Source: an uncultured Bacteroidales bacterium
GTDB lineage: Bacteria; Bacteroidota; Bacteroidia; Bacteroidales; F082
DNA length: 64,000 nt
Reading direction: 5' to 3'
NCBI GenBank assembly: GCA_900317055.1
Contig: ONFF01000011.1
Span: 18,062 to 82,061, forward strand
Shown: piece after piece, positions 1 through 64,000 of the stretch
Numbering within the stretch: the stretch's first letter is position 1
How the letters are laid out: every line of letters begins with the position of its first letter
The notes under the pieces: generated by a model
Databases searched by the model: none
The model's input: only the letters and a program-made list of their open reading frames with translations
Told to the model about the DNA's origin: nothing
Position numbers and translations under genes: made by a program

Positions 1-887
1 TAGATGAAATCAATATGTATCCCCTTGATTTCGAGGAGTTTCTTTGGGCTAATGGAAAACAGTTTTTCGCCGAAGAAATCAAACAGCATTTCGCAAACAA
101 CCAACCTTTTGCCGAGGGCATTCACCAAATGCTCATCGAACTCTACAAGCATTACCTGATTACAGGAGGCATGCCCGCTGTGGTCAAGCAGTTCGTTGAA
201 ACGCAGAAGTTCACGGACATCATCGACATCCAAAGCCGCATCTTGAACGAATATCTTGCCGACATGGCGAAATATGCCTCCGCCTCGACTTCGGTGAAGA
301 TTCGAGCTTGCTACAACTCCATCCCAACTCAATTGGCCAAGGAAAACACCAAGTTCCAATACAAAGTGGTGCAAAAAGGCGGCAGTGCCACACTGTTCGG
401 TGAGTCCATCGACTGGCTGGAATCGGCTGGCATCGTCTTGAAATGTCAAAAAACCACTCAAGGGCTGATGCCCATAGCAGCCTATGCCGATCTCTCTGAC
501 TTCAAACTCTATATGGCCGATGTGGGACTGCTCACCATGAAATCTGGGATTGCCTACCAGACCGTGCTTTCCACCATCGAGCAAGACAACAGTTTTTTGG
601 GTGCGTTGGCCGAAAACTATGTGGCACAACAATTTAAAGCCAGCCAAATTCCGCTTTACTACTGGAAAAACGACAACACTGCCGAAGTGGATTTCGTGCT
701 GCAACTCGGCACCGATATCATCCCCGTGGAAGTCAAGAAAGGCAAACGGAACAAGGCCATCAGCATGAATTTGTTTGCAAAGAAATACAATGCACCTTAT
801 TCTATAAGGATTTCACAAAAGCATTTCGGCCTCGACAACAACATCAAAGCCGTGCCGCTTTACGCGACATTTTGCATTACAAAATAG
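1..887 (+). CDS. ATPase with DUF4143 domain, C-terminal part (5' end outside window)
   Basis: The frame is open to the left window edge, reading DEIN just before the first Met at 15, so this is the C-terminal ~294 residues of a longer protein. MYPLDFEEFLWANG followed by an ITGGMPAVV segment and a late AEVDFVLQLG..IIPVEVKKG block is typical of the AAA_14/DUF4143 family: an N-terminal P-loop ATPase (missing here) plus a nuclease-like C-terminal domain. The E-VDF-VEVKKG motif resembles the core of PD-(D/E)XK folds. Family members are common accessory genes in Bacteroidales and their cellular role is not established. Two more members lie at 53308-54498 and 58040-59323. A strong hairpin terminator starts directly after the stop codon. 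Confidence 0.85.
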   Translation, partial: DEINMYPLDFEEFLWANGKQFFAEEIKQHFANNQPFAEGIHQMLIELYKHYLITGGMPAVVKQFVETQKFTDIIDIQSRILNEYLADMAKYASASTSVKIRACYNSIPTQLAKENTKFQYKVVQKGGSATLFGESIDWLESAGIVLKCQKTTQGLMPIAAYADLSDFKLYMADVGLLTMKSGIAYQTVLSTIEQDNSFLGALAENYVAQQFKASQIPLYYWKNDNTAEVDFVLQLGTDIIPVEVKKGKRNKAISMNLFAKKYNAPYSIRISQKHFGLDNNIKAVPLYATFCITK

Positions 888-936
888 AAAACTCTGGGGA
901 AAAATCGCAAAATCTATGATTTTTCCCCAGAGTTTT
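888..936. terminator. Perfect 19-bp hairpin, bidirectional terminator
   Basis: The arms 888-906 and 918-936 are perfectly complementary over 19 bp with an 11-nt loop. The stem is A-rich at one end and T-rich at the other, so it can end transcription from both sides. It starts one base after the stop codon of the DUF4143 gene and lies ahead of the slyD 3' end. Confidence 0.8.
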
Positions 937-946
937 GTCAAAAACA

Positions 947-978
947 TTGTAGAGACGCGCCATAGCACGTCTCTACAA
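947..978. repeat. Palindromic intergenic repeat (GTAGAGACG type)
   Basis: TTGTAGAGACG at 947-957 is perfectly inverted at 968-978. I recall GTAGAGACG...CGTCTCTAC palindromes as dispersed extragenic repeats in several bacterial genomes. It sits just past the slyD stop and may also act as a 3' hairpin for that transcript. Confidence 0.55.
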
Positions 979-992
979 ACAGCATATTAAAA

Positions 993-1532
993 TCAGTTGC
1001 AACCGCCGCCACAGCCTTCGCAGCCACCTTCACCGCAGTCGCCGCCGCAACCGGCACAGCCACCTGCGCTGAAGTCTTCATCAGTCGACTCGCGCACATC
1101 GAGGATTTCGCCCGAGAAATGGAGGTGTTTGCCCGCCATGTCGTGGTTGAAGTCCATCTTCACATGGTTGTCGCCAATCTCGCGGACGATACCAGCAATC
1201 GGGCGACCGTCGGAGGTCTGCATCATCAGCTGGGCGCCGACTTTCACCATGTCCATCAGCACATTGTTCTGCATGAACATGTTTTTATCGAGGTCCATCA
1301 CATAGGCCTCATCTCGCTCGCCATAGCCTTCTTCAGGGGTCAGGTGGAAGGCATAATGATCACCAGGCTCCTTGCCCATCAAGTTCTCTTCGAACTTGGG
1401 CAACAGTTGATGCATGCCAAAGATGGCAACAAAGGGGTTCTCTTTCGTGGTCTCTTGAAGGATGGGACCGTTTTCGTCGTTCTCACGCAGGACATAGGTC
1501 ATCGTGACGACAGCTTGATCTTGGATTTTCAT
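993..1532 (-). CDS. slyD: SlyD-like FKBP-type peptidyl-prolyl cis-trans isomerase
   Basis: The 179-residue protein has the SlyD layout: an FKBP half-domain (MKIQDQAVVTMTYVLRENDE), the GMHQLLPKFEENLMG segment, an inserted-flap domain (HLTPEEGYGERDEAYV) and a return to the FKBP fold ending in GEILDVRE. The last ~25 residues are almost only Gly and Cys (AGGCAGCGGDCGEGG...), comparable to the metal-binding tail of E. coli SlyD. The predicted role is a cytosolic folding helper and isomerase that can bind nickel or zinc. It is transcribed alone. The ATG at 1532 is the natural start because it begins the conserved first strand. The low-complexity heptamer repeat at 1589-1623 separates it from the next minus-strand gene. 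Confidence 0.9.
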   Translation of the reverse strand: MKIQDQAVVTMTYVLRENDENGPILQETTKENPFVAIFGMHQLLPKFEENLMGKEPGDHYAFHLTPEEGYGERDEAYVMDLDKNMFMQNNVLMDMVKVGAQLMMQTSDGRPIAGIVREIGDNHVKMDFNHDMAGKHLHFSGEILDVRESTDEDFSAGGCAGCGGDCGEGGCEGCGGGCN

Positions 1533-1588
1533 AAAGTGATAGTATTTAAAGATTTAAGATTCAAAGATTTAAAAATTCAAAATTCCCA

Positions 1589-1623
1589 ATTCAGCATTCA
1601 GCATTCATAATTCAGCATTCAAT
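1589..1623. repeat. Heptamer tandem repeat (ATTCAGC)n
   Basis: Five consecutive 7-bp units, three of them exactly ATTCAGC and two variants (ATTCATA, ATTCAAT), run up to and slightly into the 3' end of the next minus-strand gene. Just before it, about 1551-1586, is a looser A/T repeat built from GATTTAA and AAAATTC. A comparable heptamer array lies at 37284-37336. Confidence 0.6.
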
Positions 1624-3691
1624 ATGATCCAAACATTTTCCGTAGCAACCACTCTATTGCGGCCAATCCGATGAGGACGAAGAAAATCCACTTGGAGTGG
1701 ATCAGGTCCTCGAAACGGCTCTCATGGTGTTCAACGGAGGTGATGCGCGAATCATTGTGCAAGTCGGCAAAAAGTTGTTGTAACTCGCGGGCCGTATAGC
1801 AGTTTCCGTTGGTCAGTCGAGCCAAGGTACGCATCCGGTCAATGTCGGCGGTAAGTTGCTGAGCCTCTATGCCTATGGCGACCACGCTGAAGGTACCGCT
1901 CACACTGATTTTGCGCTCGCCCATCTGTGCTTGAACTTTGTATACATAAAGACCTTCGGGCAGTAAGCCAGCATTCAACTCGTAGTCGTGGTCACGCTTC
2001 GAGAAGGTATATTCGTAGGTCTCGCCCGTCAGTTTATTCTCTATCTGAATGGTCATATCAGGGTCAGTGACCAACTCATTGTTCGGGTTACGCAACTCGG
2101 CCGTGATGATAACAGGCTCGTTGCTGTAATAGGTTTCCTTGGCGTAGATGGCCGAGCCGTCGTTGGCAGACAACAGCAAATATTTCAGCGACTTGGAGAA
2201 CATCTCATCAAAAACGGCATGACCTTTCGTCTGGTAATACTCGAACAGGCGCCAGCGCCACACATTGGTGCCGAAGAGGAAAGCCATCTTGCGCCCATCA
2301 TTGGCGAAACTCAGCAGCGGCAACCCCGACTTCACACCCATCACCTCTTGCAGCAGCAGGTCATCATGCGACTTCAATGTACTGATTTCCAGATGCGGCA
2401 TAGCCAAAGGCGGGAATTTCGCAGTCTTCTCCACCTCTTTGGTATCCATGGTGAAGGTGGAAAACGAGGGATTGGCATGGGCTTTCACATCCAGCATCGT
2501 GTTGGCGGCACCTTTGCGCAAGTCGAACACCTGCTGCAACTTGGATAGGCTTTGCACATCCGTCTCGCCACCTAAGATAAAGAACACGGGCAGTTTGGCA
2601 TTACGGTCGAGCTGCGATTTCAAGGCAGCGAGGTCGGTGCGCGCCGAGGGCACCTGATGCAGGATAATGAGGTCATATTTCTCAAAGTCGGGCAAGGTTT
2701 CCTTGCCGAAGCAGAAGTCCACCTCGTAGTTATCGTTGAGGACGCTTCTCAAGGCTGCCAAATCGGGATGAGGGGCGTTGGCCACACAGAGAATCTTGTA
2801 TTTCTGGTCGAGCACCTCAATGAAAATGTGCCGCACATTGTTCTGCAATTGCTCCTCGCCTGCCACACCACCCAATTCAAGGTCAATCTGCATGACACCC
2901 TTGCGTTCGGCATCCAACATAAAGTCAATTTCCTTGGAGAAGCGGTTGGATGGGATGTTGATGTCACGTTTTTCAATGATCCTCCCGTTTTCCTTGAGAA
3001 CCAATTGGGCTTTTTGTCCAGCCATATCACGCGCGGTCACTGTCACGCGGACAGGAAACGTCGCGCCCAACGACACCACCTTATTATAATGCACATCGCG
3101 GATGGCGAGGTCGGGATAGGAAACCGTGTCGCCCAAGACCACGGTATGGATGGGATACGGGAAGTTCTCGGCCAGCAACTCCGGCTCAAAGCCACGGTTG
3201 TAGATACCGTCGGAAAAGAGCAGCACCGCTCCAACATTGCGCTTGTAGTAACGGCGGTCAAGGGTGTTCAGCAGCGAGGAAAGGTCGGTGAGTTGGTCGG
3301 AGAAATCGAGTTGCTCGAAATCACGGACTTCCTCGCCGAAAAGGCATTCATCAACCTGGATATCAGCGTTCAAGGCCTTTCGAAAGGCTTCAAACTGCGT
3401 CTGATAGTCGTTTTTGTAGAACGCCGAATCCTTGTTAAGGATAATGGATGAGGAATTGTCGTGCGCAAGGATGATTGTAGGCGTTTCCACCGAACTGAAC
3501 TTCTGTCGAATCAGTGGGTTGAAGAGCAGCAACACTACCAAGCCCACTATCAGCGTTCGGAGTGCAAACAAAATGGCTGTCAATGCTTTGCCATAGTGTT
3601 GTTTCTTGTTTCGGACATACAACACCGTGGCCGCTGCCAGACCTGCCAGCAGCGCCAAGGTTAACATCCAGATGGGGATTCCGATGTGCAT
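1619..3691 (-). CDS. Membrane-anchored protein with VWA-like region, function unknown
   Basis: I place the start at the ATG at 3691 (690 residues). An ATG at 3757 in the same frame would overlap the upstream toxin gene, while the chosen start puts MHIGIPIWMLTLALLAGLAAA directly at the first membrane segment. Two N-terminal membrane helices (to about residue 60) are followed by a large extracytoplasmic part and one C-terminal helix (WIFFVLIGLAAIEWLL). The segment after helix 2 (TIILAHDNSSSI ... GAVLLFSDGIYNRG) resembles a VWA domain with a DxSxS-like metal site and the later SDG turn. Similar large membrane proteins occur singly in Bacteroidetes. I cannot assign a function. There is no Bat operon around it. 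Confidence 0.75.
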   Translation of the reverse strand: MHIGIPIWMLTLALLAGLAAATVLYVRNKKQHYGKALTAILFALRTLIVGLVVLLLFNPLIRQKFSSVETPTIILAHDNSSSIILNKDSAFYKNDYQTQFEAFRKALNADIQVDECLFGEEVRDFEQLDFSDQLTDLSSLLNTLDRRYYKRNVGAVLLFSDGIYNRGFEPELLAENFPYPIHTVVLGDTVSYPDLAIRDVHYNKVVSLGATFPVRVTVTARDMAGQKAQLVLKENGRIIEKRDINIPSNRFSKEIDFMLDAERKGVMQIDLELGGVAGEEQLQNNVRHIFIEVLDQKYKILCVANAPHPDLAALRSVLNDNYEVDFCFGKETLPDFEKYDLIILHQVPSARTDLAALKSQLDRNAKLPVFFILGGETDVQSLSKLQQVFDLRKGAANTMLDVKAHANPSFSTFTMDTKEVEKTAKFPPLAMPHLEISTLKSHDDLLLQEVMGVKSGLPLLSFANDGRKMAFLFGTNVWRWRLFEYYQTKGHAVFDEMFSKSLKYLLLSANDGSAIYAKETYYSNEPVIITAELRNPNNELVTDPDMTIQIENKLTGETYEYTFSKRDHDYELNAGLLPEGLYVYKVQAQMGERKISVSGTFSVVAIGIEAQQLTADIDRMRTLARLTNGNCYTARELQQLFADLHNDSRITSVEHHESRFEDLIHSKWIFFVLIGLAAIEWLLRKMFGSY

Positions 3692-3722
3692 TGAGTGCTC
3701 AAATAATTTTGCAAAAAAGCCC

Positions 3723-3995
3723 TTACTTCTTGAAGAGTTTTGAATGCGACCCAACACGGATGAGCTTTATGGTGTCGCCTCTTTTCTCGAACCAAATCAA
3801 AAGCATATCGGGGCGAAGATGGGCTTCCAAATTATCCTTATACTTGCCTTTAAGCGGATGTGTAAGGTATGGATCGTAAGGCAATGTGCCAGTTGATGCA
3901 AGAATACCCAAGGCCGTCTCAAGAAGTTTTGTGTCAGAGGAAGAAAGTGCCTTATAGTCCTTCTTGAATTGGGTTGACGATTCGAGGTTGTACAT
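3723..3995 (-). CDS. YafQ-family mRNA interferase toxin (type II TA)
   Basis: The 90-residue protein begins MYNLESSTQFKKDYKAL and has the RelE/ParE-superfamily pattern of YafQ toxins: LPYDPYLTHPLKGKYKDN, EAHLRPDMLLIWFEK, then IKLIRVGSHSKLF. The final Gly-Ser-His-Ser-x-Leu-Phe block with its His is the YafQ catalytic end. The expected activity is ribosome-associated mRNA cleavage, neutralised by the antitoxin encoded 3 nt upstream. The length is normal and all recognisable motifs are present, so the toxin is probably active. Confidence 0.85.
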   Translation of the reverse strand: MYNLESSTQFKKDYKALSSSDTKLLETALGILASTGTLPYDPYLTHPLKGKYKDNLEAHLRPDMLLIWFEKRGDTIKLIRVGSHSKLFKK

Positions 3996-3998
3996 AGG

Positions 3999-4202
3999 TC
4001 AGTTCCTGAGATAGTTCAACATATCCTGCAAGCTCGATGCCTTATAGGTTTTCCCAGACTTTACCTCCTCGATAGCCTTTATTGTAGTCGCATTAGGCTC
4101 GTCCTCCTTCAAAATCTTGAATACTCCAAGACTCTCCAAAAACTTGACGACGGCCTGTGCCGTTTTGTTGCGCTCATTATAGCTTAGCGTTATAGTTGTC
4201 AT
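3999..4202 (-). CDS. Antitoxin of the YafQ-type pair
   Basis: The 67-residue protein starts at the ATG at 4202 (MTTITLSYNERN). A longer frame begins at 4250 but would pass through the promoter. The N-terminus resembles the short beta-strand of ribbon-helix-helix antitoxins, followed by a helical region (NKTAQAVVKFLESLGVF) and a charged C-terminal part (EDEPNATTIKAIEEVKSGK) that would wrap the toxin. It is encoded first in the operon and ends 3 nt before the toxin, the usual antitoxin-toxin order, which suggests autoregulation at the -7 element at 4228-4235. Confidence 0.8.
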   Translation of the reverse strand: MTTITLSYNERNKTAQAVVKFLESLGVFKILKEDEPNATTIKAIEEVKSGKTYKASSLQDMLNYLRN

Positions 4203-4227
4203 TGTATTCGATTTTGCGTTTCTGCTG

Positions 4228-4235
4228 CAAAAGTA
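4228..4235 (-). promoter_or_regulatory. -7 element TACTTTTG for the toxin-antitoxin operon
   Basis: Read on the minus strand this is TACTTTTG followed by C, an exact match to the Bacteroidetes -7 consensus TAnnTTTG, 25 bp before the antitoxin ATG. No convincing -33 TTTG is seen at the usual 19-21 bp distance. Confidence 0.55.
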
Positions 4236-4277
4236 AGAAAAAATCTCCAAATCCGCTTTAGCTTCCCGATTTCTTTG

Positions 4278-4285
4278 TATATTTG
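4278..4285 (+). promoter_or_regulatory. -7 element TATATTTG for the glycosyltransferase gene
   Basis: TATATTTG fits TAnnTTTG and lies 55 bp before the ATG at 4341, divergent from the toxin-antitoxin promoter. The -33 region is poor, with TTTA at best. Confidence 0.45.
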
Positions 4286-4340
4286 CCGTTGATTGACTTG
4301 GATTATTAAGTCAAATAAAGTTTTGCATTTATTTGCGGTA

Positions 4341-5102
4341 ATGAACAGCATTTCGGTCGTCATCATCACCTTTAACGAGGAGCAGAAAATCGCGCAATGC
4401 CTTGACTCCATTAAGGATATCGCCGACGAGATTATCGTCGTTGATTCGCATTCCACCGATGCGACCGAGGCCATCTGCGACCGGTACGGCGTGAAGTTCT
4501 TCAGCCAGGACTGGCTCGGCTACTCCGACCAGAAAAACCTCGCTGACGAACTCGCCACCTGCGACCTTATCTTCAGCATCGATGCCGATGAAGCCTTGTC
4601 GGATGAGCTAAAACAGTCCATCAAAGCACTGAAAAGCAAGGAAATCGCCGAGAACGAGGTCTTCGCCATGAACCGGCTCAACAACTACTGCGGTCAGTGG
4701 GTGAAAGGCTGCGGACTCTATCCTGAGACTAAAATCCGCATCTGGCGGCGCGGCTTTGCCCAATGGGAAGGCATCATCCATGAGTGGCTGAACTACAAAA
4801 GCGAGCCGAAGAAAACCCTGCTGCATGGTGACCTACTACACTATTCCTGGGACACGCCCAAGGCCTTCCGCAAGCAGCAGTTCCATTTCGCTGAACTGGG
4901 CGCGCAGTCGTACTACGAACGCGGAAAGAAGACGGGCCTCCTACCCTATCTTTTCAGCCCGAGCATCAATTTCATCCGCACCTATATTATAAAAGGCGGC
5001 TTCCTCTACGGCAAGACGGGATTCAGCATCTGCCGTGTGATGATGCAGGCAAATAGACATAAATACAACCTATTACGAAAGAAAATCAAAGAGAAACAAT
5101 AA
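4341..5102 (+). CDS. Family 2 glycosyltransferase, WaaE/LgtF-like
   Basis: The 253-residue protein (start ATG 4341, MNSISVVIITFNEEQKIA) has the GT-A nucleotide-sugar fold. FNEEQKIAQCLDSI is followed by DEIIVVDSHSTDAT and the metal-binding DxD equivalent FSIDADEAL. The motif WVKGCGLYPETKIRIWRRG and the later WEGIIHEWL resemble LPS core beta-glycosyltransferases of the WaaE/KdtX group. The likely role is adding a sugar to lipid A-core or another surface glycan at the cytoplasmic face of the inner membrane. It is not in a visible glycan cluster and appears to be monocistronic. The exact donor and acceptor cannot be read from sequence. Confidence 0.85.
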   Translation: MNSISVVIITFNEEQKIAQCLDSIKDIADEIIVVDSHSTDATEAICDRYGVKFFSQDWLGYSDQKNLADELATCDLIFSIDADEALSDELKQSIKALKSKEIAENEVFAMNRLNNYCGQWVKGCGLYPETKIRIWRRGFAQWEGIIHEWLNYKSEPKKTLLHGDLLHYSWDTPKAFRKQQFHFAELGAQSYYERGKKTGLLPYLFSPSINFIRTYIIKGGFLYGKTGFSICRVMMQANRHKYNLLRKKIKEKQ

Positions 5103-5129
5103 CGGGAGAACGATAACAGAGCCTTTAAC

Positions 5130-5216
5130 CGTCATGGCAGACAAGGATCCGCCATCTCCTGAACGCGAAGGATTACTCTTGTTTTCAGGAGATTGCGGGT
5201 CAAGCCCGCAATGACG
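5130..5216. repeat. Composite palindromic repeat (REP-like)
   Basis: The element is bounded by CGTCAT (5130-5135) and ATGACG (5211-5216). Inside are the inverted pair CATCTCCTGAA / TTCAGGAGAT and the small palindrome TTGCGGGTCAAGCCCGCAA. The whole stretch could fold into one long branched hairpin. The right half resembles the widespread repeat ATTGCGGGCTTGACCCGCAAT. It lies between two plus-strand genes and may also terminate the glycosyltransferase transcript. Confidence 0.6.
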
Positions 5217-5257
5217 AACAAGGGGTGAAGCGATACCCGAATAAAAACATAAGCATT

Positions 5258-5830
5258 ATGGAAGAATCATTTGAACAAGAAGTCGAACGCACGGTAGCGG
5301 CACTGAAAGCTGGTAAGACCATCCTCTACCCCACCGACACCATTTGGGGCGTGGGCTGCGACGCCACCAACAACAAGGCCTGCTTGCGGGTTTACGCCGT
5401 CAAGCAGAGGCCGCTCAACAAGAGCCTCATCATCCTCGTAGATTCAGTGGAAAGGCTTCAGGATTATGTAGTCAATGTGCCCGCCATCGCCTACGACCTC
5501 ATCAAAGGCGCCAAAAGTCCGCTGAGCATCATTTATCCCGAGAGCAAAAACTTGGCCAAGGCCGTTTCCGACGACAAGAGCATCTGCATCCGCGTGGTTG
5601 ACAACGACTTCTGCAAGGAAGTCATCCGTCGCCTTGGCAAGCCCATCACTTCCACCTCGGCCAACCTAACCGGGCAACCTTCATCGATGATTTTCAGCGA
5701 CATCTGCGATGAAATCAAAAACAAAGTCGATTATGTGGTGCAGCTCTATCACGATAGTTTCTGCAAGCCCAAAAGCTCCACCATCATCAAGCTCAACGAG
5801 GACAACACTTTTGAAATATTGAGGCAATAA
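5258..5830 (+). CDS. tsaC: TsaC/YrdC-family threonylcarbamoyl-AMP synthase
   Basis: The protein has 190 residues from the ATG at 5258 (MEESFEQEVERTVAAL), the size of a YrdC domain alone without the Sua5 extension. Diagnostic segments are GKTILYPTDTIWGVGCDA, the KxR motif in YAVKQRPLNKSLIILV, SICIRVVDN and PITSTSANLTGQPS. The enzyme makes L-threonylcarbamoyl-AMP from Thr, bicarbonate and ATP for the t6A37 modification of ANN-reading tRNAs in the cytosol. It seems to be a single-gene unit. Confidence 0.9.
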   Translation: MEESFEQEVERTVAALKAGKTILYPTDTIWGVGCDATNNKACLRVYAVKQRPLNKSLIILVDSVERLQDYVVNVPAIAYDLIKGAKSPLSIIYPESKNLAKAVSDDKSICIRVVDNDFCKEVIRRLGKPITSTSANLTGQPSSMIFSDICDEIKNKVDYVVQLYHDSFCKPKSSTIIKLNEDNTFEILRQ

Positions 5831-5832
5831 CA

Positions 5833-5860
5833 TTGTATATCAGGAAAACTTTTATTTTTG
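5833..5860 (+). promoter_or_regulatory. Promoter for the TonB-C protein (TTG ... TATTTTTG)
   Basis: TATTTTTG at 5853-5860 is an exact TAnnTTTG element. A TTG at 5833-5835 lies 17 bp upstream, slightly short for a -33 box. The ATG follows 26 bp later. Confidence 0.55.
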
Positions 5861-5886
5861 CAACATTAACACAAAATACATAACAA

Positions 5887-6333
5887 ATGAATATAAAATC
5901 ATTATTCGCATGCTTGTTTCTGCTCACGGCATGTCTTTCCTATGCACATGCCCAACAAGAAAGCGACTCCGTTGCTTTGACTAACATTAAAGAGATTGCA
6001 GCGCCTGGTATTGACACAACCATTTATAACAATGTAGAAAAAATGCCGTCTTTTCCTGGTGGAGAGTTTAAGATGTACGAATTCCTTGCCATGAATATAC
6101 GTTATCCACAACGCGCCAGAGAAGACGGATACAGCGGCACTGTCTATGTCAGATTCGTCGTCGAGCCTGATGGTACGATTACAAATATTGAGGTTGCAAA
6201 AGGCGTGGGAGGAGGTTGTAGCGAAGAAGCCGTCCGTGTAGTAAAAATGATGCCGAAATGGATTCCCGGAGAGGCATTCGGAAAGAAAGTCAGGGTTACT
6301 TACACCTTACCCGTCAATTTCAGGTTGCAGTAA
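5887..6333 (+). CDS. Secreted TonB C-terminal domain protein
   Basis: The 148-residue protein has a signal peptide (MNIKSLFACLFLLTACLSYAHAQ) and one TonB_C domain: FPGGEFKMYEFLAMNIRYPQRAREDGYSGTVYVRF, EPDGTITNIEV, GGCSEEAVRVVKMMPKW, then VTYTLPVNFRLQ. The mature protein lacks the membrane anchor and proline-rich linker of a real TonB, so it is periplasmic or surface-exposed rather than a classical energy transducer. The C of LLTAC could be read as a lipobox, so a lipoprotein is a second possibility. Its partner is unknown. Confidence 0.8.
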   Translation: MNIKSLFACLFLLTACLSYAHAQQESDSVALTNIKEIAAPGIDTTIYNNVEKMPSFPGGEFKMYEFLAMNIRYPQRAREDGYSGTVYVRFVVEPDGTITNIEVAKGVGGGCSEEAVRVVKMMPKWIPGEAFGKKVRVTYTLPVNFRLQ

Positions 6334-6385
6334 GGCCACTCAAATCAAATACGTAGCAACCAGAGAATGTGACAGAAATTTTTTG

Positions 6386-6393
6386 TAACTTTG
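6386..6393 (+). promoter_or_regulatory. -7 element TAACTTTG for the S41 peptidase operon
   Basis: An exact TAnnTTTG lies 22 bp before the ATG at 6416. The short leader holds AGGCC...GGCCT (6395-6399 and 6411-6415), a five-base-pair hairpin with an A-rich loop ending right at the start codon. Confidence 0.55.
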
Positions 6394-6415
6394 CAGGCCA
6401 AAAAAAAATCGGCCT

Positions 6416-8032
6416 ATGAAAACACTGAAAGCATTCTTATTCGCTGCTGTCTGCCTTGTTTCGGTTACCGCAGCTGCCCAAATTCAACCCAACACACCAC
6501 AAAAGCCCCAGACGAAGGCGCAGATGAACGCCCAAAAACTGGGTACTGTCCTATATCTCATCGAGAATTTCTACGTCGACACCACCAATATGGACAAGGT
6601 GACGGAAGACGCCATCGTTGCAGCCTTGAAAGAACTCGATCCCCACTCGGCCTACATCTCGAAAAAAGACGTGCAAAAGGCCAACGAGCCGCTCGTGGGC
6701 AGTTTTGAGGGCATCGGCGTAACCTACCAACTCATCCGCGACACCATTACCGTCATTAGTCCAACGGCAGGTGGCCCGTCCGAGAAAGTGGGCATTATGG
6801 CCGGCGACCAATTCATCAAAATTGACGGCGAAGATGCCTATGGCAAAAAGGTCGACAATGAATATGTTCAAAAACGATTGCGCGGCAAGAAGGGCACCAA
6901 AGTCACTGTGAGCGTGAAACGCGGCAATGACAAAGAGCTCCTTGATTTTGAAATCATCCGCGACAAGATCCCATTGAATAGCATCAATGCCTCGTACATG
7001 CTCGACAACCATGTCGGCTACATCAAACTCGACCGTTTCGCACAAGAGTCGACACAAGAATTCAAGGAAGCCTTCACCAAGCTACAAGCCCAAGGCATGG
7101 AATCGCTCATCTTCGACCTGCGTGGCAACACGGGTGGCTACCTCAACACCGCTATTGACTTGGTAGACCAATTCCTTACCGAGAACCAACTCGTCGTATT
7201 CACAGAAGGCATCCACTCACCCTATCAGGAATGGCGCTGTACCAAAAAAGGACTCTATACCACAGGCAAGTTGGTCGTCCTCATCGACGAAGGCTCTGCC
7301 TCAGCCAGCGAAATCCTCTCGGGAGCCATCCAAGATCATGACCGCGGCATCGTGATAGGTAGGCGTTCATTTGGCAAAGGTTTGGTTCAAAGACCTTTCA
7401 ATCTGCCTGATGGCTCGCAAATCCGTCTCACCACTTCGAGATACCACACACCTTCGGGACGCTGCATCCAACGCCCATACGAAAAAGGTGTTGAAGATTA
7501 TGCCAAAGAGATGGAAAAACGCCTTAAGCACGGCGAATACTTCCATGCCGACAGCATCCACTTCCCCGACTCGTTGAAATACAAGACTGATGGCGGGCGC
7601 ACAGTTTATGGTGGCGGAGGCATCATGCCCGACCTCTTCATCCCTGCCGACACGGCTTATAACAGCAAGCTTTACACCAACCTCGTCCGCAAGGGTGTCT
7701 TAAACCGTTTCACCACCGACTACGGTCTGAAGCACCGCGATGAAATCAAGGCTCAATATGGCGATTTTGAACACTTCAACAAATCGTTCATTATTGGCAG
7801 TGACCTCATCAATGGGTTGAAGAAAGCCGCAGAAGAAGCCAAGGTGGAATGGAACGACGAGCAGTTTGCCCATTCCGAGAAGTTCCTCCTCTTGCAAATG
7901 AAGGCTTTGATTGCCCGAAACGTTTGGGAGACGCAAGAATACTACCGCGTAATGGCCTCGGAAGACGCGGGCGTGAAAAAAGCCCTTGAGATCCTCGGCA
8001 ATGATAAGAAATATAAACAAATTTTAAAATAG
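6416..8032 (+). CDS. S41-family C-terminal processing peptidase with PDZ domain
   Basis: The 538-residue exported protease has a signal peptide (MKTLKAFLFAAVCLVSVTAAAQ), an N-terminal helical part (LYLIENFYVDTTNMDKVTEDAIVAALKELDPHS), a PDZ domain (SFEGIGVTYQ ... PSEKVGIMAGDQFIKIDGEDA) and the S41 core. The core shows FDLRGNTGGYLNTAIDLVDQF, DEGSASASEILSGAIQDHDRG with the catalytic Ser, and GRRSFGKGLVQ with the Lys. Family members cleave periplasmic or outer-membrane substrates near their C-termini. It is followed after only 7 nt by a C25 protease gene, so the two are probably co-transcribed. Confidence 0.92.
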   Translation: MKTLKAFLFAAVCLVSVTAAAQIQPNTPQKPQTKAQMNAQKLGTVLYLIENFYVDTTNMDKVTEDAIVAALKELDPHSAYISKKDVQKANEPLVGSFEGIGVTYQLIRDTITVISPTAGGPSEKVGIMAGDQFIKIDGEDAYGKKVDNEYVQKRLRGKKGTKVTVSVKRGNDKELLDFEIIRDKIPLNSINASYMLDNHVGYIKLDRFAQESTQEFKEAFTKLQAQGMESLIFDLRGNTGGYLNTAIDLVDQFLTENQLVVFTEGIHSPYQEWRCTKKGLYTTGKLVVLIDEGSASASEILSGAIQDHDRGIVIGRRSFGKGLVQRPFNLPDGSQIRLTTSRYHTPSGRCIQRPYEKGVEDYAKEMEKRLKHGEYFHADSIHFPDSLKYKTDGGRTVYGGGGIMPDLFIPADTAYNSKLYTNLVRKGVLNRFTTDYGLKHRDEIKAQYGDFEHFNKSFIIGSDLINGLKKAAEEAKVEWNDEQFAHSEKFLLLQMKALIARNVWETQEYYRVMASEDAGVKKALEILGNDKKYKQILK

Positions 8033-8039
8033 CCAACCC

Positions 8040-11000
8040 ATGAAAAAGACAAGTTTACTCATAGCGGCTATTGGTTTACTCATCAATATACAAGCCTTCC
8101 CCCAAGGACGCATTGATTTCGGAAAAGCACCCTCTTCGCAACAATGCATCAACATTTCGGATAACGGCTTTACCGCCACTTTTTCTTTCAACAATTTGAT
8201 TGCTAACGAAGTGCAGACCGAGAAAGGCGTATTTTCCTTTATCACGATGGAAGGTACCTACCCTTCGGGCAATATCGGTGAGCCTTCGCTTCCCGCAGCC
8301 CACCAACTCATTGCCGTGCCGATTGGTACACATAACATTAGTGCGAAAGTGGTTAGCTACACGACTACCGAATACAATCTCAGCGATTTCGGCATCGGCA
8401 GGCTCATGCCTCAACAGCCCTCTGTCAGAAAAAACCAGAAGCCCGAGGATATCCAGTTTGCTTACAACGAGAAAGCCTATGCATCAAAGAATTATACTGA
8501 CCTAAACCTTCTCGATTTTGAGATTCGCGGCACCATGCGTGGCATCCAAGTCGGATCGTTGACTATCAATCCTGTAACTTATAATCCCACCAGAGGTAGT
8601 ATCATGATTTACAATAACATCGTGGTGGAAATCAGCTATGGAGATTACGACAAAACCGCTGCCTACAACGAGTTTGCCCGCACGTTCAGCCCTTATTTTG
8701 CAAACATTTACGACATGATGTTCAACTGGCGCGATGATGTGTACGACGAGCACCCCGACCTATGGCAAGCCCCCGTGAAGATGCTCGTCATCGCCGACCG
8801 CATGTTTGAGGAAACCATGCAGGAATGGATTGATTGGAAGACCACAAAGGGTTTCTATGTAGATGTGTATTACACCGACCAAATCGGCAACACTGCATCG
8901 GCAATCCGCAGTTTCATCCAAGAGAAATACAACGAAGACGCACCCACCTTCGTCATCATCTTTGGCGACACAGAACAAGTGTCGGCCAGCACCATCGGCA
9001 GTCAAAGCGAATGCGTCACCGATCTATATTATTCGAGTGTCGATAACGACGACTTCCCCGACATCTACCACAGCCGCATGTGTGCTGAAACCGTCGAGCA
9101 AATGCAGAACATCATTACCAAAACGCTGCTGTATGAGCGTTACGAATTTCCTGATCCCACCTATTTAAATAATGTGCTACTCGTGGCTGGCTGGGACGAC
9201 TACTTCTGCGAGTATATCGGGGCGCCATCTATCCAATACGGCTTGAATTATTATTATAACACCGAGCATGGCTACGATGAAGTTTATGCCTACCTTGGTC
9301 GGCCTTACGACGATCCATACGCTTGCCTTAACACGGGCGTCGGCTTTGCCAACTACACCGCCCACGGCTACAACCAAGGCTGGGGCGAGCCTAACCTCGA
9401 CAATAACGACATCCCTAACATGACCAACATCGGCAAGCCTTTCCTCGCGATGGGCAACTGCTGTAGTGCCGCCGACTGGGGCATTAGTAGTACATGTTTC
9501 GGTGAGGCCATGATTCGCACCAACGAAGCCGCCGCCTACGCTTACATTGGCTCCTGCCCAAGCACTTACTGGTATGAAGACTACTATTTCACCGTCGGGG
9601 CCACCAACATTTTCGGGCAAGCACCCACATACGAGGGATCGTCAATGGGCATTTACGATGCCGTTTGGGTGGATGACCGCTTCAACACCGTTGCATCCAT
9701 GCCTTTTATCGGCAACCTTGCCGTGTGCTATTCCCATGCCCGCAGCTCTCATAGAGACGACATCGACACCTATTATTGGCAAGCCTACCACACCCTTGGC
9801 GACGGCTCGGTTATGCCCTACCGCGTGCAACCCACTGAGAACGAAGTCAGCCACTTGGCCTTCTTCCCCATGGGAGCGAGCAGTTTTGAAATCAGTGCAT
9901 TGCCTGGATCATATGTGGCCATCAGCAAAGACGGCGAACTGCATGGTGCGGGTCTCGTCGATGAGAGTGGCGTCATCTTCCTCGACATCGAGCCTGTCAC
10001 CACGAGCGGAGAAGTAACGATTTGCATAACCGGCCTCGACAAGATCCCTTATATCGTCAACCTCCCCGCTGTCGTGCTTGAAGGGCCTTTCATCACCATC
10101 GATAGTTACACGCCTAACCAAGCCCACGTCGGCGACGAAACCACGATGAGCATCACCTTCAAGAACGTCGGCACTGAGGCCATCGATGGCACGACCACTG
10201 TCAACTTGAATTGCGAAAACAATGACTTGACTCTGCTCAATAGCACTGCCACTTTTGAGAGCCTTGCACCCGAGGAAAGCATCACCATAGATGGATTCAG
10301 CTACAGTATTGCGGAAGGCGTGACTGACCGCACCAAATTTGTCCTTCACAGCACCTCCACTTGTGGCAGCGAGGTATGGGAAGGCAAAGTTGTGATTACG
10401 GCTCACGAAGCCAAACTGGAATACGAAAGAATGACCTGGGCAGGTGGATTCGTCCCCGGCGAGACTGTGAGTGTGGCGGCTTACTTTGTGAATACGGGTC
10501 ACTACCGCGCCACCAATGCCGTGGCAAACATCGCCAGCACAAGCGAATACATTACCTTTGAGAGCGAAACCGTTGAAATCGGTACCATTGACCCAGATGG
10601 TGAGGCCGTTTGCGTGTTCAATGTCATCATTAGTCCCGACTGTCCCGAGACGGAAATCCTTCCGCTCAACTTAACGCTTAACGCCGACGGAGGCCTCTCC
10701 GTCGAAGGCACTGCCGTAATGCGCAACGCCTGCAATGTTGTTTTCGAGTTGAGTGACACTTACGGCGACGGCTGGAACAACGCCTATCTGACCGTAAGCT
10801 TCGACGACGGTACACCTTCCGAAAACCTTTCCTTCGAGAGCGGCAATTATGCATCCTACACCCTCGAAATCGGTAACCATGTGCATGTTGGCCTCTCGTG
10901 GATTTCTGGTGAATGGGACGGCGAAGTCAGTTTCGTGGTGCGCTACGAGGGCGGTGAAGTTATCTATCAGCACGGGGCCGACCCACAAGCGGGTTTACTC

Positions 11001-11522
11001 TACGAGTTCGACTGCAACTGCCAATTCAGCACCGAAATTCTCAATCCCGTTGAGAACCTCAGTGCCGTAGTGGAAGGCTACCAAATCATCCTCGATTGGG
11101 AAACCTCGGCCAACCCGATTCAATTTGTCGTCTACCGGAATGGGCTTGAAATAGGTGAGACCACGGAGACCTCTTTCACTGACGAGGTAAGTACGGAGAT
11201 GACCTATACTTATTGTATATTGGCCGAGTACGCTGACGATTTCTCCCTCCCCGAATGTGTCCAAGTGGAGTTCATTGACGGCATGGAAGAAAGCGTCGAA
11301 ATGTTCTCGGTTTATCCCAACCCAACCAATAACATGTTGACTATCATCGCAGGGAATACGGAGTTTACATATGTTTTATTCAACGATATGGGTCAAGCTG
11401 TGGTCAAAGGCGATGCCCATGGAGCTGTCCAAGTCAGCGTGGAGAGCTTGGCCAAAGGCGTATATTTCCTGCGCATCACATCTAATCAACAAATGCGCAT
11501 GGAAAAAATTGTCGTTGAATAA
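8040..11522 (+). CDS. Gingipain-family (C25) cysteine protease with T9SS sorting domain (copy 1)
   Basis: The protein has 1160 residues. Order: signal peptide (1-21), C25 propeptide-like domain (about 25-205, with MPQQPSVRKNQKPED), C25 catalytic domain (about 245-600), two CARDB/Ig-like domains (about 690-900), a YGDGWN domain (about 915-1005), an FN3-like domain, and a T9SS C-terminal domain with YPNPTNNMLT ... LAKGVYFLRIT ... MEKIVVE. The catalytic pair is read as His442 in NYTAHG and Cys474 or Cys475 in AMGNCCSAADWG. The protein is expected to cross the outer membrane by T9SS and be anchored or released at the surface; cleavage specificity is unknown. The gene follows the S41 peptidase by 7 nt. 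It is the closest paralogue of the gene at 11639. Confidence 0.9.
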   Translation: MKKTSLLIAAIGLLINIQAFPQGRIDFGKAPSSQQCINISDNGFTATFSFNNLIANEVQTEKGVFSFITMEGTYPSGNIGEPSLPAAHQLIAVPIGTHNISAKVVSYTTTEYNLSDFGIGRLMPQQPSVRKNQKPEDIQFAYNEKAYASKNYTDLNLLDFEIRGTMRGIQVGSLTINPVTYNPTRGSIMIYNNIVVEISYGDYDKTAAYNEFARTFSPYFANIYDMMFNWRDDVYDEHPDLWQAPVKMLVIADRMFEETMQEWIDWKTTKGFYVDVYYTDQIGNTASAIRSFIQEKYNEDAPTFVIIFGDTEQVSASTIGSQSECVTDLYYSSVDNDDFPDIYHSRMCAETVEQMQNIITKTLLYERYEFPDPTYLNNVLLVAGWDDYFCEYIGAPSIQYGLNYYYNTEHGYDEVYAYLGRPYDDPYACLNTGVGFANYTAHGYNQGWGEPNLDNNDIPNMTNIGKPFLAMGNCCSAADWGISSTCFGEAMIRTNEAAAYAYIGSCPSTYWYEDYYFTVGATNIFGQAPTYEGSSMGIYDAVWVDDRFNTVASMPFIGNLAVCYSHARSSHRDDIDTYYWQAYHTLGDGSVMPYRVQPTENEVSHLAFFPMGASSFEISALPGSYVAISKDGELHGAGLVDESGVIFLDIEPVTTSGEVTICITGLDKIPYIVNLPAVVLEGPFITIDSYTPNQAHVGDETTMSITFKNVGTEAIDGTTTVNLNCENNDLTLLNSTATFESLAPEESITIDGFSYSIAEGVTDRTKFVLHSTSTCGSEVWEGKVVITAHEAKLEYERMTWAGGFVPGETVSVAAYFVNTGHYRATNAVANIASTSEYITFESETVEIGTIDPDGEAVCVFNVIISPDCPETEILPLNLTLNADGGLSVEGTAVMRNACNVVFELSDTYGDGWNNAYLTVSFDDGTPSENLSFESGNYASYTLEIGNHVHVGLSWISGEWDGEVSFVVRYEGGEVIYQHGADPQAGLLYEFDCNCQFSTEILNPVENLSAVVEGYQIILDWETSANPIQFVVYRNGLEIGETTETSFTDEVSTEMTYTYCILAEYADDFSLPECVQVEFIDGMEESVEMFSVYPNPTNNMLTIIAGNTEFTYVLFNDMGQAVVKGDAHGAVQVSVESLAKGVYFLRITSNQQMRMEKIVVE

Positions 11523-11561
11523 TCTTTGTCATTTTTTTCAACAAGGCATGAAAATAATTGC

Positions 11562-11569
11562 TATTTTTG
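11562..11569 (+). promoter_or_regulatory. -7 element TATTTTTG for C25 protease copy 2
   Basis: An exact TAnnTTTG followed by C lies 69 bp before the ATG at 11639, so copy 2 has its own promoter despite being next to copy 1. The leader is long and A-rich. Confidence 0.6.
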
Positions 11570-11638
11570 CAGCATTAATATTCACACCATTACAGAAATC
11601 AAGCAACAAATACAATATCAACTAATTAAATCCAAACA

Positions 11639-14600
11639 ATGAAGAAATTTGGTTTACTCACCGCAGCATTCCTGATGATGGGTTTGCTGTTTGGCACGCA
11701 AGCAATGGCTCAGCACATTGAACTCGGCGTGGCCAAGTCGGCACAAAGCTGTGCCAACGTGACTGACGAAGGCTTCACAGCCTCCTTTTCCTTCAGCAGC
11801 ATCGACGCCACTGAAGTCACCACCGAAAAAGGTGTTTTCTCCAACATCACCATCGAAGGTACCTATCCTTCCGGCAATGTAGGCGACCCTTCGCTTCCTG
11901 CCGCTCACCAACTGATTTCTGTTCCTTACGGTGCAAAGATTGCCTCTTTGGAAGTAAAGAGCTACAGCACTACTACTTACAGCCTCGCTGACTACAACAT
12001 TAAAACTGTCATGCCTCAGCAACCTTCTGTTCGCAAGAATCAGAAGCCCGAGGATGTGAAGTTCGTTTACAACGAGAAAGCTTACGCTGCCAAATCGTTC
12101 AACGAGCGTCCCATCGCCACCATGGAGATTAAAGGTACCATGCGCGGCATCCAAGTCGGTTCACTGACCATCAACCCTGTGCAGTACAACCCTTCCACTA
12201 ACAGCATTCGTGTATTCAACAACATCGAGATTGAAGTGCGCTACGACGACTACGACAAATCCGCTGCCTACAACGAATTTGCCCGCACATTCAGCCCCTA
12301 TTTCGCCTCCGTTTACAAGGCCATGTTCAACTGGCGCGACGATGTGTACGACCAGCATCCTGACCTTTGGCAAGCTCCTGTGAAGATGCTCGTCATCGCT
12401 GACCGTATGTTCGAAGAATGCATGCAGGATTGGATTGCATGGAAGACCATGAAGGGCTTCTATATGGATGTGAACTACACCGACCAAATTGGCACTACCG
12501 CCTCTGCTATCCGCAGCTTCATCCAAGGCAAATATGCCGAAGACGCTCCTACCTTCGTCATCATCTTCGGTGACAAGAACCAAGTAGCCGCCAGCGGTAC
12601 GGGTAGTGAGACCCACTGCGTCACCGACTTGCAATACATGAGTGTTGACAACGATGATTTTCCGGACATCTACCACAGCCGTATGTGTGCTGAAAATGTC
12701 CAACAAATGACGAACATCATCACCAAGACGCTTTGGTACGAAAAGCTACAATTCGAAACTCCTATGCGCGACATCAGCTATCTCGGCAATGTGTTACTCA
12801 TTGCTGGCTGGGACGGCTCTTGGAACCCCCGCGTCGGCAAACCCACCATCCAATATGCCATGGAGTATTACTACAACGCCGAACACGGATTCAACAATGT
12901 TTACAACTGGCTTCAACAACCTTACACAGGCTGCTACGCTCCTTTGAACACCGGTGTCGGTTTCGTGAATTACACAGCTCACGGTTCCAACAACAGCTGG
13001 GCTGACCCACAATTCACCGTCAACAATGTGAATGGCCTGACCAATGAGGGCATGCCTTTCTTGGCTATGGGCAACTGCTGTGAGGCTGCCGACTGGGGCA
13101 TCAATGGCACCTGCTTCGGTGAAGCCATGATCCGCAACAATATGGCTGCTGCCTACGCTTACATCGGTTCCTGCCCCAGCACCTATTGGTGGGAGGACTA
13201 CTACTTTGGCGTGGGTGCCACCAATGTGACCAACCGAATGCCCACATACGAAGAGACAGCATACGGTTGCTATGATGCCATCTGGAACGATGATGAATAC
13301 AATTGCGTCTCTGCCATCCCGGTCATCGGCAACCTCGCTGTATGCTATAGCCATGCCAATGGTTACCAAGGCAGTGTTTCGGACAAGTATTACTGGCAAT
13401 CCTACCACGCTCTAGGCGACGGTTCTGTCATGCCTTTCCGCGTGATTCCTACCTCCAACAATGTCAGCCACATGGCCATCTTCCCTATTGGCATGCCTAC
13501 ATACGAAGTGAGCGCTGATCCCGGTTCCTATGTTGCCATCAGCAAGGACGGCGTACTTCATGGTGTCGGTTTGGTTGATGAAAGTGGTGTCATCGTAATT
13601 GATGTTGATCCCGTCACTTCCAGTGGTGATGTCACCATTTGCGTGACTGGTCTCGACAAGATTCCTTATATCGCCACTGTTCCTGCCGCCGCCTTGGAAG
13701 GTCCTTATGTCTCCGTTGACAGCTACACGCCTGCCAATGTTCATGTTGGCGACGAGTCATCAATGAGCATTACCTTCAAGAATGTTGGTTCTTCCGCCAC
13801 CAATGGCACTACCACGGTGTCCTTGAGTTGTAATGACGAGCACCTCACCATTATCGAAGGTACCGGCTCGTTCGAAAGCCTTGAACCCGAAGCTACCGTT
13901 CAAATTAGCGGCTTCAGATACAGCATCGCCGAAGGCGTTCCTGACGGCACTCGCTTCACTATCAACACTACTGCTGTTTGTGGCAACGACACATGGGAAG
14001 GCAGAACCGTCATCACCGCTGGCGAAGCAGTGCTTGAATTTAACGGCTTGACCACTCCTGGAGGTTTCGTCCCTGGTGAAACCATCGCAATAACCGCCTC
14101 ATTCAAGAATACTGGACATTACAAAGCCACCAATGCCATCGCTCACATCGCCTCAACGAGTGATTATGTCAGCTTTGAAAACGACACCTTTGAAGTTGGA
14201 ACACTCGATCCGACGGGAATCGCCACTTGTGTATTCAATGTCACCATCGATGCCGACTGCCCCATGACCGAGCAACTGCCTTTGACTTTCACTCTGAACG
14301 CTGATGGCGATCTCATGGCCGAGGGTACTGGTGTCATAAAGAACGCCTGCAATGTCGTCTTCGAACTCAGCGACTCCTACGGTGATGGTTGGAACGGCAA
14401 CTACCTGAATGTCAGCTTCAGCGATGGTACGCCCGCCCAGAGTCTGACCATTCAAGACGGATCCTCTGCCAATTATGTCATCGAAATCGGCAATGGCGTT
14501 CATGTCACTCTGACCTGGACTATGGGCCAATGGCCTACCGAGTGTTCCTTCGTTGTCCACTATGAGGATGGTGATGTGATTTGCCAAGCATCAAGCCCCA

Positions 14601-15145
14601 ACGGCACTTACTCGTTCGATTTTGACTGCAACTGCGCTGTTGGCGCTCCTGTTGGCAATTTCGACCCCGTAGAGGATCTGCAAGCTGAAGCCACCGAGAC
14701 AGGCGTCACTTTGGCTTGGAATGCTCCTGAGGGTGCCATCAATTACATCATTTACCGTAACGGCATCGAAATCGCCCAGACGACTGAGACCACCTACACC
14801 GACAACATTATCAGCAAAGACGGCTTCTACACTTATTGCATTGTGGCCGAATATGCTGAAGGTGTCTCGGTGCCTGATTGCGTCATCGTTGAATTCCTCG
14901 ATGCCATCATCGAAAATGAAGCTGAATTTGCCATCTATCCCAACCCCGTCAACAACACCTTGTATGTGAGTAGCGGCAACACCGATTTCAGCTACGAGAT
15001 GTTCAACGGCATGGGACAAAAAGTCGCCAGCGGCAATGCCACGGGCAACGCGCAAATCAATGTCAACGACATGACTAAGGGCATCTACTTCCTCCGCCTC
15101 ACCACCGGTACACAAGTGCGCATGGAAAAGGTCGTCGTGGAATAA
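11639..15145 (+). CDS. Gingipain-family (C25) cysteine protease with T9SS sorting domain (copy 2)
   Basis: The 1168-residue protein is a full-length paralogue of copy 1 with the same domain order: signal peptide (MKKFGLLTAAFLMMGLLFGTQAMAQ), propeptide-like domain, C25 domain, CARDB/Ig-like repeats, YGDGWN domain, FN3-like domain and T9SS tail (YPNPVNNTLYVSS ... MTKGIYFLRLT ... MEKVVVE). The catalytic residues are likely His448 in NYTAHG and Cys480/481 in GNCCEAADWG. Its YGDGWN domain (about 915-1010) is almost identical to that of the gene at 16213 although the catalytic domains of those two genes differ strongly, which suggests domain exchange or gene conversion. A strong terminator follows at 15170-15199. 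Confidence 0.9.
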   Translation: MKKFGLLTAAFLMMGLLFGTQAMAQHIELGVAKSAQSCANVTDEGFTASFSFSSIDATEVTTEKGVFSNITIEGTYPSGNVGDPSLPAAHQLISVPYGAKIASLEVKSYSTTTYSLADYNIKTVMPQQPSVRKNQKPEDVKFVYNEKAYAAKSFNERPIATMEIKGTMRGIQVGSLTINPVQYNPSTNSIRVFNNIEIEVRYDDYDKSAAYNEFARTFSPYFASVYKAMFNWRDDVYDQHPDLWQAPVKMLVIADRMFEECMQDWIAWKTMKGFYMDVNYTDQIGTTASAIRSFIQGKYAEDAPTFVIIFGDKNQVAASGTGSETHCVTDLQYMSVDNDDFPDIYHSRMCAENVQQMTNIITKTLWYEKLQFETPMRDISYLGNVLLIAGWDGSWNPRVGKPTIQYAMEYYYNAEHGFNNVYNWLQQPYTGCYAPLNTGVGFVNYTAHGSNNSWADPQFTVNNVNGLTNEGMPFLAMGNCCEAADWGINGTCFGEAMIRNNMAAAYAYIGSCPSTYWWEDYYFGVGATNVTNRMPTYEETAYGCYDAIWNDDEYNCVSAIPVIGNLAVCYSHANGYQGSVSDKYYWQSYHALGDGSVMPFRVIPTSNNVSHMAIFPIGMPTYEVSADPGSYVAISKDGVLHGVGLVDESGVIVIDVDPVTSSGDVTICVTGLDKIPYIATVPAAALEGPYVSVDSYTPANVHVGDESSMSITFKNVGSSATNGTTTVSLSCNDEHLTIIEGTGSFESLEPEATVQISGFRYSIAEGVPDGTRFTINTTAVCGNDTWEGRTVITAGEAVLEFNGLTTPGGFVPGETIAITASFKNTGHYKATNAIAHIASTSDYVSFENDTFEVGTLDPTGIATCVFNVTIDADCPMTEQLPLTFTLNADGDLMAEGTGVIKNACNVVFELSDSYGDGWNGNYLNVSFSDGTPAQSLTIQDGSSANYVIEIGNGVHVTLTWTMGQWPTECSFVVHYEDGDVICQASSPNGTYSFDFDCNCAVGAPVGNFDPVEDLQAEATETGVTLAWNAPEGAINYIIYRNGIEIAQTTETTYTDNIISKDGFYTYCIVAEYAEGVSVPDCVIVEFLDAIIENEAEFAIYPNPVNNTLYVSSGNTDFSYEMFNGMGQKVASGNATGNAQINVNDMTKGIYFLRLTTGTQVRMEKVVVE

Positions 15146-15169
15146 CCACCCTCGCAGAAATGCATTAAG

Positions 15170-15199
15170 AAAGGTCGTCCGTTTGGGCGACCTTTTTTT
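15170..15199 (+). terminator. Rho-independent terminator after C25 protease copy 2
   Basis: An 11-bp stem (AAAGGTCGTCC paired with GGGCGACCTTT, one G-U) with a 4-nt loop is followed directly by a run of T, 25 bp after the stop codon. Confidence 0.85.
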
Positions 15200-15204
15200 G
15201 TATC

Positions 15205-15301
15205 ACGCAGAATACGCAGAACTATATGAAAGAGCGTATTATTCAACTTTTAGTCTCTGCGTACTCAGCGGATTAACTTCGTTGATCTACGATTTCTGCG
15301 T
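15205..15301. repeat. Intergenic inverted repeat with ACGCAGAA / TTCTGCGT ends
   Basis: ACGCAGAA occurs twice in direct orientation (15205-15212 and 15214-15221) and inverted as TTCTGCGT at 15294-15301. CTCTGCGTACTCAGCGG lies between. The stretch carries no gene and separates convergent transcripts. It looks like a REP-like extragenic element. Confidence 0.45.
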
Positions 15302-15309
15302 AAAAAGAA

Positions 15310-16044
15310 TCAAATTCCACGCTGTTTCTTGATGGTTTCGTAGGCAGCATTGATTTCCTGGAACTTCTTCTCGGCGGCTTGCCGCACCTCATCGCCAAGG
15401 CTGCTCACCAAGTCGGGGTGATTCTTCTTGGCCATTTCGCGGTAGGCTTTCTTCACCTCTTCGTCAGTAGCGGAAGGCTCAATGCCAAGAATCTTATAGG
15501 CACTGTCTGTTTCCTTGATGAACATGGCTTTCACGGAAGCGAAATCGCTATTGGTGATGCCCATATAGTCCGAAATCGTGTTGATCACATTCAACTCTTG
15601 AGGCGACACCACCCCATCCGATTCGGCAATACCAAAAAGATAATGAAGCAGTTGGAGACGCGTGGAATAGTCCATGTAACGTCCCACCTGTTGGCTCACT
15701 TCATAGATATTGTAATCCTTTTGCAATATCTCGCGGAGCATCTTGATGTAGTTCTCGGCGCGTTGCTGCCCAAAATTCTGCAAAAAGAAACGTTTCACAT
15801 AATCCAGTTCAGAGCGCTTCACATTGGCATCGGCCTTCATAACTGCTGCTGAAAGCACAAGCAAAGTCACGTTGAAATCGCGCTTTTCCTCGGTATTGCC
15901 GAAAGTATCCGTCACTTCGGAACGGATGACGCGCGGACTCCCTCCTGAGAAAAGGCTACCAATCGCATAACCGATGATACCACCCAACGGACCGCCAAAC
16001 GACCATCCCAACCCTGTCAAAATCAGTTTCAAAAAGAATCCCAT
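15310..16044 (-). CDS. TerB-DnaJ domain co-chaperone, DjlA-like
   Basis: The 244-residue protein has an N-terminal hydrophobic, Gly-rich segment ([26 protein letters not shown]) that may anchor it in the membrane. A TerB-like helical domain follows (about 55-165: [26 protein letters not shown] ... [17 protein letters not shown]). A C-terminal J domain (about 180-242) carries [20 protein letters not shown] and the invariant HPD in KKNHPDLV. This is the DjlA arrangement, so it probably stimulates a DnaK-type Hsp70 at the inner membrane. It is monocistronic and convergent with C25 copy 2. Confidence 0.9.
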
Positions 16045-16165
16045 GGTTATTGAATTTATCGAAATATAGCTTGTGTTTTAATCAGGCGGCAAAGGTACAC
16101 AAAAAACAGCACCTAAAGGCGAAAAATAATTCCTCAGAAAAACAGCCACCACAGAAAAAGATTTG

Positions 16166-16173
16166 TATTTTTG
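16166..16173 (+). promoter_or_regulatory. -7 element TATTTTTG for C25 protease copy 3
   Basis: An exact TAnnTTTG followed by C, 40 bp before the ATG at 16213. No clear -33 TTTG is present. Confidence 0.6.
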
Positions 16174-16212
16174 CGCTTTTAAAGTCAATCAACAATTTTA
16201 ATTTCATCACAC

Positions 16213-19200
16213 ATGAAAAGAGTACTTTTTTCTCTCGTGTTTGTGGCTTTGTCAGCAATGGCATTTGCCCAACAATGGACGAGCCTTGGCAAGAGCACTC
16301 CTTCCAAACCTGAGGTTAAGTTGGTATCGAGCAGCGAACGGCAAATCGTTATCGACTTCTCATTGGGAGGTTTCTATTTGAGCAAGGTGAACACTCCAAA
16401 CGGCGTCCAGCAAATTGTGACCGTCCCTAAGATGGCCTCTATGCTTGAAGCTGCTGCTCCCGATCTTCCACAATTTCCAGTTCCTACCATCATTGGTGAC
16501 CTGGCTGAGATGGAGGTTAATGTCACCAAGAGCAACTTTACGGATTACCAAAATGTTGTAATCGCCCCCTCGAAAGGCAATTTCAGCCGTCAAATCGACC
16601 CTGAAAACGTTCCTTACACCTACGGCGAGATGTACAACAAGAATGCTTTCTATCCTGCCGCTCAAGCCTATCTTGAAACGCCTTACATCCTCCGCGACTT
16701 CCGTGGTCAAAACATCATGGTTCGCCCCTTCGCCTACAATCCGATAACGAAGACCCTTCGCGTGTATCACAACATGACTATTGAGATGCGCAAAGTGAGC
16801 AACAATGGTGTAAACCAGAAGCTGAGCCGCAAGGCCATCCAAAAGATTACCCCTGAAATGGAGGAAGCCTACAATCATCGTTTCATCAACTACACGGAAA
16901 GCACTTCCAAGTACAACTTCATTCAGGACCGTGGCGAGATGCTTGTCATTTGCCCCGACCAGTACATGGAAAGCATGCAACCTTTCGTCGAATGGAAGAA
17001 CCAATCAGGCCGACCCACCACTATCGTAAGCCTCTCAGAAGTGGGTGGCAACAACGACAACCAAATCAAGAATTACATCCGAAACATCTACGATGACCCG
17101 GCACACAACCTTGAGTTCATCCTCCTTGTCGGCGACTATGCCGACCTCACACCTCATTCGATGAGCGGAGGCCGTTCCGACAACTGGTTTGGTCAATTGG
17201 AAGGTAATGACTACTACCTTGAAGCCCTCACTGGCCGTTTTTCGGTGCAAAGCATTAACGATGTGGAAACCCACATTGAGAAAGTGTTGTATTACGAGCG
17301 CGACATGCCTGAAGGCCTCACATGGCTCAACCAAGGCATCGGCATCGGTGCCAACGAAGGCGCTGGCAATGGTCACAATGGCGGCGAAGCCGACTATGTG
17401 CACATCAATTACATCCGCGACACTTTGATGCACTACACCTACGAAAATGTCACGCAACAGTATAGCGGCGTTGGTGGCGGCACAAGTGCCACTGCCATCA
17501 GTGCCGATTTCAATGCAGGTAAGAGCATCTGCAACTATTGCAACCACGGTTCCCAAACAAGCTGGGCTGTTGCCAACTATAGCAACAGCAATGTTAACGC
17601 GTTGGTGAACGACGACAAATGGCCTTTCATTTGGTCCGTTGCATGCAATAATGGTGAGTTTAACGGCAACTGCTTCGGAGAAGCCTGGCTGAGAGCAACC
17701 AACAATTCCACAGGTCGTCCTACCGGCGCTGTTGGTGGTATGTTCAGCTGGATTTCACAACCTTGGGTGCCTCCAATGACAGGTCAAGACGAGATGGTGG
17801 ACATCCTCACCGAATGGAAGCATGAAGACAAGTATTGCCACACTTTCGGTGGTGCTTCGCTGAATGGCAGCATGTACATGCTTGACATGCACCCAAGCGA
17901 CAATGGCGACACACACAACACATGGATTCTTTTCGGCGACCCGAGCCTTATGGTTCGCACCGACAATCCTGTCAGCATGAACATCACTTGCACACCATCG
18001 GTTCTGATGCTTGGCATGAGCGAACTGGAAATCTCTGCCGAAAACACCGCTTACGGTATCGTCACCTTGATGATGGAGGGAGAAGTTATTGCTACTGGTT
18101 CCATCTTTGACGGTGCTTGCAGCCTCAGCTTCCCACCATTGAACACGGTCGGCACGGCAACTCTCACCGTCATAGGCTATAACAAGGTGACTGAAGTCCA
18201 AGCCATGGAAATCCTTCCTGCCGAAGGTCCCTATGTCACTGTGACGGAATACACGCCCACTTTCGCTCCAGTCAATGTGGAGACAAGCCTCTCTCTTAGC
18301 TTCAAGAATGTGGGTGTCGATCCCACTGCAGGCAGCACCAATGTCAACTTAACCTGCAACGATCCTCGTTTGAGCATCATTGACGGCACGGAGACATTCG
18401 ATGTGTTGAACGCTGAAGATACTATCACCCTGCAAAATGCCTTTAGTTTCATCATTTCCGAAGGTGTCGAGGACGAAACCCGTTTCCAAATCGATGTCAA
18501 CATGACCGATGGCAGACAAACCTGGAGTGGAAGGGTCTTTGTCACTGCTGGACAGGCCGTCCTTGAATACGCCAACTCTGAATGGGCAGGCAGTTTCGTG
18601 CCGGGTGAGACAGTAACCATCGTGACCAATTTCAAGAACATTGGACATTACATGGCTACCAATGCTGTTGCCACCATCGCCTGTGAAAGCGAATATGTCA
18701 CCCTTCTCAATCCTAGCGTTGAGTTAGGTACCATCGACCCAGAAGGTATCGTCACTTGTGTGTTCACCATTCAAATCGATGAGAGCTGCCCAGAAACCGA
18801 ACTGATTCCTTTGAGCTTTATGATACAAGCCGATGGTGATCTATCAGCCGAGGGTTCCATCGCCCTGAGGAATTCCTGTAATGTCGTCTTCGCACTCACC
18901 GACTCTTACGGCGACGGTTGGAATGGAAACTACTTGAACGTCAGCTTCAGCGATGGCACTCCCGCACAGCACTTGACCATCCAAGATGGTTCCACCGCCA
19001 ACTATATCATTGAGATTGGCAATGGCGTTCATGTCACTCTGACCTGGACAATGGGCCAATGGCCTACCGAGTGCTCCTTCGTCGTTAGCTATGAGGGTGG
19101 TGATATAATCTGCCAAGCTTCTAGCCCCAATGGCACTTACTCATTCGACTTCGACTGCAACTGCGCCGGCGGACAGACTACCAGCACCTACGACCCTGTC

Positions 19201-19671
19201 GAAAACCTTACTGCCGAAATGGACATGGGAACAATCAAGCTCACATGGGATGAGCCTGAAGGAGCCTTCAACTACATCGTCAAACGCAATGGCATTGAAA
19301 TCGGTAACACAAGAGAGCCTGAGTTTACAGACGAAGTCTTCAACGAGCTTCACTACACCTATTGCATCGTTGCTGAATACCCCGATGGCTTCAGCATTCC
19401 TGAGTGCATCATAGTCAAATCCGAGCTTGGAATTGACGAGCACGAAACAGAGTTTGCCATCTACCCCAACCCGGTCAACAACACATTATACATTAATGGT
19501 GACAATGCCGAGTACAGCTATGCGATGTACAACAGCATGGGTCAGGTAGTAGCCAATGGCAATGCAAAAGGCACTGAACAAATCAGTGTGGAAGGCATGA
19601 CCAAGGGTATCTACTTCCTCCACATCACCTCTGGCACACAAGTGCTCGTGGAAAAGGTTGTTGTGAAGTAA
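16213..19671 (+). CDS. Gingipain-family (C25) cysteine protease with T9SS sorting domain (copy 3)
   Basis: The 1152-residue protein is from a different C25 subgroup than copies 1 and 2, closer to the classical gingipain pattern. After the signal peptide (MKRVLFSLVFVALSAMAFAQ) and propeptide-like domain come LLVGDYAD, EGNDYYLEALTGRFSV (about 330-345), His445 in NYCNHGSQTSW and Cys478 in WSVACNNGEFNGNCFGEAW. Downstream are CARDB/Ig-like domains, a YGDGWN domain nearly identical to copy 2, an FN3-like domain and a T9SS tail (YPNPVNNTLYING ... LVEKVVVK). The predicted role is an extracellular or surface cysteine protease. A hairpin terminator follows at 19693. Confidence 0.9.
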   Translation: MKRVLFSLVFVALSAMAFAQQWTSLGKSTPSKPEVKLVSSSERQIVIDFSLGGFYLSKVNTPNGVQQIVTVPKMASMLEAAAPDLPQFPVPTIIGDLAEMEVNVTKSNFTDYQNVVIAPSKGNFSRQIDPENVPYTYGEMYNKNAFYPAAQAYLETPYILRDFRGQNIMVRPFAYNPITKTLRVYHNMTIEMRKVSNNGVNQKLSRKAIQKITPEMEEAYNHRFINYTESTSKYNFIQDRGEMLVICPDQYMESMQPFVEWKNQSGRPTTIVSLSEVGGNNDNQIKNYIRNIYDDPAHNLEFILLVGDYADLTPHSMSGGRSDNWFGQLEGNDYYLEALTGRFSVQSINDVETHIEKVLYYERDMPEGLTWLNQGIGIGANEGAGNGHNGGEADYVHINYIRDTLMHYTYENVTQQYSGVGGGTSATAISADFNAGKSICNYCNHGSQTSWAVANYSNSNVNALVNDDKWPFIWSVACNNGEFNGNCFGEAWLRATNNSTGRPTGAVGGMFSWISQPWVPPMTGQDEMVDILTEWKHEDKYCHTFGGASLNGSMYMLDMHPSDNGDTHNTWILFGDPSLMVRTDNPVSMNITCTPSVLMLGMSELEISAENTAYGIVTLMMEGEVIATGSIFDGACSLSFPPLNTVGTATLTVIGYNKVTEVQAMEILPAEGPYVTVTEYTPTFAPVNVETSLSLSFKNVGVDPTAGSTNVNLTCNDPRLSIIDGTETFDVLNAEDTITLQNAFSFIISEGVEDETRFQIDVNMTDGRQTWSGRVFVTAGQAVLEYANSEWAGSFVPGETVTIVTNFKNIGHYMATNAVATIACESEYVTLLNPSVELGTIDPEGIVTCVFTIQIDESCPETELIPLSFMIQADGDLSAEGSIALRNSCNVVFALTDSYGDGWNGNYLNVSFSDGTPAQHLTIQDGSTANYIIEIGNGVHVTLTWTMGQWPTECSFVVSYEGGDIICQASSPNGTYSFDFDCNCAGGQTTSTYDPVENLTAEMDMGTIKLTWDEPEGAFNYIVKRNGIEIGNTREPEFTDEVFNELHYTYCIVAEYPDGFSIPECIIVKSELGIDEHETEFAIYPNPVNNTLYINGDNAEYSYAMYNSMGQVVANGNAKGTEQISVEGMTKGIYFLHITSGTQVLVEKVVVK

Positions 19672-19692
19672 GCGACTCCTTACCAAAAACAC

Positions 19693-19729
19693 GAAAGGCG
19701 ACCTCTTTTGTTGAGGCCGCCTTTCTTTT
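19693..19729. terminator. Bidirectional terminator between convergent genes
   Basis: GAAAGGCG-A-CCTC pairs with GAGG-C-CGCCTTTC (one internal mismatch) around a 7-nt loop and is flanked by TTTT on the right and by A-rich sequence on the left. It serves C25 copy 3 (plus) and the DUF4249 operon (minus), whose last stop codon touches it. Confidence 0.75.
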
Positions 19730-20675
19730 ATCTCACGATGGAACGAGACACCGAATCATTCTCTACCTGAAAGATATCTTCATGGTAGATTCCTTCTCCC
19801 TTAATGACCGATGTAGCATTAAACCAACCTATTGCATTGCAGTCGGATAAAACATTGGAAAACATGGCAGGGAAAGCTCCCATAACAGGATTAACTCCAA
19901 TGGCTAGCTTTTGACCAACCAAAAAATACATGTAATCCCTTGAGATGCTGTAAAGTTTCACTCCTATCACATCTCCCTCATGCAGATACGACTTGTTCAT
20001 GATGCCGACCGGGATTTCCGTATTGTTTTGCAACATTTCTGGACCATTGAAATAATAACCGGCATAGCCTTCCATGGGAAACAAGTTGAACAATCTTGAC
20101 GGTCTGTTCTTGAAGAGCCTGCCATTCAAGTACAATTCTACTAGATATACGATATTCTCATTAGAAAGTGTCTGAAAATAAGGGCATACGCACACTGCAG
20201 CTTGCTCATCAACAAAAGGTAAGCCTTCCTCATTACGCAAAGGCAGTAAGCCTACTGAGTCGATGCCACGGCTAGGGTTGTTCGACATCTTGGTGTCGAC
20301 ACTCATTCCGAGAGGCCAAGAATGTAAGTCATTCTCCTCCACTTTAATACTTAGACTATACCATTGGTTTTTCTTTCCAGCCACAGAATCAGTGAGATAA
20401 TGGCCTCGTCTGTTCTCCTGCTCGTAATACCAAATAGTGTCATCCTTGCTTGTCACAAACACCTCTGCGCCAGAAATCATCTCTCTTTCTTCCGTATACA
20501 ATTCTGAAGAATAACTGAGGATTATCTCATGACGCTTATATTCATCCGTTATTGACCCTTCCACCACTGGCACTTTTTTCCCCTCGGGCAATTCCATGAC
20601 AATGTCCTCGGTACAAGATGCCGTAAGCAAACCGAGAACAGCAAACAAAACAATATGTAGTTTCCTTTTTACCAT
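19728..20675 (-). CDS. DUF4249 lipoprotein (second of pair)
   Basis: The 315-residue protein has a lipoprotein signal (MVKRKLHIVLFAVLGLLTASC, Cys21) followed by TEDIVMELPEGKKVPVVEGSITDEYKRHEIILSYSSELY and SGAEVFVTSKDDT. This is the DUF4249 pattern: an N-terminal beta-sandwich resembling carboxypeptidase-regulatory folds and a C-terminal part with EGYAGYYFNGPEML. It is a predicted outer-membrane-associated partner of the TonB-dependent receptor at 21579, from the same operon (7 nt after the previous DUF4249 gene). The substrate is unknown. Confidence 0.88.
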   Translation of the reverse strand: MVKRKLHIVLFAVLGLLTASCTEDIVMELPEGKKVPVVEGSITDEYKRHEIILSYSSELYTEEREMISGAEVFVTSKDDTIWYYEQENRRGHYLTDSVAGKKNQWYSLSIKVEENDLHSWPLGMSVDTKMSNNPSRGIDSVGLLPLRNEEGLPFVDEQAAVCVCPYFQTLSNENIVYLVELYLNGRLFKNRPSRLFNLFPMEGYAGYYFNGPEMLQNNTEIPVGIMNKSYLHEGDVIGVKLYSISRDYMYFLVGQKLAIGVNPVMGAFPAMFSNVLSDCNAIGWFNATSVIKGEGIYHEDIFQVENDSVSRSIVR

Positions 20676-20682
20676 AGCTCAA

Positions 20683-21573
20683 CTATTTTCGAAAAACTGT
20701 TTCTGATGAAACAACCGATGCCGTAAAAAACCACCCAACGCCTTTACCCTCAGGCTGGATATTGGTGCTTACATTGGTTGGCGCACCCAACATGGGATTG
20801 CTACCCGTCGAAATCAAAAGACTATAGAAATAATAATAGTATTCTGGGGTGATGCTATACAAATCTGCATGAATCCTATCGCCATCCCTCAACTTCGATC
20901 TACGAAAATAGGCAATGGGAATCTCTTTGTTGGATTCGAGCATCTCAATGCCATTCACATAATAACCAGCGAATCCGCCTTGCGGAATCATCATACGAAC
21001 TTTCAAACTGTCTGTTAATGAGGTATCGTTCTTCGAGACCATAGGCATATAGATGATGTTGGGGTCAGGAAGGCTTTGGAAATAAGGATAAAGCCATTCG
21101 ATGGTATCCATAAAAAATGTGGAAGGCATGGAGTCATTCAACCCGTTAAAGTGTTTCACCACCAAGCTGTCGATGCTTTCCACATTTTCAGGTATTATGC
21201 TTTCAGCAAAAACCTGCTGAATGCTTCCATCGGCCTCGGGAATCTCAACACAAAAACGATACATAATGTTCTTTTTTCCTGCAACCGAATCAGTGAAATA
21301 ATGTCCAGTTAGCTCTGCATCCTCATGATAATAGACCGTATCTACGCCATCGGTGACATACACCGTAGCTCCGCTCACCATACGAACCTCATTTCCATTG
21401 TAAAACTCAGAAGTATAGCTCAAAATGGCCTCATGTTGCTTCAGTTGGTCTGTAAAATAAGCCTCCACGCCTATCATCGGATCACCTTTCTCCACATCAA
21501 TCACGATGTCTTCGGTACACGAAGAAAAAGCCACAACAACTAGAAGTGCCACTATCTCATATAATCTTTTCAC
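20683..21573 (-). CDS. DUF4249 lipoprotein (first of pair)
   Basis: I choose a GTG start at 21573, 5 nt after the receptor's stop codon (296 residues, VKRLYEIVALLVVVAFSSC with the lipid-attachment Cys at 19). The in-frame ATG at 21681 lies inside the receptor gene and would add a non-signal extension. The sequence continues TEDIVIDVEKGDPMIGVEAYFTDQLKQHEAILSYTSEFY and is clearly paralogous to the neighbouring DUF4249 protein (shared TEDIV, HYFTDSVAGKKN, GGFAGYYVNGIEML). The tandem duplicate pair together with the receptor suggests a substrate-capture complex in the outer membrane. Confidence 0.85.
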   Translation of the reverse strand: MKRLYEIVALLVVVAFSSCTEDIVIDVEKGDPMIGVEAYFTDQLKQHEAILSYTSEFYNGNEVRMVSGATVYVTDGVDTVYYHEDAELTGHYFTDSVAGKKNIMYRFCVEIPEADGSIQQVFAESIIPENVESIDSLVVKHFNGLNDSMPSTFFMDTIEWLYPYFQSLPDPNIIYMPMVSKNDTSLTDSLKVRMMIPQGGFAGYYVNGIEMLESNKEIPIAYFRRSKLRDGDRIHADLYSITPEYYYYFYSLLISTGSNPMLGAPTNVSTNIQPEGKGVGWFFTASVVSSETVFRK

Positions 21574-21578
21574 AGCAC

Positions 21579-23924
21579 TCAGTATTTGAAGTTGTACGAA
21601 ATGGAAGGCACGGCTGAAAACAGATACATGTTCTTTGTCTCTATGGTACCGTTCTTTCCTTGTTCGAAAGTAATGGCCCAAGTGTTATGACGGGCGTATG
21701 CATTGTAAACAGAGACATTGATCTCGTGTTGCCAACGCCGATTTTCGAGATTGCCCAACTTGCAGGTGAACGATAGGTCAAGACGATGATAATCAGGATA
21801 GCGGCTTTCATTGCGCTTGCCATTATACACCGCGTATGTCATCCCATTGATGGTATATTGGCCGTATGGGAATGTCACTGGCTGTCCCGTATTATAAATC
21901 CAGTTGGCAGCTAAGGTAATGCGTGGCGTTAAGTCGTAGCTGCCCACGATGACGATGTTGTGTGGACGGTCGTATGGCGAACGATACTCCTTTCCTTTAC
22001 TGATACCTTTGATGGTACGGAAAGTGCGTGAATAAGTGTAAGAAATCCACCCGGTAAACTTCCCTACATTTTTCCTTACGAGGAACTCTGCTCCATACGA
22101 ACGGCCCTTGCCAACACGCAATTCTCCATCAATCAAAAGATAGCCGTATGTGATGGCATTATCCTTGAAGTCAATGACGTTCTTCATGTTTTTGTAATAC
22201 ACTTCCACCGAAGTCTCAATGGCATCATTGTCGAAATTGCGGAAATAGCCGAGTGCATACTGGTCACACTTTTGAGGTTTCACATTGGGGCCCGTCGGGA
22301 ACCACACATCGAAAGGCAGGCCACCCGTCGCCGACGAAGCTACTTGGGCATATTGCACCGTACGCGAATAGGAAGCTTTAATGGACGAATGCTCATCCAA
22401 CTGATACATGGCAGCCACTCGAGGCTCAGGATTGACGACCGTGTTGAACACCTCTCCTCTGTCGTAATGCAAAGTGTCAGTCACAGTATACAAGGTTTTG
22501 TCAAAGACATACAAATCTTCCTCACCAATATTCTGGAAACACGACAACCTCATACCAGCACGGAATGTAAGGCGAGGTACAGGTGTGTAATCGTGAGTGA
22601 AATACAAAGCATGTTCCAAGCCTTTGCGTGCCACCGACTTCGACTGGTCCACTTGTAGATATTGAGAAAGCGCTCCTCCTCTATCGTCGATTTCGCCTTG
22701 CAAATAGTATTGTATACCCGTCGTCAGACCGAACTTCGTAACATGTTTGTCGTTCCAATGCATGGCGAAATCATAATTGAGGCTTGCCGCATCAGTGCCA
22801 GCCTTGATAGAGAAATCGTACGGGCTATAGTTCATGTCAATGCCATAGCGATATCTCGACCCAATCAAGGAGAGATTGGAGACAAGACGGTCGGAAAAGA
22901 TATGGCTCCACCTCAAGGTGGCACTACTATTTCCATAACCCAGTCCTATCATTTGCTGCATCGAGAATTGGTCATGGCCATTGTAAAAAGAGAGGAAAAG
23001 ACGGTCATTCTTACCCAACGAATGCGTCACTTTGGCGTTTATATCATAAAAATTGATCTTTGACTTATTCAAGTCTTCGCCTAGAAATGGAAGGACTAGT
23101 CCTGCATAAGTCCTACGACCTGCCAACAGCACTGAAGTTTTATGGTCAAAGAATGGGGCCTCGAGCATCAAATGACTCGTCACCAATCCAACACCGCCTT
23201 GCATTTCAAAGCGTTTCGGCATCTCATCTTTCACCGATACATCGAGTACGGAGGAAAGACGACCACCAAAACCAGCGGGGATGTCACCTTTGTAGAGTGT
23301 GGCATCTTTCACTACATCGTTGTTGAACACCGAAAAGAAGCCAAGAAAATGCGAAGCATTGTAAATCGGGGCACCGTCAAGAAGAATAAGATTGTGGTCG
23401 GTGGCACCACCGCGCACACTGAAGCCCGACGATCCTTCCGAAGCTGATTGCACACCTGGCAACAAGGTAATGGACTTGATGACATCCACCTCGCCCATCA
23501 AAGCCGGAATCTTCTTGATGGTAATCATGTCGAGCGTCTGCACGCTCATCGACATGGCTGTCACATTGCGGTCCTTTCGCTCACTGGTGACTTGCACCTC
23601 AGAGAGCTTTTCCGATTCGGGCTGCAACTTGACATTGACCGTACTAGGCTTTGCCCCTACATTTACTTTTTTGTAAAGTGTTGTATAACCAATATAGGAG
23701 ATGCGCAAAGAATGTTCTCCCATAGGCAAATCCAATTCATAATGGCCTTTTTCATCGGTCGTTGTACCCACCTGCAATTTTTCCTCATAAATGGAAACAC
23801 CTATCAAGGTGCCATTGGTTTCAGCGTCCTTAATAACGCCAACGACCCGACCATTTTGTTGAGCAAACGAGCTGATACTCAAGCTAAAAAGGCATACCAA
23901 TAAAAATACTAGTCTTCGATGCAT
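21579..23924 (-). CDS. TonB-dependent outer-membrane receptor with CarboxypepD-regulatory-like N-domain
   Basis: The 781-residue protein has a signal peptide (MHRRLVFLLVCLFSLSISSFAQ). A carboxypeptidase regulatory-like domain follows (about 25-105, GRVVGVIKDAETNGTLIGVSIYEE ... RISYIGYTTLYKKV). The plug (about 115-230) contains MGEVDVIKSITLLPGVQSASEGSSGFSVRGGATDHNLILLDG, and the rest is a beta-barrel ending in the aromatic YNFKY. It is shorter than SusC proteins and lacks a SusD partner. The two downstream DUF4249 lipoproteins form the alternative receptor pairing common in Bacteroidetes. It imports an unknown ligand using TonB energy. Confidence 0.92.
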   Translation of the reverse strand: MHRRLVFLLVCLFSLSISSFAQQNGRVVGVIKDAETNGTLIGVSIYEEKLQVGTTTDEKGHYELDLPMGEHSLRISYIGYTTLYKKVNVGAKPSTVNVKLQPESEKLSEVQVTSERKDRNVTAMSMSVQTLDMITIKKIPALMGEVDVIKSITLLPGVQSASEGSSGFSVRGGATDHNLILLDGAPIYNASHFLGFFSVFNNDVVKDATLYKGDIPAGFGGRLSSVLDVSVKDEMPKRFEMQGGVGLVTSHLMLEAPFFDHKTSVLLAGRRTYAGLVLPFLGEDLNKSKINFYDINAKVTHSLGKNDRLFLSFYNGHDQFSMQQMIGLGYGNSSATLRWSHIFSDRLVSNLSLIGSRYRYGIDMNYSPYDFSIKAGTDAASLNYDFAMHWNDKHVTKFGLTTGIQYYLQGEIDDRGGALSQYLQVDQSKSVARKGLEHALYFTHDYTPVPRLTFRAGMRLSCFQNIGEEDLYVFDKTLYTVTDTLHYDRGEVFNTVVNPEPRVAAMYQLDEHSSIKASYSRTVQYAQVASSATGGLPFDVWFPTGPNVKPQKCDQYALGYFRNFDNDAIETSVEVYYKNMKNVIDFKDNAITYGYLLIDGELRVGKGRSYGAEFLVRKNVGKFTGWISYTYSRTFRTIKGISKGKEYRSPYDRPHNIVIVGSYDLTPRITLAANWIYNTGQPVTFPYGQYTINGMTYAVYNGKRNESRYPDYHRLDLSFTCKLGNLENRRWQHEINVSVYNAYARHNTWAITFEQGKNGTIETKNMYLFSAVPSISYNFKY

Positions 23925-23946
23925 TTTATCTCAAAATAAATTTGTG

Positions 23947-23954
23947 CAAAAATA
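23947..23954 (-). promoter_or_regulatory. -7 element TATTTTTG for the receptor/DUF4249 operon
   Basis: On the minus strand TATTTTTG followed by C lies 22 bp before the receptor ATG, between it and the end of the HAD nucleotidase gene. Confidence 0.6.
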
Positions 23955-23964
23955 CAAAACTAAA

Positions 23965-24660
23965 TCAAAGTAACTCTCTTATTTTCAACAAATCGTGCAC
24001 CTCAAAAGTAGATTTTCCCTCCACTTTCCCACTTTTCAGGTTCAAGAAAACCGTATCCATACCTATTGCACGGGCTCCATCGATGTCGACGGCCACCTCA
24101 TCACCAATCATAAGACTCTCTTCGACAGTGGCATGCGCTTTGCGCAAAGCATATTGGAAAATCCCTGGATTCGGTTTCTTTACTCCGACTTCCTCTGAAA
24201 CGGTCAAAGTCTCGAAATAAGGCTCCAAACCCGAGCCACTCAATTTGATGTGCTGCACTTCTTGGAAACCATTGGTAATCAAATGTAAGTGATATTTTGG
24301 CTTCAGGTAGTCCAACAACTCCATCGTACCAGGAACCAGCCTGACGATACGCGGCGACCAATACACATAGTCCTCGCTGAGATGGTCGGCCAAATCAGTA
24401 TCGTGAATGTTGTAATGTTCCAAAGGCAAAACGAAGCGGGTACGATTCAAATCTTCTTTGGTGATTTTGTCCTCTCGGTAAAGTTCCCAAAGTCGTTCGT
24501 TCAGCGGATGATATACCTCATGAAACTCATGCGCACTTGGAATGCCTAGGCTTTTCAAGTTGTATTTCTCATAAATGCGCTCAAAGGCCACTTCGGCGGC
24601 AGCATCAAAATCCCAAAGCGTACGATCGAGGTCAAAGAAGATATGTTGGTACTGCTTCAT
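23965..24660 (-). CDS. YjjG-family HAD nucleotidase
   Basis: The 231-residue protein starts at the ATG at 24660 (MKQYQHIFFDLDRTLWDFDAAA), whose ATGA overlaps the stop of the upstream methyltransferase gene, so translation is probably coupled. HAD motifs: I FFDLDRTLWDF, II LHLITNGF, III KLSGSG...VKKPNPGIFQYAL and IV SLMIGDEVAVDIDGA. The helical cap with SPRIVRLVPGTMELLDYL matches YjjG-type pyrimidine 5'-nucleotidases (HAD-IA), which remove non-canonical pyrimidine nucleotides. Substrate specificity is inferred from family only. Confidence 0.87.
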   Translation of the reverse strand: MKQYQHIFFDLDRTLWDFDAAAEVAFERIYEKYNLKSLGIPSAHEFHEVYHPLNERLWELYREDKITKEDLNRTRFVLPLEHYNIHDTDLADHLSEDYVYWSPRIVRLVPGTMELLDYLKPKYHLHLITNGFQEVQHIKLSGSGLEPYFETLTVSEEVGVKKPNPGIFQYALRKAHATVEESLMIGDEVAVDIDGARAIGMDTVFLNLKSGKVEGKSTFEVHDLLKIRELL

Positions 24661-25178
24661 CTTTCTCGCATTTGGCGTTGCCACTCAAACAATGCCACAG
24701 CTGCGGCATGGCTGACATTGAGCGAACGAGTTGGACCCGGCACGGGAATATAAACCACCATGTCACATTGACTAAGCAAATCCTCACTTAATCCATGGCT
24801 CTCGCCGCCAACGATAAAAGCCAAATCCTCAGGAAGCTGGGTGTCATAAATACAAGTGGCATTGTTGGCGGTCTCGATGGCGACGATGGTCTTGCCTTCA
24901 GGAACGATTTTGTGCAAATCGCTCTCCTCACTGAAATACCAACGAATATTGTCGCGGCTTGAGGCTGCAGCACGGCGAACTTTGCCAAGACGATGCTCTT
25001 CTTCCCTACCCAAAAAACAAACTTCGCTAGCCCCGATGTTATCAGCCAAACGAATCAAGGCGCCCATATTGTCAGGAGTCAGCAAATGGTCGGCGATAAG
25101 GATAGGACGCGGCACCCGCTCAAACAGCGTTTCAGGAGCAAGTTTGCCAAACAAATCATTGGATTTCAAGTAGGCCAT
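24657..25178 (-). CDS. SpoU/TrmH-family RNA 2'-O-methyltransferase
   Basis: The 173-residue protein has the SPOUT knot motifs: LIADHLLTPDNMGALIRLADNIGASEVCFLG (motif 1, with the conserved N and R), EDLAFIVGGESHGLSEDLL (motif 2) and VYIPVPGPTRSLNVSHAAAVALFEW (motif 3). It should methylate a ribose 2'-OH in rRNA or tRNA using S-adenosylmethionine. The target cannot be told from sequence. It lies 11 nt after the C25 copy-4 stop codon and overlaps the HAD gene by 4 nt, so all three may be one transcript. Confidence 0.88.
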   Translation of the reverse strand: MAYLKSNDLFGKLAPETLFERVPRPILIADHLLTPDNMGALIRLADNIGASEVCFLGREEEHRLGKVRRAAASSRDNIRWYFSEESDLHKIVPEGKTIVAIETANNATCIYDTQLPEDLAFIVGGESHGLSEDLLSQCDMVVYIPVPGPTRSLNVSHAAAVALFEWQRQMRER

Positions 25179-25189
25179 GACCTTCCAGA

Positions 25190-28100
25190 TTATTGAACGA
25201 TGATTTTCTTCGAGAAAGTCTCTCCTTCAGTAGCGATGAACAAGAAATACACGCCTTGAGAAAGCGTACGGCAATCCATATATAGGTCTCCCGCGCTTTC
25301 GCCCATCCATAGCTGCTGCCCAATGCTGTTGAAGAGCCTATAACTAAACGGTTGATCATAACTGATGTTCAAATAGCTACGAACAGGATTGGGGAAGACA
25401 CGCAGCGTATTCTCTATGCTGTCGATTCCCAAGACGGTAATCTCCACTTTGGCAAAAACAGGAATGGATTGCAACCCTTCGTCGCTGACAGCAGTGACAC
25501 TATAGGTGAAAGTGCCCAAATTGAGCCATTCCGTAAATGTCGTTTCGTGTTGCAAGGCAATGGGTGTTCCATTGCGCCTGATGAGATAGTCATCGGTCGG
25601 GTCTTGCATCGGCCATGTCAAAGTCACCTCGTTTTCTACGACTTGCGTTTCCAATTCAAATTCTGGTAAGAAAGTGAAAATATATGCCGAAGGGAACTGA
25701 ACATCGTCAATCCAACAACAATCATCACCATAACTGCCACTACCGTTCTTCATGTAAATCCATCTGAACCTGTGCACACCAGCGGACACTGCGAAAGATG
25801 CCTGGCTCCAATCCGTTTCACCTGACCAAACTTCCTTGGCCTCATTGTCAATATAGAAAGTCAGTTTGTCCCTGTCGCCTTCCGTACTGGTTTTCAAGAA
25901 GAAACTGATTTCTCCATCTTCAATGATGTCGACCTCAACTTGAATTGATGTAAGGTTATTGTCACTAATAGCACCCGATCGCGCACTATAAGTTCCCGAA
26001 TTAGCGGTGCTATTATCGATGAGCCAAGGTGCGCTGCCAAGGCTCTCCCATTCAAAAGCGCTGAAATCACCTGTCTCGAATGTCTCTTCCAAGGGACCTA
26101 TGTTAAGGAACTTGGTTCCATTATACGAATAAGATGAAGCATCCATCGAGTAATACACCTCAATGTTTGATCCATTGGGAATATTCGATGAACAGGAGAA
26201 TGACGCAGTCACTGTTGTAGTGCTTCCCGCAAGAACCTCTCCCACAGCGTGAACAATCGGGTTGAAAACCAAGTCAGTATAGCTGCTGTACAATTCAATC
26301 TTAACATTGTGGGCATCTGAAGAGCCTGTATTTTTAACTCCGACCACCAATTCTCCGATTTCACCAGGATTGGCCGTATTCATGGGTCTAAACTCGGAAA
26401 TGACGAGAACGGGAGCATGCAAAACCACGCGGAAACGGCTAGCCCATGTATCACTACCATCGGTGCAAGTAAGAACAAATTCTGCTTGGCTGCCATCGGG
26501 AATCACTTCATTTACAGCGATTTCAAAGTCATTAGCAATGGTATATTGCTCCAAAGAGGCGACATGGGGAATGTTGGCGGTACCTTGAGTGACCTCGACC
26601 CAAGGTGAATCAGTGCTGAGCGTAGCTTGTACATTTGAAGCAGCTGTATTCCCTATGTTTCTGATGGTCAAGTCAATACCAACCGTATCACCATAATCAG
26701 CCTGACCGTTTTCATCATTGATGGAGAAACTGCTGTAGGTAAGATAAGCACCCTCAGAGGGAATGACTGCAATATCGCGAACTTCCGTGACTTTGTTGTA
26801 ACCGGTCACTACAAGTTGAAGATTACCAACTTCGGTAGGACTCACAAAGGTGAGCACACCTTCTCCGTTGACGATGGGAGTACACGCAATGACCTCACCG
26901 TTACTGGAAAGCGTGGCGATGGCATAATCCGCATCTGCTGTGACGAAAAGCTCGGTTTGTCCGAGGAAAACAGCATCAGGCTGGCAGCTGACATTAAGCT
27001 CGGCAGGAGCCTCGGTACGCAGCATCAGACTTGGGTCGCCAAAGAGAATCCAAGTATTGTGGGTCTTGCCCTGGTCAGATGGGTGCAAGTCGAGGATTCT
27101 CATATTGCCATTAAGCGATGCTCCGCCAAAGGTGTGGTGGAACTGGTCAGCCGAACGCCATTCGCAAAGGATGTCCACCATCTCATCCTGACCCGTCATG
27201 GGCGGTTGCCAAGGTTGAGAGGTCCAACTAAACATGCCACCAATGGCACCCGTAGGCGCACCCGTCACATTGTTGGTGGCACGCAACCAAGCCTCAGCAA
27301 AACAATTCACATCAAACTGACCGTTGTAACAGGCCGTTGACCAGATGAAAGGCAATTTATAGTCATTGACCAGCGCGTTAACATTATAATTGTTAAAGCT
27401 CCCCACATACCATCCCGTTGTGGAGCCATGATTGCAGTAGTTGCAAATGCCCGCACCTTGGTTGAAGTTTTGGCTCAACTTGGAGGAATTGGTGCCTGCA
27501 CCTACCCCATGATAATGCTGCGAAACCTCGGTGTAGGTGTAATGCAACAAAGTGTCACGGATATAATCAATATGCTGGTAATCTGACTCTCCACCATTAT
27601 GTCCACTGCCAGCACCTTCCACAGAGCCAATACCAATGCCTTTGCCCAACCAATCGGCATCAGCGGCAATGTCGCGCTCATAGTATATCACTTTGGCCAC
27701 TTGGGTTTGGACATGGGTTATGTTTTCAGCAGAAAAACGACCGACAAAAACCTCGGGATAATAGTCATTGCCTTCCAGCTGCCCGAACCAAATGTCGGAA
27801 GCACCGTCATTCATGGCTCTTGGCGTGATTTGATTGTAGTCACCCACAAGAAGCACATAGCATAGATTCTTGTTAGGATTGTTGTAATGGCTGAGGATGA
27901 ACGACTTGATTTGATCCGTATTGTTACCGCCAATGTCGGAAAGGTTAACCAAGGTTGTTGGGCGACCCGACTCGTTTTTCCAAGCCACAAAAGGTTGCAT
28001 GGCGTCAAGAAACTCGGGAGGACAAATGACCAACATCTCACCCTCATCGGGGATAAAGTTGTATTTTGCTGTCCGTTCCCGATAGTTGACGAAACGATGC

Positions 28101-28765
28101 TGGTACATGGCATTGGTTTCAGCTGTCATTCTCGCTTGGCTTGACTTACGGCTTAGTTTGGGGTTGCTACCGTTCTCACCCGTCTTGCGCATTTCCAATG
28201 TCAGTTGGGTGTAGACTCTTAAGGTTTTCGAAATAGGATTGTAGGCAAAAGGATAGACCAAGATATTCTGTCCACGGAGGTCACGAAGGATATACGGTTG
28301 GTCTAATTGTGCCTGAAAACCAGGGAAGAAGCGGTTCTGAGCATAAGCATCACCATAGCGGAATGGCACTTCATCGGGATTGATTTCGCGGCTGAAGTTG
28401 CCTTTGGAGGGTGCGATTTCGACACCTTCAAAGTCCTGATATTTAGCCTCCTTGACTTGGACTTCCATCGCGGCCAAGTCGTCAATGAGCACGGGGATGG
28501 CATAAAGTGGAAGGTCGGGGGAGCCTTCCTCCAGCATTGAAGCCATTTTAGGCACCTTGATGATGTATTGCAAGCCTTTTGGCGTGTTGACTTCTTCCTT
28601 AAAGAAGCCACCCAAGATGAAGCACAATTCCGTCTTTTGCTCCGTATCGGACATCAGTTTGACCGTAGGAGCGGAGGGGGTCTGTTGGAGACAGCCTACC
28701 CATTCTTGCGAAAACATGTTGAGGGTCACCAAACAGAGGGCAAAAAATATCAGTCCTTTTCTCAT
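25190..28765 (-). CDS. Gingipain-family (C25) cysteine protease with adhesin-like domain and T9SS tail (copy 4)
   Basis: The protein has 1191 residues from the ATG at 28765 (MRKGLIFFALCLVTLNMFSQEW). An in-frame ATG at 28894 lies upstream of the predicted promoter and would bury the signal peptide. The catalytic part is like copy 3: EGNDYYPEVFVGRFSAENI, His446 in NYCNHGSTTGW and Cys479 in WSTACYNGQFDVNCFAEAW. Downstream it differs: CARDB-like domains, then a cleaved-adhesin/MAM-like jelly roll (about 905-1045: FETGDFSAFEWESLGSAPW ... DDCCWIDDVQFPSA), an FN3-like domain and a T9SS sorting domain (FPNPVRSYLNISY ... LSQGVYFLFIA ... FSKKIIVQ). It is a predicted surface protease with a carbohydrate- or host-binding module. 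Confidence 0.9.
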   Translation of the reverse strand: MRKGLIFFALCLVTLNMFSQEWVGCLQQTPSAPTVKLMSDTEQKTELCFILGGFFKEEVNTPKGLQYIIKVPKMASMLEEGSPDLPLYAIPVLIDDLAAMEVQVKEAKYQDFEGVEIAPSKGNFSREINPDEVPFRYGDAYAQNRFFPGFQAQLDQPYILRDLRGQNILVYPFAYNPISKTLRVYTQLTLEMRKTGENGSNPKLSRKSSQARMTAETNAMYQHRFVNYRERTAKYNFIPDEGEMLVICPPEFLDAMQPFVAWKNESGRPTTLVNLSDIGGNNTDQIKSFILSHYNNPNKNLCYVLLVGDYNQITPRAMNDGASDIWFGQLEGNDYYPEVFVGRFSAENITHVQTQVAKVIYYERDIAADADWLGKGIGIGSVEGAGSGHNGGESDYQHIDYIRDTLLHYTYTEVSQHYHGVGAGTNSSKLSQNFNQGAGICNYCNHGSTTGWYVGSFNNYNVNALVNDYKLPFIWSTACYNGQFDVNCFAEAWLRATNNVTGAPTGAIGGMFSWTSQPWQPPMTGQDEMVDILCEWRSADQFHHTFGGASLNGNMRILDLHPSDQGKTHNTWILFGDPSLMLRTEAPAELNVSCQPDAVFLGQTELFVTADADYAIATLSSNGEVIACTPIVNGEGVLTFVSPTEVGNLQLVVTGYNKVTEVRDIAVIPSEGAYLTYSSFSINDENGQADYGDTVGIDLTIRNIGNTAASNVQATLSTDSPWVEVTQGTANIPHVASLEQYTIANDFEIAVNEVIPDGSQAEFVLTCTDGSDTWASRFRVVLHAPVLVISEFRPMNTANPGEIGELVVGVKNTGSSDAHNVKIELYSSYTDLVFNPIVHAVGEVLAGSTTTVTASFSCSSNIPNGSNIEVYYSMDASSYSYNGTKFLNIGPLEETFETGDFSAFEWESLGSAPWLIDNSTANSGTYSARSGAISDNNLTSIQVEVDIIEDGEISFFLKTSTEGDRDKLTFYIDNEAKEVWSGETDWSQASFAVSAGVHRFRWIYMKNGSGSYGDDCCWIDDVQFPSAYIFTFLPEFELETQVVENEVTLTWPMQDPTDDYLIRRNGTPIALQHETTFTEWLNLGTFTYSVTAVSDEGLQSIPVFAKVEITVLGIDSIENTLRVFPNPVRSYLNISYDQPFSYRLFNSIGQQLWMGESAGDLYMDCRTLSQGVYFLFIATEGETFSKKIIVQ

Positions 28766-28784
28766 TGCTCTAATAATATTTGCG

Positions 28785-28792
28785 CAAAAATA
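28785..28792 (-). promoter_or_regulatory. -7 element TATTTTTG for C25 protease copy 4
   Basis: On the minus strand TATTTTTG followed by C lies 19 bp before the ATG at 28765. Its position rules out the longer in-frame start at 28894. Confidence 0.6.
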
Positions 28793-28850
28793 AGACTTTT
28801 TTGCCGTACGGATGCACTTGGAAAGAATAATTGGCGCAAAATAACAACAA

Positions 28851-28875
28851 ACGGACTCCCAAAAAGGAAGCCCGT
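28851..28875 (-). terminator. Probable terminator of the dcw operon after ftsZ
   Basis: On the minus strand ACGGGCTTCC and GGGAGTCCGT form a 10-bp stem (two G-U pairs) around a T5 loop. It is followed by the T-rich TTGTTGTTATTTTG, 45 bp after the ftsZ stop codon. Confidence 0.55.
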
Positions 28876-28919
28876 CTGCCTCGTCGGATTTCAAATAGTC
28901 TGTGACGATAAGTTAGAGT

Positions 28920-30782
28920 TTAGTCCACATGTTTATGGAGATAGGAGTTCTCCCCGCTAATGCCATATTGGGAAGCCGAATAATCCGACAATTCCTCATC
29001 GGCTTGGTTGATTTCCACATTGCGGCGTAAATAGGCGGGTTGGTTTTCCAGTTCCTCCAATCCACGAGCCGTCCTGAAGTTCATACTCAAGGCGCGCAGA
29101 CGCTGCTTTTTCAGCTGCTCTTTCGGGTCGGCTTGCTTGGCTTTCTTGGCCTCCAACACGGCGATTTCCTGCTCGGCTTTGGCTTGAGCCTCTTCCTGTG
29201 TGATGATGCGCGAGGTGATTTCGAAACCGTCATCATCGTTGCTACTGCTTGAGCGGAAGGGATTGTCGAACACCCTCACCACGGGTTTTTCCTCTTCATA
29301 ATGGACCGTGCGAGGTGTTTCTGGAACAGGGGCTGGTGTTGGTTCAATGGTAGGCTCGAAGAGCGGTGTGTCATCATCGGTAGATTGGGTCGGCCCTTCG
29401 ACAGGCTCAGGGACCTTAGGTTCGACAGGCTCAACGGCCTTAGGGTTTTCTGTGATATTGGTCGGCCCTTCGACAGGCTCAGGGACCTTAGGCTCAGGGA
29501 CCTCGGTAACTGGGGTGAACAAGGAATGGACTGTCTTTTCTTCATGTTTTTCAACGGGCTGTTCTTCCTTTGGAAACACCTTCTCAACCTCGGTAGCCGC
29601 AACCGAACCCACAGCCAGATTTGCCGGCTGGGCAGGTCCTTCGACCTTTCGGCTCTGCTCAGGAACCTCAGGGGTCTCAGTTGTTTCGCCTTTCACCTTG
29701 CCACTCAAGTCGTAAACCTTCTTCGGCTGGACAGGACCAGCAGGGTTGACAGGGTTCTGCTTTTCAGCAATTACAGCACTATAAGGCTTGGCATCGTGGT
29801 TGAAGCCCGTGGCAATCAAGGTGACACTGAGAGCCTCACCGAGGCTTTCGTCGGTGCCGTTACCCCAAATGACATCGGAATTGTTGCCGCACGCGTTCTG
29901 GGCGATTTCGAGAATCTCGTCCACTTCGTCCAAGGAGACTTCGTCAGTGCCCGAGGTTATATAAAGCAGGATGTTCTTCGCGCCCTCAATGTTCGAGTCG
30001 TTAAGCAATGGCGAATGGATGGCGTCTTTGATAGCCTTCTCGGCGCGGTTCTCGCCTTCGGCGACACCCGAGCCCATAATGGCCTTGCCACTGTCTTTCA
30101 TGACGGTCTTCACATCCTCAAAGTCGACATTGACATAGCCAGGCACGGTGATGATTTCAGCGATGCCTCGGGCTGCCGTGGCCAACACATCGTCAGCCTT
30201 CTTGAAAGCTTCGGAAAGCTTCATGTTGCCGTATTGGTCGCGGAGTTTATCGGTGCTAATGAGGATGAGCGTGTCGACACACTTCTTCAGCTCATCAATA
30301 CCCGCCAAAGCTTGCAGCTTACGGCGACGGCCTTCGCGCTCCATAGGCATGGTAACGATGCCTACGGTGAGAATGCCTTTCTCCTTGGCCATCTTGGCCA
30401 CCACGGGAGCAGCGCCAGTGCCCGTACCGCCACCCATACCAGCAGTGACAAACAGCATCTTGGTATCGTCGTCCATCAAAGCTTCAAGCTCGTCACGGCT
30501 CATTTCGGCAGCTTCGCGACCGATGTTGGGGTCGTTGCCGGCACCCAACTCGCGTTTGCCAAGGTGAACGGTAGTCTTGACCTTACTCTTCAGCAAAGCT
30601 TGATGGTCAGTATTGCAAAGTACGAAGTCGACGCCTTGGATGCCTTCCTCCATCATGTGGTTGACGGCATTGCCGCCGCCACCACCGACGCCGATGACTT
30701 TGATATAGTTGGGTTTCTCCACATCAACGGGCTTGAACAACTCGTTCTGGGCGTTTGGATTAGTTATGTAGTCTTCTGCCAT
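28920..30782 (-). CDS. ftsZ: Cell division GTPase FtsZ with long repeat-bearing linker
   Basis: The 620-residue protein has the tubulin-like GTPase core (about 20-335): IKVIGVGGGGGNAVNHM, the signature GGGTGTGAAPVVAKMAKE and the synergy-loop region. It polymerises into the Z-ring at midcell. A long disordered linker follows (about 345-560), rich in Pro, Glu and Val, then a conserved C-terminal region (KKQRLRALSMNFRTARGLEELENQPAYLRR). The linker repeats VPEPVEGPT because REP-like DNA repeats (near 29392-29502 and 29634-29668) are read in frame. It is the last gene of the dcw cluster, 20 nt after ftsA, with a probable terminator downstream. Confidence 0.95.
   Translation of the reverse strand: MAEDYITNPNAQNELFKPVDVEKPNYIKVIGVGGGGGNAVNHMMEEGIQGVDFVLCNTDHQALLKSKVKTTVHLGKRELGAGNDPNIGREAAEMSRDELEALMDDDTKMLFVTAGMGGGTGTGAAPVVAKMAKEKGILTVGIVTMPMEREGRRRKLQALAGIDELKKCVDTLILISTDKLRDQYGNMKLSEAFKKADDVLATAARGIAEIITVPGYVNVDFEDVKTVMKDSGKAIMGSGVAEGENRAEKAIKDAIHSPLLNDSNIEGAKNILLYITSGTDEVSLDEVDEILEIAQNACGNNSDVIWGNGTDESLGEALSVTLIATGFNHDAKPYSAVIAEKQNPVNPAGPVQPKKVYDLSGKVKGETTETPEVPEQSRKVEGPAQPANLAVGSVAATEVEKVFPKEEQPVEKHEEKTVHSLFTPVTEVPEPKVPEPVEGPTNITENPKAVEPVEPKVPEPVEGPTQSTDDDTPLFEPTIEPTPAPVPETPRTVHYEEEKPVVRVFDNPFRSSSSNDDDGFEITSRIITQEEAQAKAEQEIAVLEAKKAKQADPKEQLKKQRLRALSMNFRTARGLEELENQPAYLRRNVEINQADEELSDYSASQYGISGENSYLHKHVD
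29392..29502. repeat. REP-like palindromic repeats inside ftsZ
   Basis: Two copies of CCTTCGACAGGCTCAGGGAC (within 29392-29415 and 29464-29487), one diverged copy GTTCGACAGGCTCAACGGCC (29419-29439) and a partial GGCTCAGGGACC (29491-29502) lie in the linker-coding part. A related variant with an insertion, CTTCGACCTTTCGGCTCTGC, is at 29634-29668. The same sequence family forms an intergenic inverted pair at 34303-34346. Confidence 0.8.
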
Positions 30783-30802
30783 AGTGCTGTAGTTTTGATG
30801 GG

Positions 30803-32170
30803 TTATTCAATGTTGTCGGGTGTGAAGAAATCAGTGAGGGAAGCAATAATCCCTTTTACATCAAAGCCTTTTTTCTTTGGCTTTTTCTTGCTATCGTTTT
30901 CGTCTTTGGTATCCTCGATTTCCTCCTCTTCAGGATTCACGGCAGGGATTTCCACTTTTTGCTGGGCTTCGAGACGAGATGCCTCAGCGGCTTTTGAGGC
31001 TTTCAGATACTCATCGTGTTCCATGCGGGCGATGGTCTCGATGACAATACCGATACCTGTCGAGTACATTGGGCTCGACATTTCCTTCATCTCGGTCTGG
31101 TTGAGATGTTCGTTGGGATAACCGATACGCACCTCCAAGCCCGTCTTGAACTCAGCGAGTTGCTGGATGTGCTTCATCATGGCACCGCCGCCTGTCAACA
31201 CGATACCAGCGATAAGCTGATTGTCCGTCTTGGCCTTCTGGATCTCGTAGTTGACCAGTTCAAAGATTTCTTCCAAACGAGCCTGGATGATATGAGCCAA
31301 GTTCTTGAAAGAGATTTCCTTGGGCTCTCTACCACGGATGCCGGGGATGGAAACCACTTCATCGTCGCGGTTTTCACTAGCCAAGGCAGAACCAAACTTC
31401 ACCTTCACCTCTTCAGCGTAATGCTTGATGATTGAACAACCCGTGCAGATGTCCTCCGTGATGATGTTGCCGCCAAACGGAATCACGGCGGTGTGCTGGA
31501 TTTTCTTGTCCTTAAAGATGGCGATATCGGTGGTACCCCCGCCAATGTCAACGAGCACCACACCCGCATCCTTTTCCTCCTCATCAAGCACAGCCTGTGC
31601 CGATGCGATAGGCTCAAGGATCATGTAGTCCATGTCCAAGCCTGCATTCTGGATGCAATGGATGATGTTTTTGGCCGCTGAGGTCTGGCCGATGATGACA
31701 TGAAAGTTGGCCTCGATCTTATTACCCAGCATACCCACAGGGTTGGTGGCCAACTCGCCATCGACATAGGTGTCCTGACGAATGACATCGATGATCTCTT
31801 CGCCAGGCGTCATGTTGATCTTAAAGGTATCGTTGCGCAGACGCTCCAGTTCAGCCTCCGAGATTTCGGTCTCGTGGTTGTCGCGCATCAAGACGCCACG
31901 GTGTTGCAAACTCTTGATGTGCTGACCAGCGATGCCTACGCTGACACGGTTGATCTCGACGCCCGATTGATCGGAGGCTTGCTTGACCGCCGTCTTGATG
32001 GCCTCAACGGTGTCGAAGATATTGGTGACCACGCCACGCCGCACACCTGTTGATACGGTTTTGCCGTACCCCAAAATTTCAATTTTTCCTTTGTCGGACT
32101 TCCGGCCCACGATACAAGCCACTTTGGTGGTGCCGATGTCCAATCCGACGATGATTTTTCCTTCACTCAT
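30803..32170 (-). CDS. ftsA: Cell division actin homologue FtsA
   Basis: The 455-residue protein carries the actin-family phosphate loops (IIVGLDIGTTKVACIVG; VVLVDIGGGTTDIAIFKDKKI), the SHS2/1C region and the ATP-binding GIVLTGGGAMMKHIQQLAE. A Lys-rich tail (DSKKKPKKKGFDVKGIIASLTDFFTPDNIE) ends in an amphipathic helix for membrane attachment. It tethers FtsZ filaments to the inner membrane. It starts 4 nt after the ftsQ stop codon and ends 20 nt before ftsZ. Confidence 0.95.
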   Translation of the reverse strand: MSEGKIIVGLDIGTTKVACIVGRKSDKGKIEILGYGKTVSTGVRRGVVTNIFDTVEAIKTAVKQASDQSGVEINRVSVGIAGQHIKSLQHRGVLMRDNHETEISEAELERLRNDTFKINMTPGEEIIDVIRQDTYVDGELATNPVGMLGNKIEANFHVIIGQTSAAKNIIHCIQNAGLDMDYMILEPIASAQAVLDEEEKDAGVVLVDIGGGTTDIAIFKDKKIQHTAVIPFGGNIITEDICTGCSIIKHYAEEVKVKFGSALASENRDDEVVSIPGIRGREPKEISFKNLAHIIQARLEEIFELVNYEIQKAKTDNQLIAGIVLTGGGAMMKHIQQLAEFKTGLEVRIGYPNEHLNQTEMKEMSSPMYSTGIGIVIETIARMEHDEYLKASKAAEASRLEAQQKVEIPAVNPEEEEIEDTKDENDSKKKPKKKGFDVKGIIASLTDFFTPDNIE

Positions 32171-32174
32171 AACA

Positions 32175-32951
32175 TTATCGTTTTGTACAGACTATTTGAT
32201 TTTTATAATTCAGATTGATGCTTTTCAAAGTCTTGGTCTCAGGGCTGTCAATGCGCTGCTTCATGAAGATTTCCAAACGCTTCAGCTTATCTGAGGCATC
32301 GCAGGTGTCACCCACAATCACCCTACCATCGAAGCCCTTCACAGTGAGTTCGAACTGGTTTCTTTTGTTACAATAAAGTTGCCCGATGCAATGGCCAACA
32401 AAATCGTTCCCCTCGATGGCTTCACACCAATGCAAGGCATTGAGCAGGTTCCGATCGCTTTCAAGGGTATCGGTAAGCTGATAAGTGATCGAGTCACTCC
32501 TAAGCTCGAAATTGCCGCTGGTCACCAACACATAGGGTGTATAGGTACGGCTCGAAGGGATAACGAAACCTTCACGGGTGACATAAACGGAATGTCCGTT
32601 CTTGCCAAACGCCCTAAACCATGGCTCATATTCATGGTAGCTGACATTAAGCGTACCATCAAGGTCAATGTATGAAGCACTGTTCTCTATCCAAGCATTG
32701 CTTTCCAATGCTTTCTGAATGGCAATCATATCGACCGCTTTGATTTCCTTGCTCCGGCCAAATTCTTTGCATAAACTCTCGAATTCCTTGTACAAGGCGC
32801 TTTTGCTCACGAAACCTGTATCCGTTTCGGAAATCAGGTTGATGGCCTTCAGGGGCGTGTGGAGGTAGTCTTCCCTTGCATAAACGAAAAGCCATACCAA
32901 CGCGGCGGCAGTGGCGACCCACAATATTATGCTCAATATCTTCTTTACCAT
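32175..32951 (-). CDS. ftsQ: Cell division protein FtsQ/DivIB
   Basis: The 258-residue protein has a single N-terminal membrane helix (ILSIILWVATAAALVWLFVYA) and a periplasmic region with a POTRA-like start (FVSKSALYKEFESLCKEFGRSKEIKAVDMIAIQKALESNAWIENSASYIDLDGTLNVSYHEYEPWFR). The region fits FtsQ by size, topology and position. It should recruit the FtsB/FtsL-type partners and the septal synthase. It overlaps murC by 7 nt. Confidence 0.88.
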   Translation of the reverse strand: MVKKILSIILWVATAAALVWLFVYAREDYLHTPLKAINLISETDTGFVSKSALYKEFESLCKEFGRSKEIKAVDMIAIQKALESNAWIENSASYIDLDGTLNVSYHEYEPWFRAFGKNGHSVYVTREGFVIPSSRTYTPYVLVTSGNFELRSDSITYQLTDTLESDRNLLNALHWCEAIEGNDFVGHCIGQLYCNKRNQFELTVKGFDGRVIVGDTCDASDKLKRLEIFMKQRIDSPETKTLKSINLNYKNQIVCTKR

Positions 32952-34285
32952 GTCTTTATCAGTTCTTCAAGAGGTTCAACAAAACGGTCGATGTCGCCAG
33001 CACCCATAGTAATCAGCAACTCAGGCTTTTCACTGTCAATCAAGCCGATAAGCTCCGACTTTGAACAGACTCTCTTGTTAGCCATCGGAACCTTTTCCAA
33101 TAAGGCGGAAGAGGTGATGCCTTCGATAGGCTGCTCACGGGCAGGATAGATATCCAAGAGGATAAGCTCGTCGGCCAAGGCCAAAACCGATGCGAATTCG
33201 TCCATGAAATCACGGGTGCGGCTGAACAAATGAGGCTGGAAGACCAGCGTGATGCGTTTTCCAAGATATGAAGCTCTCACGGCAGTCAAGCAGGAACGAA
33301 TTTCCTCAGGATGATGCGCGTAATCATCTATATAGCAATGTTTTTCATTGTTGACACGAATATCAAAACGGCGTTTCACGCCTTTGAAGGTCGACAAAGC
33401 CTCAGCGATGGCTTCTGCAGGCAATCCCACTTGACGAGCTGCAATAAAGGCAGCCGTGGCATTCAGCACATTGTGGTCACCCGCCATAGGCAACCTAACC
33501 TCAGTCTTTTGGCCTTCGCCTTCAATCACGAAATCCGTGACACCTTTTTCTGACTTGACTACTTCGGCACGGTAGTCACAAGTCTCACCAAAACCGAAAC
33601 GAATGCAGTTCTCCACCTCAATGTCCAAGCCTTCTTTGACAATGACCTTATCTTGTGTAAGACGAGCAAAGTCGTTGAAACTCTCCACCAAATGCTTTCG
33701 GTCGCCATAGATGTCCAAATGGTCGGCATCGATGGAGTTGATGATGCTAATGTTAGGATGGAGTCGCAGGAAGGAATGGTCGAACTCATCGGCCTCCACC
33801 ACCAAGGTGCTCTCCGTACCTTCCCCCAACAATAGGTTGCTGTTAAAGTTGTTAGCGATACCGCCAATAAAGGCGGTGGTGTTCACTTTGCATTGATACA
33901 AAATATGAGCAACCATAGCCGTGGTAGTAGTCTTGCCATGTGTGCCAGCCACTGCAATAGTGAAGTGGCCCTCCGTGATCTTGCCCAAGGCTTCAGCGCG
34001 TTTCAGAATCGGCAGGTTGCGCTGTCTGAGGGTCTCAAACTCCTTGAGGTCGTACGGCACGGCAGGAGTGTAGATGACCGACTCAATGAGGGCGGGCAAT
34101 AAGTTGTTGTTATCTTCATAATGGATTGCCACGCCCTCATTTTCCAATTGCCGAGTCAGCGGAGAAGGTGTGCGGTCGTAACCTGCCACAGTGTAGCCCA
34201 GGCTATGGTAATACCGAGCCAAGGCGCTCATCCCGATGCCGCCAATGCCTAAAAAATAAATCGTATGTCCTTCTCCGTGTTTCAT
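32945..34285 (-). CDS. murC: UDP-N-acetylmuramate--L-alanine ligase MurC
   Basis: The 446-residue, full-length Mur ligase has the Rossmann domain with YFLGIGGIGMSALARYYHSLGYTVAGYD, the ATP P-loop VAGTHGKTTTTAMVAHIL, the central domain NSIDADHLDIYG, and the C-terminal domain with DDYAHHPEEIRSCLTA and QPHLFSRTRDFMDEFA. It adds L-Ala to UDP-MurNAc in the cytosol. It is complete, unlike murD in the same operon. A REP-like inverted pair lies in the gap to murG. Confidence 0.95.
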   Translation of the reverse strand: MKHGEGHTIYFLGIGGIGMSALARYYHSLGYTVAGYDRTPSPLTRQLENEGVAIHYEDNNNLLPALIESVIYTPAVPYDLKEFETLRQRNLPILKRAEALGKITEGHFTIAVAGTHGKTTTTAMVAHILYQCKVNTTAFIGGIANNFNSNLLLGEGTESTLVVEADEFDHSFLRLHPNISIINSIDADHLDIYGDRKHLVESFNDFARLTQDKVIVKEGLDIEVENCIRFGFGETCDYRAEVVKSEKGVTDFVIEGEGQKTEVRLPMAGDHNVLNATAAFIAARQVGLPAEAIAEALSTFKGVKRRFDIRVNNEKHCYIDDYAHHPEEIRSCLTAVRASYLGKRITLVFQPHLFSRTRDFMDEFASVLALADELILLDIYPAREQPIEGITSSALLEKVPMANKRVCSKSELIGLIDSEKPELLITMGAGDIDRFVEPLEELIKTW

Positions 34286-34302
34286 CTTCCTCTCTTTTCA
34301 GC

Positions 34303-34346
34303 GGTTCGACAGGCTCAAGGGCCTAGGTCCCTGAGCTTGCCGAAGG
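34303..34346. repeat. REP-like inverted pair between murG and murC
   Basis: GGTTCGACAGGCTCAAGGGC and GTCCCTGAGCTTGCCGAAGG are near-perfect inverses around a central CCTAGG (34323-34328), giving a ~44-bp hairpin inside the dcw transcript. The arms are the same sequence family as the repeats in the ftsZ linker. Confidence 0.8.
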
Positions 34347-34372
34347 TTCACATAACTACTAACAATTAAATA

Positions 34373-35470
34373 TCAATTTATAACACTAACAATTTGATTC
34401 ACAATATCATCAGCAGCGTTCGGTCGAGCGAACTTGCCGATGTTTTTACTTAGTTTGGCCTGCAGCTCATGATTGTCTTTCAGCCGGAACAAAGCTGGGA
34501 CAAGTTCTTTCTCAGCATCAGCGTTGCGCACCATAAGGGCGGCTTCTGCATCGACGAGTTGCTGAGCGTTCTTGGTCTGATGATCTTCGGCTGCGGTTGG
34601 CAGCGGAACGAAGATGACAGGCTTCTGCACCAAGGCCAATTCCGAAATCGACATGGCACCTGCACGCGAGATGACCACATCGGCAAGACCATAGGCCAAG
34701 TCCATGCGGTCGATGAAGACGGTGGGCTTCACCTGGTTTTCCAAACCCAAAGCTTTCACTTCAGCTTGAGCTTGACTAATGTAAGTCTTGCCAGTCTGCC
34801 AGATAAGCTGCAAATCGCTGTCCTTGAAAGCAGCAAGTTGCGCACTGATGCCCTTGTTGATGCCTAAGGCACCTTGACTGCCACCCACAAGCAAGGCGAC
34901 AGGCTTCGTCGGGTCGAGTTTGAAAAACTCAGCCGCTTCTTCACGAGTGCCATTGAGGGTGATGTTGGCCCTCAAAGGGTTGCCAGTGAAGTGTATCTTC
35001 TCAGCAGGAAACCATTGGTCGAGATGGTCGTAGGCCACACAGATGGCTCTTGCCTTCTTTCCTACATTGCGGTTCGTCTTGCCCGGATAGGAGTTCTGCT
35101 CCTGAATGACAGTGGGAATACCGAGATAGTTGGCAGCCATCAAGGTAGGTCCGCTGGCAAACCCACCAACACCAATCACCACATCGGGCTTGAAGCGCTT
35201 CAGGATAGCAATGGCATGGTTGATGCTACTCGTAAGCTTTAAAGGAAGCAAAAGCGACTTGATATCTTTTGTCATGCCACTAATCCACAGTCCTTCAATA
35301 CGATAGCCAGCCTTAGGCACTCTTTCCATCTCCATGCGGCCTTTTGCACCGATAAAGAGGATGTCGGCCTCGGGAAACCTCCGTTTCAAGGCATCCGCAA
35401 TGGCAATGGCGGGAAAGATGTGACCGCCCGTGCCACCACCACTAATCACGACTTTCAGGTTCTCTTTCAT
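34373..35470 (-). CDS. murG: Lipid II synthase MurG (UDP-GlcNAc transferase)
   Basis: The 365-residue GT28-type enzyme has the glycine-rich loop VVISGGGTGGHIFPAIAIADAL, PDVVIGVGGFASGPTLMAA, the second-domain ALLVGGSQGALGINKGI and the donor-binding VISRAGAMSISELALVQKPVIFVPLPTAAEDHQTKNA. It transfers GlcNAc to lipid I on the cytoplasmic face of the inner membrane. Its start overlaps the ftsW 3' end by 29 nt. Confidence 0.95.
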   Translation of the reverse strand: MKENLKVVISGGGTGGHIFPAIAIADALKRRFPEADILFIGAKGRMEMERVPKAGYRIEGLWISGMTKDIKSLLLPLKLTSSINHAIAILKRFKPDVVIGVGGFASGPTLMAANYLGIPTVIQEQNSYPGKTNRNVGKKARAICVAYDHLDQWFPAEKIHFTGNPLRANITLNGTREEAAEFFKLDPTKPVALLVGGSQGALGINKGISAQLAAFKDSDLQLIWQTGKTYISQAQAEVKALGLENQVKPTVFIDRMDLAYGLADVVISRAGAMSISELALVQKPVIFVPLPTAAEDHQTKNAQQLVDAEAALMVRNADAEKELVPALFRLKDNHELQAKLSKNIGKFARPNAADDIVNQIVSVIN

Positions 35471-36731
35471 CTTCAGTAGTTTCTGTAAGTGCTTGTATCT
35501 CTTGTTCTTTATTCATTTCTTCGTCTTCCATGCTTCGCGTAACGCTCAATATCATGCCCAAGATGAGTCCCGTAGCCATCAACGAGGTACCGCCCATACT
35601 CACCATAGGTAGTGGCTGTCCCGTGACCGGAAGCAATCCTATGGAAACTCCCATGTTAATCATCGCCTGCAAGATAACCAGGAAGCCTAATCCGAAGGCC
35701 ATCAGAGCACCAAAGCTGAGCGGACGCTTGATGACGATGCGCAGCACCCTAGTGAAGAGAATCACATAGAGCAACAACACGACAATACCACCAATGAGCC
35801 CATATTCCTCTACAATGATGGCATAGATAAAGTCGGAATATGGGTGTGGCAAGAAGTTACGCTGTTCACTCTTTCCAGGCCCTTTGCCAAAGACCGAACT
35901 CGAAGCCACGGCAATGTCAGCGTAGGTGCGTTGCAAGTGCTTGTCATCAAAAGGATCGACTTTCTCCTTGTCCTCTCCCATCGACTTCAGGCGGTTGGTC
36001 CAAGTCTGGATTCGGTTCTGCTTTGCCTTGTATTCAACACTCACCTCACCCTTGGCCAAGGCTTCCTGCTGAGCCTTCACGCCACGATTGTTCAGGATGC
36101 TGGTCTTGGCAGCATCGAAGCCCAAATAAGCGGCCATGCCGACAATACAAATCCCGATAAGTGCCAAGATGTGGAGAATCTTTACCCTACCGATGAAAAG
36201 CAGTACGAGGCATACCGCTATCAAAATGACAGCAGTAGAAAGGTTTTCGGAGAAAATCAAGGCAGCCGTCAACAGGATGGGCGCGGCTAATTTAATCAGG
36301 AAGTCTTTGAAAAGATAAACCGAGCCTTCCATCATGATGATTTGACGCGACAAATAGGTGATAAGGATGATTTTGGCCATCTCACTGGGCTGGAACGAAA
36401 AACCACCAAGGTTGATGGAACGGCTGGCATCGTTGATGTTGCGGCCGAACACCAAAGTGTAGAGCAACAAGGCCAAACTGGGAATCATCAGCAACAAGGC
36501 AAGCTTCGCATAGCGCTTATAGTTGATTCGCGAGGCACCAATCATCATCAGTATGCCAAAAACCAGCATACCCAGATGCTTCATCATCAGGCGACCCGTG
36601 TTGCCATCGTATTTTGAGACTGCCAAGACGCTGGTGGCACTATACACCACAATCAGCGAGATGATGCTCAAAATCAAGGCGACAATCCAAATCACCTTGT
36701 CACCCTTCATTATTTTATTGATGACGTTCAT
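35442..36731 (-). CDS. ftsW: Septal peptidoglycan polymerase FtsW (SEDS family)
   Basis: The 429-residue polytopic protein shows the SEDS pattern: an N-terminal IVALILSIISLIVVYSATS, LGGFSFQPSEMAKIILITYLSRQI with the functional Pro-Ser-Glu region, a long extracytoplasmic loop, and the late GKSEQRNFLPHPYSDFIYAIIVEEYGLIGG and LLPVTGQPLPMVSMGGTSL motifs. It polymerises lipid II together with FtsI. It is translationally overlapped with the truncated murD (17 nt) upstream and murG downstream. Confidence 0.95.
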   Translation of the reverse strand: MNVINKIMKGDKVIWIVALILSIISLIVVYSATSVLAVSKYDGNTGRLMMKHLGMLVFGILMMIGASRINYKRYAKLALLLMIPSLALLLYTLVFGRNINDASRSINLGGFSFQPSEMAKIILITYLSRQIIMMEGSVYLFKDFLIKLAAPILLTAALIFSENLSTAVILIAVCLVLLFIGRVKILHILALIGICIVGMAAYLGFDAAKTSILNNRGVKAQQEALAKGEVSVEYKAKQNRIQTWTNRLKSMGEDKEKVDPFDDKHLQRTYADIAVASSSVFGKGPGKSEQRNFLPHPYSDFIYAIIVEEYGLIGGIVVLLLYVILFTRVLRIVIKRPLSFGALMAFGLGFLVILQAMINMGVSIGLLPVTGQPLPMVSMGGTSLMATGLILGMILSVTRSMEDEEMNKEQEIQALTETTEDEREPESRD

Positions 36732-37278
36732 GTTCCATTCTCCTTACGGTTTCAGTGAATTGGTTGCCGCGTTCGGTGTAAGTCTCCCCTGTCGCCGATT
36801 TGCAGGCAGGCGAAAACAGCACAATATCGTTGTCCTGGGCGAGCAATGAAGCCAAATTGACTGCTTCATCGATGCTCTCAACTTCAAACAAATCCGTTAT
36901 GTCTTTATGAAAAGCCTTCTTCAACTTGGCATTGCCCTCACCAACACAAACCATGGCTCTCACCTTTTGCTTCACGACCTTTTTCAAGTCCTTGAAATCA
37001 GCCATACAGTCGTCACCACCCGCGATCCAAACGACAGGCTTGACGATGTTCTGGAAGGTGAACCAAGTGGCGTTGACATTTTCGGCACGCGAATCGTCGT
37101 AATACATCACACCGTCAACAGTGGCAATATACTCCTGACGATGGTCAACAGTATTCAAGTCACTGAGGCTCAGTTTGATGCTCTCCTTCCTGATTTGCAA
37201 AACCTTTGACGATATGCCGTCTACCATAGTGGTGGGACATTTTAATCTGGTGTTGGTTAATTCTTCGTAGTATGTCAT
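36715..37278 (-). CDS. murD: Truncated MurD: only the C-terminal Mur-ligase domain remains
   Basis: The protein has 187 residues against about 440 for a normal MurD. Residues 45-182 align by eye with the C-terminal Mur ligase domain: HRQEYIATVDGVMYYDDSRAEN, PVVWIAGGDD, KVRAMVCVGE, and IVLFSPACKSATGETYTERG. The UDP-MurNAc-binding and ATP-binding domains are absent, and only ~110 bp separate this ORF from mraY. An in-frame TAA at 37302-37300 excludes an upstream extension. Residues that in active MurD read DSKATN and SPACASFD...F..RG are DSRAEN and SPACKSATGE here, so key D-Glu/phosphate contacts look lost. The frame is intact, in operon position, and overlaps ftsW by 17 nt, so it is probably still translated. 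It is either a relic or a repurposed domain. A complete MurD would have to be elsewhere. Confidence 0.8.
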   Translation of the reverse strand: MTYYEELTNTRLKCPTTMVDGISSKVLQIRKESIKLSLSDLNTVDHRQEYIATVDGVMYYDDSRAENVNATWFTFQNIVKPVVWIAGGDDCMADFKDLKKVVKQKVRAMVCVGEGNAKLKKAFHKDITDLFEVESIDEAVNLASLLAQDNDIVLFSPACKSATGETYTERGNQFTETVRRMEHERHQ

Positions 37279-37283
37279 TTTCG

Positions 37284-37336
37284 GTTTAGAGTTTAGAGTT
37301 TAGAGTTCAGAGTTTAGAGTCAGTTGAGAGTTTAGA
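37284..37336. repeat. Heptamer tandem repeat (GTTTAGA)n upstream of truncated murD
   Basis: Exact GTTTAGA units at 37284-37290, 37291-37297, 37298-37304, 37312-37318 and 37330-37336 alternate with GTTCAGA and a diverged spacer. The array sits where the missing murD N-terminal region would be expected and is followed by an A/T repeat built from GAATTTTGAATC up to the mraY stop codon. Confidence 0.7.
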
Positions 37337-37390
37337 GTTGTTTAGTAAAATAGTGCGATCCTTGAATTTTGAATCTTTGAATTTTGTAAT

Positions 37391-38668
37391 CTATCTGATT
37401 TTAAATGTAAGAAGCGTGAATGCAGCCAGCAAGATGGTGACAATCCAGAATCGAATGGTAATCTTCACCTCATGATGGACGGTATTGAATCCTTCTCCAC
37501 GCCCCTTGAAGGTGACGGTGGAGTTGGGCCAAGCTTTCTTGAAGTCACTATAGCTGGTGCGGAAGTGGTCATGCAAAGGACCTTTCTTCCAAATGCGGTG
37601 CTTCTTGCCCGTCTTGACAAAGCGCTTCACATCCAAATCAGAAAGAATCTCAAACAGGAACACGCCGCAAAGCAAAGGCAACAACAACTCTTTGTGCATG
37701 ATGATAGCCGACACCGCGATGATGCCTCCAATGGTCAGGCTACCCGTGTCGCCCATGAAAATCTGCGCTGGGAAAGAATTGAACCACAAGAAGCCGACAA
37801 GGGCACCTACAAATGCAGCCATAAACACGACAAGTTCCTCGCTTCCTGGGATATACATCACATCGAAGTGGCTAGCCGTAACCGCATTACTGGAGATATA
37901 AGCCAAAATGACCAATGTAATTCCTATGATGGCCGAATTGCCCGAAGCCATACCATCCATACCATCGTTGAGATTGGAGCCGTTGCTGACAGCAGCCACG
38001 ACAAAGACAGTAAGCAGCACAAAGAAAATCCAAGCAAGGTTGTACATCCACTTGGGACCAGCCCACTTGAACAAGTCGGCATAATTGAGGTTGTGGTTTT
38101 TCAGGAACGGAATGGTGGTCTTTGTCGACTTCACATCGGGACTCTTCACTACAATTTCCTTGTTGTCTTCAATCTTCAACTGTACGGTCTCATTGATTTG
38201 CACCGCAGGGCTGAAACGCAAGGTCAGGCCTACAAGGAGACCAAGCAAGATTTGTCCGCCCAATTTCACCGCTGGCTTCAGTCCGTCTTTCTTGCCTCTA
38301 AAGGTCTTCACAAAGTCGTCGGCAAAACCTAAGACTCCTAAAATCAATGTAGTGGCAATCATCAAGAGCGTGTAAACACTATGGAGTTTGCACACCAAAA
38401 GTACAGGAATCAAAATGGCGGCAATAATGATGACACCACCCATGGTGGGCACACCGACTTTCTTCGTGTTGTACGGATCGATGGACTCGTCACGCTGGGT
38501 CTCAACGATTTTCTTTCGTTTCAACATCTTAATGAACCAGTTGCCGAACCAGACGGCCACCACTAATGCGAAAATGATGGCGACGGCAGCACGGAAAGTG
38601 ACATAGTTGAACACACCCGCACCCGGAAAATCGCATTGTTGTAGATAATTGAACAGATAGTACAACAT
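37391..38668 (-). CDS. mraY: Phospho-N-acetylmuramoyl-pentapeptide transferase MraY
   Basis: The 425-residue polytopic enzyme has the catalytic loops KKVGVPTMGGVIIIAAIL, LGFADDFVKT (Asp-Asp), SNGSNLNDGMDGMASG and FMGDTGSLTIGG, and the His-rich KKHRIWKKGPLHDHFR. It makes lipid I from UDP-MurNAc-pentapeptide and undecaprenyl phosphate. The extra periplasmic segment between about 135 and 205 (QINETVQLKIEDNKEIVVKS...) is a lineage-typical insertion I associate with Bacteroidetes MraY. It starts 3 nt after murE. Confidence 0.95.
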   Translation of the reverse strand: MLYYLFNYLQQCDFPGAGVFNYVTFRAAVAIIFALVVAVWFGNWFIKMLKRKKIVETQRDESIDPYNTKKVGVPTMGGVIIIAAILIPVLLVCKLHSVYTLLMIATTLILGVLGFADDFVKTFRGKKDGLKPAVKLGGQILLGLLVGLTLRFSPAVQINETVQLKIEDNKEIVVKSPDVKSTKTTIPFLKNHNLNYADLFKWAGPKWMYNLAWIFFVLLTVFVVAAVSNGSNLNDGMDGMASGNSAIIGITLVILAYISSNAVTASHFDVMYIPGSEELVVFMAAFVGALVGFLWFNSFPAQIFMGDTGSLTIGGIIAVSAIIMHKELLLPLLCGVFLFEILSDLDVKRFVKTGKKHRIWKKGPLHDHFRTSYSDFKKAWPNSTVTFKGRGEGFNTVHHEVKITIRFWIVTILLAAFTLLTFKIR

Positions 38669-38671
38669 GGC

Positions 38672-40129
38672 TTATGCCTCCTTCAATGCTTCCGACAGCA
38701 CTTCCTTGTCGTCGAAATGGTTCTTTACTCCGTTGATTTCCTGATAGTTTTCATGGCCTTTACCCGCCAAAAGGATGATGTCGCCTCGTTTGGCCAAGGC
38801 CACAGCAGTGCGAATAGCCTCGCGACGGTTGGTGATGCTCAACACTTTACCTCTGTCCTCATCGGCCACACCAGCTTTCATCTGACGAATTATTTCGTCA
38901 GGGTCTTCGTTGCGAGGATTGTCGCTGGTGAGGATGACGCGGTCGCTGAGCTTCACAGCGACGGCAGCCATCTCGGGACGCTTTGTAGTGTCACGGTTGC
39001 CGCCACAGCCCACCACGGTGATGAGCGTTTCCTTGTGGCAACGCACCTCATTGATGGTCACCAACACATTCTCCAATGCGTCAGGCGTGTGGGCATAGTC
39101 GACGATACCGACAATACCTTGCTCAGAATGCACCATGTCGAAACGACCGTTAGCACCACACAACTTGCTGATTTCGACCAGCAGCTCATCCTTATTGAAT
39201 CCCAAAGCCGTAGCCGCACCATAGATGGCCAAAAGATTGCTCGCATTGAAACCACCGACGAGTTGAGTAAACATCTCTGTGCCGTTTACCTTGAGCAACA
39301 TACCATCGAAATGGCTCTCCATGATGACACCCTTGAAGTCGGCATCGTGTTTCAAGGCATAGCTTAACTTGCGAGCCCGCGTGTTTTGCAGCATGAACGC
39401 ACCGTTTTTGTCGTCCAAGTTGGTCAAGGCGAATGCGGACTGCGGCAAACCGTCGAAGAACTTCTTCTTGGCGTTGCGATAGTTGGCCATGGTCTTGTGG
39501 TAATCCAAGTGGTCATGCGTCAAGTTGGTGAAGATGCCACCAGCGAAATGCAATCCTGCGATGCGGTCTTGCGCAACACTGTGGGAGCTCACCTCCATAA
39601 AAGCGAATTCACAGCCCTTGTCAACCATCTGCTGCAACAAGGTGTTCAGCTCGATAGGATCAGGAGTCGTGTGCGTTGAAGGAACGACCTCACGGTTGAC
39701 AATGTTCTCAATCGTCGAGAGCAAACCGCAACTATAGCCCGCTTCAGTGAAAAGCCTATATAATAAGGTGGCGATGGTGGTCTTGCCGTTGGTACCTGTC
39801 ACGCCCACCAACTTCAGTTTCTCCGATGGATTGCCGAAGAAATTGGAGGCACCGACGCCCAACACATAAGCCGAGTTGTCCACCTTTACATAGGTGACAT
39901 TTTCTGTTTTCTTGCGGGGCAGTTTCTCACACACAATCACCGAAGCACCCTTTTCGATGGCACCATCGATGTAATCATGTCCGTCAACCTGCGTGCCTTT
40001 GACCGCAAAAAACAAGGTGCCTTGACTAACCTTACGGGAATCGAAAGTGATGTCGACAACATCAACATCTTTCTCTCCAACGATTTCCAAAAGGTTGCAA
40101 TTCGTCAATATGTCTTTGAGTTTCATCAT
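38672..40129 (-). CDS. murE: UDP-MurNAc-L-Ala-D-Glu:meso-diaminopimelate ligase MurE
   Basis: The 485-residue protein has the Rossmann-like domain with FDSRKVSQGTLFFAVKGTQVDGHDYI, the P-loop VGVTGTNGKTTIATLLYRLF, HTTPDPIELN, NLTHDHLDYH and the C-terminal DYAHTPDALENVL. TSDNPRNEDPDEII contains the DNPR motif of the meso-DAP-adding enzymes. The start may be either of two adjacent ATGs (40129 or 40126); both overlap the ftsI stop codon. murF is not in the cluster, as is usual for the phylum. Confidence 0.95.
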   Translation of the reverse strand: MMKLKDILTNCNLLEIVGEKDVDVVDITFDSRKVSQGTLFFAVKGTQVDGHDYIDGAIEKGASVIVCEKLPRKKTENVTYVKVDNSAYVLGVGASNFFGNPSEKLKLVGVTGTNGKTTIATLLYRLFTEAGYSCGLLSTIENIVNREVVPSTHTTPDPIELNTLLQQMVDKGCEFAFMEVSSHSVAQDRIAGLHFAGGIFTNLTHDHLDYHKTMANYRNAKKKFFDGLPQSAFALTNLDDKNGAFMLQNTRARKLSYALKHDADFKGVIMESHFDGMLLKVNGTEMFTQLVGGFNASNLLAIYGAATALGFNKDELLVEISKLCGANGRFDMVHSEQGIVGIVDYAHTPDALENVLVTINEVRCHKETLITVVGCGGNRDTTKRPEMAAVAVKLSDRVILTSDNPRNEDPDEIIRQMKAGVADEDRGKVLSITNRREAIRTAVALAKRGDIILLAGKGHENYQEINGVKNHFDDKEVLSEALKEA

Positions 40130-42279
40130 TTTTCAAGTTTTAAGTGCATTGTGCTATTGGCTTTGACGGTATCGCCTGCATGCAACGACTGTTCCTTGAC
40201 GATACCTTGACCCGTGAATTCAGTGCCGATGCCCATGTTCTCAAGGAGATAAACGGCATCGGTGATATCCATGCCAACAACATTGGGCACAACATTGTTG
40301 GTAAGTTGGGCTTCACGCATAGTGATTTGTCCACTCTCGTTACTCTCCACCGTCACCCAGTCGCCGTTGATGGCATAGTCACTGTAGTTTCTGGCAATGC
40401 CTTTAAGGTACTGCGACTCCTTGTCGTGACGCACAATGACAGGTCCCTTAGCTTTATCCGCTTTCATCACGACGCTGTCATCTTCCATGATTCCGATACG
40501 CGTGGCATACACCTTTTCGGCAATCTCCCTGAAACCTGGTGCCGAAACGCCACCAGCAGCCCATTTGGCGCCACGGGCGCGGCTCACCATGATGATGCAA
40601 CTGTAGCGCGGCTTGTCGGTGGGGAAATAGCCTACAAAAGTGGTGTTGTACAACTTTCTGCCAATGCCTGGTTCGTGGTAAGCATAGCCTTGAACCTTGT
40701 CGTAATACTGTGCAGTACCAGTCTTGCCTGCAACACCCACAACACAACCAGCAAACTGACGCTTGGCCGTGCCTCTAATCACCACACCTTCCAGCATGGT
40801 CTGTATTTTCTCTATGGCCTCTGGTGAAGCAATATGCTCATTGAGCACGATGGGATCAAATTTCTCCACGGTTTGTTCGCCACGACGGATCTCAGTGACG
40901 AATTGAGGCTTCATCATGCGACCTCCATTGGCGATGGCATTATAAAGCATCAAGAGTTGCATCGGTGTGACATTCACTTCGTATCCGATGGACATCCATG
41001 GCAAGGACACATTCGACCAAAGCTTGCGGCCATCCTTAGTCTTGTCATTCGGGTGCTTGATGACAGGCTGAGCCTCTCCCGTGATGCCCGTACCGATTTT
41101 CTTGTTCAGGCCCAAAGCATACAGACCATCGACATATCTATCGGGATGCGCGGCAAAGTTTTTGGTGACCAACACCGCAGTGCCTTTGTTCGATGACTGT
41201 TCAATGACCTCTTGAACGGTGCAGATGCCACCTTTGGCAAAACTATGGTCATCCTTCATCGTGCGATTCGAGAACTTGATGGGGCCCGTGCCGATGTTCA
41301 CCTTATCGCTGAGGCTCATGTTTTCGTTGTTGTTGAGCAGCACGACCATCGAAGCAATCTTGAATACTGATCCCGGCTCGTAGCGCTCAGTCAAAGCCAC
41401 ATTGTACAGCTCCTCATATTTACCCGTCTCATGGTTGAGGCTCAAGTTGGCCAAGGCTTTGACATAACCCGTCTCCACATCCATCAGGATGGCACAACCT
41501 TGTTCAGCCTTGTTGACGGTCAAAGTGTTGTTGAGCGCACTCTCCACAATATCCTGCAACTTGATGTCGAAGGTAGTGATGACATCGTCGCCGTTTTGTG
41601 CATCGGTGTTGTCTTCTGAGTCGACGGGAATCCAACCTCCATGGTGAATCCTGCGCACCAATTGTCTGCCATTTTGCCCTCTTAGGTAGTCATTGTAAGC
41701 GCCCTCAAGACCGAAAAAGTAGCCCTTCTTCTCGTTGGCCATGCCAAGCATAAGGCTAGCCAAATTCTTGTAGGGGTGTTCACGCCTAATCTTCTTTTCA
41801 ACGATGATGCCACCTTTGTAGATGCCACGGTTGAAGATGACAAAGCTCTGCATCTTGCGCAGTTCCGCTTGGGTGATGTTCAGTGCTATCTTGTAGTGGC
41901 GGTTCTTTTTGGCCTTGCCTTCGGCAAAGAAAGCCTTCCATTGGGCAGCATTACGCTTGGGAAGCAACTCTGCCATCTGTACGCAAAGCGAATCGATGTT
42001 TTCGGCCAAAACAACCGAGTCAACTGCCTTGTAATCGAAAAAGACATCATAGAGCGGGATGGTGGTTGCCATCAGTTGCCCGTCTGAAGAAAAGATGTTA
42101 CCGCGTGACGCTTCCAAAGTGTCGACACGGTATTCACGCTGCTCGGCGAGTTTCACCAGTTCCTTATTGTCCTTGGTCTGCACCACGATGATCTTCGCGA
42201 TGATGGCGATGCCAAAGACGAGGACGAGGAAATAAACCAGGTAGGTCTTCCAAAGCGTATCGGTTTTCGGATCAATCAT
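40126..42279 (-). CDS. ftsI: Septal transpeptidase FtsI (class B PBP) with PASTA domain
   Basis: The 717-residue protein has an N-terminal membrane helix (about 11-33), a PBP dimerisation domain (RVDTLEASRGNIFSSDGQLMA...) and a transpeptidase domain with Ser304-x-x-Lys307 in EPGSVFKIAS, Ser-Ser-Asn at about 362-364 and Lys-Thr-Gly at about 519-521. A C-terminal PASTA domain follows (about 655-717: NVVPNVVGMDITDAVYLLENMGI). It cross-links septal peptidoglycan in the periplasm together with FtsW. Its ATG overlaps the ftsL stop (ATGA). Confidence 0.95.
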   Translation of the reverse strand: MIDPKTDTLWKTYLVYFLVLVFGIAIIAKIIVVQTKDNKELVKLAEQREYRVDTLEASRGNIFSSDGQLMATTIPLYDVFFDYKAVDSVVLAENIDSLCVQMAELLPKRNAAQWKAFFAEGKAKKNRHYKIALNITQAELRKMQSFVIFNRGIYKGGIIVEKKIRREHPYKNLASLMLGMANEKKGYFFGLEGAYNDYLRGQNGRQLVRRIHHGGWIPVDSEDNTDAQNGDDVITTFDIKLQDIVESALNNTLTVNKAEQGCAILMDVETGYVKALANLSLNHETGKYEELYNVALTERYEPGSVFKIASMVVLLNNNENMSLSDKVNIGTGPIKFSNRTMKDDHSFAKGGICTVQEVIEQSSNKGTAVLVTKNFAAHPDRYVDGLYALGLNKKIGTGITGEAQPVIKHPNDKTKDGRKLWSNVSLPWMSIGYEVNVTPMQLLMLYNAIANGGRMMKPQFVTEIRRGEQTVEKFDPIVLNEHIASPEAIEKIQTMLEGVVIRGTAKRQFAGCVVGVAGKTGTAQYYDKVQGYAYHEPGIGRKLYNTTFVGYFPTDKPRYSCIIMVSRARGAKWAAGGVSAPGFREIAEKVYATRIGIMEDDSVVMKADKAKGPVIVRHDKESQYLKGIARNYSDYAINGDWVTVESNESGQITMREAQLTNNVVPNVVGMDITDAVYLLENMGIGTEFTGQGIVKEQSLHAGDTVKANSTMHLKLEK

Positions 42280-42644
42280 GGCTCCTCTTTCTTTTCGGGT
42301 TCGACATTCATGTTGATGCGCTTCAGAGGCTCGGTGGCTTCCTTCAGCCCTGTGCCTTGCAGTCTTTTGACCAGCACCGATTGTTTTGAGGCCTCCATAA
42401 TGGCTGACTTCACCTGTATGTATTCCACCTGCAAATCGTTGAGGTGCTTGTTGGCCTTGACCAGCTCGCGGTTCTTCTCCTCGGCGATATAGGTATTGGT
42501 GATGATGACCATCAACAAGATGGTGACATACGCAAGGAAGAGAAACTGCTTGGTGAATTTCTCCCTTACGAGGAAAGTGCCGCCCAGGACCGACATCACT
42601 CTCTTACTGCTCTTCTTTTTCTTTGTCTCTTTCTGTTCTTTCAT
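42276..42644 (-). CDS. ftsL: FtsL-like cell division protein
   Basis: The 122-residue protein has a Lys-rich cytoplasmic N-terminus (KEQKETKKKKSSKRV), one membrane helix (FLFLAYVTILLMVIITNTYIA) and a periplasmic coiled coil (EEKNRELVKANKHLNDLQVEYIQVKSAIMEASKQ). The size, topology and position between rsmH and ftsI identify it as the FtsL equivalent, though sequence conservation is low. It begins 4 nt after rsmH. Confidence 0.85.
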   Translation of the reverse strand: MKEQKETKKKKSSKRVMSVLGGTFLVREKFTKQFLFLAYVTILLMVIITNTYIAEEKNRELVKANKHLNDLQVEYIQVKSAIMEASKQSVLVKRLQGTGLKEATEPLKRINMNVEPEKKEEP

Positions 42645-42648
42645 GTCG

Positions 42649-43545
42649 TTATTTCCTTTCCGCGATTCTGAGTTTGGCGCTGCGTGCCCGGTTGTTGTTT
42701 TCCATCTCCTCGTCGGAGGGAACGATGGGTTTGCGCGTAATAATAGTATAAGGTGTCAACAGGTTGCCATAGAAGTCTTTTTCCTCCTTGCCTTCGGCAT
42801 TGCCGGTCTTCATGAAGTTCTTCACAAGACGGTCTTCCAACGAATGGTACGACATCACCACAAGACGGCCACCCTGCTTCAAAACATCTGGGCACTGTGT
42901 GAGGAAAGCACTGAGTGCTTCAAGCTCTTGGTTCACCTCAATGCGCAGGGCTTGGAAGAGTTGGGCGAGCACCTTGTTTTCCTTGCCGCGTGGGAGGCGA
43001 CGCTGCACCGCTGCTTTCAGTTGCTCTGTGGTCTCGATGGGCTCAGCCTCGCGTGCCATGATGATGTCGGAGGCCATGAGTTGAGGCTGTTGCATCTCAC
43101 CGTAGAGGCGAAAGATGCGCGTCAGGTCGGCATGGTCGTATGTGTTCACCACGGTGGCGGCGTCGTTGGGGGTCATCTGGCTCATGCGCATGTCCAAAGG
43201 ACCGTCGAAGCGGGTCGAGAAGCCTTTCTCAGGTGTGTCGAATTGGTGCGAAGAAACACCCAAGTCGGCGATGATACCATCGATCTGACGTCCGCCATTA
43301 TAGAGCTGGATAAAGTTCTTGAAATACTTGAAGTTTTGGGGAATGAAGGTGAAGCGCTCGTCGTCGAAGGCATTGGCTTCGGCATCCTCGTCCTGGTCGA
43401 AAGCATAGAGGTGACCCGTCGTCAACCTTTCAAGGATGGCGCGCGAATGGCCGCCACCGCCAAAGGTAACGTCGGCGTAGATGCCCTCGGGGTTGATGTT
43501 CAAGCCCTCGATGCACTCTTTCAACATGACCGGATCGTGATACAT
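42649..43545 (-). CDS. rsmH: 16S rRNA m4C1402 methyltransferase RsmH (MraW)
   Basis: The 298-residue protein has YHDPVMLKECIEGLNINPEGIYADVTFGGGGHSRAILERL with the SAM-binding motif, GIIADLGVSSHQFDTPEKGFSTRFDGPLDMRMSQ, and the C-terminal LVVMSYHSLEDRLVKNFM. It methylates N4 of C1402 in 16S rRNA. It follows mraZ by 11 nt, the canonical position. Confidence 0.95.
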   Translation of the reverse strand: MYHDPVMLKECIEGLNINPEGIYADVTFGGGGHSRAILERLTTGHLYAFDQDEDAEANAFDDERFTFIPQNFKYFKNFIQLYNGGRQIDGIIADLGVSSHQFDTPEKGFSTRFDGPLDMRMSQMTPNDAATVVNTYDHADLTRIFRLYGEMQQPQLMASDIIMAREAEPIETTEQLKAAVQRRLPRGKENKVLAQLFQALRIEVNQELEALSAFLTQCPDVLKQGGRLVVMSYHSLEDRLVKNFMKTGNAEGKEEKDFYGNLLTPYTIITRKPIVPSDEEMENNNRARSAKLRIAERK

Positions 43546-43556
43546 GTTTACCCTCC

Positions 43557-44006
43557 CTATTTGATGTTTTCGCCAAGCAGGTTGAAGAACTCCTCGTCGT
43601 CAAGCTCGTCGATGGACTGTTCGTAGAGGTTCTTGTCCCAGATTTCCATCTTCGTCGTGACCGAAGTGATGACAAGGTCTTTCACGAGCGCACCTTTTTC
43701 GATGAGGTCCTTGGGAATCTGCAGTCTGCCACTGCCGTCGAGTCGCACAAAGCGAGCTCCAGCATTGTATTTGCGCAACACCGCTTCCTGCTTCGCCTTG
43801 AATTGGCTGAATGCAGCACGCAGCTGATCTTGCACCTCGTCCCAGTCTTTTCTCGTGTAGAGTTCAAGGCAGGTGGCATGAAGTCCAGGACGAAGGACGA
43901 AGCCTTCCTCCACTTGACTTCCCAATTGCTCCTTGAATTCGCTAGGCACCAAAAGACGGCCTTTCGAATCCAATTTGCAGTTATAATGTCCTACCAAGTA
44001 ACTCAT
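43557..44006 (-). CDS. mraZ: Transcriptional regulator MraZ
   Basis: The 149-residue protein contains two AbrB-like MraZ domains: LVGHYNCKLDSKGRLLVPSEFKEQL near the N-terminus and KYNAGARFVRLDGSGRLQIPKDLIEKG in the second half, each with the DxxGR motif. It is the first gene of the dcw operon and represses it in studied bacteria by binding repeats upstream of its own gene. Three such repeats are present at 44043-44068, overlapping the promoter. Confidence 0.95.
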   Translation of the reverse strand: MSYLVGHYNCKLDSKGRLLVPSEFKEQLGSQVEEGFVLRPGLHATCLELYTRKDWDEVQDQLRAAFSQFKAKQEAVLRKYNAGARFVRLDGSGRLQIPKDLIEKGALVKDLVITSVTTKMEIWDKNLYEQSIDELDDEEFFNLLGENIK

Positions 44007-44033
44007 TGTCGTTTGTCATCAATTTTCCAGCTG

Positions 44034-44063
44034 CAAAGATATACACTTTTTCCCACTTACAAA
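44034..44063 (-). promoter_or_regulatory. dcw operon promoter (TTTG - 18 bp - TATCTTTG)
   Basis: On the minus strand TTTG (44063-44060) and TATCTTTG (44041-44034) are separated by 18 bp, close to the Bacteroidetes -33/-7 consensus. The -7 box ends 28 bp before the mraZ ATG. It is the only clear promoter ahead of the 13 tightly packed dcw genes. Confidence 0.75.
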
Positions 44064-44068
44064 CACTT
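44043..44068 (-). promoter_or_regulatory. MraZ operator: three AAGTGK repeats at 10-bp spacing
   Basis: Minus-strand AAGTGT (44068-44063), AAGTGG (44058-44053) and AAGTGT (44048-44043) repeat with an exact 10-bp period, one helical turn. They lie across the spacer and -33 box of the dcw promoter. Known MraZ sites are direct repeats with 10-bp periodicity (TGGGN in E. coli, AAAGTG-type in Mycoplasma). Confidence 0.75.
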
Positions 44069-44203
44069 TTCTACACAAATTCAATACAAGTTATCAACAA
44101 AATTTGTTCATAACTTTGTTTATATCTTGTTGAAATCTTGTTAATTTTTTAGAGTTCAAAGCAATATTTTTCAACAAAAACAATGGATTTCGGCTTTTTT
44201 TGT

Positions 44204-44211
44204 TACTTTTG
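44204..44211 (+). promoter_or_regulatory. -7 element TACTTTTG for engB
   Basis: An exact TAnnTTTG followed by C, 28 bp before the engB ATG at 44240, divergent from the dcw promoter. It excludes the in-frame upstream ATG at 44183. Confidence 0.65.
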
Positions 44212-44239
44212 CAAAATAGTTGAGAAAAACACCGCACTT

Positions 44240-44857
44240 ATGGACATCAAAAAAGCCGAATTCCTGATGAGCAACACTCGCTTTGAGTTTTTGCCGAACG
44301 ACAACATTCCCGAATACGCCTTCATTGGCCGCTCCAATGTGGGCAAATCGTCGCTGATCAACATGTTGGTGCAACGCAAGGGTTTAGCCAAGACCTCATC
44401 GGTGCCCGGAAAAACGGTGGCCATCAACCATTTCATCGTCAACGACGCATGGTATCTCGTCGACCTGCCGGGCTATGGCTATGCGCAGCATTCGAAGAAG
44501 ACTCGCGAGCAATGGCGCGTGATGATCAACAACTACATCAGTCGCCGCCGCAATCTGGTGTGCACTTTCGTCTTGGTCGACTCGCGCATCGAGCCGCAAA
44601 ACAACGATTTGGGCTTTGTAGAATGGTTGGGCGAAAACCAAATGCCTTTCTGCATCGTGTTCACCAAAGCCGACAAGGTCTCAAAAGCAGAGCTCGAAAG
44701 GAATGTGGAAGCCTTCAAGGCGAAACTTTTGGAAGAGTGGGAAGAGTTGCCTCCCATCTTTATCACTTCAGCGGAGAAGAAGACTGGCCGCGACGACATT
44801 CTCAATTACATTGAACAGCAAAACAACGAAATCGCTGATTTAATGAACAAAAACTGA
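44240..44857 (+). CDS. engB: Ribosome-biogenesis GTPase EngB (YsxC/YihA)
   Basis: The protein has 205 residues from the ATG at 44240 ([21 protein letters not shown]). The GTPase motifs are G1 [15 protein letters not shown]3 [10 protein letters not shown]4 FTKADK and G5 TSAEKKTG. EngB GTPases assist maturation of the large ribosomal subunit in the cytosol. The gene is divergent from mraZ across a 233-bp A/T-rich intergenic region holding both promoters, and is followed by the YeaQ-type protein 45 nt later. Confidence 0.95.
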
Positions 44858-44902
44858 ACAACTTAAATCATCAAATACTAAACCCTTAAATCTAAAATCA
44901 CT

Positions 44903-45148
44903 ATGTGGGGAATCATTGTATCTATCTTCATCGGAGCACTGGCAGGTTTCATTGCCGGTAAAATCATGAAAAAAGGCTTTGGCCTTTTGATTAGTATCAT
45001 CGTCGGTTTGGTCGGTGGTGTCCTAGGCAGCTGGATTTTCAGCAAACTTGGTCTGACAGTAAGTGACACTTTCTGGGGCCAGTTGCTGGTCGGAACAGCG
45101 GGTGCCGTTGTGCTACTCCTTATCCTTTCCCTGTTCAAGAGAAAATAA
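44903..45148 (+). CDS. GlsB/YeaQ/YmgE-family small membrane protein
   Basis: The 81-residue protein has three hydrophobic helices with Gly repeats: MWGIIVSIFIGALAGFIAGKIMKKG, LLISIIVGLVGGVLGSWIFSKLG and LLVGTAGAVVLLLILSLFKRK. This is the transglycosylase-associated (YeaQ) family, linked to stress responses, with no known catalytic role. It may be co-transcribed with engB. A terminator follows after 20 bp. Confidence 0.85.
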   Translation: MWGIIVSIFIGALAGFIAGKIMKKGFGLLISIIVGLVGGVLGSWIFSKLGLTVSDTFWGQLLVGTAGAVVLLLILSLFKRK

Positions 45149-45168
45149 GAGAATACTTGAGTAAAAGT

Positions 45169-45201
45169 AACGGAGTCAGACTATTCTGGCTCCGTTTTTT
45201 T
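45169..45201 (+). terminator. Terminator after the YeaQ-type gene
   Basis: AACGGAGTCAG pairs with CTGGCTCCGTT (one G-U) around a 6-nt loop and runs into T7. Confidence 0.85.
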
Positions 45202-45213
45202 GCCACCTGAAAA

Positions 45214-45250
45214 GACAAAAAAAGTAGCCTTGTCATCTCGACAAGGCTAC
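45214..45250 (-). terminator. Terminator for the minus-strand VWA/CTERM transcript
   Basis: GTAGCCTTGTC and GACAAGGCTAC form a perfect 11-bp stem with a 5-nt loop. On the minus strand it is followed by a T7 run. It lies 76 bp past the stop codon of the 82-residue protein gene. A second, smaller hairpin (ATGCGTC/GACGCAT, 45281-45303) lies between them. Confidence 0.8.
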
Positions 45251-45325
45251 ACAAAAAAATTAATACAAATGAATCTGATGATGCGTCATCTTAAGAGACG
45301 CATTTTTCAATATCTATTGGATAGA

Positions 45326-45574
45326 TTATTTCTCATTTTTGTGGCGTTTCCCTAACAGGTAGGCGCCAGCCAAGCCAGCTAACAGCACCGCGCCACTACC
45401 CACGGGAGCATACCAGTCCTCACCTGAGTTATAAGTGCCAGGCAGGTCGACGCCGAGGTGTGTAGAGCCGACGCGGTTATTTTGGAGATCTTCATCCGAC
45501 ATGAAAATCTGCGCCATGGCAGGAATGCTGGACAACATCAGTGCAATTACGATTGTTACTATCTTCTTTTTCAT
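45326..45574 (-). CDS. Small exported protein with CTERM-like C-terminal anchor
   Basis: The 82-residue protein has a clear signal peptide (MKKKIVTIVIALMLSSIPAMAQ), a short polar middle with DLPGTYNSGEDW, and a tripartite end: PVGSG, a hydrophobic helix (AVLLAGLAGAYLLG) and a basic tail (KRHKNEK). This motif-helix-basic layout resembles sorting signals such as PEP-CTERM or the Bacteroidetes PID-CTERM type. I cannot match it to a named family with certainty. It lies 50 nt after the 1653-residue VWA gene, in the same direction and before a shared terminator, so the two are probably one operon. Confidence 0.7.
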   Translation of the reverse strand: MKKKIVTIVIALMLSSIPAMAQIFMSDEDLQNNRVGSTHLGVDLPGTYNSGEDWYAPVGSGAVLLAGLAGAYLLGKRHKNEK

Positions 45575-45624
45575 TGTATGGTGTGTTTTTATTATTCGTT
45601 GTTTACTAATATTACTTACTTATT

Positions 45625-48600
45625 TTATTTCACCACAATCTTTTGAACCATCGTATTATTGCTGTCAGCAATGCGCATCAGATAGACGCCTTGTGACAAT
45701 CCATTGAGGTTGACGCGGTTTTGTTCGTTGCTCAGCGTAGTGCTGTAAACAGTACGGCCCATCATGTCAGTCACAGTGAGTGTCCCCTGACCCTCGACAA
45801 TCCATTCCGAACCATCGAAGTAGGCGAAGCTCTCGGAAGCCGTATCCATATCCTCATCAATACCAGTGAACCTACCGAAGATCACTTTGAAGCGTGACTT
45901 GTAGTGGTCGACATTGCCCTCGAAGGTATAGCTATCGTTGGCCAACATATCGGTGGTCACACCGGTGATGTTATCAACGAGGGTGAGGCTTGAGAAGTTG
46001 GCGTTGGCTGTGTTCCAACTGAGGGTGAAGGTGCCGTTTTCCTTGGCCTCAAAGTACAAAGGTTGAGAGCCCATGGTCAAGTCACGGAAGAGGATAGCGT
46101 AGTCTTCGCTGTCGTGTCTGAGGTAGAGGAAGCTATTGGAGGTACCTACGAAAAGCTTCTTGGCACCATCGTTCTCCGGGCGTCCCACCTCAAGCACGGC
46201 AATCTCCTTGTTGCCATTTTCATCGCTCATGATAAAGTTGATCAAGGGATAATTGTTTTGCTCTCCACGGAAACCCTCAAAGCCCTCTCCAGGATCGTTG
46301 GTACGCATGTAGTTGTTAAAGATGACATCGTCGCTGTCCATCACTTGGATAAAGAAGCCCTGATGCATATTGAGATAACGCGTGCCTTCGGCATAGGAGC
46401 ACTTTGACGATTCGCTCTTGTATTGCCTCCAGGCGTCAATTGCAGGATCATAGACAGCAAAGGTGTTAGCTACGGCGCTGTTGCCCATGAGGTTACTATT
46501 GTATTGCACAAAGACATCAAAGTCCAAATAGCTCTGATAGGGGTTGCCAAGCAAATTATATCCTTGACGTTTGGTCCATGCGATATCTGGTGTGCAAGTG
46601 ACGGGAATGGTGATATCGCCGTTACCCAACACGCCACGGTTTTGAACAAACTGGCCATTTCTATTATAGTCCTCATAAGTCGACATGTCGATAGATGCCA
46701 GATAACCCTTACCTTGAATGAACTGAGTCTCATTAGTGTAAGGAATGTTCAATGAATAATTGTCCATATGCCAGTGGCTAAGGGAATTACGCTTGAAGTT
46801 AATCCAGTGGTACTGCTTTTCATAGAAGCTATAGAAGTCCACACGTCTATAACTAATCAAGTCAATGGGGAAGAAGGCATGATCCTCATCGCTCTGTTGG
46901 AGAGTGAAAGTACAAGGATTCGGAGCCCAGCTGTGCGGGATTTGACCTTCTTCACCATAAGACCAACCGAATTGGCTGTTGGCCAACGAGGAGCTGATGA
47001 GATGCCAACGTTCCTTGCCATCGGGTTGGTAACTCTTTAAGGTCTGGCCTGTGTAGGCGTCAATTTCAGCTGAAGTGCTTTGCAACAGAGAGATGTCCTC
47101 ATCAATGTAAACCATGGTGCCAGCAGCTGTGGAAGTGCCTCTACTCGTATTTTCGTTAACGAAAAGGTTGATGGTACCACCGTAGAGGAAGTCGCTTTGG
47201 GGCTTGTTGACAGTTTGGCTGACATGATAATCGTGCGAACTAGTTCCAATGTATCCGCTTCCCTCATTAGGCAAGGCTGTGTTCACATTCATGGCACCCG
47301 TGTTGTGACGGTCGAGCATCTCATCCAAAGTATGACCATAGTCGATGGTGATGCCATCAGTAGAGGCTAAGCAGGTGTAACCATCAAGTTGCAACACAGG
47401 ATAGTCGTCGTTGATATCACCCGAGCCATGAGCATAGTCATAATTGCCAGCCGTGGTGCGCTTCCACAAGGAGCCATTGCCGCGATTTTCATTCAACTTC
47501 ATCAGCAAAGATGAACCAGTGTAAACCGGATAACCACTTTCAGTACTCCAAGAACCCATCGTCATATTGTCATTGGTGAAATAGTTGTAATAGGCGGGAG
47601 AAACAGTGATCGTGTATGGATTCATAGCACCATTGTCAGGAACGGTGGTGTTTGTTGGTACCAGCACAGGCGCTTGAGTTGCGGAAGGACGTGAATAGGT
47701 TTCGAGTTCAGGTGTATAGCAATTAGTGATTGTACCGCTGTTGCTGCCGAATACCATTCCGAAAGCAGCCTTGTCGAGATTGGAGTTGTAGCGTTCGAAG
47801 CGCACATAGCAGTTATCGATGGTACCCGAGTTGATACCGGCAAGACCACCGACAGGTTTCTGGAGGCTGCCGGTCTCGTCGAGGTAATTGTACACACCAT
47901 TGGTGAAGCTGTTCGTGAAGCTACTACCCGTGCGATTTTCACCCACACCACCACCTAAGGTATAGGCTGTCAGCGTAGCCATTGCCATGGAGGAATGGAT
48001 GGTACCGCCGTCGCGATTGAGGCCGACCAAGCCACCATAGATCAATGCCACATCACCAGGAGCATCATTGTTGCAGGTAATTCTGCCAGCTGCTTCGCAG
48101 TTGTAGATCAGACCGCCCGTCAGGGTATCAGCGAGGATACCATGATGGATGAAATGAGCGTTGTGGTGTTTACCACGGAAATCGGCATCCAAGATAAAGA
48201 CATCATGGACTGTGCCTGAAACGTTGGAGAACATACCCGGGAAGACCACCATCTGGTTTTGTTCGCCCGAAGCTGTCTTGAACACTTTGTCGGCATTGTT
48301 CTTCAAACCGGTAATGACATGGCCGTTGCCGTCGAATGTACCCTCATAAGCCAACTTAACGGTAGGAACAGTAACCGGATGGCCTTGGGCATCAAGTACT
48401 GGTTCGCCAGTCGCAGGATCAATTAAGTAAGCCGGATCACCATTGGCATCCACAAACTGGTTTTGATCATTGCACTGATAACCTGCACCGATGGGCACCC
48501 AATTGTGGGCACTCATGTCGATATCAGCAGTCAATTTACCATTAAGACTTGGATGAGAGGCGACGGTATTGTTTTCATGGTAGAAAACACGTCCGTTCAC

Positions 48601-50586
48601 TTCGCTGATGAACCAAGCCAGTTCCTCGGGTGTGCCGATTTCAACGAAATCATCCTCGCCAAGATCATCGACATCAGGGAAAGTTGATGGTTTTTCTGTA
48701 ACCACTTCGGTCCAAACATCGCCCAACACATTGGTAATGGGGCGTTCGAAGGAATAGGCCACTTGTGAGCCGTCGGGAAGCACAAATGTCAATGGGCCGT
48801 TGGTTTCGATACCATCACCCCAAACGCCTGCTTCAACCTCTAACGGAATGGCGATGACCAGCTTACGACCACGAGGCTGCTCATGACCTTGTTGGCCTTC
48901 CAAACCGCAATACATCTCCTTGAAATTGAAGCCCGAGATACGCATGTATTTAGTGGGTGTAGTGGAATAGATAGGATTATTGTTAGCGTCTACGACCAAA
49001 TTGCCATTCTCGTCATAGTTGACAAACTTGACGACCGTAGAAGGCAGGCGGTTCTCAGTGCCACCGACAACTACACCATCAGCATTAAGGGTGAGGGTAC
49101 CCGTATTGAGGGTATCGGCAAATTGGAAGTTCGTAACATTTCCTTGATTGTCAAATTCAGCATAGGTACATTTAGGAGCCCAAACCTTGATAGAAGAAGC
49201 ATCTGTGCCTTCGGGCAAGGTGAAATTGGCCGAAACCTGGTCTTGGATAACCGTAGCTGCTGACATCTCAAGCGGCTGGGCACCGCTCTGGCTGGCAAGA
49301 TTGGTGAAGATGGCATTCAAGTCATCAGGATTGCCGGCAGCGAAATACTTAGGTGACCAAGTGTAAGTCTCTCCCGTTTCCGGATCTGTGATATCATGTT
49401 CAACAAATCGGTTGGCCACATTGGCAGCGTTAGTGGTTTCATCCAACCAACTCGCAGCCATAGGAGTAACTGTACCATCATAGTTACTTGAAATCATATG
49501 CATCAAGCCGTTGGCAGCTGCATAAGCTGAGCCTTCTCCACTAGCCAAAGTTTGAGGTTCCCAATAGTAATAACCACTGGTTTGCTTTCTCGTTGTAACA
49601 TAAGCATTTGCAGGATTAGCTCCATCAAAAACACCCACACTGAAAACAGTGGCACCTATACCTTTCAATAGATTAGCTTGGGTAACGGCAGCATCTGCAG
49701 TAGTCTGAGCAATATACCTAGGATTATTACCATTTCTTCCTTGGGCAAAACGCTCTCCTCCAGAAGTTGTAGAAGGGAATTGAAGTCCTGGATAACCATC
49801 AGTGAAGAAAATGACAATCTTTCCACGTTCCTGGGTGCTTCCGTCAGGAGCAATAAATGTTGTTTCCGTTCTATTACTGAGCACTCCATTTGCCATCTCC
49901 AGACCATACTGCATACAAGTACCACCTTCAGCGGCCAAACGACCAATTGCCGTAGTAAGACGGGTATTGAGACTACCATTATTATTGACTACTACAAGAG
50001 CATCTCTGTAATTATTTTGGGTAAGAATACAATTGCCGCTAGAGTAGCTACCATAGGCTTGTACATTTTGGGTTGTAAGCAGTTCTGTGTTTGTCCAAGT
50101 CCAAGTGGTGGATCCCCAGCTAGTAGAACTATAACCAGAAGCGAATCCCACAATGGCAATCTTGTGGTCGACACCATTAGCAGCAGCATCTGCCTGTACA
50201 TTATTACAGAATGTAGTCACAGCATCTTTAAGTGCTTGAAGGCGGCTCGTTCCGCTGCTCATATTATCAGCCATAGAGCCTGACTGGTCCACCACCAGAA
50301 CGATATCGTTAGGGACAGACGAAATAGAGGTGATGGAGGAACCCGTCACATAGGTTTCCAGAATCACCTTTCCTTTGGTTCCATCATCACTGGTAGGAAC
50401 CCATTGTTTGCTCATCACCAAACCACTTGGGATTTCCGAGGAAATGGATTGGGCAAAAGCATACCAATTACCAAAGCCAAAAAGGAACATCCCTATCAAA
50501 AAGATATTCCGCAAGGCTTGAACGCGTTTGCCGAGGGTCTTTTTGCCCTCTCTTCTCTTCAATTTGTTGTAATTTTTCATTTTCAT
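45625..50586 (-). CDS. Very large surface protein with VWA domain and T9SS sorting domain
   Basis: The protein has 1653 residues. A long, basic N-region (MKMKNYNKLKRREGKKTLGKR) precedes the hydrophobic signal ending in WYAFAQ. A von Willebrand A domain follows (about 93-340) with the metal-site DxSxS at Asp100 (VVDQSGS) and VIFFTDGYPG. The central part has GLUG-like segments (LIYGGLVGLNRDGGTIHSS, PVGGLAGINSGTIDNCYV, GTITNCY), typical of repetitive surface adhesins. The end is a T9SS sorting domain (VTDMMGRTVYS ... LNGLSQGVYLMRIADSNNTMVQKIVVK). The likely role is a cell-surface adhesin or filament-tip protein; ligand unknown. It has its own promoter and a 5' leader of about 80 nt. Confidence 0.87.
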   Translation of the reverse strand: MKMKNYNKLKRREGKKTLGKRVQALRNIFLIGMFLFGFGNWYAFAQSISSEIPSGLVMSKQWVPTSDDGTKGKVILETYVTGSSITSISSVPNDIVLVVDQSGSMADNMSSGTSRLQALKDAVTTFCNNVQADAAANGVDHKIAIVGFASGYSSTSWGSTTWTWTNTELLTTQNVQAYGSYSSGNCILTQNNYRDALVVVNNNGSLNTRLTTAIGRLAAEGGTCMQYGLEMANGVLSNRTETTFIAPDGSTQERGKIVIFFTDGYPGLQFPSTTSGGERFAQGRNGNNPRYIAQTTADAAVTQANLLKGIGATVFSVGVFDGANPANAYVTTRKQTSGYYYWEPQTLASGEGSAYAAANGLMHMISSNYDGTVTPMAASWLDETTNAANVANRFVEHDITDPETGETYTWSPKYFAAGNPDDLNAIFTNLASQSGAQPLEMSAATVIQDQVSANFTLPEGTDASSIKVWAPKCTYAEFDNQGNVTNFQFADTLNTGTLTLNADGVVVGGTENRLPSTVVKFVNYDENGNLVVDANNNPIYSTTPTKYMRISGFNFKEMYCGLEGQQGHEQPRGRKLVIAIPLEVEAGVWGDGIETNGPLTFVLPDGSQVAYSFERPITNVLGDVWTEVVTEKPSTFPDVDDLGEDDFVEIGTPEELAWFISEVNGRVFYHENNTVASHPSLNGKLTADIDMSAHNWVPIGAGYQCNDQNQFVDANGDPAYLIDPATGEPVLDAQGHPVTVPTVKLAYEGTFDGNGHVITGLKNNADKVFKTASGEQNQMVVFPGMFSNVSGTVHDVFILDADFRGKHHNAHFIHHGILADTLTGGLIYNCEAAGRITCNNDAPGDVALIYGGLVGLNRDGGTIHSSMAMATLTAYTLGGGVGENRTGSSFTNSFTNGVYNYLDETGSLQKPVGGLAGINSGTIDNCYVRFERYNSNLDKAAFGMVFGSNSGTITNCYTPELETYSRPSATQAPVLVPTNTTVPDNGAMNPYTITVSPAYYNYFTNDNMTMGSWSTESGYPVYTGSSLLMKLNENRGNGSLWKRTTAGNYDYAHGSGDINDDYPVLQLDGYTCLASTDGITIDYGHTLDEMLDRHNTGAMNVNTALPNEGSGYIGTSSHDYHVSQTVNKPQSDFLYGGTINLFVNENTSRGTSTAAGTMVYIDEDISLLQSTSAEIDAYTGQTLKSYQPDGKERWHLISSSLANSQFGWSYGEEGQIPHSWAPNPCTFTLQQSDEDHAFFPIDLISYRRVDFYSFYEKQYHWINFKRNSLSHWHMDNYSLNIPYTNETQFIQGKGYLASIDMSTYEDYNRNGQFVQNRGVLGNGDITIPVTCTPDIAWTKRQGYNLLGNPYQSYLDFDVFVQYNSNLMGNSAVANTFAVYDPAIDAWRQYKSESSKCSYAEGTRYLNMHQGFFIQVMDSDDVIFNNYMRTNDPGEGFEGFRGEQNNYPLINFIMSDENGNKEIAVLEVGRPENDGAKKLFVGTSNSFLYLRHDSEDYAILFRDLTMGSQPLYFEAKENGTFTLSWNTANANFSSLTLVDNITGVTTDMLANDSYTFEGNVDHYKSRFKVIFGRFTGIDEDMDTASESFAYFDGSEWIVEGQGTLTVTDMMGRTVYSTTLSNEQNRVNLNGLSQGVYLMRIADSNNTMVQKIVVK

Positions 50587-50895
50587 TTAACTATAATTTG
50601 ATAATTTGTTCAATTACAATATTTTACAAACATAGCATAATTATTCTATCCCACTTTTTATGGTGTTGCAAAAATACTACTTTTTTTCTTTCCTACAACT
50701 TTATTTAATATAAAAATAATAAACAACTTTTGTTGATATTGTATATTATTGGTTTATAAATATTTAGCAATACGATAAAAAAAGAAAGAATCTTTTTTCA
50801 ACGCACCAGCGTGATATTTCCCTAAAAGTGCATCTACTCCTTCTCAGTCAGGCTTTGATTGTTAAAAACAAAAACAGAATTGAAAAACAAAATAA
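50587..50895. other. A/T-rich intergenic region without a gene
   Basis: These 309 bases lie between the VWA gene start and the mutS2 stop codon. They contain the VWA promoter and leader and long A/T tracts. I see no ORF, RNA gene or convincing terminator for either gene here. Confidence 0.6.
50670..50699 (-). promoter_or_regulatory. Promoter of the VWA protein gene (TTG - 19 bp - TATTTTTG)
   Basis: On the minus strand TTG (50699-50697) and TATTTTTG (50677-50670) are separated by 19 bp, a good match to the Bacteroidetes consensus. The predicted leader is about 80 nt. Confidence 0.7.
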
Positions 50896-53286
50896 TTATC
50901 TGAAGTACACTCGAGTAATTCCCGTCCCACCCGTCTCCAGCGAGGCATCGCAGAAATGTTCCACCTCACGGATATGGCTGAGTTTCTCACGAATGAGCTT
51001 GCGCAGGATGCCGTTACCCTTGCCGTGAAGGATACTCACTTCCTTAATGCTCAACAGTTTTGCTTCATCCAAATACTTATCCACGATATCCAAGGCTTCT
51101 TCGGCGCGTTTGCCACGCACATCAAGAGTGAGTTCAAAATGCTCTGCTTTCTCGCTGAGGTCCTCAGCGATGCCGTTCTGCCAGCGCCGCTGGGTCTTGC
51201 GGGCTTCGGCGCGGCTCACCTTGCGGAGCTTGTCGGGGCTGGTGCGCAGACGGATATTGTCAAAAAGAATGGTGGCATCGGTGTCACTGATGGCCAAAAT
51301 CTCACCCACCACCTGCATCTCCTCGATGCAGACGGTGTCGCCCACCTTGAGCACCACCTCGGCCTCTTCTTTCTTTTTCTCTTCTGCTACTTCCTTGGCT
51401 TTTTGAGCGATCTCCTGCTTGGTCTTTTCAAGGTTCTGACGGATTTCCTTGGTCTTGGTCTTTTCGGCCTGTGCCTCCTTGATTTCCTTGATGGTGCGCT
51501 CTATCTGGCTGTTGGCTTTCCGAATCAGTTCCTGCGCCTCGGCGGCAGCATCGCGGAGGTATTGCTTTTTCTTCCCTTCAAGTTCGGCGAGAAGACCTTT
51601 GTATTTTTCAACCACTTCAGTCAATAGTTGGTCGGCGATGCGCAGGTCTTGTTCCTTCTTGCGGATAGCTTTCTTGTCGACTTCAAGTTGTTGCAATTGT
51701 TTCTCGAACTTCAGGTGCTGGTCGCCCGTAATATTGGCTGCGTCGTCAAGAATCTGTTTTGGGAAGCCGATTTTCTTGGCAATCTCGAAAGCGAAGGATG
51801 AGCCAGGCTTGCCCGTCATCATGATGTACATGGGCTGCATGAACCTCGTGTCGAACAGCATAGCACCATTGACGATTCCCTCATGGTTGTCAGCCAAAAG
51901 TTTGAGATTGGCATAGTGTGTAGTGACCATGCCAAAAGCCTGCTTTTTGTTGAGTTCCAAGAGGATGGCTTCGGCGATGGCTCCACCAAGTTGTGGCTCA
52001 GTGCCAGTGCCGAACTCATCGATGAGGAATAATGTCTTCCCGTCGGCCTGTTCCAGCAGAGCCTTCATATTAATAAGGTGTGAGCTGTAGGTAGACAGGT
52101 CGTCCAAAATCGACTGCTCATCGCCGATGTCAATGAAAAGGCTTTCAAACAAGCCGCACTGCGAATCAACACGCATGGGTGGCATGAGGCCGCATTGCAA
52201 CATGTATTGAAGTAAGCCAGTGGTCTTCAGGCAGACCGACTTACCACCCGCATTGGGACCACTGATAACTAAAATGCGTTCCTTCTCGTTGAGTTGCAAA
52301 TCCAAGGGAACGACTTGCTTGCCTTGGGCTTTCAGTTTCTGTTCCAATAAGGGATGGCGCGCTTGCTGCCAATTAATGCAAGGTGTATCCAGCAATTCGG
52401 GCTTCACGCCTCCGATTTCATTAGCCAGCAAAGCCTTGGCACGGATGAAGTCGAGTTCGCCCAAAAGGTTCCATGCCTTACGCAATTCGGAAAGATAAGG
52501 CCTTAACAGTCGGGTAAATGCAAGCAAAATGCGGTGAATCTCACGCCGTTCGGCATATTCCAGCTCCTTGATTTCGTTGGAGGTGTCGAAAATCTCTGCA
52601 GGCTCGATGTAGACAGTCTGTCCTGTGGCCGACTCATCGTGGATGAAACCTCGTATAGCGCGCTTGTCACCTGCCTTCACAGGGATGACCAACCTGCCAT
52701 CGCGGACGGTAAGCTCTGATTTTTGGTCGACCCAGCCAGCGGTTTTGGCATCACTCATGATTTGTCGGATTCGCTTCTCGATGCCACCTTGCTTGCGGCG
52801 AATGCTCTGACGGATCTCCAATAGTTCAGTGGAAGCATTGTCAGGAATTTCGCCTTTATCGTCAACGAGGCGGTTGACCTCAGTGAAGATGATACGCTCG
52901 ATGAAGATGTTCTCAATCAGTGACTTGATTCGTGGTGTAGCATCGGCACTTTCGGAGTGGCCATAGCGCAGGATGGCTTCAACGACATTCAGCGAAGGCT
53001 TGAGGGCGAAGAGATCCTCCACGCTGAGGCAAGTGCCTTCAATTTGTATTTGATGGAAAGCCTCGCGCAAGTCGTGGAAGTCGCGCATGGGGAAAGGCAC
53101 ACCGGTTTGCAGCAAACTGATGAATTCTTCGGTTTGCTCCAGACTCTTAAGTATGGAAACTCTGTCGGCAGTGAAAGCCATAGTCTCCACATGCTCCAGC
53201 CCCATCTGGCTGATGCAATGGTCAGAAAGCATTTGACGGACGCTGGCGAAACCGATTTTTTGTTCAAAATTAGTTGGGTAGATCAC
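50896..53286 (-). CDS. mutS2: MutS2 with C-terminal Smr nuclease domain
   Basis: The 796-residue protein has a MutS-type core and lever helices and the ATPase with VISGPNAGGKSVCLKTTGLLQYML (P-loop), IGDEQSILDDLSTYSSHL and FLIDEFGTGTEPQLGGAIAEA (Walker B). A long coiled coil follows (about 520-640), then an Smr domain at the end (LTLDVRGKRAEEALDIVDKYLDEA ... VSILHGKGNGILRKLIREKL). MutS2 acts on recombination intermediates or collided ribosomes rather than mismatches. The start at 53286 is GTG (VIYPTNFEQKIGF); no in-frame ATG is nearby. It follows the DUF4143 ATPase gene by 21 nt. Confidence 0.95.
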   Translation of the reverse strand: MIYPTNFEQKIGFASVRQMLSDHCISQMGLEHVETMAFTADRVSILKSLEQTEEFISLLQTGVPFPMRDFHDLREAFHQIQIEGTCLSVEDLFALKPSLNVVEAILRYGHSESADATPRIKSLIENIFIERIIFTEVNRLVDDKGEIPDNASTELLEIRQSIRRKQGGIEKRIRQIMSDAKTAGWVDQKSELTVRDGRLVIPVKAGDKRAIRGFIHDESATGQTVYIEPAEIFDTSNEIKELEYAERREIHRILLAFTRLLRPYLSELRKAWNLLGELDFIRAKALLANEIGGVKPELLDTPCINWQQARHPLLEQKLKAQGKQVVPLDLQLNEKERILVISGPNAGGKSVCLKTTGLLQYMLQCGLMPPMRVDSQCGLFESLFIDIGDEQSILDDLSTYSSHLINMKALLEQADGKTLFLIDEFGTGTEPQLGGAIAEAILLELNKKQAFGMVTTHYANLKLLADNHEGIVNGAMLFDTRFMQPMYIMMTGKPGSSFAFEIAKKIGFPKQILDDAANITGDQHLKFEKQLQQLEVDKKAIRKKEQDLRIADQLLTEVVEKYKGLLAELEGKKKQYLRDAAAEAQELIRKANSQIERTIKEIKEAQAEKTKTKEIRQNLEKTKQEIAQKAKEVAEEKKKEEAEVVLKVGDTVCIEEMQVVGEILAISDTDATILFDNIRLRTSPDKLRKVSRAEARKTQRRWQNGIAEDLSEKAEHFELTLDVRGKRAEEALDIVDKYLDEAKLLSIKEVSILHGKGNGILRKLIREKLSHIREVEHFCDASLETGGTGITRVYFR

Positions 53287-53307
53287 GGATAGGTTGTTTT
53301 TCTATGG

Positions 53308-54498
53308 TTATTTCATTGCATAATTACCCCAATCTTTCCAGGAAACATAATCGATTCCATTGATGGAGAGGGTTAAGTCGCCAAGGTAGAAAACTGCACC
53401 ACGGCAGCCGTCGTTGCCACGAAGTGCGAGGTAGTCGCGCGTGTTTTTTGAGAGGTTTTGCTCGGCTTCGATAGTGCTTTTGATTTCGATGGCGAAGGTG
53501 TGTTTCCAGTCGGCGATGGTGTCCACCTCAAAGCCTTTTTGGTCGCGGTAGAAGGTCAAGTTGGGTTGCTTGCCCAAGTTCAGCCTGTTTTTAAGCATTT
53601 CAGCGATGGCAAAACTCTCTATGATGGCTCCTTTGTATTCGCTGAGAATCAGTTCCTCGACGGACTCAACGCGGAGCAAGTGGCAAAGCAGTCCCGAATC
53701 TATAAAATACAACTTGGGTGTTTTCACCAACGACTTGCCAAGGTTTTGGGTGTCTGGTTCTAATAAGTGGATGATGAAAGACGACTCCAGGATAGAGAGC
53801 CATTGTTTGACGGTTGGGGCCGAAACACCGATGCCACGAGCAATGCTGTCCATCGAGAGCATTTGTCCACTATAAGTGGCGCAGATTTGGATGAACTTCT
53901 TGAATACGGACAAGTTGCTATAGTTGATCTGACTCTCTACATCCAAATCAAGGTAGGTGTCTACATAGCTGTTGAACCAGTCATCGACCGTAAAGTGCTT
54001 GGCCGAATCATACAAAGGCGGATAGCATCCTTTGAAAATCATCTCATACACATTTGAACCCAACAGGTTGCCGTTTTTGAGCTCGCCGATGGAAAATGGG
54101 AGAAGTTTCAAAAAGGCGGCGCGACCCGCCAGCGAGTCGGTCATATTCTGCTTCAAGTTGAACTGGTTGGATCCTGTAAGAATAAACTTGCCTGGCGTGA
54201 AAGCGTTTTGGTCAATGTGGTATTTGACTGCATCAAAAATCTCTGGAACCTTTTGCGCCTCATCGATGATGGCGCCGTCGGGGAAGGCCAATAGGAAATC
54301 CGTTGGATTGGCAGCGGCCAACTCGCGGATGTTCTTGTCGTCGAACGAGATGTAACGTTTCTCGGGAAATGCCATCTTTGCGAGGGTCGTTTTTCCGCTT
54401 TGCCGCGGTCCTGTGATTCCAACTACAGCGAATTGCGAGGCGAGTCTTAATAAGGCATCTTTGGCAGTTCTCTCTATCATTCTTTCATTTTTTTTCAT
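53308..54498 (-). CDS. AAA_14/DUF4143 ATPase with repeat-flanked promoter
   Basis: The 396-residue protein has a P-loop (VGITGPRQSGKTTLAKMAF), Walker B-like GAIIDEAQKVPEIFDAV, the sensor-like FILTGSNQFNLKQNMTDSLAGRAAFLKLLPFS, and a DUF4143 half with SGQMLSMDSIARGIGVSAPTVKQWLSILESSFIIHLL and the nuclease-like GFEVDTIADWKHTFAIEIKST. This is the full version of the family seen partially at 1-887. The function is unknown. The ATG at 54498 would leave a leader of only ~5 nt from the predicted promoter, so the internal ATG at 54480 (MIERTAKDALLRL) is an equally good start. Three perfect 22-bp tandem repeats lie directly upstream of its -7 box. Confidence 0.88.
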   Translation of the reverse strand: MKKNERMIERTAKDALLRLASQFAVVGITGPRQSGKTTLAKMAFPEKRYISFDDKNIRELAAANPTDFLLAFPDGAIIDEAQKVPEIFDAVKYHIDQNAFTPGKFILTGSNQFNLKQNMTDSLAGRAAFLKLLPFSIGELKNGNLLGSNVYEMIFKGCYPPLYDSAKHFTVDDWFNSYVDTYLDLDVESQINYSNLSVFKKFIQICATYSGQMLSMDSIARGIGVSAPTVKQWLSILESSFIIHLLEPDTQNLGKSLVKTPKLYFIDSGLLCHLLRVESVEELILSEYKGAIIESFAIAEMLKNRLNLGKQPNLTFYRDQKGFEVDTIADWKHTFAIEIKSTIEAEQNLSKNTRDYLALRGNDGCRGAVFYLGDLTLSINGIDYVSWKDWGNYAMK

Positions 54499-54509
54499 GA
54501 ACCAGGCTG

Positions 54510-54517
54510 CAAAGATA
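54510..54517 (-). promoter_or_regulatory. -7 element TATCTTTG for the DUF4143 ATPase gene
   Basis: On the minus strand TATCTTTG followed by C directly abuts the first 22-bp tandem repeat. No TTTG is seen at the -33 distance; that position falls inside the repeats. Confidence 0.6.
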
Positions 54518-54583
54518 GGAAAAATCTAAAGTTTTGATTGGAAAAATCTAAAGTTTTGATTGGAAAAATCTAAAGTTTTGATT
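54518..54583. repeat. Three perfect 22-bp tandem repeats (iteron-like)
   Basis: Units at 54518-54539, 54540-54561 and 54562-54583 are identical. Each contains AAAAATCTAAAGTTTTGATT. The spacing is close to two helical turns and the array ends exactly at the -7 box of the ATPase gene, as expected for an operator. Confidence 0.85.
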
Positions 54584-54648
54584 TGCAAAGTGTAATATAA
54601 TTCTCATAATCAGTTTGTTGTACGATTTTTTGTAATCTAAAAACAAGA

Positions 54649-54682
54649 CCTCCGTGGAGAAGAAAATTCTTTTCCACGGAGG
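54649..54682 (-). terminator. Terminator after the lipoprotein gene
   Basis: CCTCCGTGGA (54649-54658) is perfectly inverted at 54673-54682. On the minus strand the hairpin is followed by CTTGTTTTTAG. It lies 28 bp past the stop codon. Confidence 0.75.
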
Positions 54683-54710
54683 ACAAATAAATTTGAAGCT
54701 CAATGAAAGA

Positions 54711-55694
54711 TTACAGACTCAGCTCATACATATAGCCAGTGTATTGCAGCGAGCCGTCGAGGATGGGGAAGAAAAACTCGCTGTCGTGCTCCACATTCTT
54801 CAGCTTCAGGTTCTCCATGATGACGGTCTTGGTGCCGTCGTCGTTGGTGGTGACCTTCAAGGTGCCACTCTTAGCGATATAGCCTGTCTGGGGCTGGAAG
54901 GTCCAGAAGTCACCGTCGAGAGCCACATGGACGCATGGGAAGACTGGCAGATAAGGTGTGCCAATATAGCCGAGGTTATACTCGCCATCAACGACCTGAC
55001 CGCCCAGATAGCTGACAATAAAGAACCGCTTGCGGTCGGACGACATGAACAGCATCGACTTCACATCGAGACCAAGCGAACTCAGTCCATTGAGTGCAGT
55101 GATACCTGCCAATCCAATGGGGCTTTCGATGTTTCCGATTTTGAACTTGTTGTCGACATCGAACTGATAAGGCGGCAGCGTACCGCTGAAGTTCAATGCC
55201 AACTGCATGGTTTGACCGTTGGCATTGGTGCCCATGCTTTGTGACAAAACGACCGTATAGGTGCCATTATTTTCAGTGACTGACAGCAAACCGTTCATCC
55301 AGTAGTAGGTGTCGCCATAGAACAAGGTGTCAGCGCCCATGATAAAGGGCAGCTCACCAAGGTTGAATTCGTGGAAGCCAACCACAGTGGGGACGGGATC
55401 CTTCGTGTTATTACCCATCGTGTAGGTACCGGGGACGATGTTGCCGTTGAAGATGATGGCAATACCTTCATTGTCGGCAGCGGTCATCTCCTTGGAAGCG
55501 AGGACAATGGCGTTCTTTTGCCCATACTTAATGGTCTTGGCAGTAACGATGTTATCGGTGTTATTGCCTACCGTCATGGCACCAGCTTGAACTTCGGGTG
55601 TCACATTGTTGTTGTTGCTGTTGTTGTCTTTGCAACTAGTGCTGATCATGGCCAAGCCACAGAGGAGCATCAAACTTAAAAATACTTTTCTCAT
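54711..55694 (-). CDS. Lipoprotein of unknown function
   Basis: I start at the ATG at 55694 (327 residues) because MRKVFLSLMLLCGLAMISTSC is a textbook lipoprotein signal with the acylated Cys at 21; an in-frame ATG at 55748 would precede it with a non-signal stretch. A low-complexity Asn linker (KDNNSNNNNVTPEVQ) follows, then a beta-rich domain with internal similarity between VVGFHEFNLGELPFIMGADTLFYGDTYYWMNGLLSVTENNGTYTVVLSQSM and the later FWTFQPQTGYIAKSGTLKVTTNDDGTKTVIMENLKL. I do not recognise the family. It is probably attached to the outer or inner membrane and transcribed alone. Confidence 0.75.
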   Translation of the reverse strand: MRKVFLSLMLLCGLAMISTSCKDNNSNNNNVTPEVQAGAMTVGNNTDNIVTAKTIKYGQKNAIVLASKEMTAADNEGIAIIFNGNIVPGTYTMGNNTKDPVPTVVGFHEFNLGELPFIMGADTLFYGDTYYWMNGLLSVTENNGTYTVVLSQSMGTNANGQTMQLALNFSGTLPPYQFDVDNKFKIGNIESPIGLAGITALNGLSSLGLDVKSMLFMSSDRKRFFIVSYLGGQVVDGEYNLGYIGTPYLPVFPCVHVALDGDFWTFQPQTGYIAKSGTLKVTTNDDGTKTVIMENLKLKNVEHDSEFFFPILDGSLQYTGYMYELSL

Positions 55695-55846
55695 GACAAT
55701 TTTGGGTTTTAGTGTTGTCTTTGTTACATAACGAATAAATAACAGCAAAAATTGTGCCTAATGGCTGCGGGGCTGTCGTATTACGGCAGCCGTTATTGGA
55801 ATTTGTCAACGGCTGCCACGATGTGACAGTCCTACAGCCAACCGTA

Positions 55847-56656
55847 TTAAATATTCAGCTTCAGCTGTATCTCCTCCACCTGCCGTTTCAGTTCTTGAAC
55901 GGTTTTGACAAGTTCTTCCTCGCGGAAACGGTTTTCGCGCTGTTCGGGCATCTCCGCACTAATGTAATGCACGAATTTCCACACCTCTTTGATGTCGGCA
56001 GCTGGCAAGTCGTATGGATGATAAAGCGGGTTGAGCGAACTAAGCGTGAGTTTACTTTCATGCTCAATTTTATTTTCCACGATTTTGAAGACAATACCAT
56101 CGTCCTGCGTAAGCACAATGTAAGGCTGGCCGCTGCGAATGTAGGTCCAGTCGAGGACATATTCACCTGTAACATAAGAACCATCGGGAATGGGCAACAT
56201 CGAGTCGCCGCTGATTTGGAAGGTGCGGTATTTGCGGTCACGCGAGAGGAAGGGCATGGTGAATGTCGGCAGCACCTTGATGTATTCGGGGTCGGCGAAG
56301 CCCGTGGCATAGCCCGCCTTAGCCTTTTCGGTCACGAGTTCGATGTTCTCGTCATTGTCGTTGTTGACCGTAGTGGCCAACACACGCAAATTACTGCCTT
56401 TCAGGTGCACATCGTAGCCGCGTTCCAGTTGCAGTAGTTGGCTTGGGCTGATGGTGCTCAAGTCTACTTTCACCAAAGTGTCAATGGCGATGCCGAAATA
56501 TTTCGAGAAGGCAACCAAGGCTTCAAGGTTGGGCTCAGACACACCATTTTCATAGCCACTCAGCGTGGAACGCTTCATTTGCAGGGCAAAAGCCACATCG
56601 TCCTGCGTACGGTTACGATGCTTGCGCAAAAATTTTATGTTCGAATTGAAATACAT
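55847..56656 (-). CDS. Self-cleaving S24/LexA-like regulator (Xre HTH + peptidase S24)
   Basis: The protein has 269 residues from the ATG at 56656 (MYFNSNIKFLRKHRNRTQDD). Domains: an Xre-type helix-turn-helix (about 5-62: TQDDVAFALQMKRSTLSGYENGVSEP), a linker, a likely Ala114-Gly115 autocleavage site in KAKAGYATGF, and a LexA/UmuD-like S24 peptidase with Ser152 (SGDSMLPIPDGSYV) and Lys191 (IVFKIVENK). A C-terminal coiled coil (about 238-269) may mediate dimerisation. By analogy with CI/LexA it would be inactivated on RecA filaments after DNA damage. It is divergent from dinB, and the shared intergenic region contains the dyad at 56756-56776. Confidence 0.88.
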   Translation of the reverse strand: MYFNSNIKFLRKHRNRTQDDVAFALQMKRSTLSGYENGVSEPNLEALVAFSKYFGIAIDTLVKVDLSTISPSQLLQLERGYDVHLKGSNLRVLATTVNNDNDENIELVTEKAKAGYATGFADPEYIKVLPTFTMPFLSRDRKYRTFQISGDSMLPIPDGSYVTGEYVLDWTYIRSGQPYIVLTQDDGIVFKIVENKIEHESKLTLSSLNPLYHPYDLPAADIKEVWKFVHYISAEMPEQRENRFREEELVKTVQELKRQVEEIQLKLNI

Positions 56657-56724
56657 GATATTGTGGAATTTAAAATTCAAAATTCAAGATTTAAAAATTT
56701 TCTCTGCTTTTTTATATGCTGTTT

Positions 56725-56732
56725 CAAATATA
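56725..56732 (-). promoter_or_regulatory. -7 element TATATTTG for the S24 regulator gene
   Basis: On the minus strand TATATTTG is an exact TAnnTTTG, 69 bp before the regulator ATG. Its -33 region (about 56750) directly adjoins the dyad at 56756-56776. Confidence 0.55.
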
Positions 56733-56755
56733 ATGATTAGTTTTAAGGCGAAATT

Positions 56756-56776
56756 TTTGATTAAAAACTCGTCAAA
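56756..56776 (+). promoter_or_regulatory. Candidate S24-regulator operator upstream of dinB
   Basis: TTTGATTA - AAAAC - TCGTCAAA: the outer TTTGA/TCAAA half-sites are perfect inverses and the inner two positions diverge. It lies within a 23-bp block (56747-56769) repeated identically upstream of dnaE at 59398-59420. Confidence 0.65.
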
Positions 56777-56830
56777 AGTACGACTTTTTTGGAACATGCA
56801 AGCATTTTGGGCAAAAAAGGAGGAAATTTT

Positions 56831-57967
56831 ATGGAAAGGACGATTTTGCATTTGGATTTGGACACCTTTTTCGTTTCGGTGGAACGGTTGGTGAACCCAT
56901 CGCTGGAAGGCAAGCCCGTCATCGTGGGCGGCATGTCGGACCGCGGCGTGGTGTCGACATGCAGTTATGAGGCAAGAAAGTTTGGCGTACACTCGGCCAT
57001 GCCCATGCGCATGGCACGACAGCTTTGCGGGCAGGCCGTGTTCATCCGTGGCGACATGGAACTCTACAGCCGCTATTCGCGCCTGGTGACCAACATCATC
57101 GCCGACAGCGCGCCCGTCTACGAGAAGATGTCCATCGATGAGCATTACTTAGACTTGACGGGAATGGACCGTTTCCACGACTGTCAGCTGTGGTCGCATG
57201 AACTTCGGCAAAAGATCATCAAGGAGACAGGCCTCCCGATTTCGTTTGGGCTATCGGAAAACAAGACCGTCGCAAAAATTGCCACAGGGCAAGCCAAGCC
57301 CAACGGCGAGTTAGAGGTGCCTACACCTTATATTAATATGTTCCTCGACCCGCTGCCAGTGCAGAAAATCCCGATGGTGGGCGAAAAGACCTATGCCCTA
57401 CTCCGTTCGATGGGTGTGGAGAAAATTGGCACTTTGCGCCGACTGCCACCTTTGGCCATGGAACGCGCCATGGGCAAGCACGGCCTCGACATTTGGAAGA
57501 AGGCCAACGGGCAAGACAGCACGCCCGTGTGCCCTTACCAAGAACGGAAATCCATCAGCAAGGAACGCACTTTCGAACAAGACACCATTGATGTGACGAA
57601 CATCAAGCAATGCCTTGCGCGGATGGTAGAGAGCCTCGGTTTCGACCTGCGCTCGCAACACAAGCTGACGGGCTGCGTGACGGTGAAAATCCGCTATTCC
57701 AACTTCGACACACACGACATGCAGCAACGCATCCCCTACACTGCCTTCGACCATGTGCTGCGCGAAACAGTGAACGGCATCTTCGACCGCCTCTACAATC
57801 GAAGGATGATGATACGGCTTGTAGGTGTACGCCTCAGCGAACTAGTCAGCGGGGCACCGCAACTGGCCTTGTTTGACGATAACACCGAGCTGACAAACCT
57901 CTATTCCGCCATGGACAAAATCAAAATGCGGTTTGGGGAACAAATCATACATCGGGCTGCGGGATGA
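56831..57967 (+). CDS. dinB: Y-family DNA polymerase (DinB/Pol IV type)
   Basis: The 378-residue protein starts at the ATG at 56831, preceded 8 nt upstream by a clear GGAGG, rare in this window. Palm motifs: LHLDLDTFFVSVERLVNPSLEGKPVIVGG (first Asp), SYEARKFGVHSAMPMRMA, and YEKMSIDEHYLDLTGM (catalytic Asp-Glu, with His in the place of the usual Ala). The HhH region (IPMVGEKTYALLRSMGVEKIGTLRRL) and little-finger domain follow. It performs error-prone translesion synthesis. With the S24 regulator and the DnaE-type polymerase it forms a probable inducible mutagenesis cassette. Confidence 0.92.
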   Translation: MERTILHLDLDTFFVSVERLVNPSLEGKPVIVGGMSDRGVVSTCSYEARKFGVHSAMPMRMARQLCGQAVFIRGDMELYSRYSRLVTNIIADSAPVYEKMSIDEHYLDLTGMDRFHDCQLWSHELRQKIIKETGLPISFGLSENKTVAKIATGQAKPNGELEVPTPYINMFLDPLPVQKIPMVGEKTYALLRSMGVEKIGTLRRLPPLAMERAMGKHGLDIWKKANGQDSTPVCPYQERKSISKERTFEQDTIDVTNIKQCLARMVESLGFDLRSQHKLTGCVTVKIRYSNFDTHDMQQRIPYTAFDHVLRETVNGIFDRLYNRRMMIRLVGVRLSELVSGAPQLALFDDNTELTNLYSAMDKIKMRFGEQIIHRAAG

Positions 57968-57972
57968 TATTT

Positions 57973-58004
57973 TTTGTTTTATTAAATAGAAATTTATAAA
58001 TTTG
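57973..58004 (+). promoter_or_regulatory. Strong promoter of the ATPase gene inside the polymerase cassette (TTTG - 20 bp - TAAATTTG)
   Basis: TTTG at 57973-57976 and TAAATTTG at 57997-58004 are separated by 20 bp, the best match to the Bacteroidetes consensus in this window. It starts only 6 bp after the dinB stop codon and indicates independent transcription of the ATPase gene. Confidence 0.75.
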
Positions 58005-58039
58005 CAGCGTTTTTTAAGTTTGAATTTAATAAAATCACC

Positions 58040-59323
58040 ATGGCTATAGCAAGAAACATTTTAAAACAAGTGCTTCTCGATAATCAAAAAGACATAGAGA
58101 AATATAATGTCTTTCCTCGCAATTACGACCTCGACAGCTTCCCGTTGCAGGTGTTTGTGGGGGTAAGACGCTCAGGCAAGTCGTTTCTCCTGTTTCAGAA
58201 GATAAGGCAGATGCTCGATGAAGGGCATCACTGGGACGAGATGCTCTATCTTGACTTTGAGGATAGTCGTCTTGAAGGCTTTGCGGCAGAGGATTTCAAT
58301 CTCATCCTCGAATGTCATCAGGAGATGTATGGCAAGCGACCCATGCTGTTTCTTGATGAAACACAAAACATTGAAGGATGGCAAAAGTTCGCCCGCAATC
58401 TTGCCGATAAGAAATACAGCGTATTCATTACTGGTAGCAATGCCAAAATGTTGTCCAAGGAAATCATGGCCGAGCTTGGAGGGCGTTATCTACCAGTGGA
58501 GGTCTATCCATTCAGCTTTGCGGAATATCTTTCTTTCATACAAGTGCCATTCGATACGCTAGCATTGACGGCCACGGAGTCGAGGGCTAGATTCATGAAG
58601 GCATATAATGATTACTTCGTTTGGGGCGGACTTCCCGAGTCAATCCCTTTGCCCGTAAAAAGGCACTACCTTTCCAGTGTGTTCCAAAAGATATATCTCG
58701 GCGACATTGCACAACGCAACGGCATCTCCAATTCCCGACTGCTTCAGCTGATGGTCAAGAAAATGGCTGAAAGTGTCAAGCAGCCAGTGTCTTACAATCG
58801 CATTGCGAAAATTCTCTCCAGCATATCGGGCAAGATTAGTGTGCCTACCGTGGCGAGTTATATCGGTTATTCCGAAGATGCCTGGCTGTTGCTACGTTTA
58901 AGGAACATAGCCTCGGCATTTGCAGAAAAGGAAAGCGTTTGCAAATACTATTTCATCGACAATGGGATCCTTTCGTTACAACTGATGGATGGCGAAACCG
59001 ACTTGTTGGAGAATCTAGTGGCGTTGTCTCTATTCCGGAAATACGGACACGACCTTGACAATGACCGTGTCTATTTTTATCATGCCAATGTCGAGGTTGA
59101 TTTCTATGTGCCAGAGGATGAACTCGCCGTGCAAGTCGCCTATTCATTGGCCGATCCAGAAACAGCCGAACGAGAGATCGGTGCCATTACCAAACTCACC
59201 CACCTTTATCCTTGTCGCCGACGTATCATCGTAACCTACGACGAGGAAGGCACCCTGACTGACCAATACGGCAATATTGATGTGATTCCTTGTTGGAAGT
59301 GGCTGCTGAAAGACATCAAGTAG
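58040..59323 (+). CDS. AAA_14/DUF4143 ATPase located between dinB and dnaE
   Basis: The 427-residue protein has a P-loop (VFVGVRRSGKSFLLFQKI), Walker B-like RPMLFLDETQNIEGWQKF, a sensor YSVFITGSNAKMLSKEIMAELGGRYLPVEVYPFSFAEYL, a DUF4143-type winged region (KISVPTVASYIGYSEDAWLLLRL) and a nuclease-like end (YFYHANVEVDFYVPEDELAVQVAYSL). It is a full-length family member but diverged from the one at 53308. It has its own promoter, no tandem repeats, and lies between two genes that share an operator, so it looks inserted. The cellular role is unknown. Confidence 0.88.
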   Translation: MAIARNILKQVLLDNQKDIEKYNVFPRNYDLDSFPLQVFVGVRRSGKSFLLFQKIRQMLDEGHHWDEMLYLDFEDSRLEGFAAEDFNLILECHQEMYGKRPMLFLDETQNIEGWQKFARNLADKKYSVFITGSNAKMLSKEIMAELGGRYLPVEVYPFSFAEYLSFIQVPFDTLALTATESRARFMKAYNDYFVWGGLPESIPLPVKRHYLSSVFQKIYLGDIAQRNGISNSRLLQLMVKKMAESVKQPVSYNRIAKILSSISGKISVPTVASYIGYSEDAWLLLRLRNIASAFAEKESVCKYYFIDNGILSLQLMDGETDLLENLVALSLFRKYGHDLDNDRVYFYHANVEVDFYVPEDELAVQVAYSLADPETAEREIGAITKLTHLYPCRRRIIVTYDEEGTLTDQYGNIDVIPCWKWLLKDIK

Positions 59324-59406
59324 CCCCTCGGCATATTGGTTTTGTAAAGAAAGATTTCAATACTAACTTCCATTCCAAAAACTTTGATTAAATTTACGGC
59401 GAAATT

Positions 59407-59427
59407 TTTGATTAAAAACTAATCAAA
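59407..59427 (+). promoter_or_regulatory. Candidate S24-regulator operator upstream of dnaE
   Basis: TTTGATTA - AAAAC - TAATCAAA is a perfect 8+8-bp dyad. It lies in the 23-bp block (59398-59420) identical to 56747-56769. A further half-site CTTTGATTA is at 59382-59390. TAGTTTTG (59429-59436) directly follows and fits a -7 element, with TTTG of the dyad 18 bp before it. Confidence 0.7.
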
Positions 59428-59433
59428 GTAGTT

Positions 59434-62352
59434 TTGTTAATCGCCGTCCATTCATATAACAGCCTGTGCTACGGCACGATGCCGATTGCGGACTTGGTCA
59501 CGAAGGCCGCCGCGATGGGCTATGTTGTCTTACCTTTGACCGACATCAACACGACGATGGGCGTTGCCGATTTCGTGGTGGAATGTCAAAGAAAAGGCAT
59601 TCGGCCTGTCGTGGGCGTGGAGGTGCGCAACGGCAATGAGCTGCTCTATGTGGCCTTGGCAAAAAACAACGCAGGCTTCGCCGAACTGAACCGCTTTTTG
59701 ACCCATCATAACCTCACTAAACAGCCTTTCCCCGAAATCGCACCCGATTGGGAACAGGTCTTTGTCATTTATCCCTTCGGGAAACGAAAGCAGAACTCGT
59801 TGAAAAATAATGAGTTTATCGGTGTTCGATTTTCCCAATTGACCAAATTGTACAACTGCGAATCCTTTGAGAAGCTGGTCGCCATGCAACCTGTCACCGT
59901 TGCCGAAGAAGGCGATTTTCAATTGCATCAGTGCATGAGAGCCATTGACGAGAATGTGCTGATTTCGCGATTGGAGCCAGCCGCTTGTGCCGCTCCCGAC
60001 GAGATTCTTTTGCCTGCCGAAAGGCTAAAAACGACTTTTGCACTTTACCCACAACTCATTGAAAATGCAGAGCGTATCTTGAATGAATGCGAAATCAACT
60101 TGGATGCAGATGTGAAAAACAAACGCACATATACGGGCAATGTCTATGACGATCGGGAACTGTTACGCCAAAAAGCCTTTGAAGGAATGATTTATCGTTA
60201 TGGGACGAGAAGCAAGAATGCCTACCGTCGTATCGAGAAGGAACTCGACATCATTGAGAAGATGGGCTTTTGCGCTTATTTTCTTATAGCCTGGGACATC
60301 GTGTGTTTCGCTATGAAGCAGGGCTTCTACCATGTCGGGCGAGGCAGCGGAGCCAATAGTGTAGTAGCTTATTGCCTGAAAATCACCGATGTGGATCCAA
60401 TTGAATTGGACTTGTACTTTGAGCGTTTCCTGAACCCCAAGCGGAGCAGTCCTCCCGACTTTGACCTTGATTTTTCGTGGAAGGATAAGGACCAAGTCAT
60501 CGCCTACATTTTCAATAAATACGGTAAGGAATATGTGGCATTGCTCGGCGCGACGGTCACTTTCCAAAGCAATTCGCTTTGTCGCGAACTGGGCAAAGTG
60601 TTCGGCCTGCCCAAAGGCGAAATCGACCTGATGGAACGCAACCCCGAGGCTTTCGCCCGACAGAGCGAAATTGGGCAGCAGATTCTGGCCATTGCCGAGC
60701 GCCTCCGCGACTTTCCGCGCCAGCGTTCCATCCACGCTGGTGGCGTGTTGATTACGGAAGAACCGATTACCAACTATGCCGCACTCGACCTGCCACCCAA
60801 GGGCTTTCCAACCACGCAATACGATATGTATTCCGCCGAAAAAGTTGGACTTATCAAAATTGACATCCTCAGCCAGCGCGGCATCGCCCATATTCGAGAT
60901 GCCGTGGAGGTGGTGGAACGCAGTCGGGGAGTGCGCATTGACATTCACCAAATTAACGCATTAAAACAAGACGAACTGATTCGTCGCCAATTGCTTAAAG
61001 CCGAGACCTGCGGCTGTTTTTACATCGAGAGTCCGGCTATGCGCGGATTATTGCGCAAGTTGCGCTGCAGCGACTACAAAACTTTGGTCGCAGCCAGTTC
61101 CATCATCAGGCCAGGTGTGGCCAAATCGGGCATGATGCGCGAATACATCAACCGCTTCCATCATCCTGAAACTGTAGACTATAAGCATCCCGTTTTGAAA
61201 GAACTTTTGGCAGAGACTTACGGTGTGATGATTTACCAGGAAGATGTTTTGAAGGTCGGGCATTATTTTGCAGGCTTAGACTTGGCAGAGGCCGATGTGT
61301 TGCGCCGCATGATGGGTCACAAGATGCGTGACAAATCTGAATTTGAAGAGGTTACGAAACGCTTCTTCGACAATTGCAAAGCCAAGGGTTACCCTGATGA
61401 CTTGGTGCGTGAGCTTTGGCGACAGATTGAGTCGTTTTCGGGGTATTCATTCTCCAAGGCGCACTCGGCCTCATACGCGGTGGAGAGTTACCAAAGCCTC
61501 TATCTGAAAAGCCATTATCCGCTTGAGTTTCAGGTGGCTGTGATTAACAATTTCGGTGGGTTCTACCAAACTTGGTTCTACTTCAACGAGGCGCGGCGCA
61601 TGGGGGCAAAGATCCATCTGCCTTGCGTCAATCGCAGCGATTACCTCACCACTTTGAATGGTCGGACGATTTTCATGGGCTTTGTGCATTTGCAAGGCAT
61701 TGAACAACAATTTGTAGAACGATTCGTTGCCGAGCGCAAGGCTCACGGGCCTTTCACCAGTTTGGAAAATTTCATTGCGCGTGTGCCGTTTTCGTTGGAA
61801 CAACTCGTGTTGCTCATTCGTGGCGGTGCGTTCAGTTTCACGAAAAAAACTAAAGCTGAACTTCTATGGCAGGCGCATCTCAACAAAAGCGATGGCAAGA
61901 AAGAACAGCCCGAAACACTTTTTGAACTTGAGAACCAACACTTTGAGTTCCCGAGTTTTTCCGTCAATGCTTTGCAGAACGCTTACGATGAGATTGAACT
62001 ATACGGTTTTCCTGTCTCTTTGACTTGGTTCGACTTGTTGAAGACCAAGTTCCGTGGTGAGTTGATGGCCTCTCAGATGCTGCATTTTGTAGGGAGTCAT
62101 TACAGGATGTTAGGCAAATTGGTCACAGTGAAATATGTGCGTACCTGCAAAGGCGACACAATGGCGCTGGGCACCTTTGTCGATGTCACGGGTGAGGCTT
62201 TCGACACGGTGCATTTTCCACAAGTACTCAAAGCGTGGCCTTTTCAGGGCGACGGCGTGTATTTGCTTTTGGGCAAAGTTACCGAGGAATTTGGGCAACC
62301 ATCGTTGGAAGTCGAAAAAATGGGAAGGTTGGAATATAAGGAATTAGGATAA
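59434..62352 (+). CDS. dnaE: DnaE-type DNA polymerase III alpha subunit, short error-prone form
   Basis: The 972-residue polymerase is shorter than replicative DnaE (about 1150-1250). The N-terminal PHP-like domain (LIAVHSYNSLCYGTMPIADLVTKAAAMGY) seems to have lost most metal ligands. The polymerase core has GFCAYFLIAWDIVCFAM, HVGRGSGANSVVAYCLKITDVDP, the catalytic PPDFDLDFSWKDKDQVIAYIF and a tandem HhH region; the C-terminal tau- and beta-binding parts are reduced. This resembles DnaE2/ImuC-type polymerases. The only start that keeps the HSYNSL motif is TTG at 59434; the first ATG is 59479. If the TAGTTTTG at 59429 is the -7 box, the TTG would precede the transcript start, so the start codon remains uncertain. 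Confidence 0.88.
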   Translation: MLIAVHSYNSLCYGTMPIADLVTKAAAMGYVVLPLTDINTTMGVADFVVECQRKGIRPVVGVEVRNGNELLYVALAKNNAGFAELNRFLTHHNLTKQPFPEIAPDWEQVFVIYPFGKRKQNSLKNNEFIGVRFSQLTKLYNCESFEKLVAMQPVTVAEEGDFQLHQCMRAIDENVLISRLEPAACAAPDEILLPAERLKTTFALYPQLIENAERILNECEINLDADVKNKRTYTGNVYDDRELLRQKAFEGMIYRYGTRSKNAYRRIEKELDIIEKMGFCAYFLIAWDIVCFAMKQGFYHVGRGSGANSVVAYCLKITDVDPIELDLYFERFLNPKRSSPPDFDLDFSWKDKDQVIAYIFNKYGKEYVALLGATVTFQSNSLCRELGKVFGLPKGEIDLMERNPEAFARQSEIGQQILAIAERLRDFPRQRSIHAGGVLITEEPITNYAALDLPPKGFPTTQYDMYSAEKVGLIKIDILSQRGIAHIRDAVEVVERSRGVRIDIHQINALKQDELIRRQLLKAETCGCFYIESPAMRGLLRKLRCSDYKTLVAASSIIRPGVAKSGMMREYINRFHHPETVDYKHPVLKELLAETYGVMIYQEDVLKVGHYFAGLDLAEADVLRRMMGHKMRDKSEFEEVTKRFFDNCKAKGYPDDLVRELWRQIESFSGYSFSKAHSASYAVESYQSLYLKSHYPLEFQVAVINNFGGFYQTWFYFNEARRMGAKIHLPCVNRSDYLTTLNGRTIFMGFVHLQGIEQQFVERFVAERKAHGPFTSLENFIARVPFSLEQLVLLIRGGAFSFTKKTKAELLWQAHLNKSDGKKEQPETLFELENQHFEFPSFSVNALQNAYDEIELYGFPVSLTWFDLLKTKFRGELMASQMLHFVGSHYRMLGKLVTVKYVRTCKGDTMALGTFVDVTGEAFDTVHFPQVLKAWPFQGDGVYLLLGKVTEEFGQPSLEVEKMGRLEYKELG

Positions 62353-62359
62353 GACAAGC

Positions 62360-63034
62360 TTATTTCAGTATGGCCAAAACCGTTTCCTTACCTGTCGTTT
62401 TGTCACCGATTTTCACTTTGATCTCGGCATCCAAGGGCAGGAAGACATCCACACGCGAGCCAAAGCGAATCATGCCCAGCTCCTCTCCTACTACGGCTTG
62501 GTCGCCAGGCTCCAAAGCGCAAACGATGCGGCGCGCCACAAAACCAGCAATCTGTCGTACCAGTATTTCTCGGCCTTTGGTGTCCTTCAGGATAATCGTA
62601 TTGTGCTCGTTATCTGTCGATGACTTTGGGTTGAATGCCAGTAAGAACTTGCCGGGATGATATTTGTAGTAAGTCACCTCACCGTCGAACGGGAAGAAAT
62701 TGATGTGGACATCATAAATCGACATGAAGATGGATAGTTGACGGCGTTTTTCATGGAAGTACTCGTCTTCCAGCACCTCCTCGTTGGCCGCCACAATACC
62801 GTCGGCAGGCGACAGCACGGCATTTTCCTCAATAGTTGTTTTCCGCCATATCGGGACACGGAAAAAGCGTACGGTCAAAATCAAAACCACAAGTTCAAAC
62901 GCATACAAAAGGTAATGCCACACCGTTTGCGAAGGCCAAAGCCAGTTGACCAAAAAAACCGTTACCGCAATGACGGCAAGAGTGATGAGAATGGCGACCG
63001 TTCCTTCTTCGTGTAACCTTTTATGAATCTTCAT
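62360..63034 (-). CDS. psd: Phosphatidylserine decarboxylase proenzyme
   Basis: The 224-residue protein has N-terminal hydrophobic segments (VAILITLAVIAVTVFLVNWLW; YLLYAFELVVLILTVRFF) and the PSD core: AVLSPADGIVAANEEV, FMSIYDVHINFFPFDGEVTYYKYHPGKF and the processing site Gly-Ser in MIRFGSRVDVFLP, where cleavage generates the pyruvoyl group. It converts phosphatidylserine to phosphatidylethanolamine at the inner membrane. It overlaps cdsA by 4 nt (ATGA), so the two phospholipid genes are coupled. It is convergent with dnaE with only 7 bp between. Confidence 0.92.
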   Translation of the reverse strand: MKIHKRLHEEGTVAILITLAVIAVTVFLVNWLWPSQTVWHYLLYAFELVVLILTVRFFRVPIWRKTTIEENAVLSPADGIVAANEEVLEDEYFHEKRRQLSIFMSIYDVHINFFPFDGEVTYYKYHPGKFLLAFNPKSSTDNEHNTIILKDTKGREILVRQIAGFVARRIVCALEPGDQAVVGEELGMIRFGSRVDVFLPLDAEIKVKIGDKTTGKETVLAILK

Positions 63035-63843
63035 AGCAACAGCAAATAAACGAAAATAAACGGTACGCTGAACATAATAGAGTCAAAACGGTCCAAAATT
63101 CCGCCATGGCCCGGTATCAGTTTACCAGAATCCTTCACTCCAGCCTGCCGTTTGAGCATCGATTCACACAGATCACCCAAGGTACCAAAAACGACAGCAA
63201 TGGCGGCCAAGCCTATAGCATGAGGGATAGGAAACCATTGGGAATAATGGCAGAACACGATAAGCGAAACCATAGTGAATACCAATCCACCAATACTGCC
63301 TTCAATGGTTTTACCTGGTGAGATACGGGGAAAGAGCTTATGCCGACCAAGGAGTTTGCCAGTAAGGTAAGCAAAGATGTCATTGACCCACAGCAAGCAG
63401 AACACCAAAATAATAAGCTTTGGTCCTGCAAGCGTGCCAAAAAGGTCTTCGCGATACATGAAAAGCATCAATGAAGAGGGCAAGCTCAAGAAAGCGAGTG
63501 AGGCATAAAGGTAGGTGAATATAGGTTTTGCGTCATGCTTAACTGAAAACAAGGCGTAAAGGAAGGGCATCAACGCAATGAGCATCTCGAGAAGAAGCCA
63601 ACGAGGGGTGATGACTTGTAGTGCTACCAAGGCAGGCAAGGCAAAAAAGCTGAGGGAAAGTGCTTCGCCAATGATGATGCCAGTTATTGAATTCATTTGC
63701 TGGAGTCGCGACATTTCGAAAGTGCCCACAGCAATGATAAACAGCAACAAGGCGGCCCACGACCAAGGTGAGACAAACACACATGCGAGGAGCACAATGC
63801 CCATCAGCAGACCTGAAATCGTACGAATCAATAGCTCTTTCAT
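63031..63843 (-). CDS. cdsA: Phosphatidate cytidylyltransferase CdsA
   Basis: The protein has 270 residues from the ATG at 63843 (MKELLIRTISGLLMGIVLLA). It is polytopic with the CDP-diglyceride synthase signature near the C-terminus: LWVNDIFAYLTGKLLGRHKLFPRISPGKTIEGSIGG and FGTLGDLCESMLKRQAGVKDSGKLIPGHGGILDRFDSIMF. It makes CDP-diacylglycerol from phosphatidate and CTP, the precursor used upstream of Psd. The ATG at 63864 is less likely because it adds a polar stretch before the first helix. Confidence 0.93.
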   Translation of the reverse strand: MKELLIRTISGLLMGIVLLACVFVSPWSWAALLLFIIAVGTFEMSRLQQMNSITGIIIGEALSLSFFALPALVALQVITPRWLLLEMLIALMPFLYALFSVKHDAKPIFTYLYASLAFLSLPSSLMLFMYREDLFGTLAGPKLIILVFCLLWVNDIFAYLTGKLLGRHKLFPRISPGKTIEGSIGGLVFTMVSLIVFCHYSQWFPIPHAIGLAAIAVVFGTLGDLCESMLKRQAGVKDSGKLIPGHGGILDRFDSIMFSVPFIFVYLLLL

Positions 63844-63904
63844 GACAATCGAAATGAATTGCAAAGATAGGAAAAAGAGTGAAAGGCGAGCAAAGCGATG
63901 GCAT

Positions 63905-63941
63905 AAAAACAGATAAGCCCGCCAGCAGTGCTGACGGGCTT
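63905..63941 (-). terminator. Terminator of the rRNA operon
   Basis: AAGCCCGTCAGCA-type arms (63915-63927 and 63929-63941, one mismatch) form a strong GC-rich hairpin. On the minus strand it is followed by TTATCTGTTTTT. It lies directly after the 5S rRNA end. Confidence 0.8.
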
Positions 63942-63952
63942 TCCGTTGTGGG

Positions 63953-64000
63953 TGGGCGGCGAACTACTTTCCCACGGTCTCCCGCAGTATCATCGTCGCG
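63953..64000 (-). rRNA. rrf: 5S ribosomal RNA, 3' part (continues beyond window)
   Basis: On the minus strand the sequence reads ...ACTGCGGGAGACCGTGGGAA then AGTAGTTCGCCGCC, matching the conserved 3' third of bacterial 5S rRNA (the GCGGGAGACCGTGGGAAAGTAGG region). The rest of the gene, and presumably the 16S-23S-5S operon, lies past position 64000. The exact 3' end is estimated within a few bases. Confidence 0.85.

Follow-up and report, generated by a model that had tools for sequence, protein, structure and literature searches.

A candidate non-canonical LexA with its own predicted operator at a dinB–dnaE module of Bacteroidales

Bacteroidales are major gut bacteria. In Bacteroides fragilis, no SOS-like response was then known according to a 2010 study (PMC3025348), and the two groups of non-canonical LexA proteins described in Bacteroidetes, with the operators CTAA-N5-TTAG and GGA-N5-TCC, are both reported to be absent from Bacteroidales (Sanchez-Osuna et al. 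2021, PMC8565304). As described in that report, these proteins combine an HTH_3 domain with an S24 domain carrying an A-G cleavage site and an S/K dyad, recognize palindromic operators with a 5-bp spacer, and have dinB in their network, often with a DNA polymerase III alpha gene; a palindrome of the same build but diverged, TTAC-N5-GTAA, stands opposite an error-prone polymerase gene in Elizabethkingia. The domain make-up, the 5-bp-spaced palindrome and the dinB/polymerase network are shared by a cassette, its operator and network being predicted, that we analysed in a 64,000-nucleotide stretch from an uncultured Bacteroidales bacterium (the window).

Gene content and operator sites of the cassette

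The S24 repressor gene (55850–56656, minus strand; 269 aa) is divergent from dinB (56831–57967, plus strand), which encodes a Y-family polymerase of 378 aa with IMS and IMS_C domains, and is followed on the same strand by an AAA_14/DUF4143 cargo gene (58040–59323; 427 aa; PDC-S01 as its top PADLOC match, E 1.6e-93) and by dnaE (59434–62352), a C-family polymerase of 972 aa with PHP, DNA_pol3_alpha, finger and HHH_6 domains and a TTG start codon (compared with orthologs by eye). Pfam domains uphold the S24, Y-family and DnaE assignments of a previous sequence-only reading, which had overlooked the cargo gene between dinB and dnaE. That reading had also set the cassette apart from lexA-imuA-imuB-dnaE2, and rightly: open reading frames and a Pfam scan of the stretch from S24 to dnaE revealed no imuA-like gene, and by eye DinB retains its HLDLD and SIDE motifs, so that an ImuA-ImuB-DnaE2 cassette was rejected. 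The C-terminal IKMRFGEQIIHR of DinB resembles IEKSFGKGSIMR of RecA with a score of 25 (shuffles: mean 21.5, maximum 38), and a RecA-NT-like pattern of our own construction was present in 34/65 DinB orthologs.

The N-terminus of the S24 protein is an HTH_3 domain (PF01381, E 1.7e-15), and solved structures match the protein over this end only. Residues A114-G115, S152 and K191 were invariant in 15 orthologs, and the cleavage site and the S/K residues stood at 100% across this S24 set. LexA_DNA_bind (PF01726) was missing from the Pfam hits of the protein, which excludes canonical LexA, and had no match over cut-off in the window's genome (best elsewhere 23.0 vs. 23.7 bits, in a 385-aa frame). 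Because the S24 gene also holds the sole S24 domain above cut-off in this genome, lexA cannot be a target of the operator, contrary to what had been considered. A prophage or plasmid repressor was likewise rejected: phage records reached at most 32% identity over 81% of the query, plasmids at most 42%, and viral contigs yielded four weak relatives (27–34% identity). In the window's family, 100/119 genomes match the protein at E <0.001, mostly with a single full-length copy and in a few cases with partial or HTH-only matches. We favour a chromosomal regulator.

Sequence matching confirmed that a 23-bp block, GGCGAAATTTTTGATTAAAAACT, is identical at 56747–56769 and 59398–59420, with identity breaking off at either end. 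It is not the sole repeat, as 45 different 23-mers are repeated on the plus strand of the window; the six that were listed all came from one other pair near 14489/19018. Each block runs into a predicted operator (O2). The operator of dnaE (59407–59427, TTTGATTAAAAACTAATCAAA) is a perfect TTTGATTA-N5-TAATCAAA dyad ending 6 bp from the TTG start, and that of dinB (56756–56776, TTTGATTAAAAACTCGTCAAA) has two mismatches and lies 99 bp from the S24 start and 54 bp from the dinB start, so that the S24 promoter region also contains a palindrome with a 5-bp spacer. Both dyads stood as the sequence-only reading had described them, but it had missed that a further, degenerate palindrome (O1) precedes each by 24 bp: 56732–56752 at dinB (8/12 core letters) and 59383–59403 at dnaE (7/12). 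By eye and by analogy with recA promoters, possible -7 boxes on the plus strand lie 10 bp ahead of each O2, TAGTTTTA at 56738–56745 for dinB and TAAATTTA at 59389–59396 for dnaE.

The looser pattern TTTGA-N11-TCAAA, expected 0.23 times in the window, reached two occurrences in 2/100 shuffles. In the genome-wide search that the sequence-only reading had proposed, it occurred at 17 places vs. 4 in a reversed control. Among the 15 places fetched, nine were inside open frames of at least 330 aa, one was inside a 98-aa frame (L010), three lay between larger frames (L005, L006, L011) and the remaining two were the cassette sites; a regulon cannot be defined from this loose pattern by itself. Searching the same genome for TTTGATTA-N5-TAATCAAA with up to three mismatches gave 43 places vs. 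25 in the reversed control. Eighteen of the loci outside the cassette and recA were read by eye; several were in open frames and none stood directly before an evident repair gene, and a wide regulon is therefore unsupported. L006 is a third near-perfect site in this genome, with unrelated-looking genes downstream.

Conservation of the operator with the S24 gene

Across 198 genomes of the order, 68, counting that of the window, carry an S24 ortholog (E <1e-90); 59 of the 68 were retrieved, the window and another member of its family account for two more, and unretrieved genomes for the last seven. The sequence-only reading had named a lack of the dyad in orthologous cassettes as a refutation, and this check turned out in its favour: with at most two mismatches the dyad lay 5' of S24 in 38/54 loci from other families of the order (S24 identity ≥55% among 72 fetched; 350 bp 5' of S24 searched where dinB had no match), compared to 0.09% under a block-shuffle null, while 16/54 had three or more mismatches. 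Among more distant named loci, 13/32 were within three mismatches. The exact 21-mer occurred in 17/198 order genomes (reversed control, 0), with 11 of the 17 sites located 33–175 bp 5' of S24 and one being the dnaE site of the window. Within the genus, a strict site in the S24-dinB gap or at recA was found in 35/37 genomes with S24 vs. 0/8 without full-length S24; in the remaining two, G060 and G092, weaker sites adjoin S24 (two and four mismatches). O1 usually lies 23 bp 5' of O2 in the order-wide sites, whose 49-site profile keeps loci with at least 12/16 letters and hence selects for O2 itself and not for O1. Where S24 and dinB lie roughly 1 kb apart (L071, L083, L087, L102), the operator stays beside dinB, which weakens the case for autoregulation there.

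Motif content also separated the S24 sets, with groups assigned by locus number and L189–L195, near the clade in the tree, counted as elsewhere. The strict GATTA motif was found in 31/59 loci of this set vs. 0/47 elsewhere, and the CTAA motif in 14/22 of the CTAA set vs. 0/59 here; the S24 tree was built from homologs of the phylum only. Neither CTAA-N5-TTAG nor GGA-N5-TCC occurs in the S24-dinB gap of the window. Membership in the two named groups was therefore rejected, and the system was placed within the family as an additional group.

Operators at detached dnaE genes and at recA

Usable dinB and dnaE genes were available for 54/80 named loci, 38 of which (S24 identity ≥80%) form the window's own clade. 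In this clade dnaE had its own operator in 21/22 loci in which it is detached from dinB vs. 0/16 in which it is adjacent (Fisher, 7.6e-10), a natural series linking the presence of an operator to the separation of a target gene from its operon; across all 54 loci the counts were 21/26 and 1/28. In adjacent loci the gap alone was searched, and in L103 and L113 dnaE overlaps dinB, leaving no gap. On a dnaE tree of the 38 own-clade loci and the window, 9/10 independent pairs agreed with the link between detachment and operator and none opposed it (p 0.004). Since a detached dnaE carries its own operator, dinB and dnaE would remain under the same control.

It is possible, if rather doubtful, that the dnaE copy is a passive by-product of recombination, the dinB-dnaE stretch being exchanged as a block of cargo plus operator, such that linkage and not selection for control explains the association. 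The nearest kin of the window (L058–L060) have dnaE adjacent to dinB and lack a dnaE operator, a minimum of ten changes of arrangement is required by well-supported branches in the dnaE tree, and the block before dnaE equals that before dinB, all of which would fit such exchange; against it, the operator persists across loci whose cargo genes are very different. This question concerns the origin of the dnaE copy, not whether it is an operator. More speculatively, and on balance improbably, the dinB-dnaE gap could be an interchangeable slot for defence-type genes (AbiL, PDC-S01, YhcG-like) that are co-induced behind dinB by DNA damage, with the operator of dnaE letting the slot reload without loss of control and the TGATTA-N5-TAATCA class of LexA governing how much of Bacteroidales responds to DNA damage; the scans covered subsets, ten slot proteins in one and ten proteins in a PADLOC scan.

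The recA gene had been named as a place to look for the dyad, and in the window's genome it does not carry it. None of the 17 own-clade genomes in which recA was found had a strict site there, whereas 14/18 genomes of a sister clade of the genus did, with weaker sites (3–4 mismatches) in sister-clade G076, G092 and G116. In all 16 site-bearing recA promoters examined, the site lay 10–11 bp past TTTG-N18/19-TAnnTTTG. Among 50 other S24-positive order genomes (one, L406, with 106 bases only), the exact core preceded recA in L393 alone, and the 21-mer was found upstream of recA at three mismatches in two and at four in twelve, vs. one and one of 24 control genomes and 0 and 3 of 50 shuffles. We therefore retained recA as a regulon member for the sister clade and rejected it order-wide; because recA sites are rare elsewhere, the predicted regulon outside that clade includes little beyond S24-dinB-dnaE.

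Proposed regulation and comparison with known systems

The conserved operator and its tie to the presence of S24, together with its occurrence at recA and at detached dnaE genes, are computational results and are best read as a new operator-specificity group within the Bacteroidetes non-canonical LexA family (PMC8565304). We put at roughly 85% the probability of this model, in which a Bacteroidetes-type non-canonical LexA, the S24 protein, uses a previously undescribed operator, [A/T][A/T]TGATTA-N5-TAATCAAA, and places dinB and dnaE under damage control. The sequence-only reading had called this regulon SOS-type and LexA-independent; an operator of its own at the dinB/dnaE module stands, while independence holds for canonical LexA only, S24/HTH_3 repressors being a published non-canonical LexA family (PMC8565304). 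In the undamaged cell, an S24 dimer would occupy both sites, O2 close to where transcription begins and O1 across the -7 box, repressing dinB, dnaE and probably the S24 gene itself. RecA filaments on damaged DNA would then stimulate cleavage at A114-G115 via the S152/K191 dyad, and with the drop in repression both polymerases would be made, perhaps as a RecA-linked mutasome. A dnaE cut off from dinB by cargo would respond through its own operator, and in the sister clade recA would join the same regulon. From these patterns we infer operator binding, autoregulation, the layout of the dinB and dnaE promoters, cleavage and induction by damage. Weighing against this reading are the imperfect dinB site of the window with its degenerate O1, the lack of a recA operator in this genome, the small regulon predicted outside the sister clade and the order loci with three or more mismatches.

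Another transcription factor might instead occupy the dyad, with the S24 protein acting elsewhere or as a UmuD-like polymerase partner. S24 binding to the dyad is a prediction from sequence, and several loci (L106, L110, L112 and L121, among others) have no dinB or dnaE match in the available sequence near S24; yet the sites vanish with the S24 gene, track the S24 set in the tree and appear at unlinked recA within the same genomes, and the S24 protein has an HTH_3 domain. We consider this explanation very unlikely. Only marginally more credit is due to the idea that the dinB/dnaE switch answers a signal other than DNA damage, its cleavage residues being kept for other reasons. In most of the lineages examined the regulon does not include recA, which would agree with this idea, damage induction being a prediction here; against it, the A-G, S and K residues of RecA-stimulated S24 proteins are at 100% in the set, recA is in the sister-clade regulon, and mitomycin C is reported to induce both a relative in Elizabethkingia and the error-prone polymerase gene divergent from it (PMC8565304).

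The non-canonical LexA reading provides a precise predicted operator for an S24 protein with orthologs in about a third of the order genomes analysed, in an order reported to be without the two known groups of Bacteroidetes SOS repressors, and it suggests a DNA-damage response there. Related systems differ in origin or parts. UmuDAb of Acinetobacter also represses error-prone polymerases in an organism without LexA, but it derives from UmuD, in contrast to the HTH_3 DNA-binding domain here (PMC11332147). The DnaE2B-PolY-RecA putative mutasome of Bacteroidetes shares an active Y-family polymerase, a DnaE2-type polymerase (the cassette's DnaE being assigned as C-family) and the lack of ImuA; its cited descriptions approach it from the polymerase side, without an S24 regulator (PMC6511836, PMC12926913). 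A Chryseobacterium shandongense plasmid (NZ_CP033916.1) carries S24, dinB and dnaE in the same divergent arrangement, with an S24 protein 35% identical and an N5 palindrome, TGTCAT-AAATT-ATGACA, between S24 and dinB, but it has another half-site, is plasmid-borne and has dinB adjoining dnaE. Compared to the named groups (PMC8565304), the S24 set here forms its own clade, differs around the recognition helix, is hosted by Bacteroidales, and has O1 23 bp 5' in most sites; the published account mentions several promoters in which the motif occurs at least twice. Its operator, TGATTA-N5-TAATCA in place of CTAA-N5-TTAG or GGA-N5-TCC, would add a third, related specificity (half-sites TTTGATTA vs. 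TTTGCTAA) with which to examine shifts in the binding sites of LexA-type repressors.

The S24 cassette and its predicted operator

In the window, which derives from a 3.5-Mb genome in 32 contigs, the gene for a putative self-cleaving repressor with HTH_3 and Peptidase_S24 domains (S24; 55850–56656, minus strand) is divergent from dinB (56831–57967, plus strand; IMS and IMS_C domains). This is followed by a gene for a 427-aa AAA_14/DUF4143 protein (58040–59323) and by dnaE (59434–62352, plus strand; PHP, polymerase, finger and HHH domains). The sequence-only reading had reported a 23-bp block and a dyad with a 5-bp spacer before each polymerase gene (dyads at 56756–56776 and 59407–59427), and all of these were exact in the sequence. 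Judged by sequence comparison, the dyad is a conserved predicted operator.

Across 54 loci from other families of the order (S24 identity ≥ 55%), we searched the S24-dinB interval, or 350 bp upstream of S24 if no dinB was found, for TTTGATTA-N5-TAATCAAA. The motif occurred with 0 mismatches at 10, ≤ 1 at 19 and ≤ 2 at 38 of these loci, the last level being reached in 0.09% of block-shuffled control stretches. When the best 49 sites were combined in a profile, it contained a second palindrome, TGATTA-TATTG-TAATC (O1), 23 bp upstream of the main site (O2) and scoring ≥ 10/12 at 28 of the 49. This score was also reached one base further upstream at three sites and 23 bp downstream at five, and at no other of 125 offsets, the main site aside. 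The window's own O1 copies are degenerate (8/12 and 7/12 letters, 24 bp upstream). An exact search of 198 order genomes found the 21-mer dyad in 17, once each, and its reversed control in none. Eleven occurrences lay just upstream of S24, one was the window's dnaE site, one (G180) was in a genome where the same contig bears an S24 fragment, and four (genomes G168, G185, G227 and G237) lay away from S24.

The best 80 named records for the S24 protein carried Bacteroidales, Bacteroidia or Bacteroidetes titles, many from ruminant or horse gut, and included Candidatus Limimorpha caballi; the order is taken to be Bacteroidales on the strength of these titles. A second ATPase, AAA_14/DUF4143-like by eye, lies across the S24 gene from the first (53308–54498), and a further S24-like stretch of the same genome (L362, G000:C11:133430–133624, in a 161-aa frame) scored 22.0 bits against a Pfam cut-off of 23.3. 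Direct repeats of 300 nt (two pairs, 68 and 72%) are spaced by about 4.5 kb at 14102–15126 and 18631–19652, perhaps marking two related genes, and share exact 23-mers at 14489 and 19018.

Association with S24 and recA

Within the genus, the predicted operator goes with the S24 gene. Full-length S24 orthologs were present in 37 of 45 genomes, and one of the remaining eight (G106) had an HTH-only match. A strict search (TTTGATTAAAAACNNNTCAAA, ≤ 1 mismatch) placed a site at the S24-dinB interval or before recA in 35 of the 37 S24-bearing genomes and in 0/8 genomes lacking full-length S24; in the exceptions, G060 and G092, sites with 2 and 4 mismatches adjoin S24. S24 had no dinB or dnaE match at loci L106, L110, L112 and L121 (~10 kb upstream covered), and likewise at L105, L107 and L108, with only 2–3.5 kb covered.

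Among 18 sister-clade genomes (S24 identity 65–75%), recA had a strict operator in 14, a weaker one (3 or 4 mismatches to consensus) in G076, G092 and G116, and none in G060. The window genome's own recA is without an operator, and strict sites were found in 0 of 17 own-clade genomes in which recA was located. Functional SOS networks that lack recA are mentioned in PMC13148647. Among 50 other S24-bearing order genomes, the exact core preceded recA only at L393, sites with 3 mismatches occurred in two genomes (one of 24 controls, none of 50 shuffles) and sites with 4 mismatches in twelve (one of 24 controls, three of 50 shuffles).

TTTG is the −33 promoter element. At all 16 site-bearing recA promoters examined (the 14 strict sister-clade promoters, G318 and G319), the operator begins 10–11 bp past TTTG-N18/19-TAnnTTTG, in which TAnnTTTG is the Bacteroides −7 consensus according to PMC4747536. 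By eye, possible −7 boxes lie at 56738–56745 for dinB (TAGTTTTA) and 59389–59396 for dnaE (TAAATTTA), with no good −33 box evident at either promoter. The dnaE operator ends 6 bp before a TTG codon that aligns by eye with the start of other orthologs. The proposed mechanism places O2 near the transcription start and O1 across the −7 box; an S24 dimer bound to the operator would then stop initiation, and RecA-stimulated self-cleavage of S24 would lift repression.

The dnaE operator and the cargo slot

In the own clade, the dnaE operator (≤ 3 mismatches) was present at 21 of 22 loci with detached dnaE (> 250 bp from dinB) vs 0 of 16 closer loci (Fisher P = 7.6e-10). Well-supported branches of a 39-row dnaE tree require at least 10 arrangement changes, and the operator tracked arrangement in 9 of 10 independent pairs on this tree, with 0 opposed (P = 0.004), in 7.6 of 8 on the S24 tree (P = 0.008) and in 5.9 of 6 on the dinB tree (P = 0.03). 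In the window's nearest kin (L058–L060), dinB and dnaE are adjacent and the dnaE operator is absent. The pattern is compatible both with selection for control and with recombinational exchange of the whole block.

Across loci L057–L102, 0 to about 7 kb separate dinB from dnaE, and this variable slot carries a cargo of defence-type and other genes that differs between strains. Scans of ten proteins per library gave, among others, AAA_14/DUF4143 (PADLOC PDC-S01), AbiLi with AbiLii, YhcG-like (PDC-S02), Schlafen AlbA_2, an AAA-ATPase with a PDDEXK domain, PAD_porph and patatin.

Comparison with known repressors

Among the literature matches listed, which mostly exclude subscription papers, there was no report of an operator or regulator of the window's type in Bacteroidales. 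As described by Sanchez-Osuna et al. 2021 (PMC8565304), Bacteroidetes S24/HTH_3 repressors are non-canonical LexA proteins with operators CTAA-N5-TTAG and GGA-N5-TCC, and their network includes dinB, often with dnaE. The same paper reports Bacteroidales as lacking both ortholog groups; because that survey used complete genomes and BLASTP cut-offs, it may have missed Bacteroidales orthologs.

The window's protein grouped with other sequences of its order in a tree of 107 S24 homologs, which was built by a quick method and has 42 unresolved forks among 104. A strict GATTA motif lay upstream in 31/59 of the window's set vs 0/47 others, and CTAA-N5-TTAG lay upstream in 14/22 of another set vs 0/59 of the window's. 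The recognition-helix region is mostly K-R-S-T-L-S-G-Y-E-N in the window's set and K-R-S-[LVM]-[IV]-G-[AS]-Y-E-E in the CTAA set, and half-sites TTTGATTA (window's group) and TTTGCTAA (L198) differ at two positions. One genome, G182 (loci L184 and L197), bears two S24 proteins, one from the window's group and one from the CTAA group.

Plasmid-borne S24 relatives were found in Runella, Dyadobacter and Chryseobacterium (L433, L434, L435). Two of the three gaps contain other N5 palindromes, TGATAC-N5-GTATCA and TGTCAT-N5-ATGACA, which argues that half-sites vary and the spacer is constant. The window's S24-dinB-dnaE arrangement recurs on the Chryseobacterium plasmid. On the Dyadobacter plasmid the S24 relative adjoins imuA, a Y-family gene and an error-prone polymerase gene.
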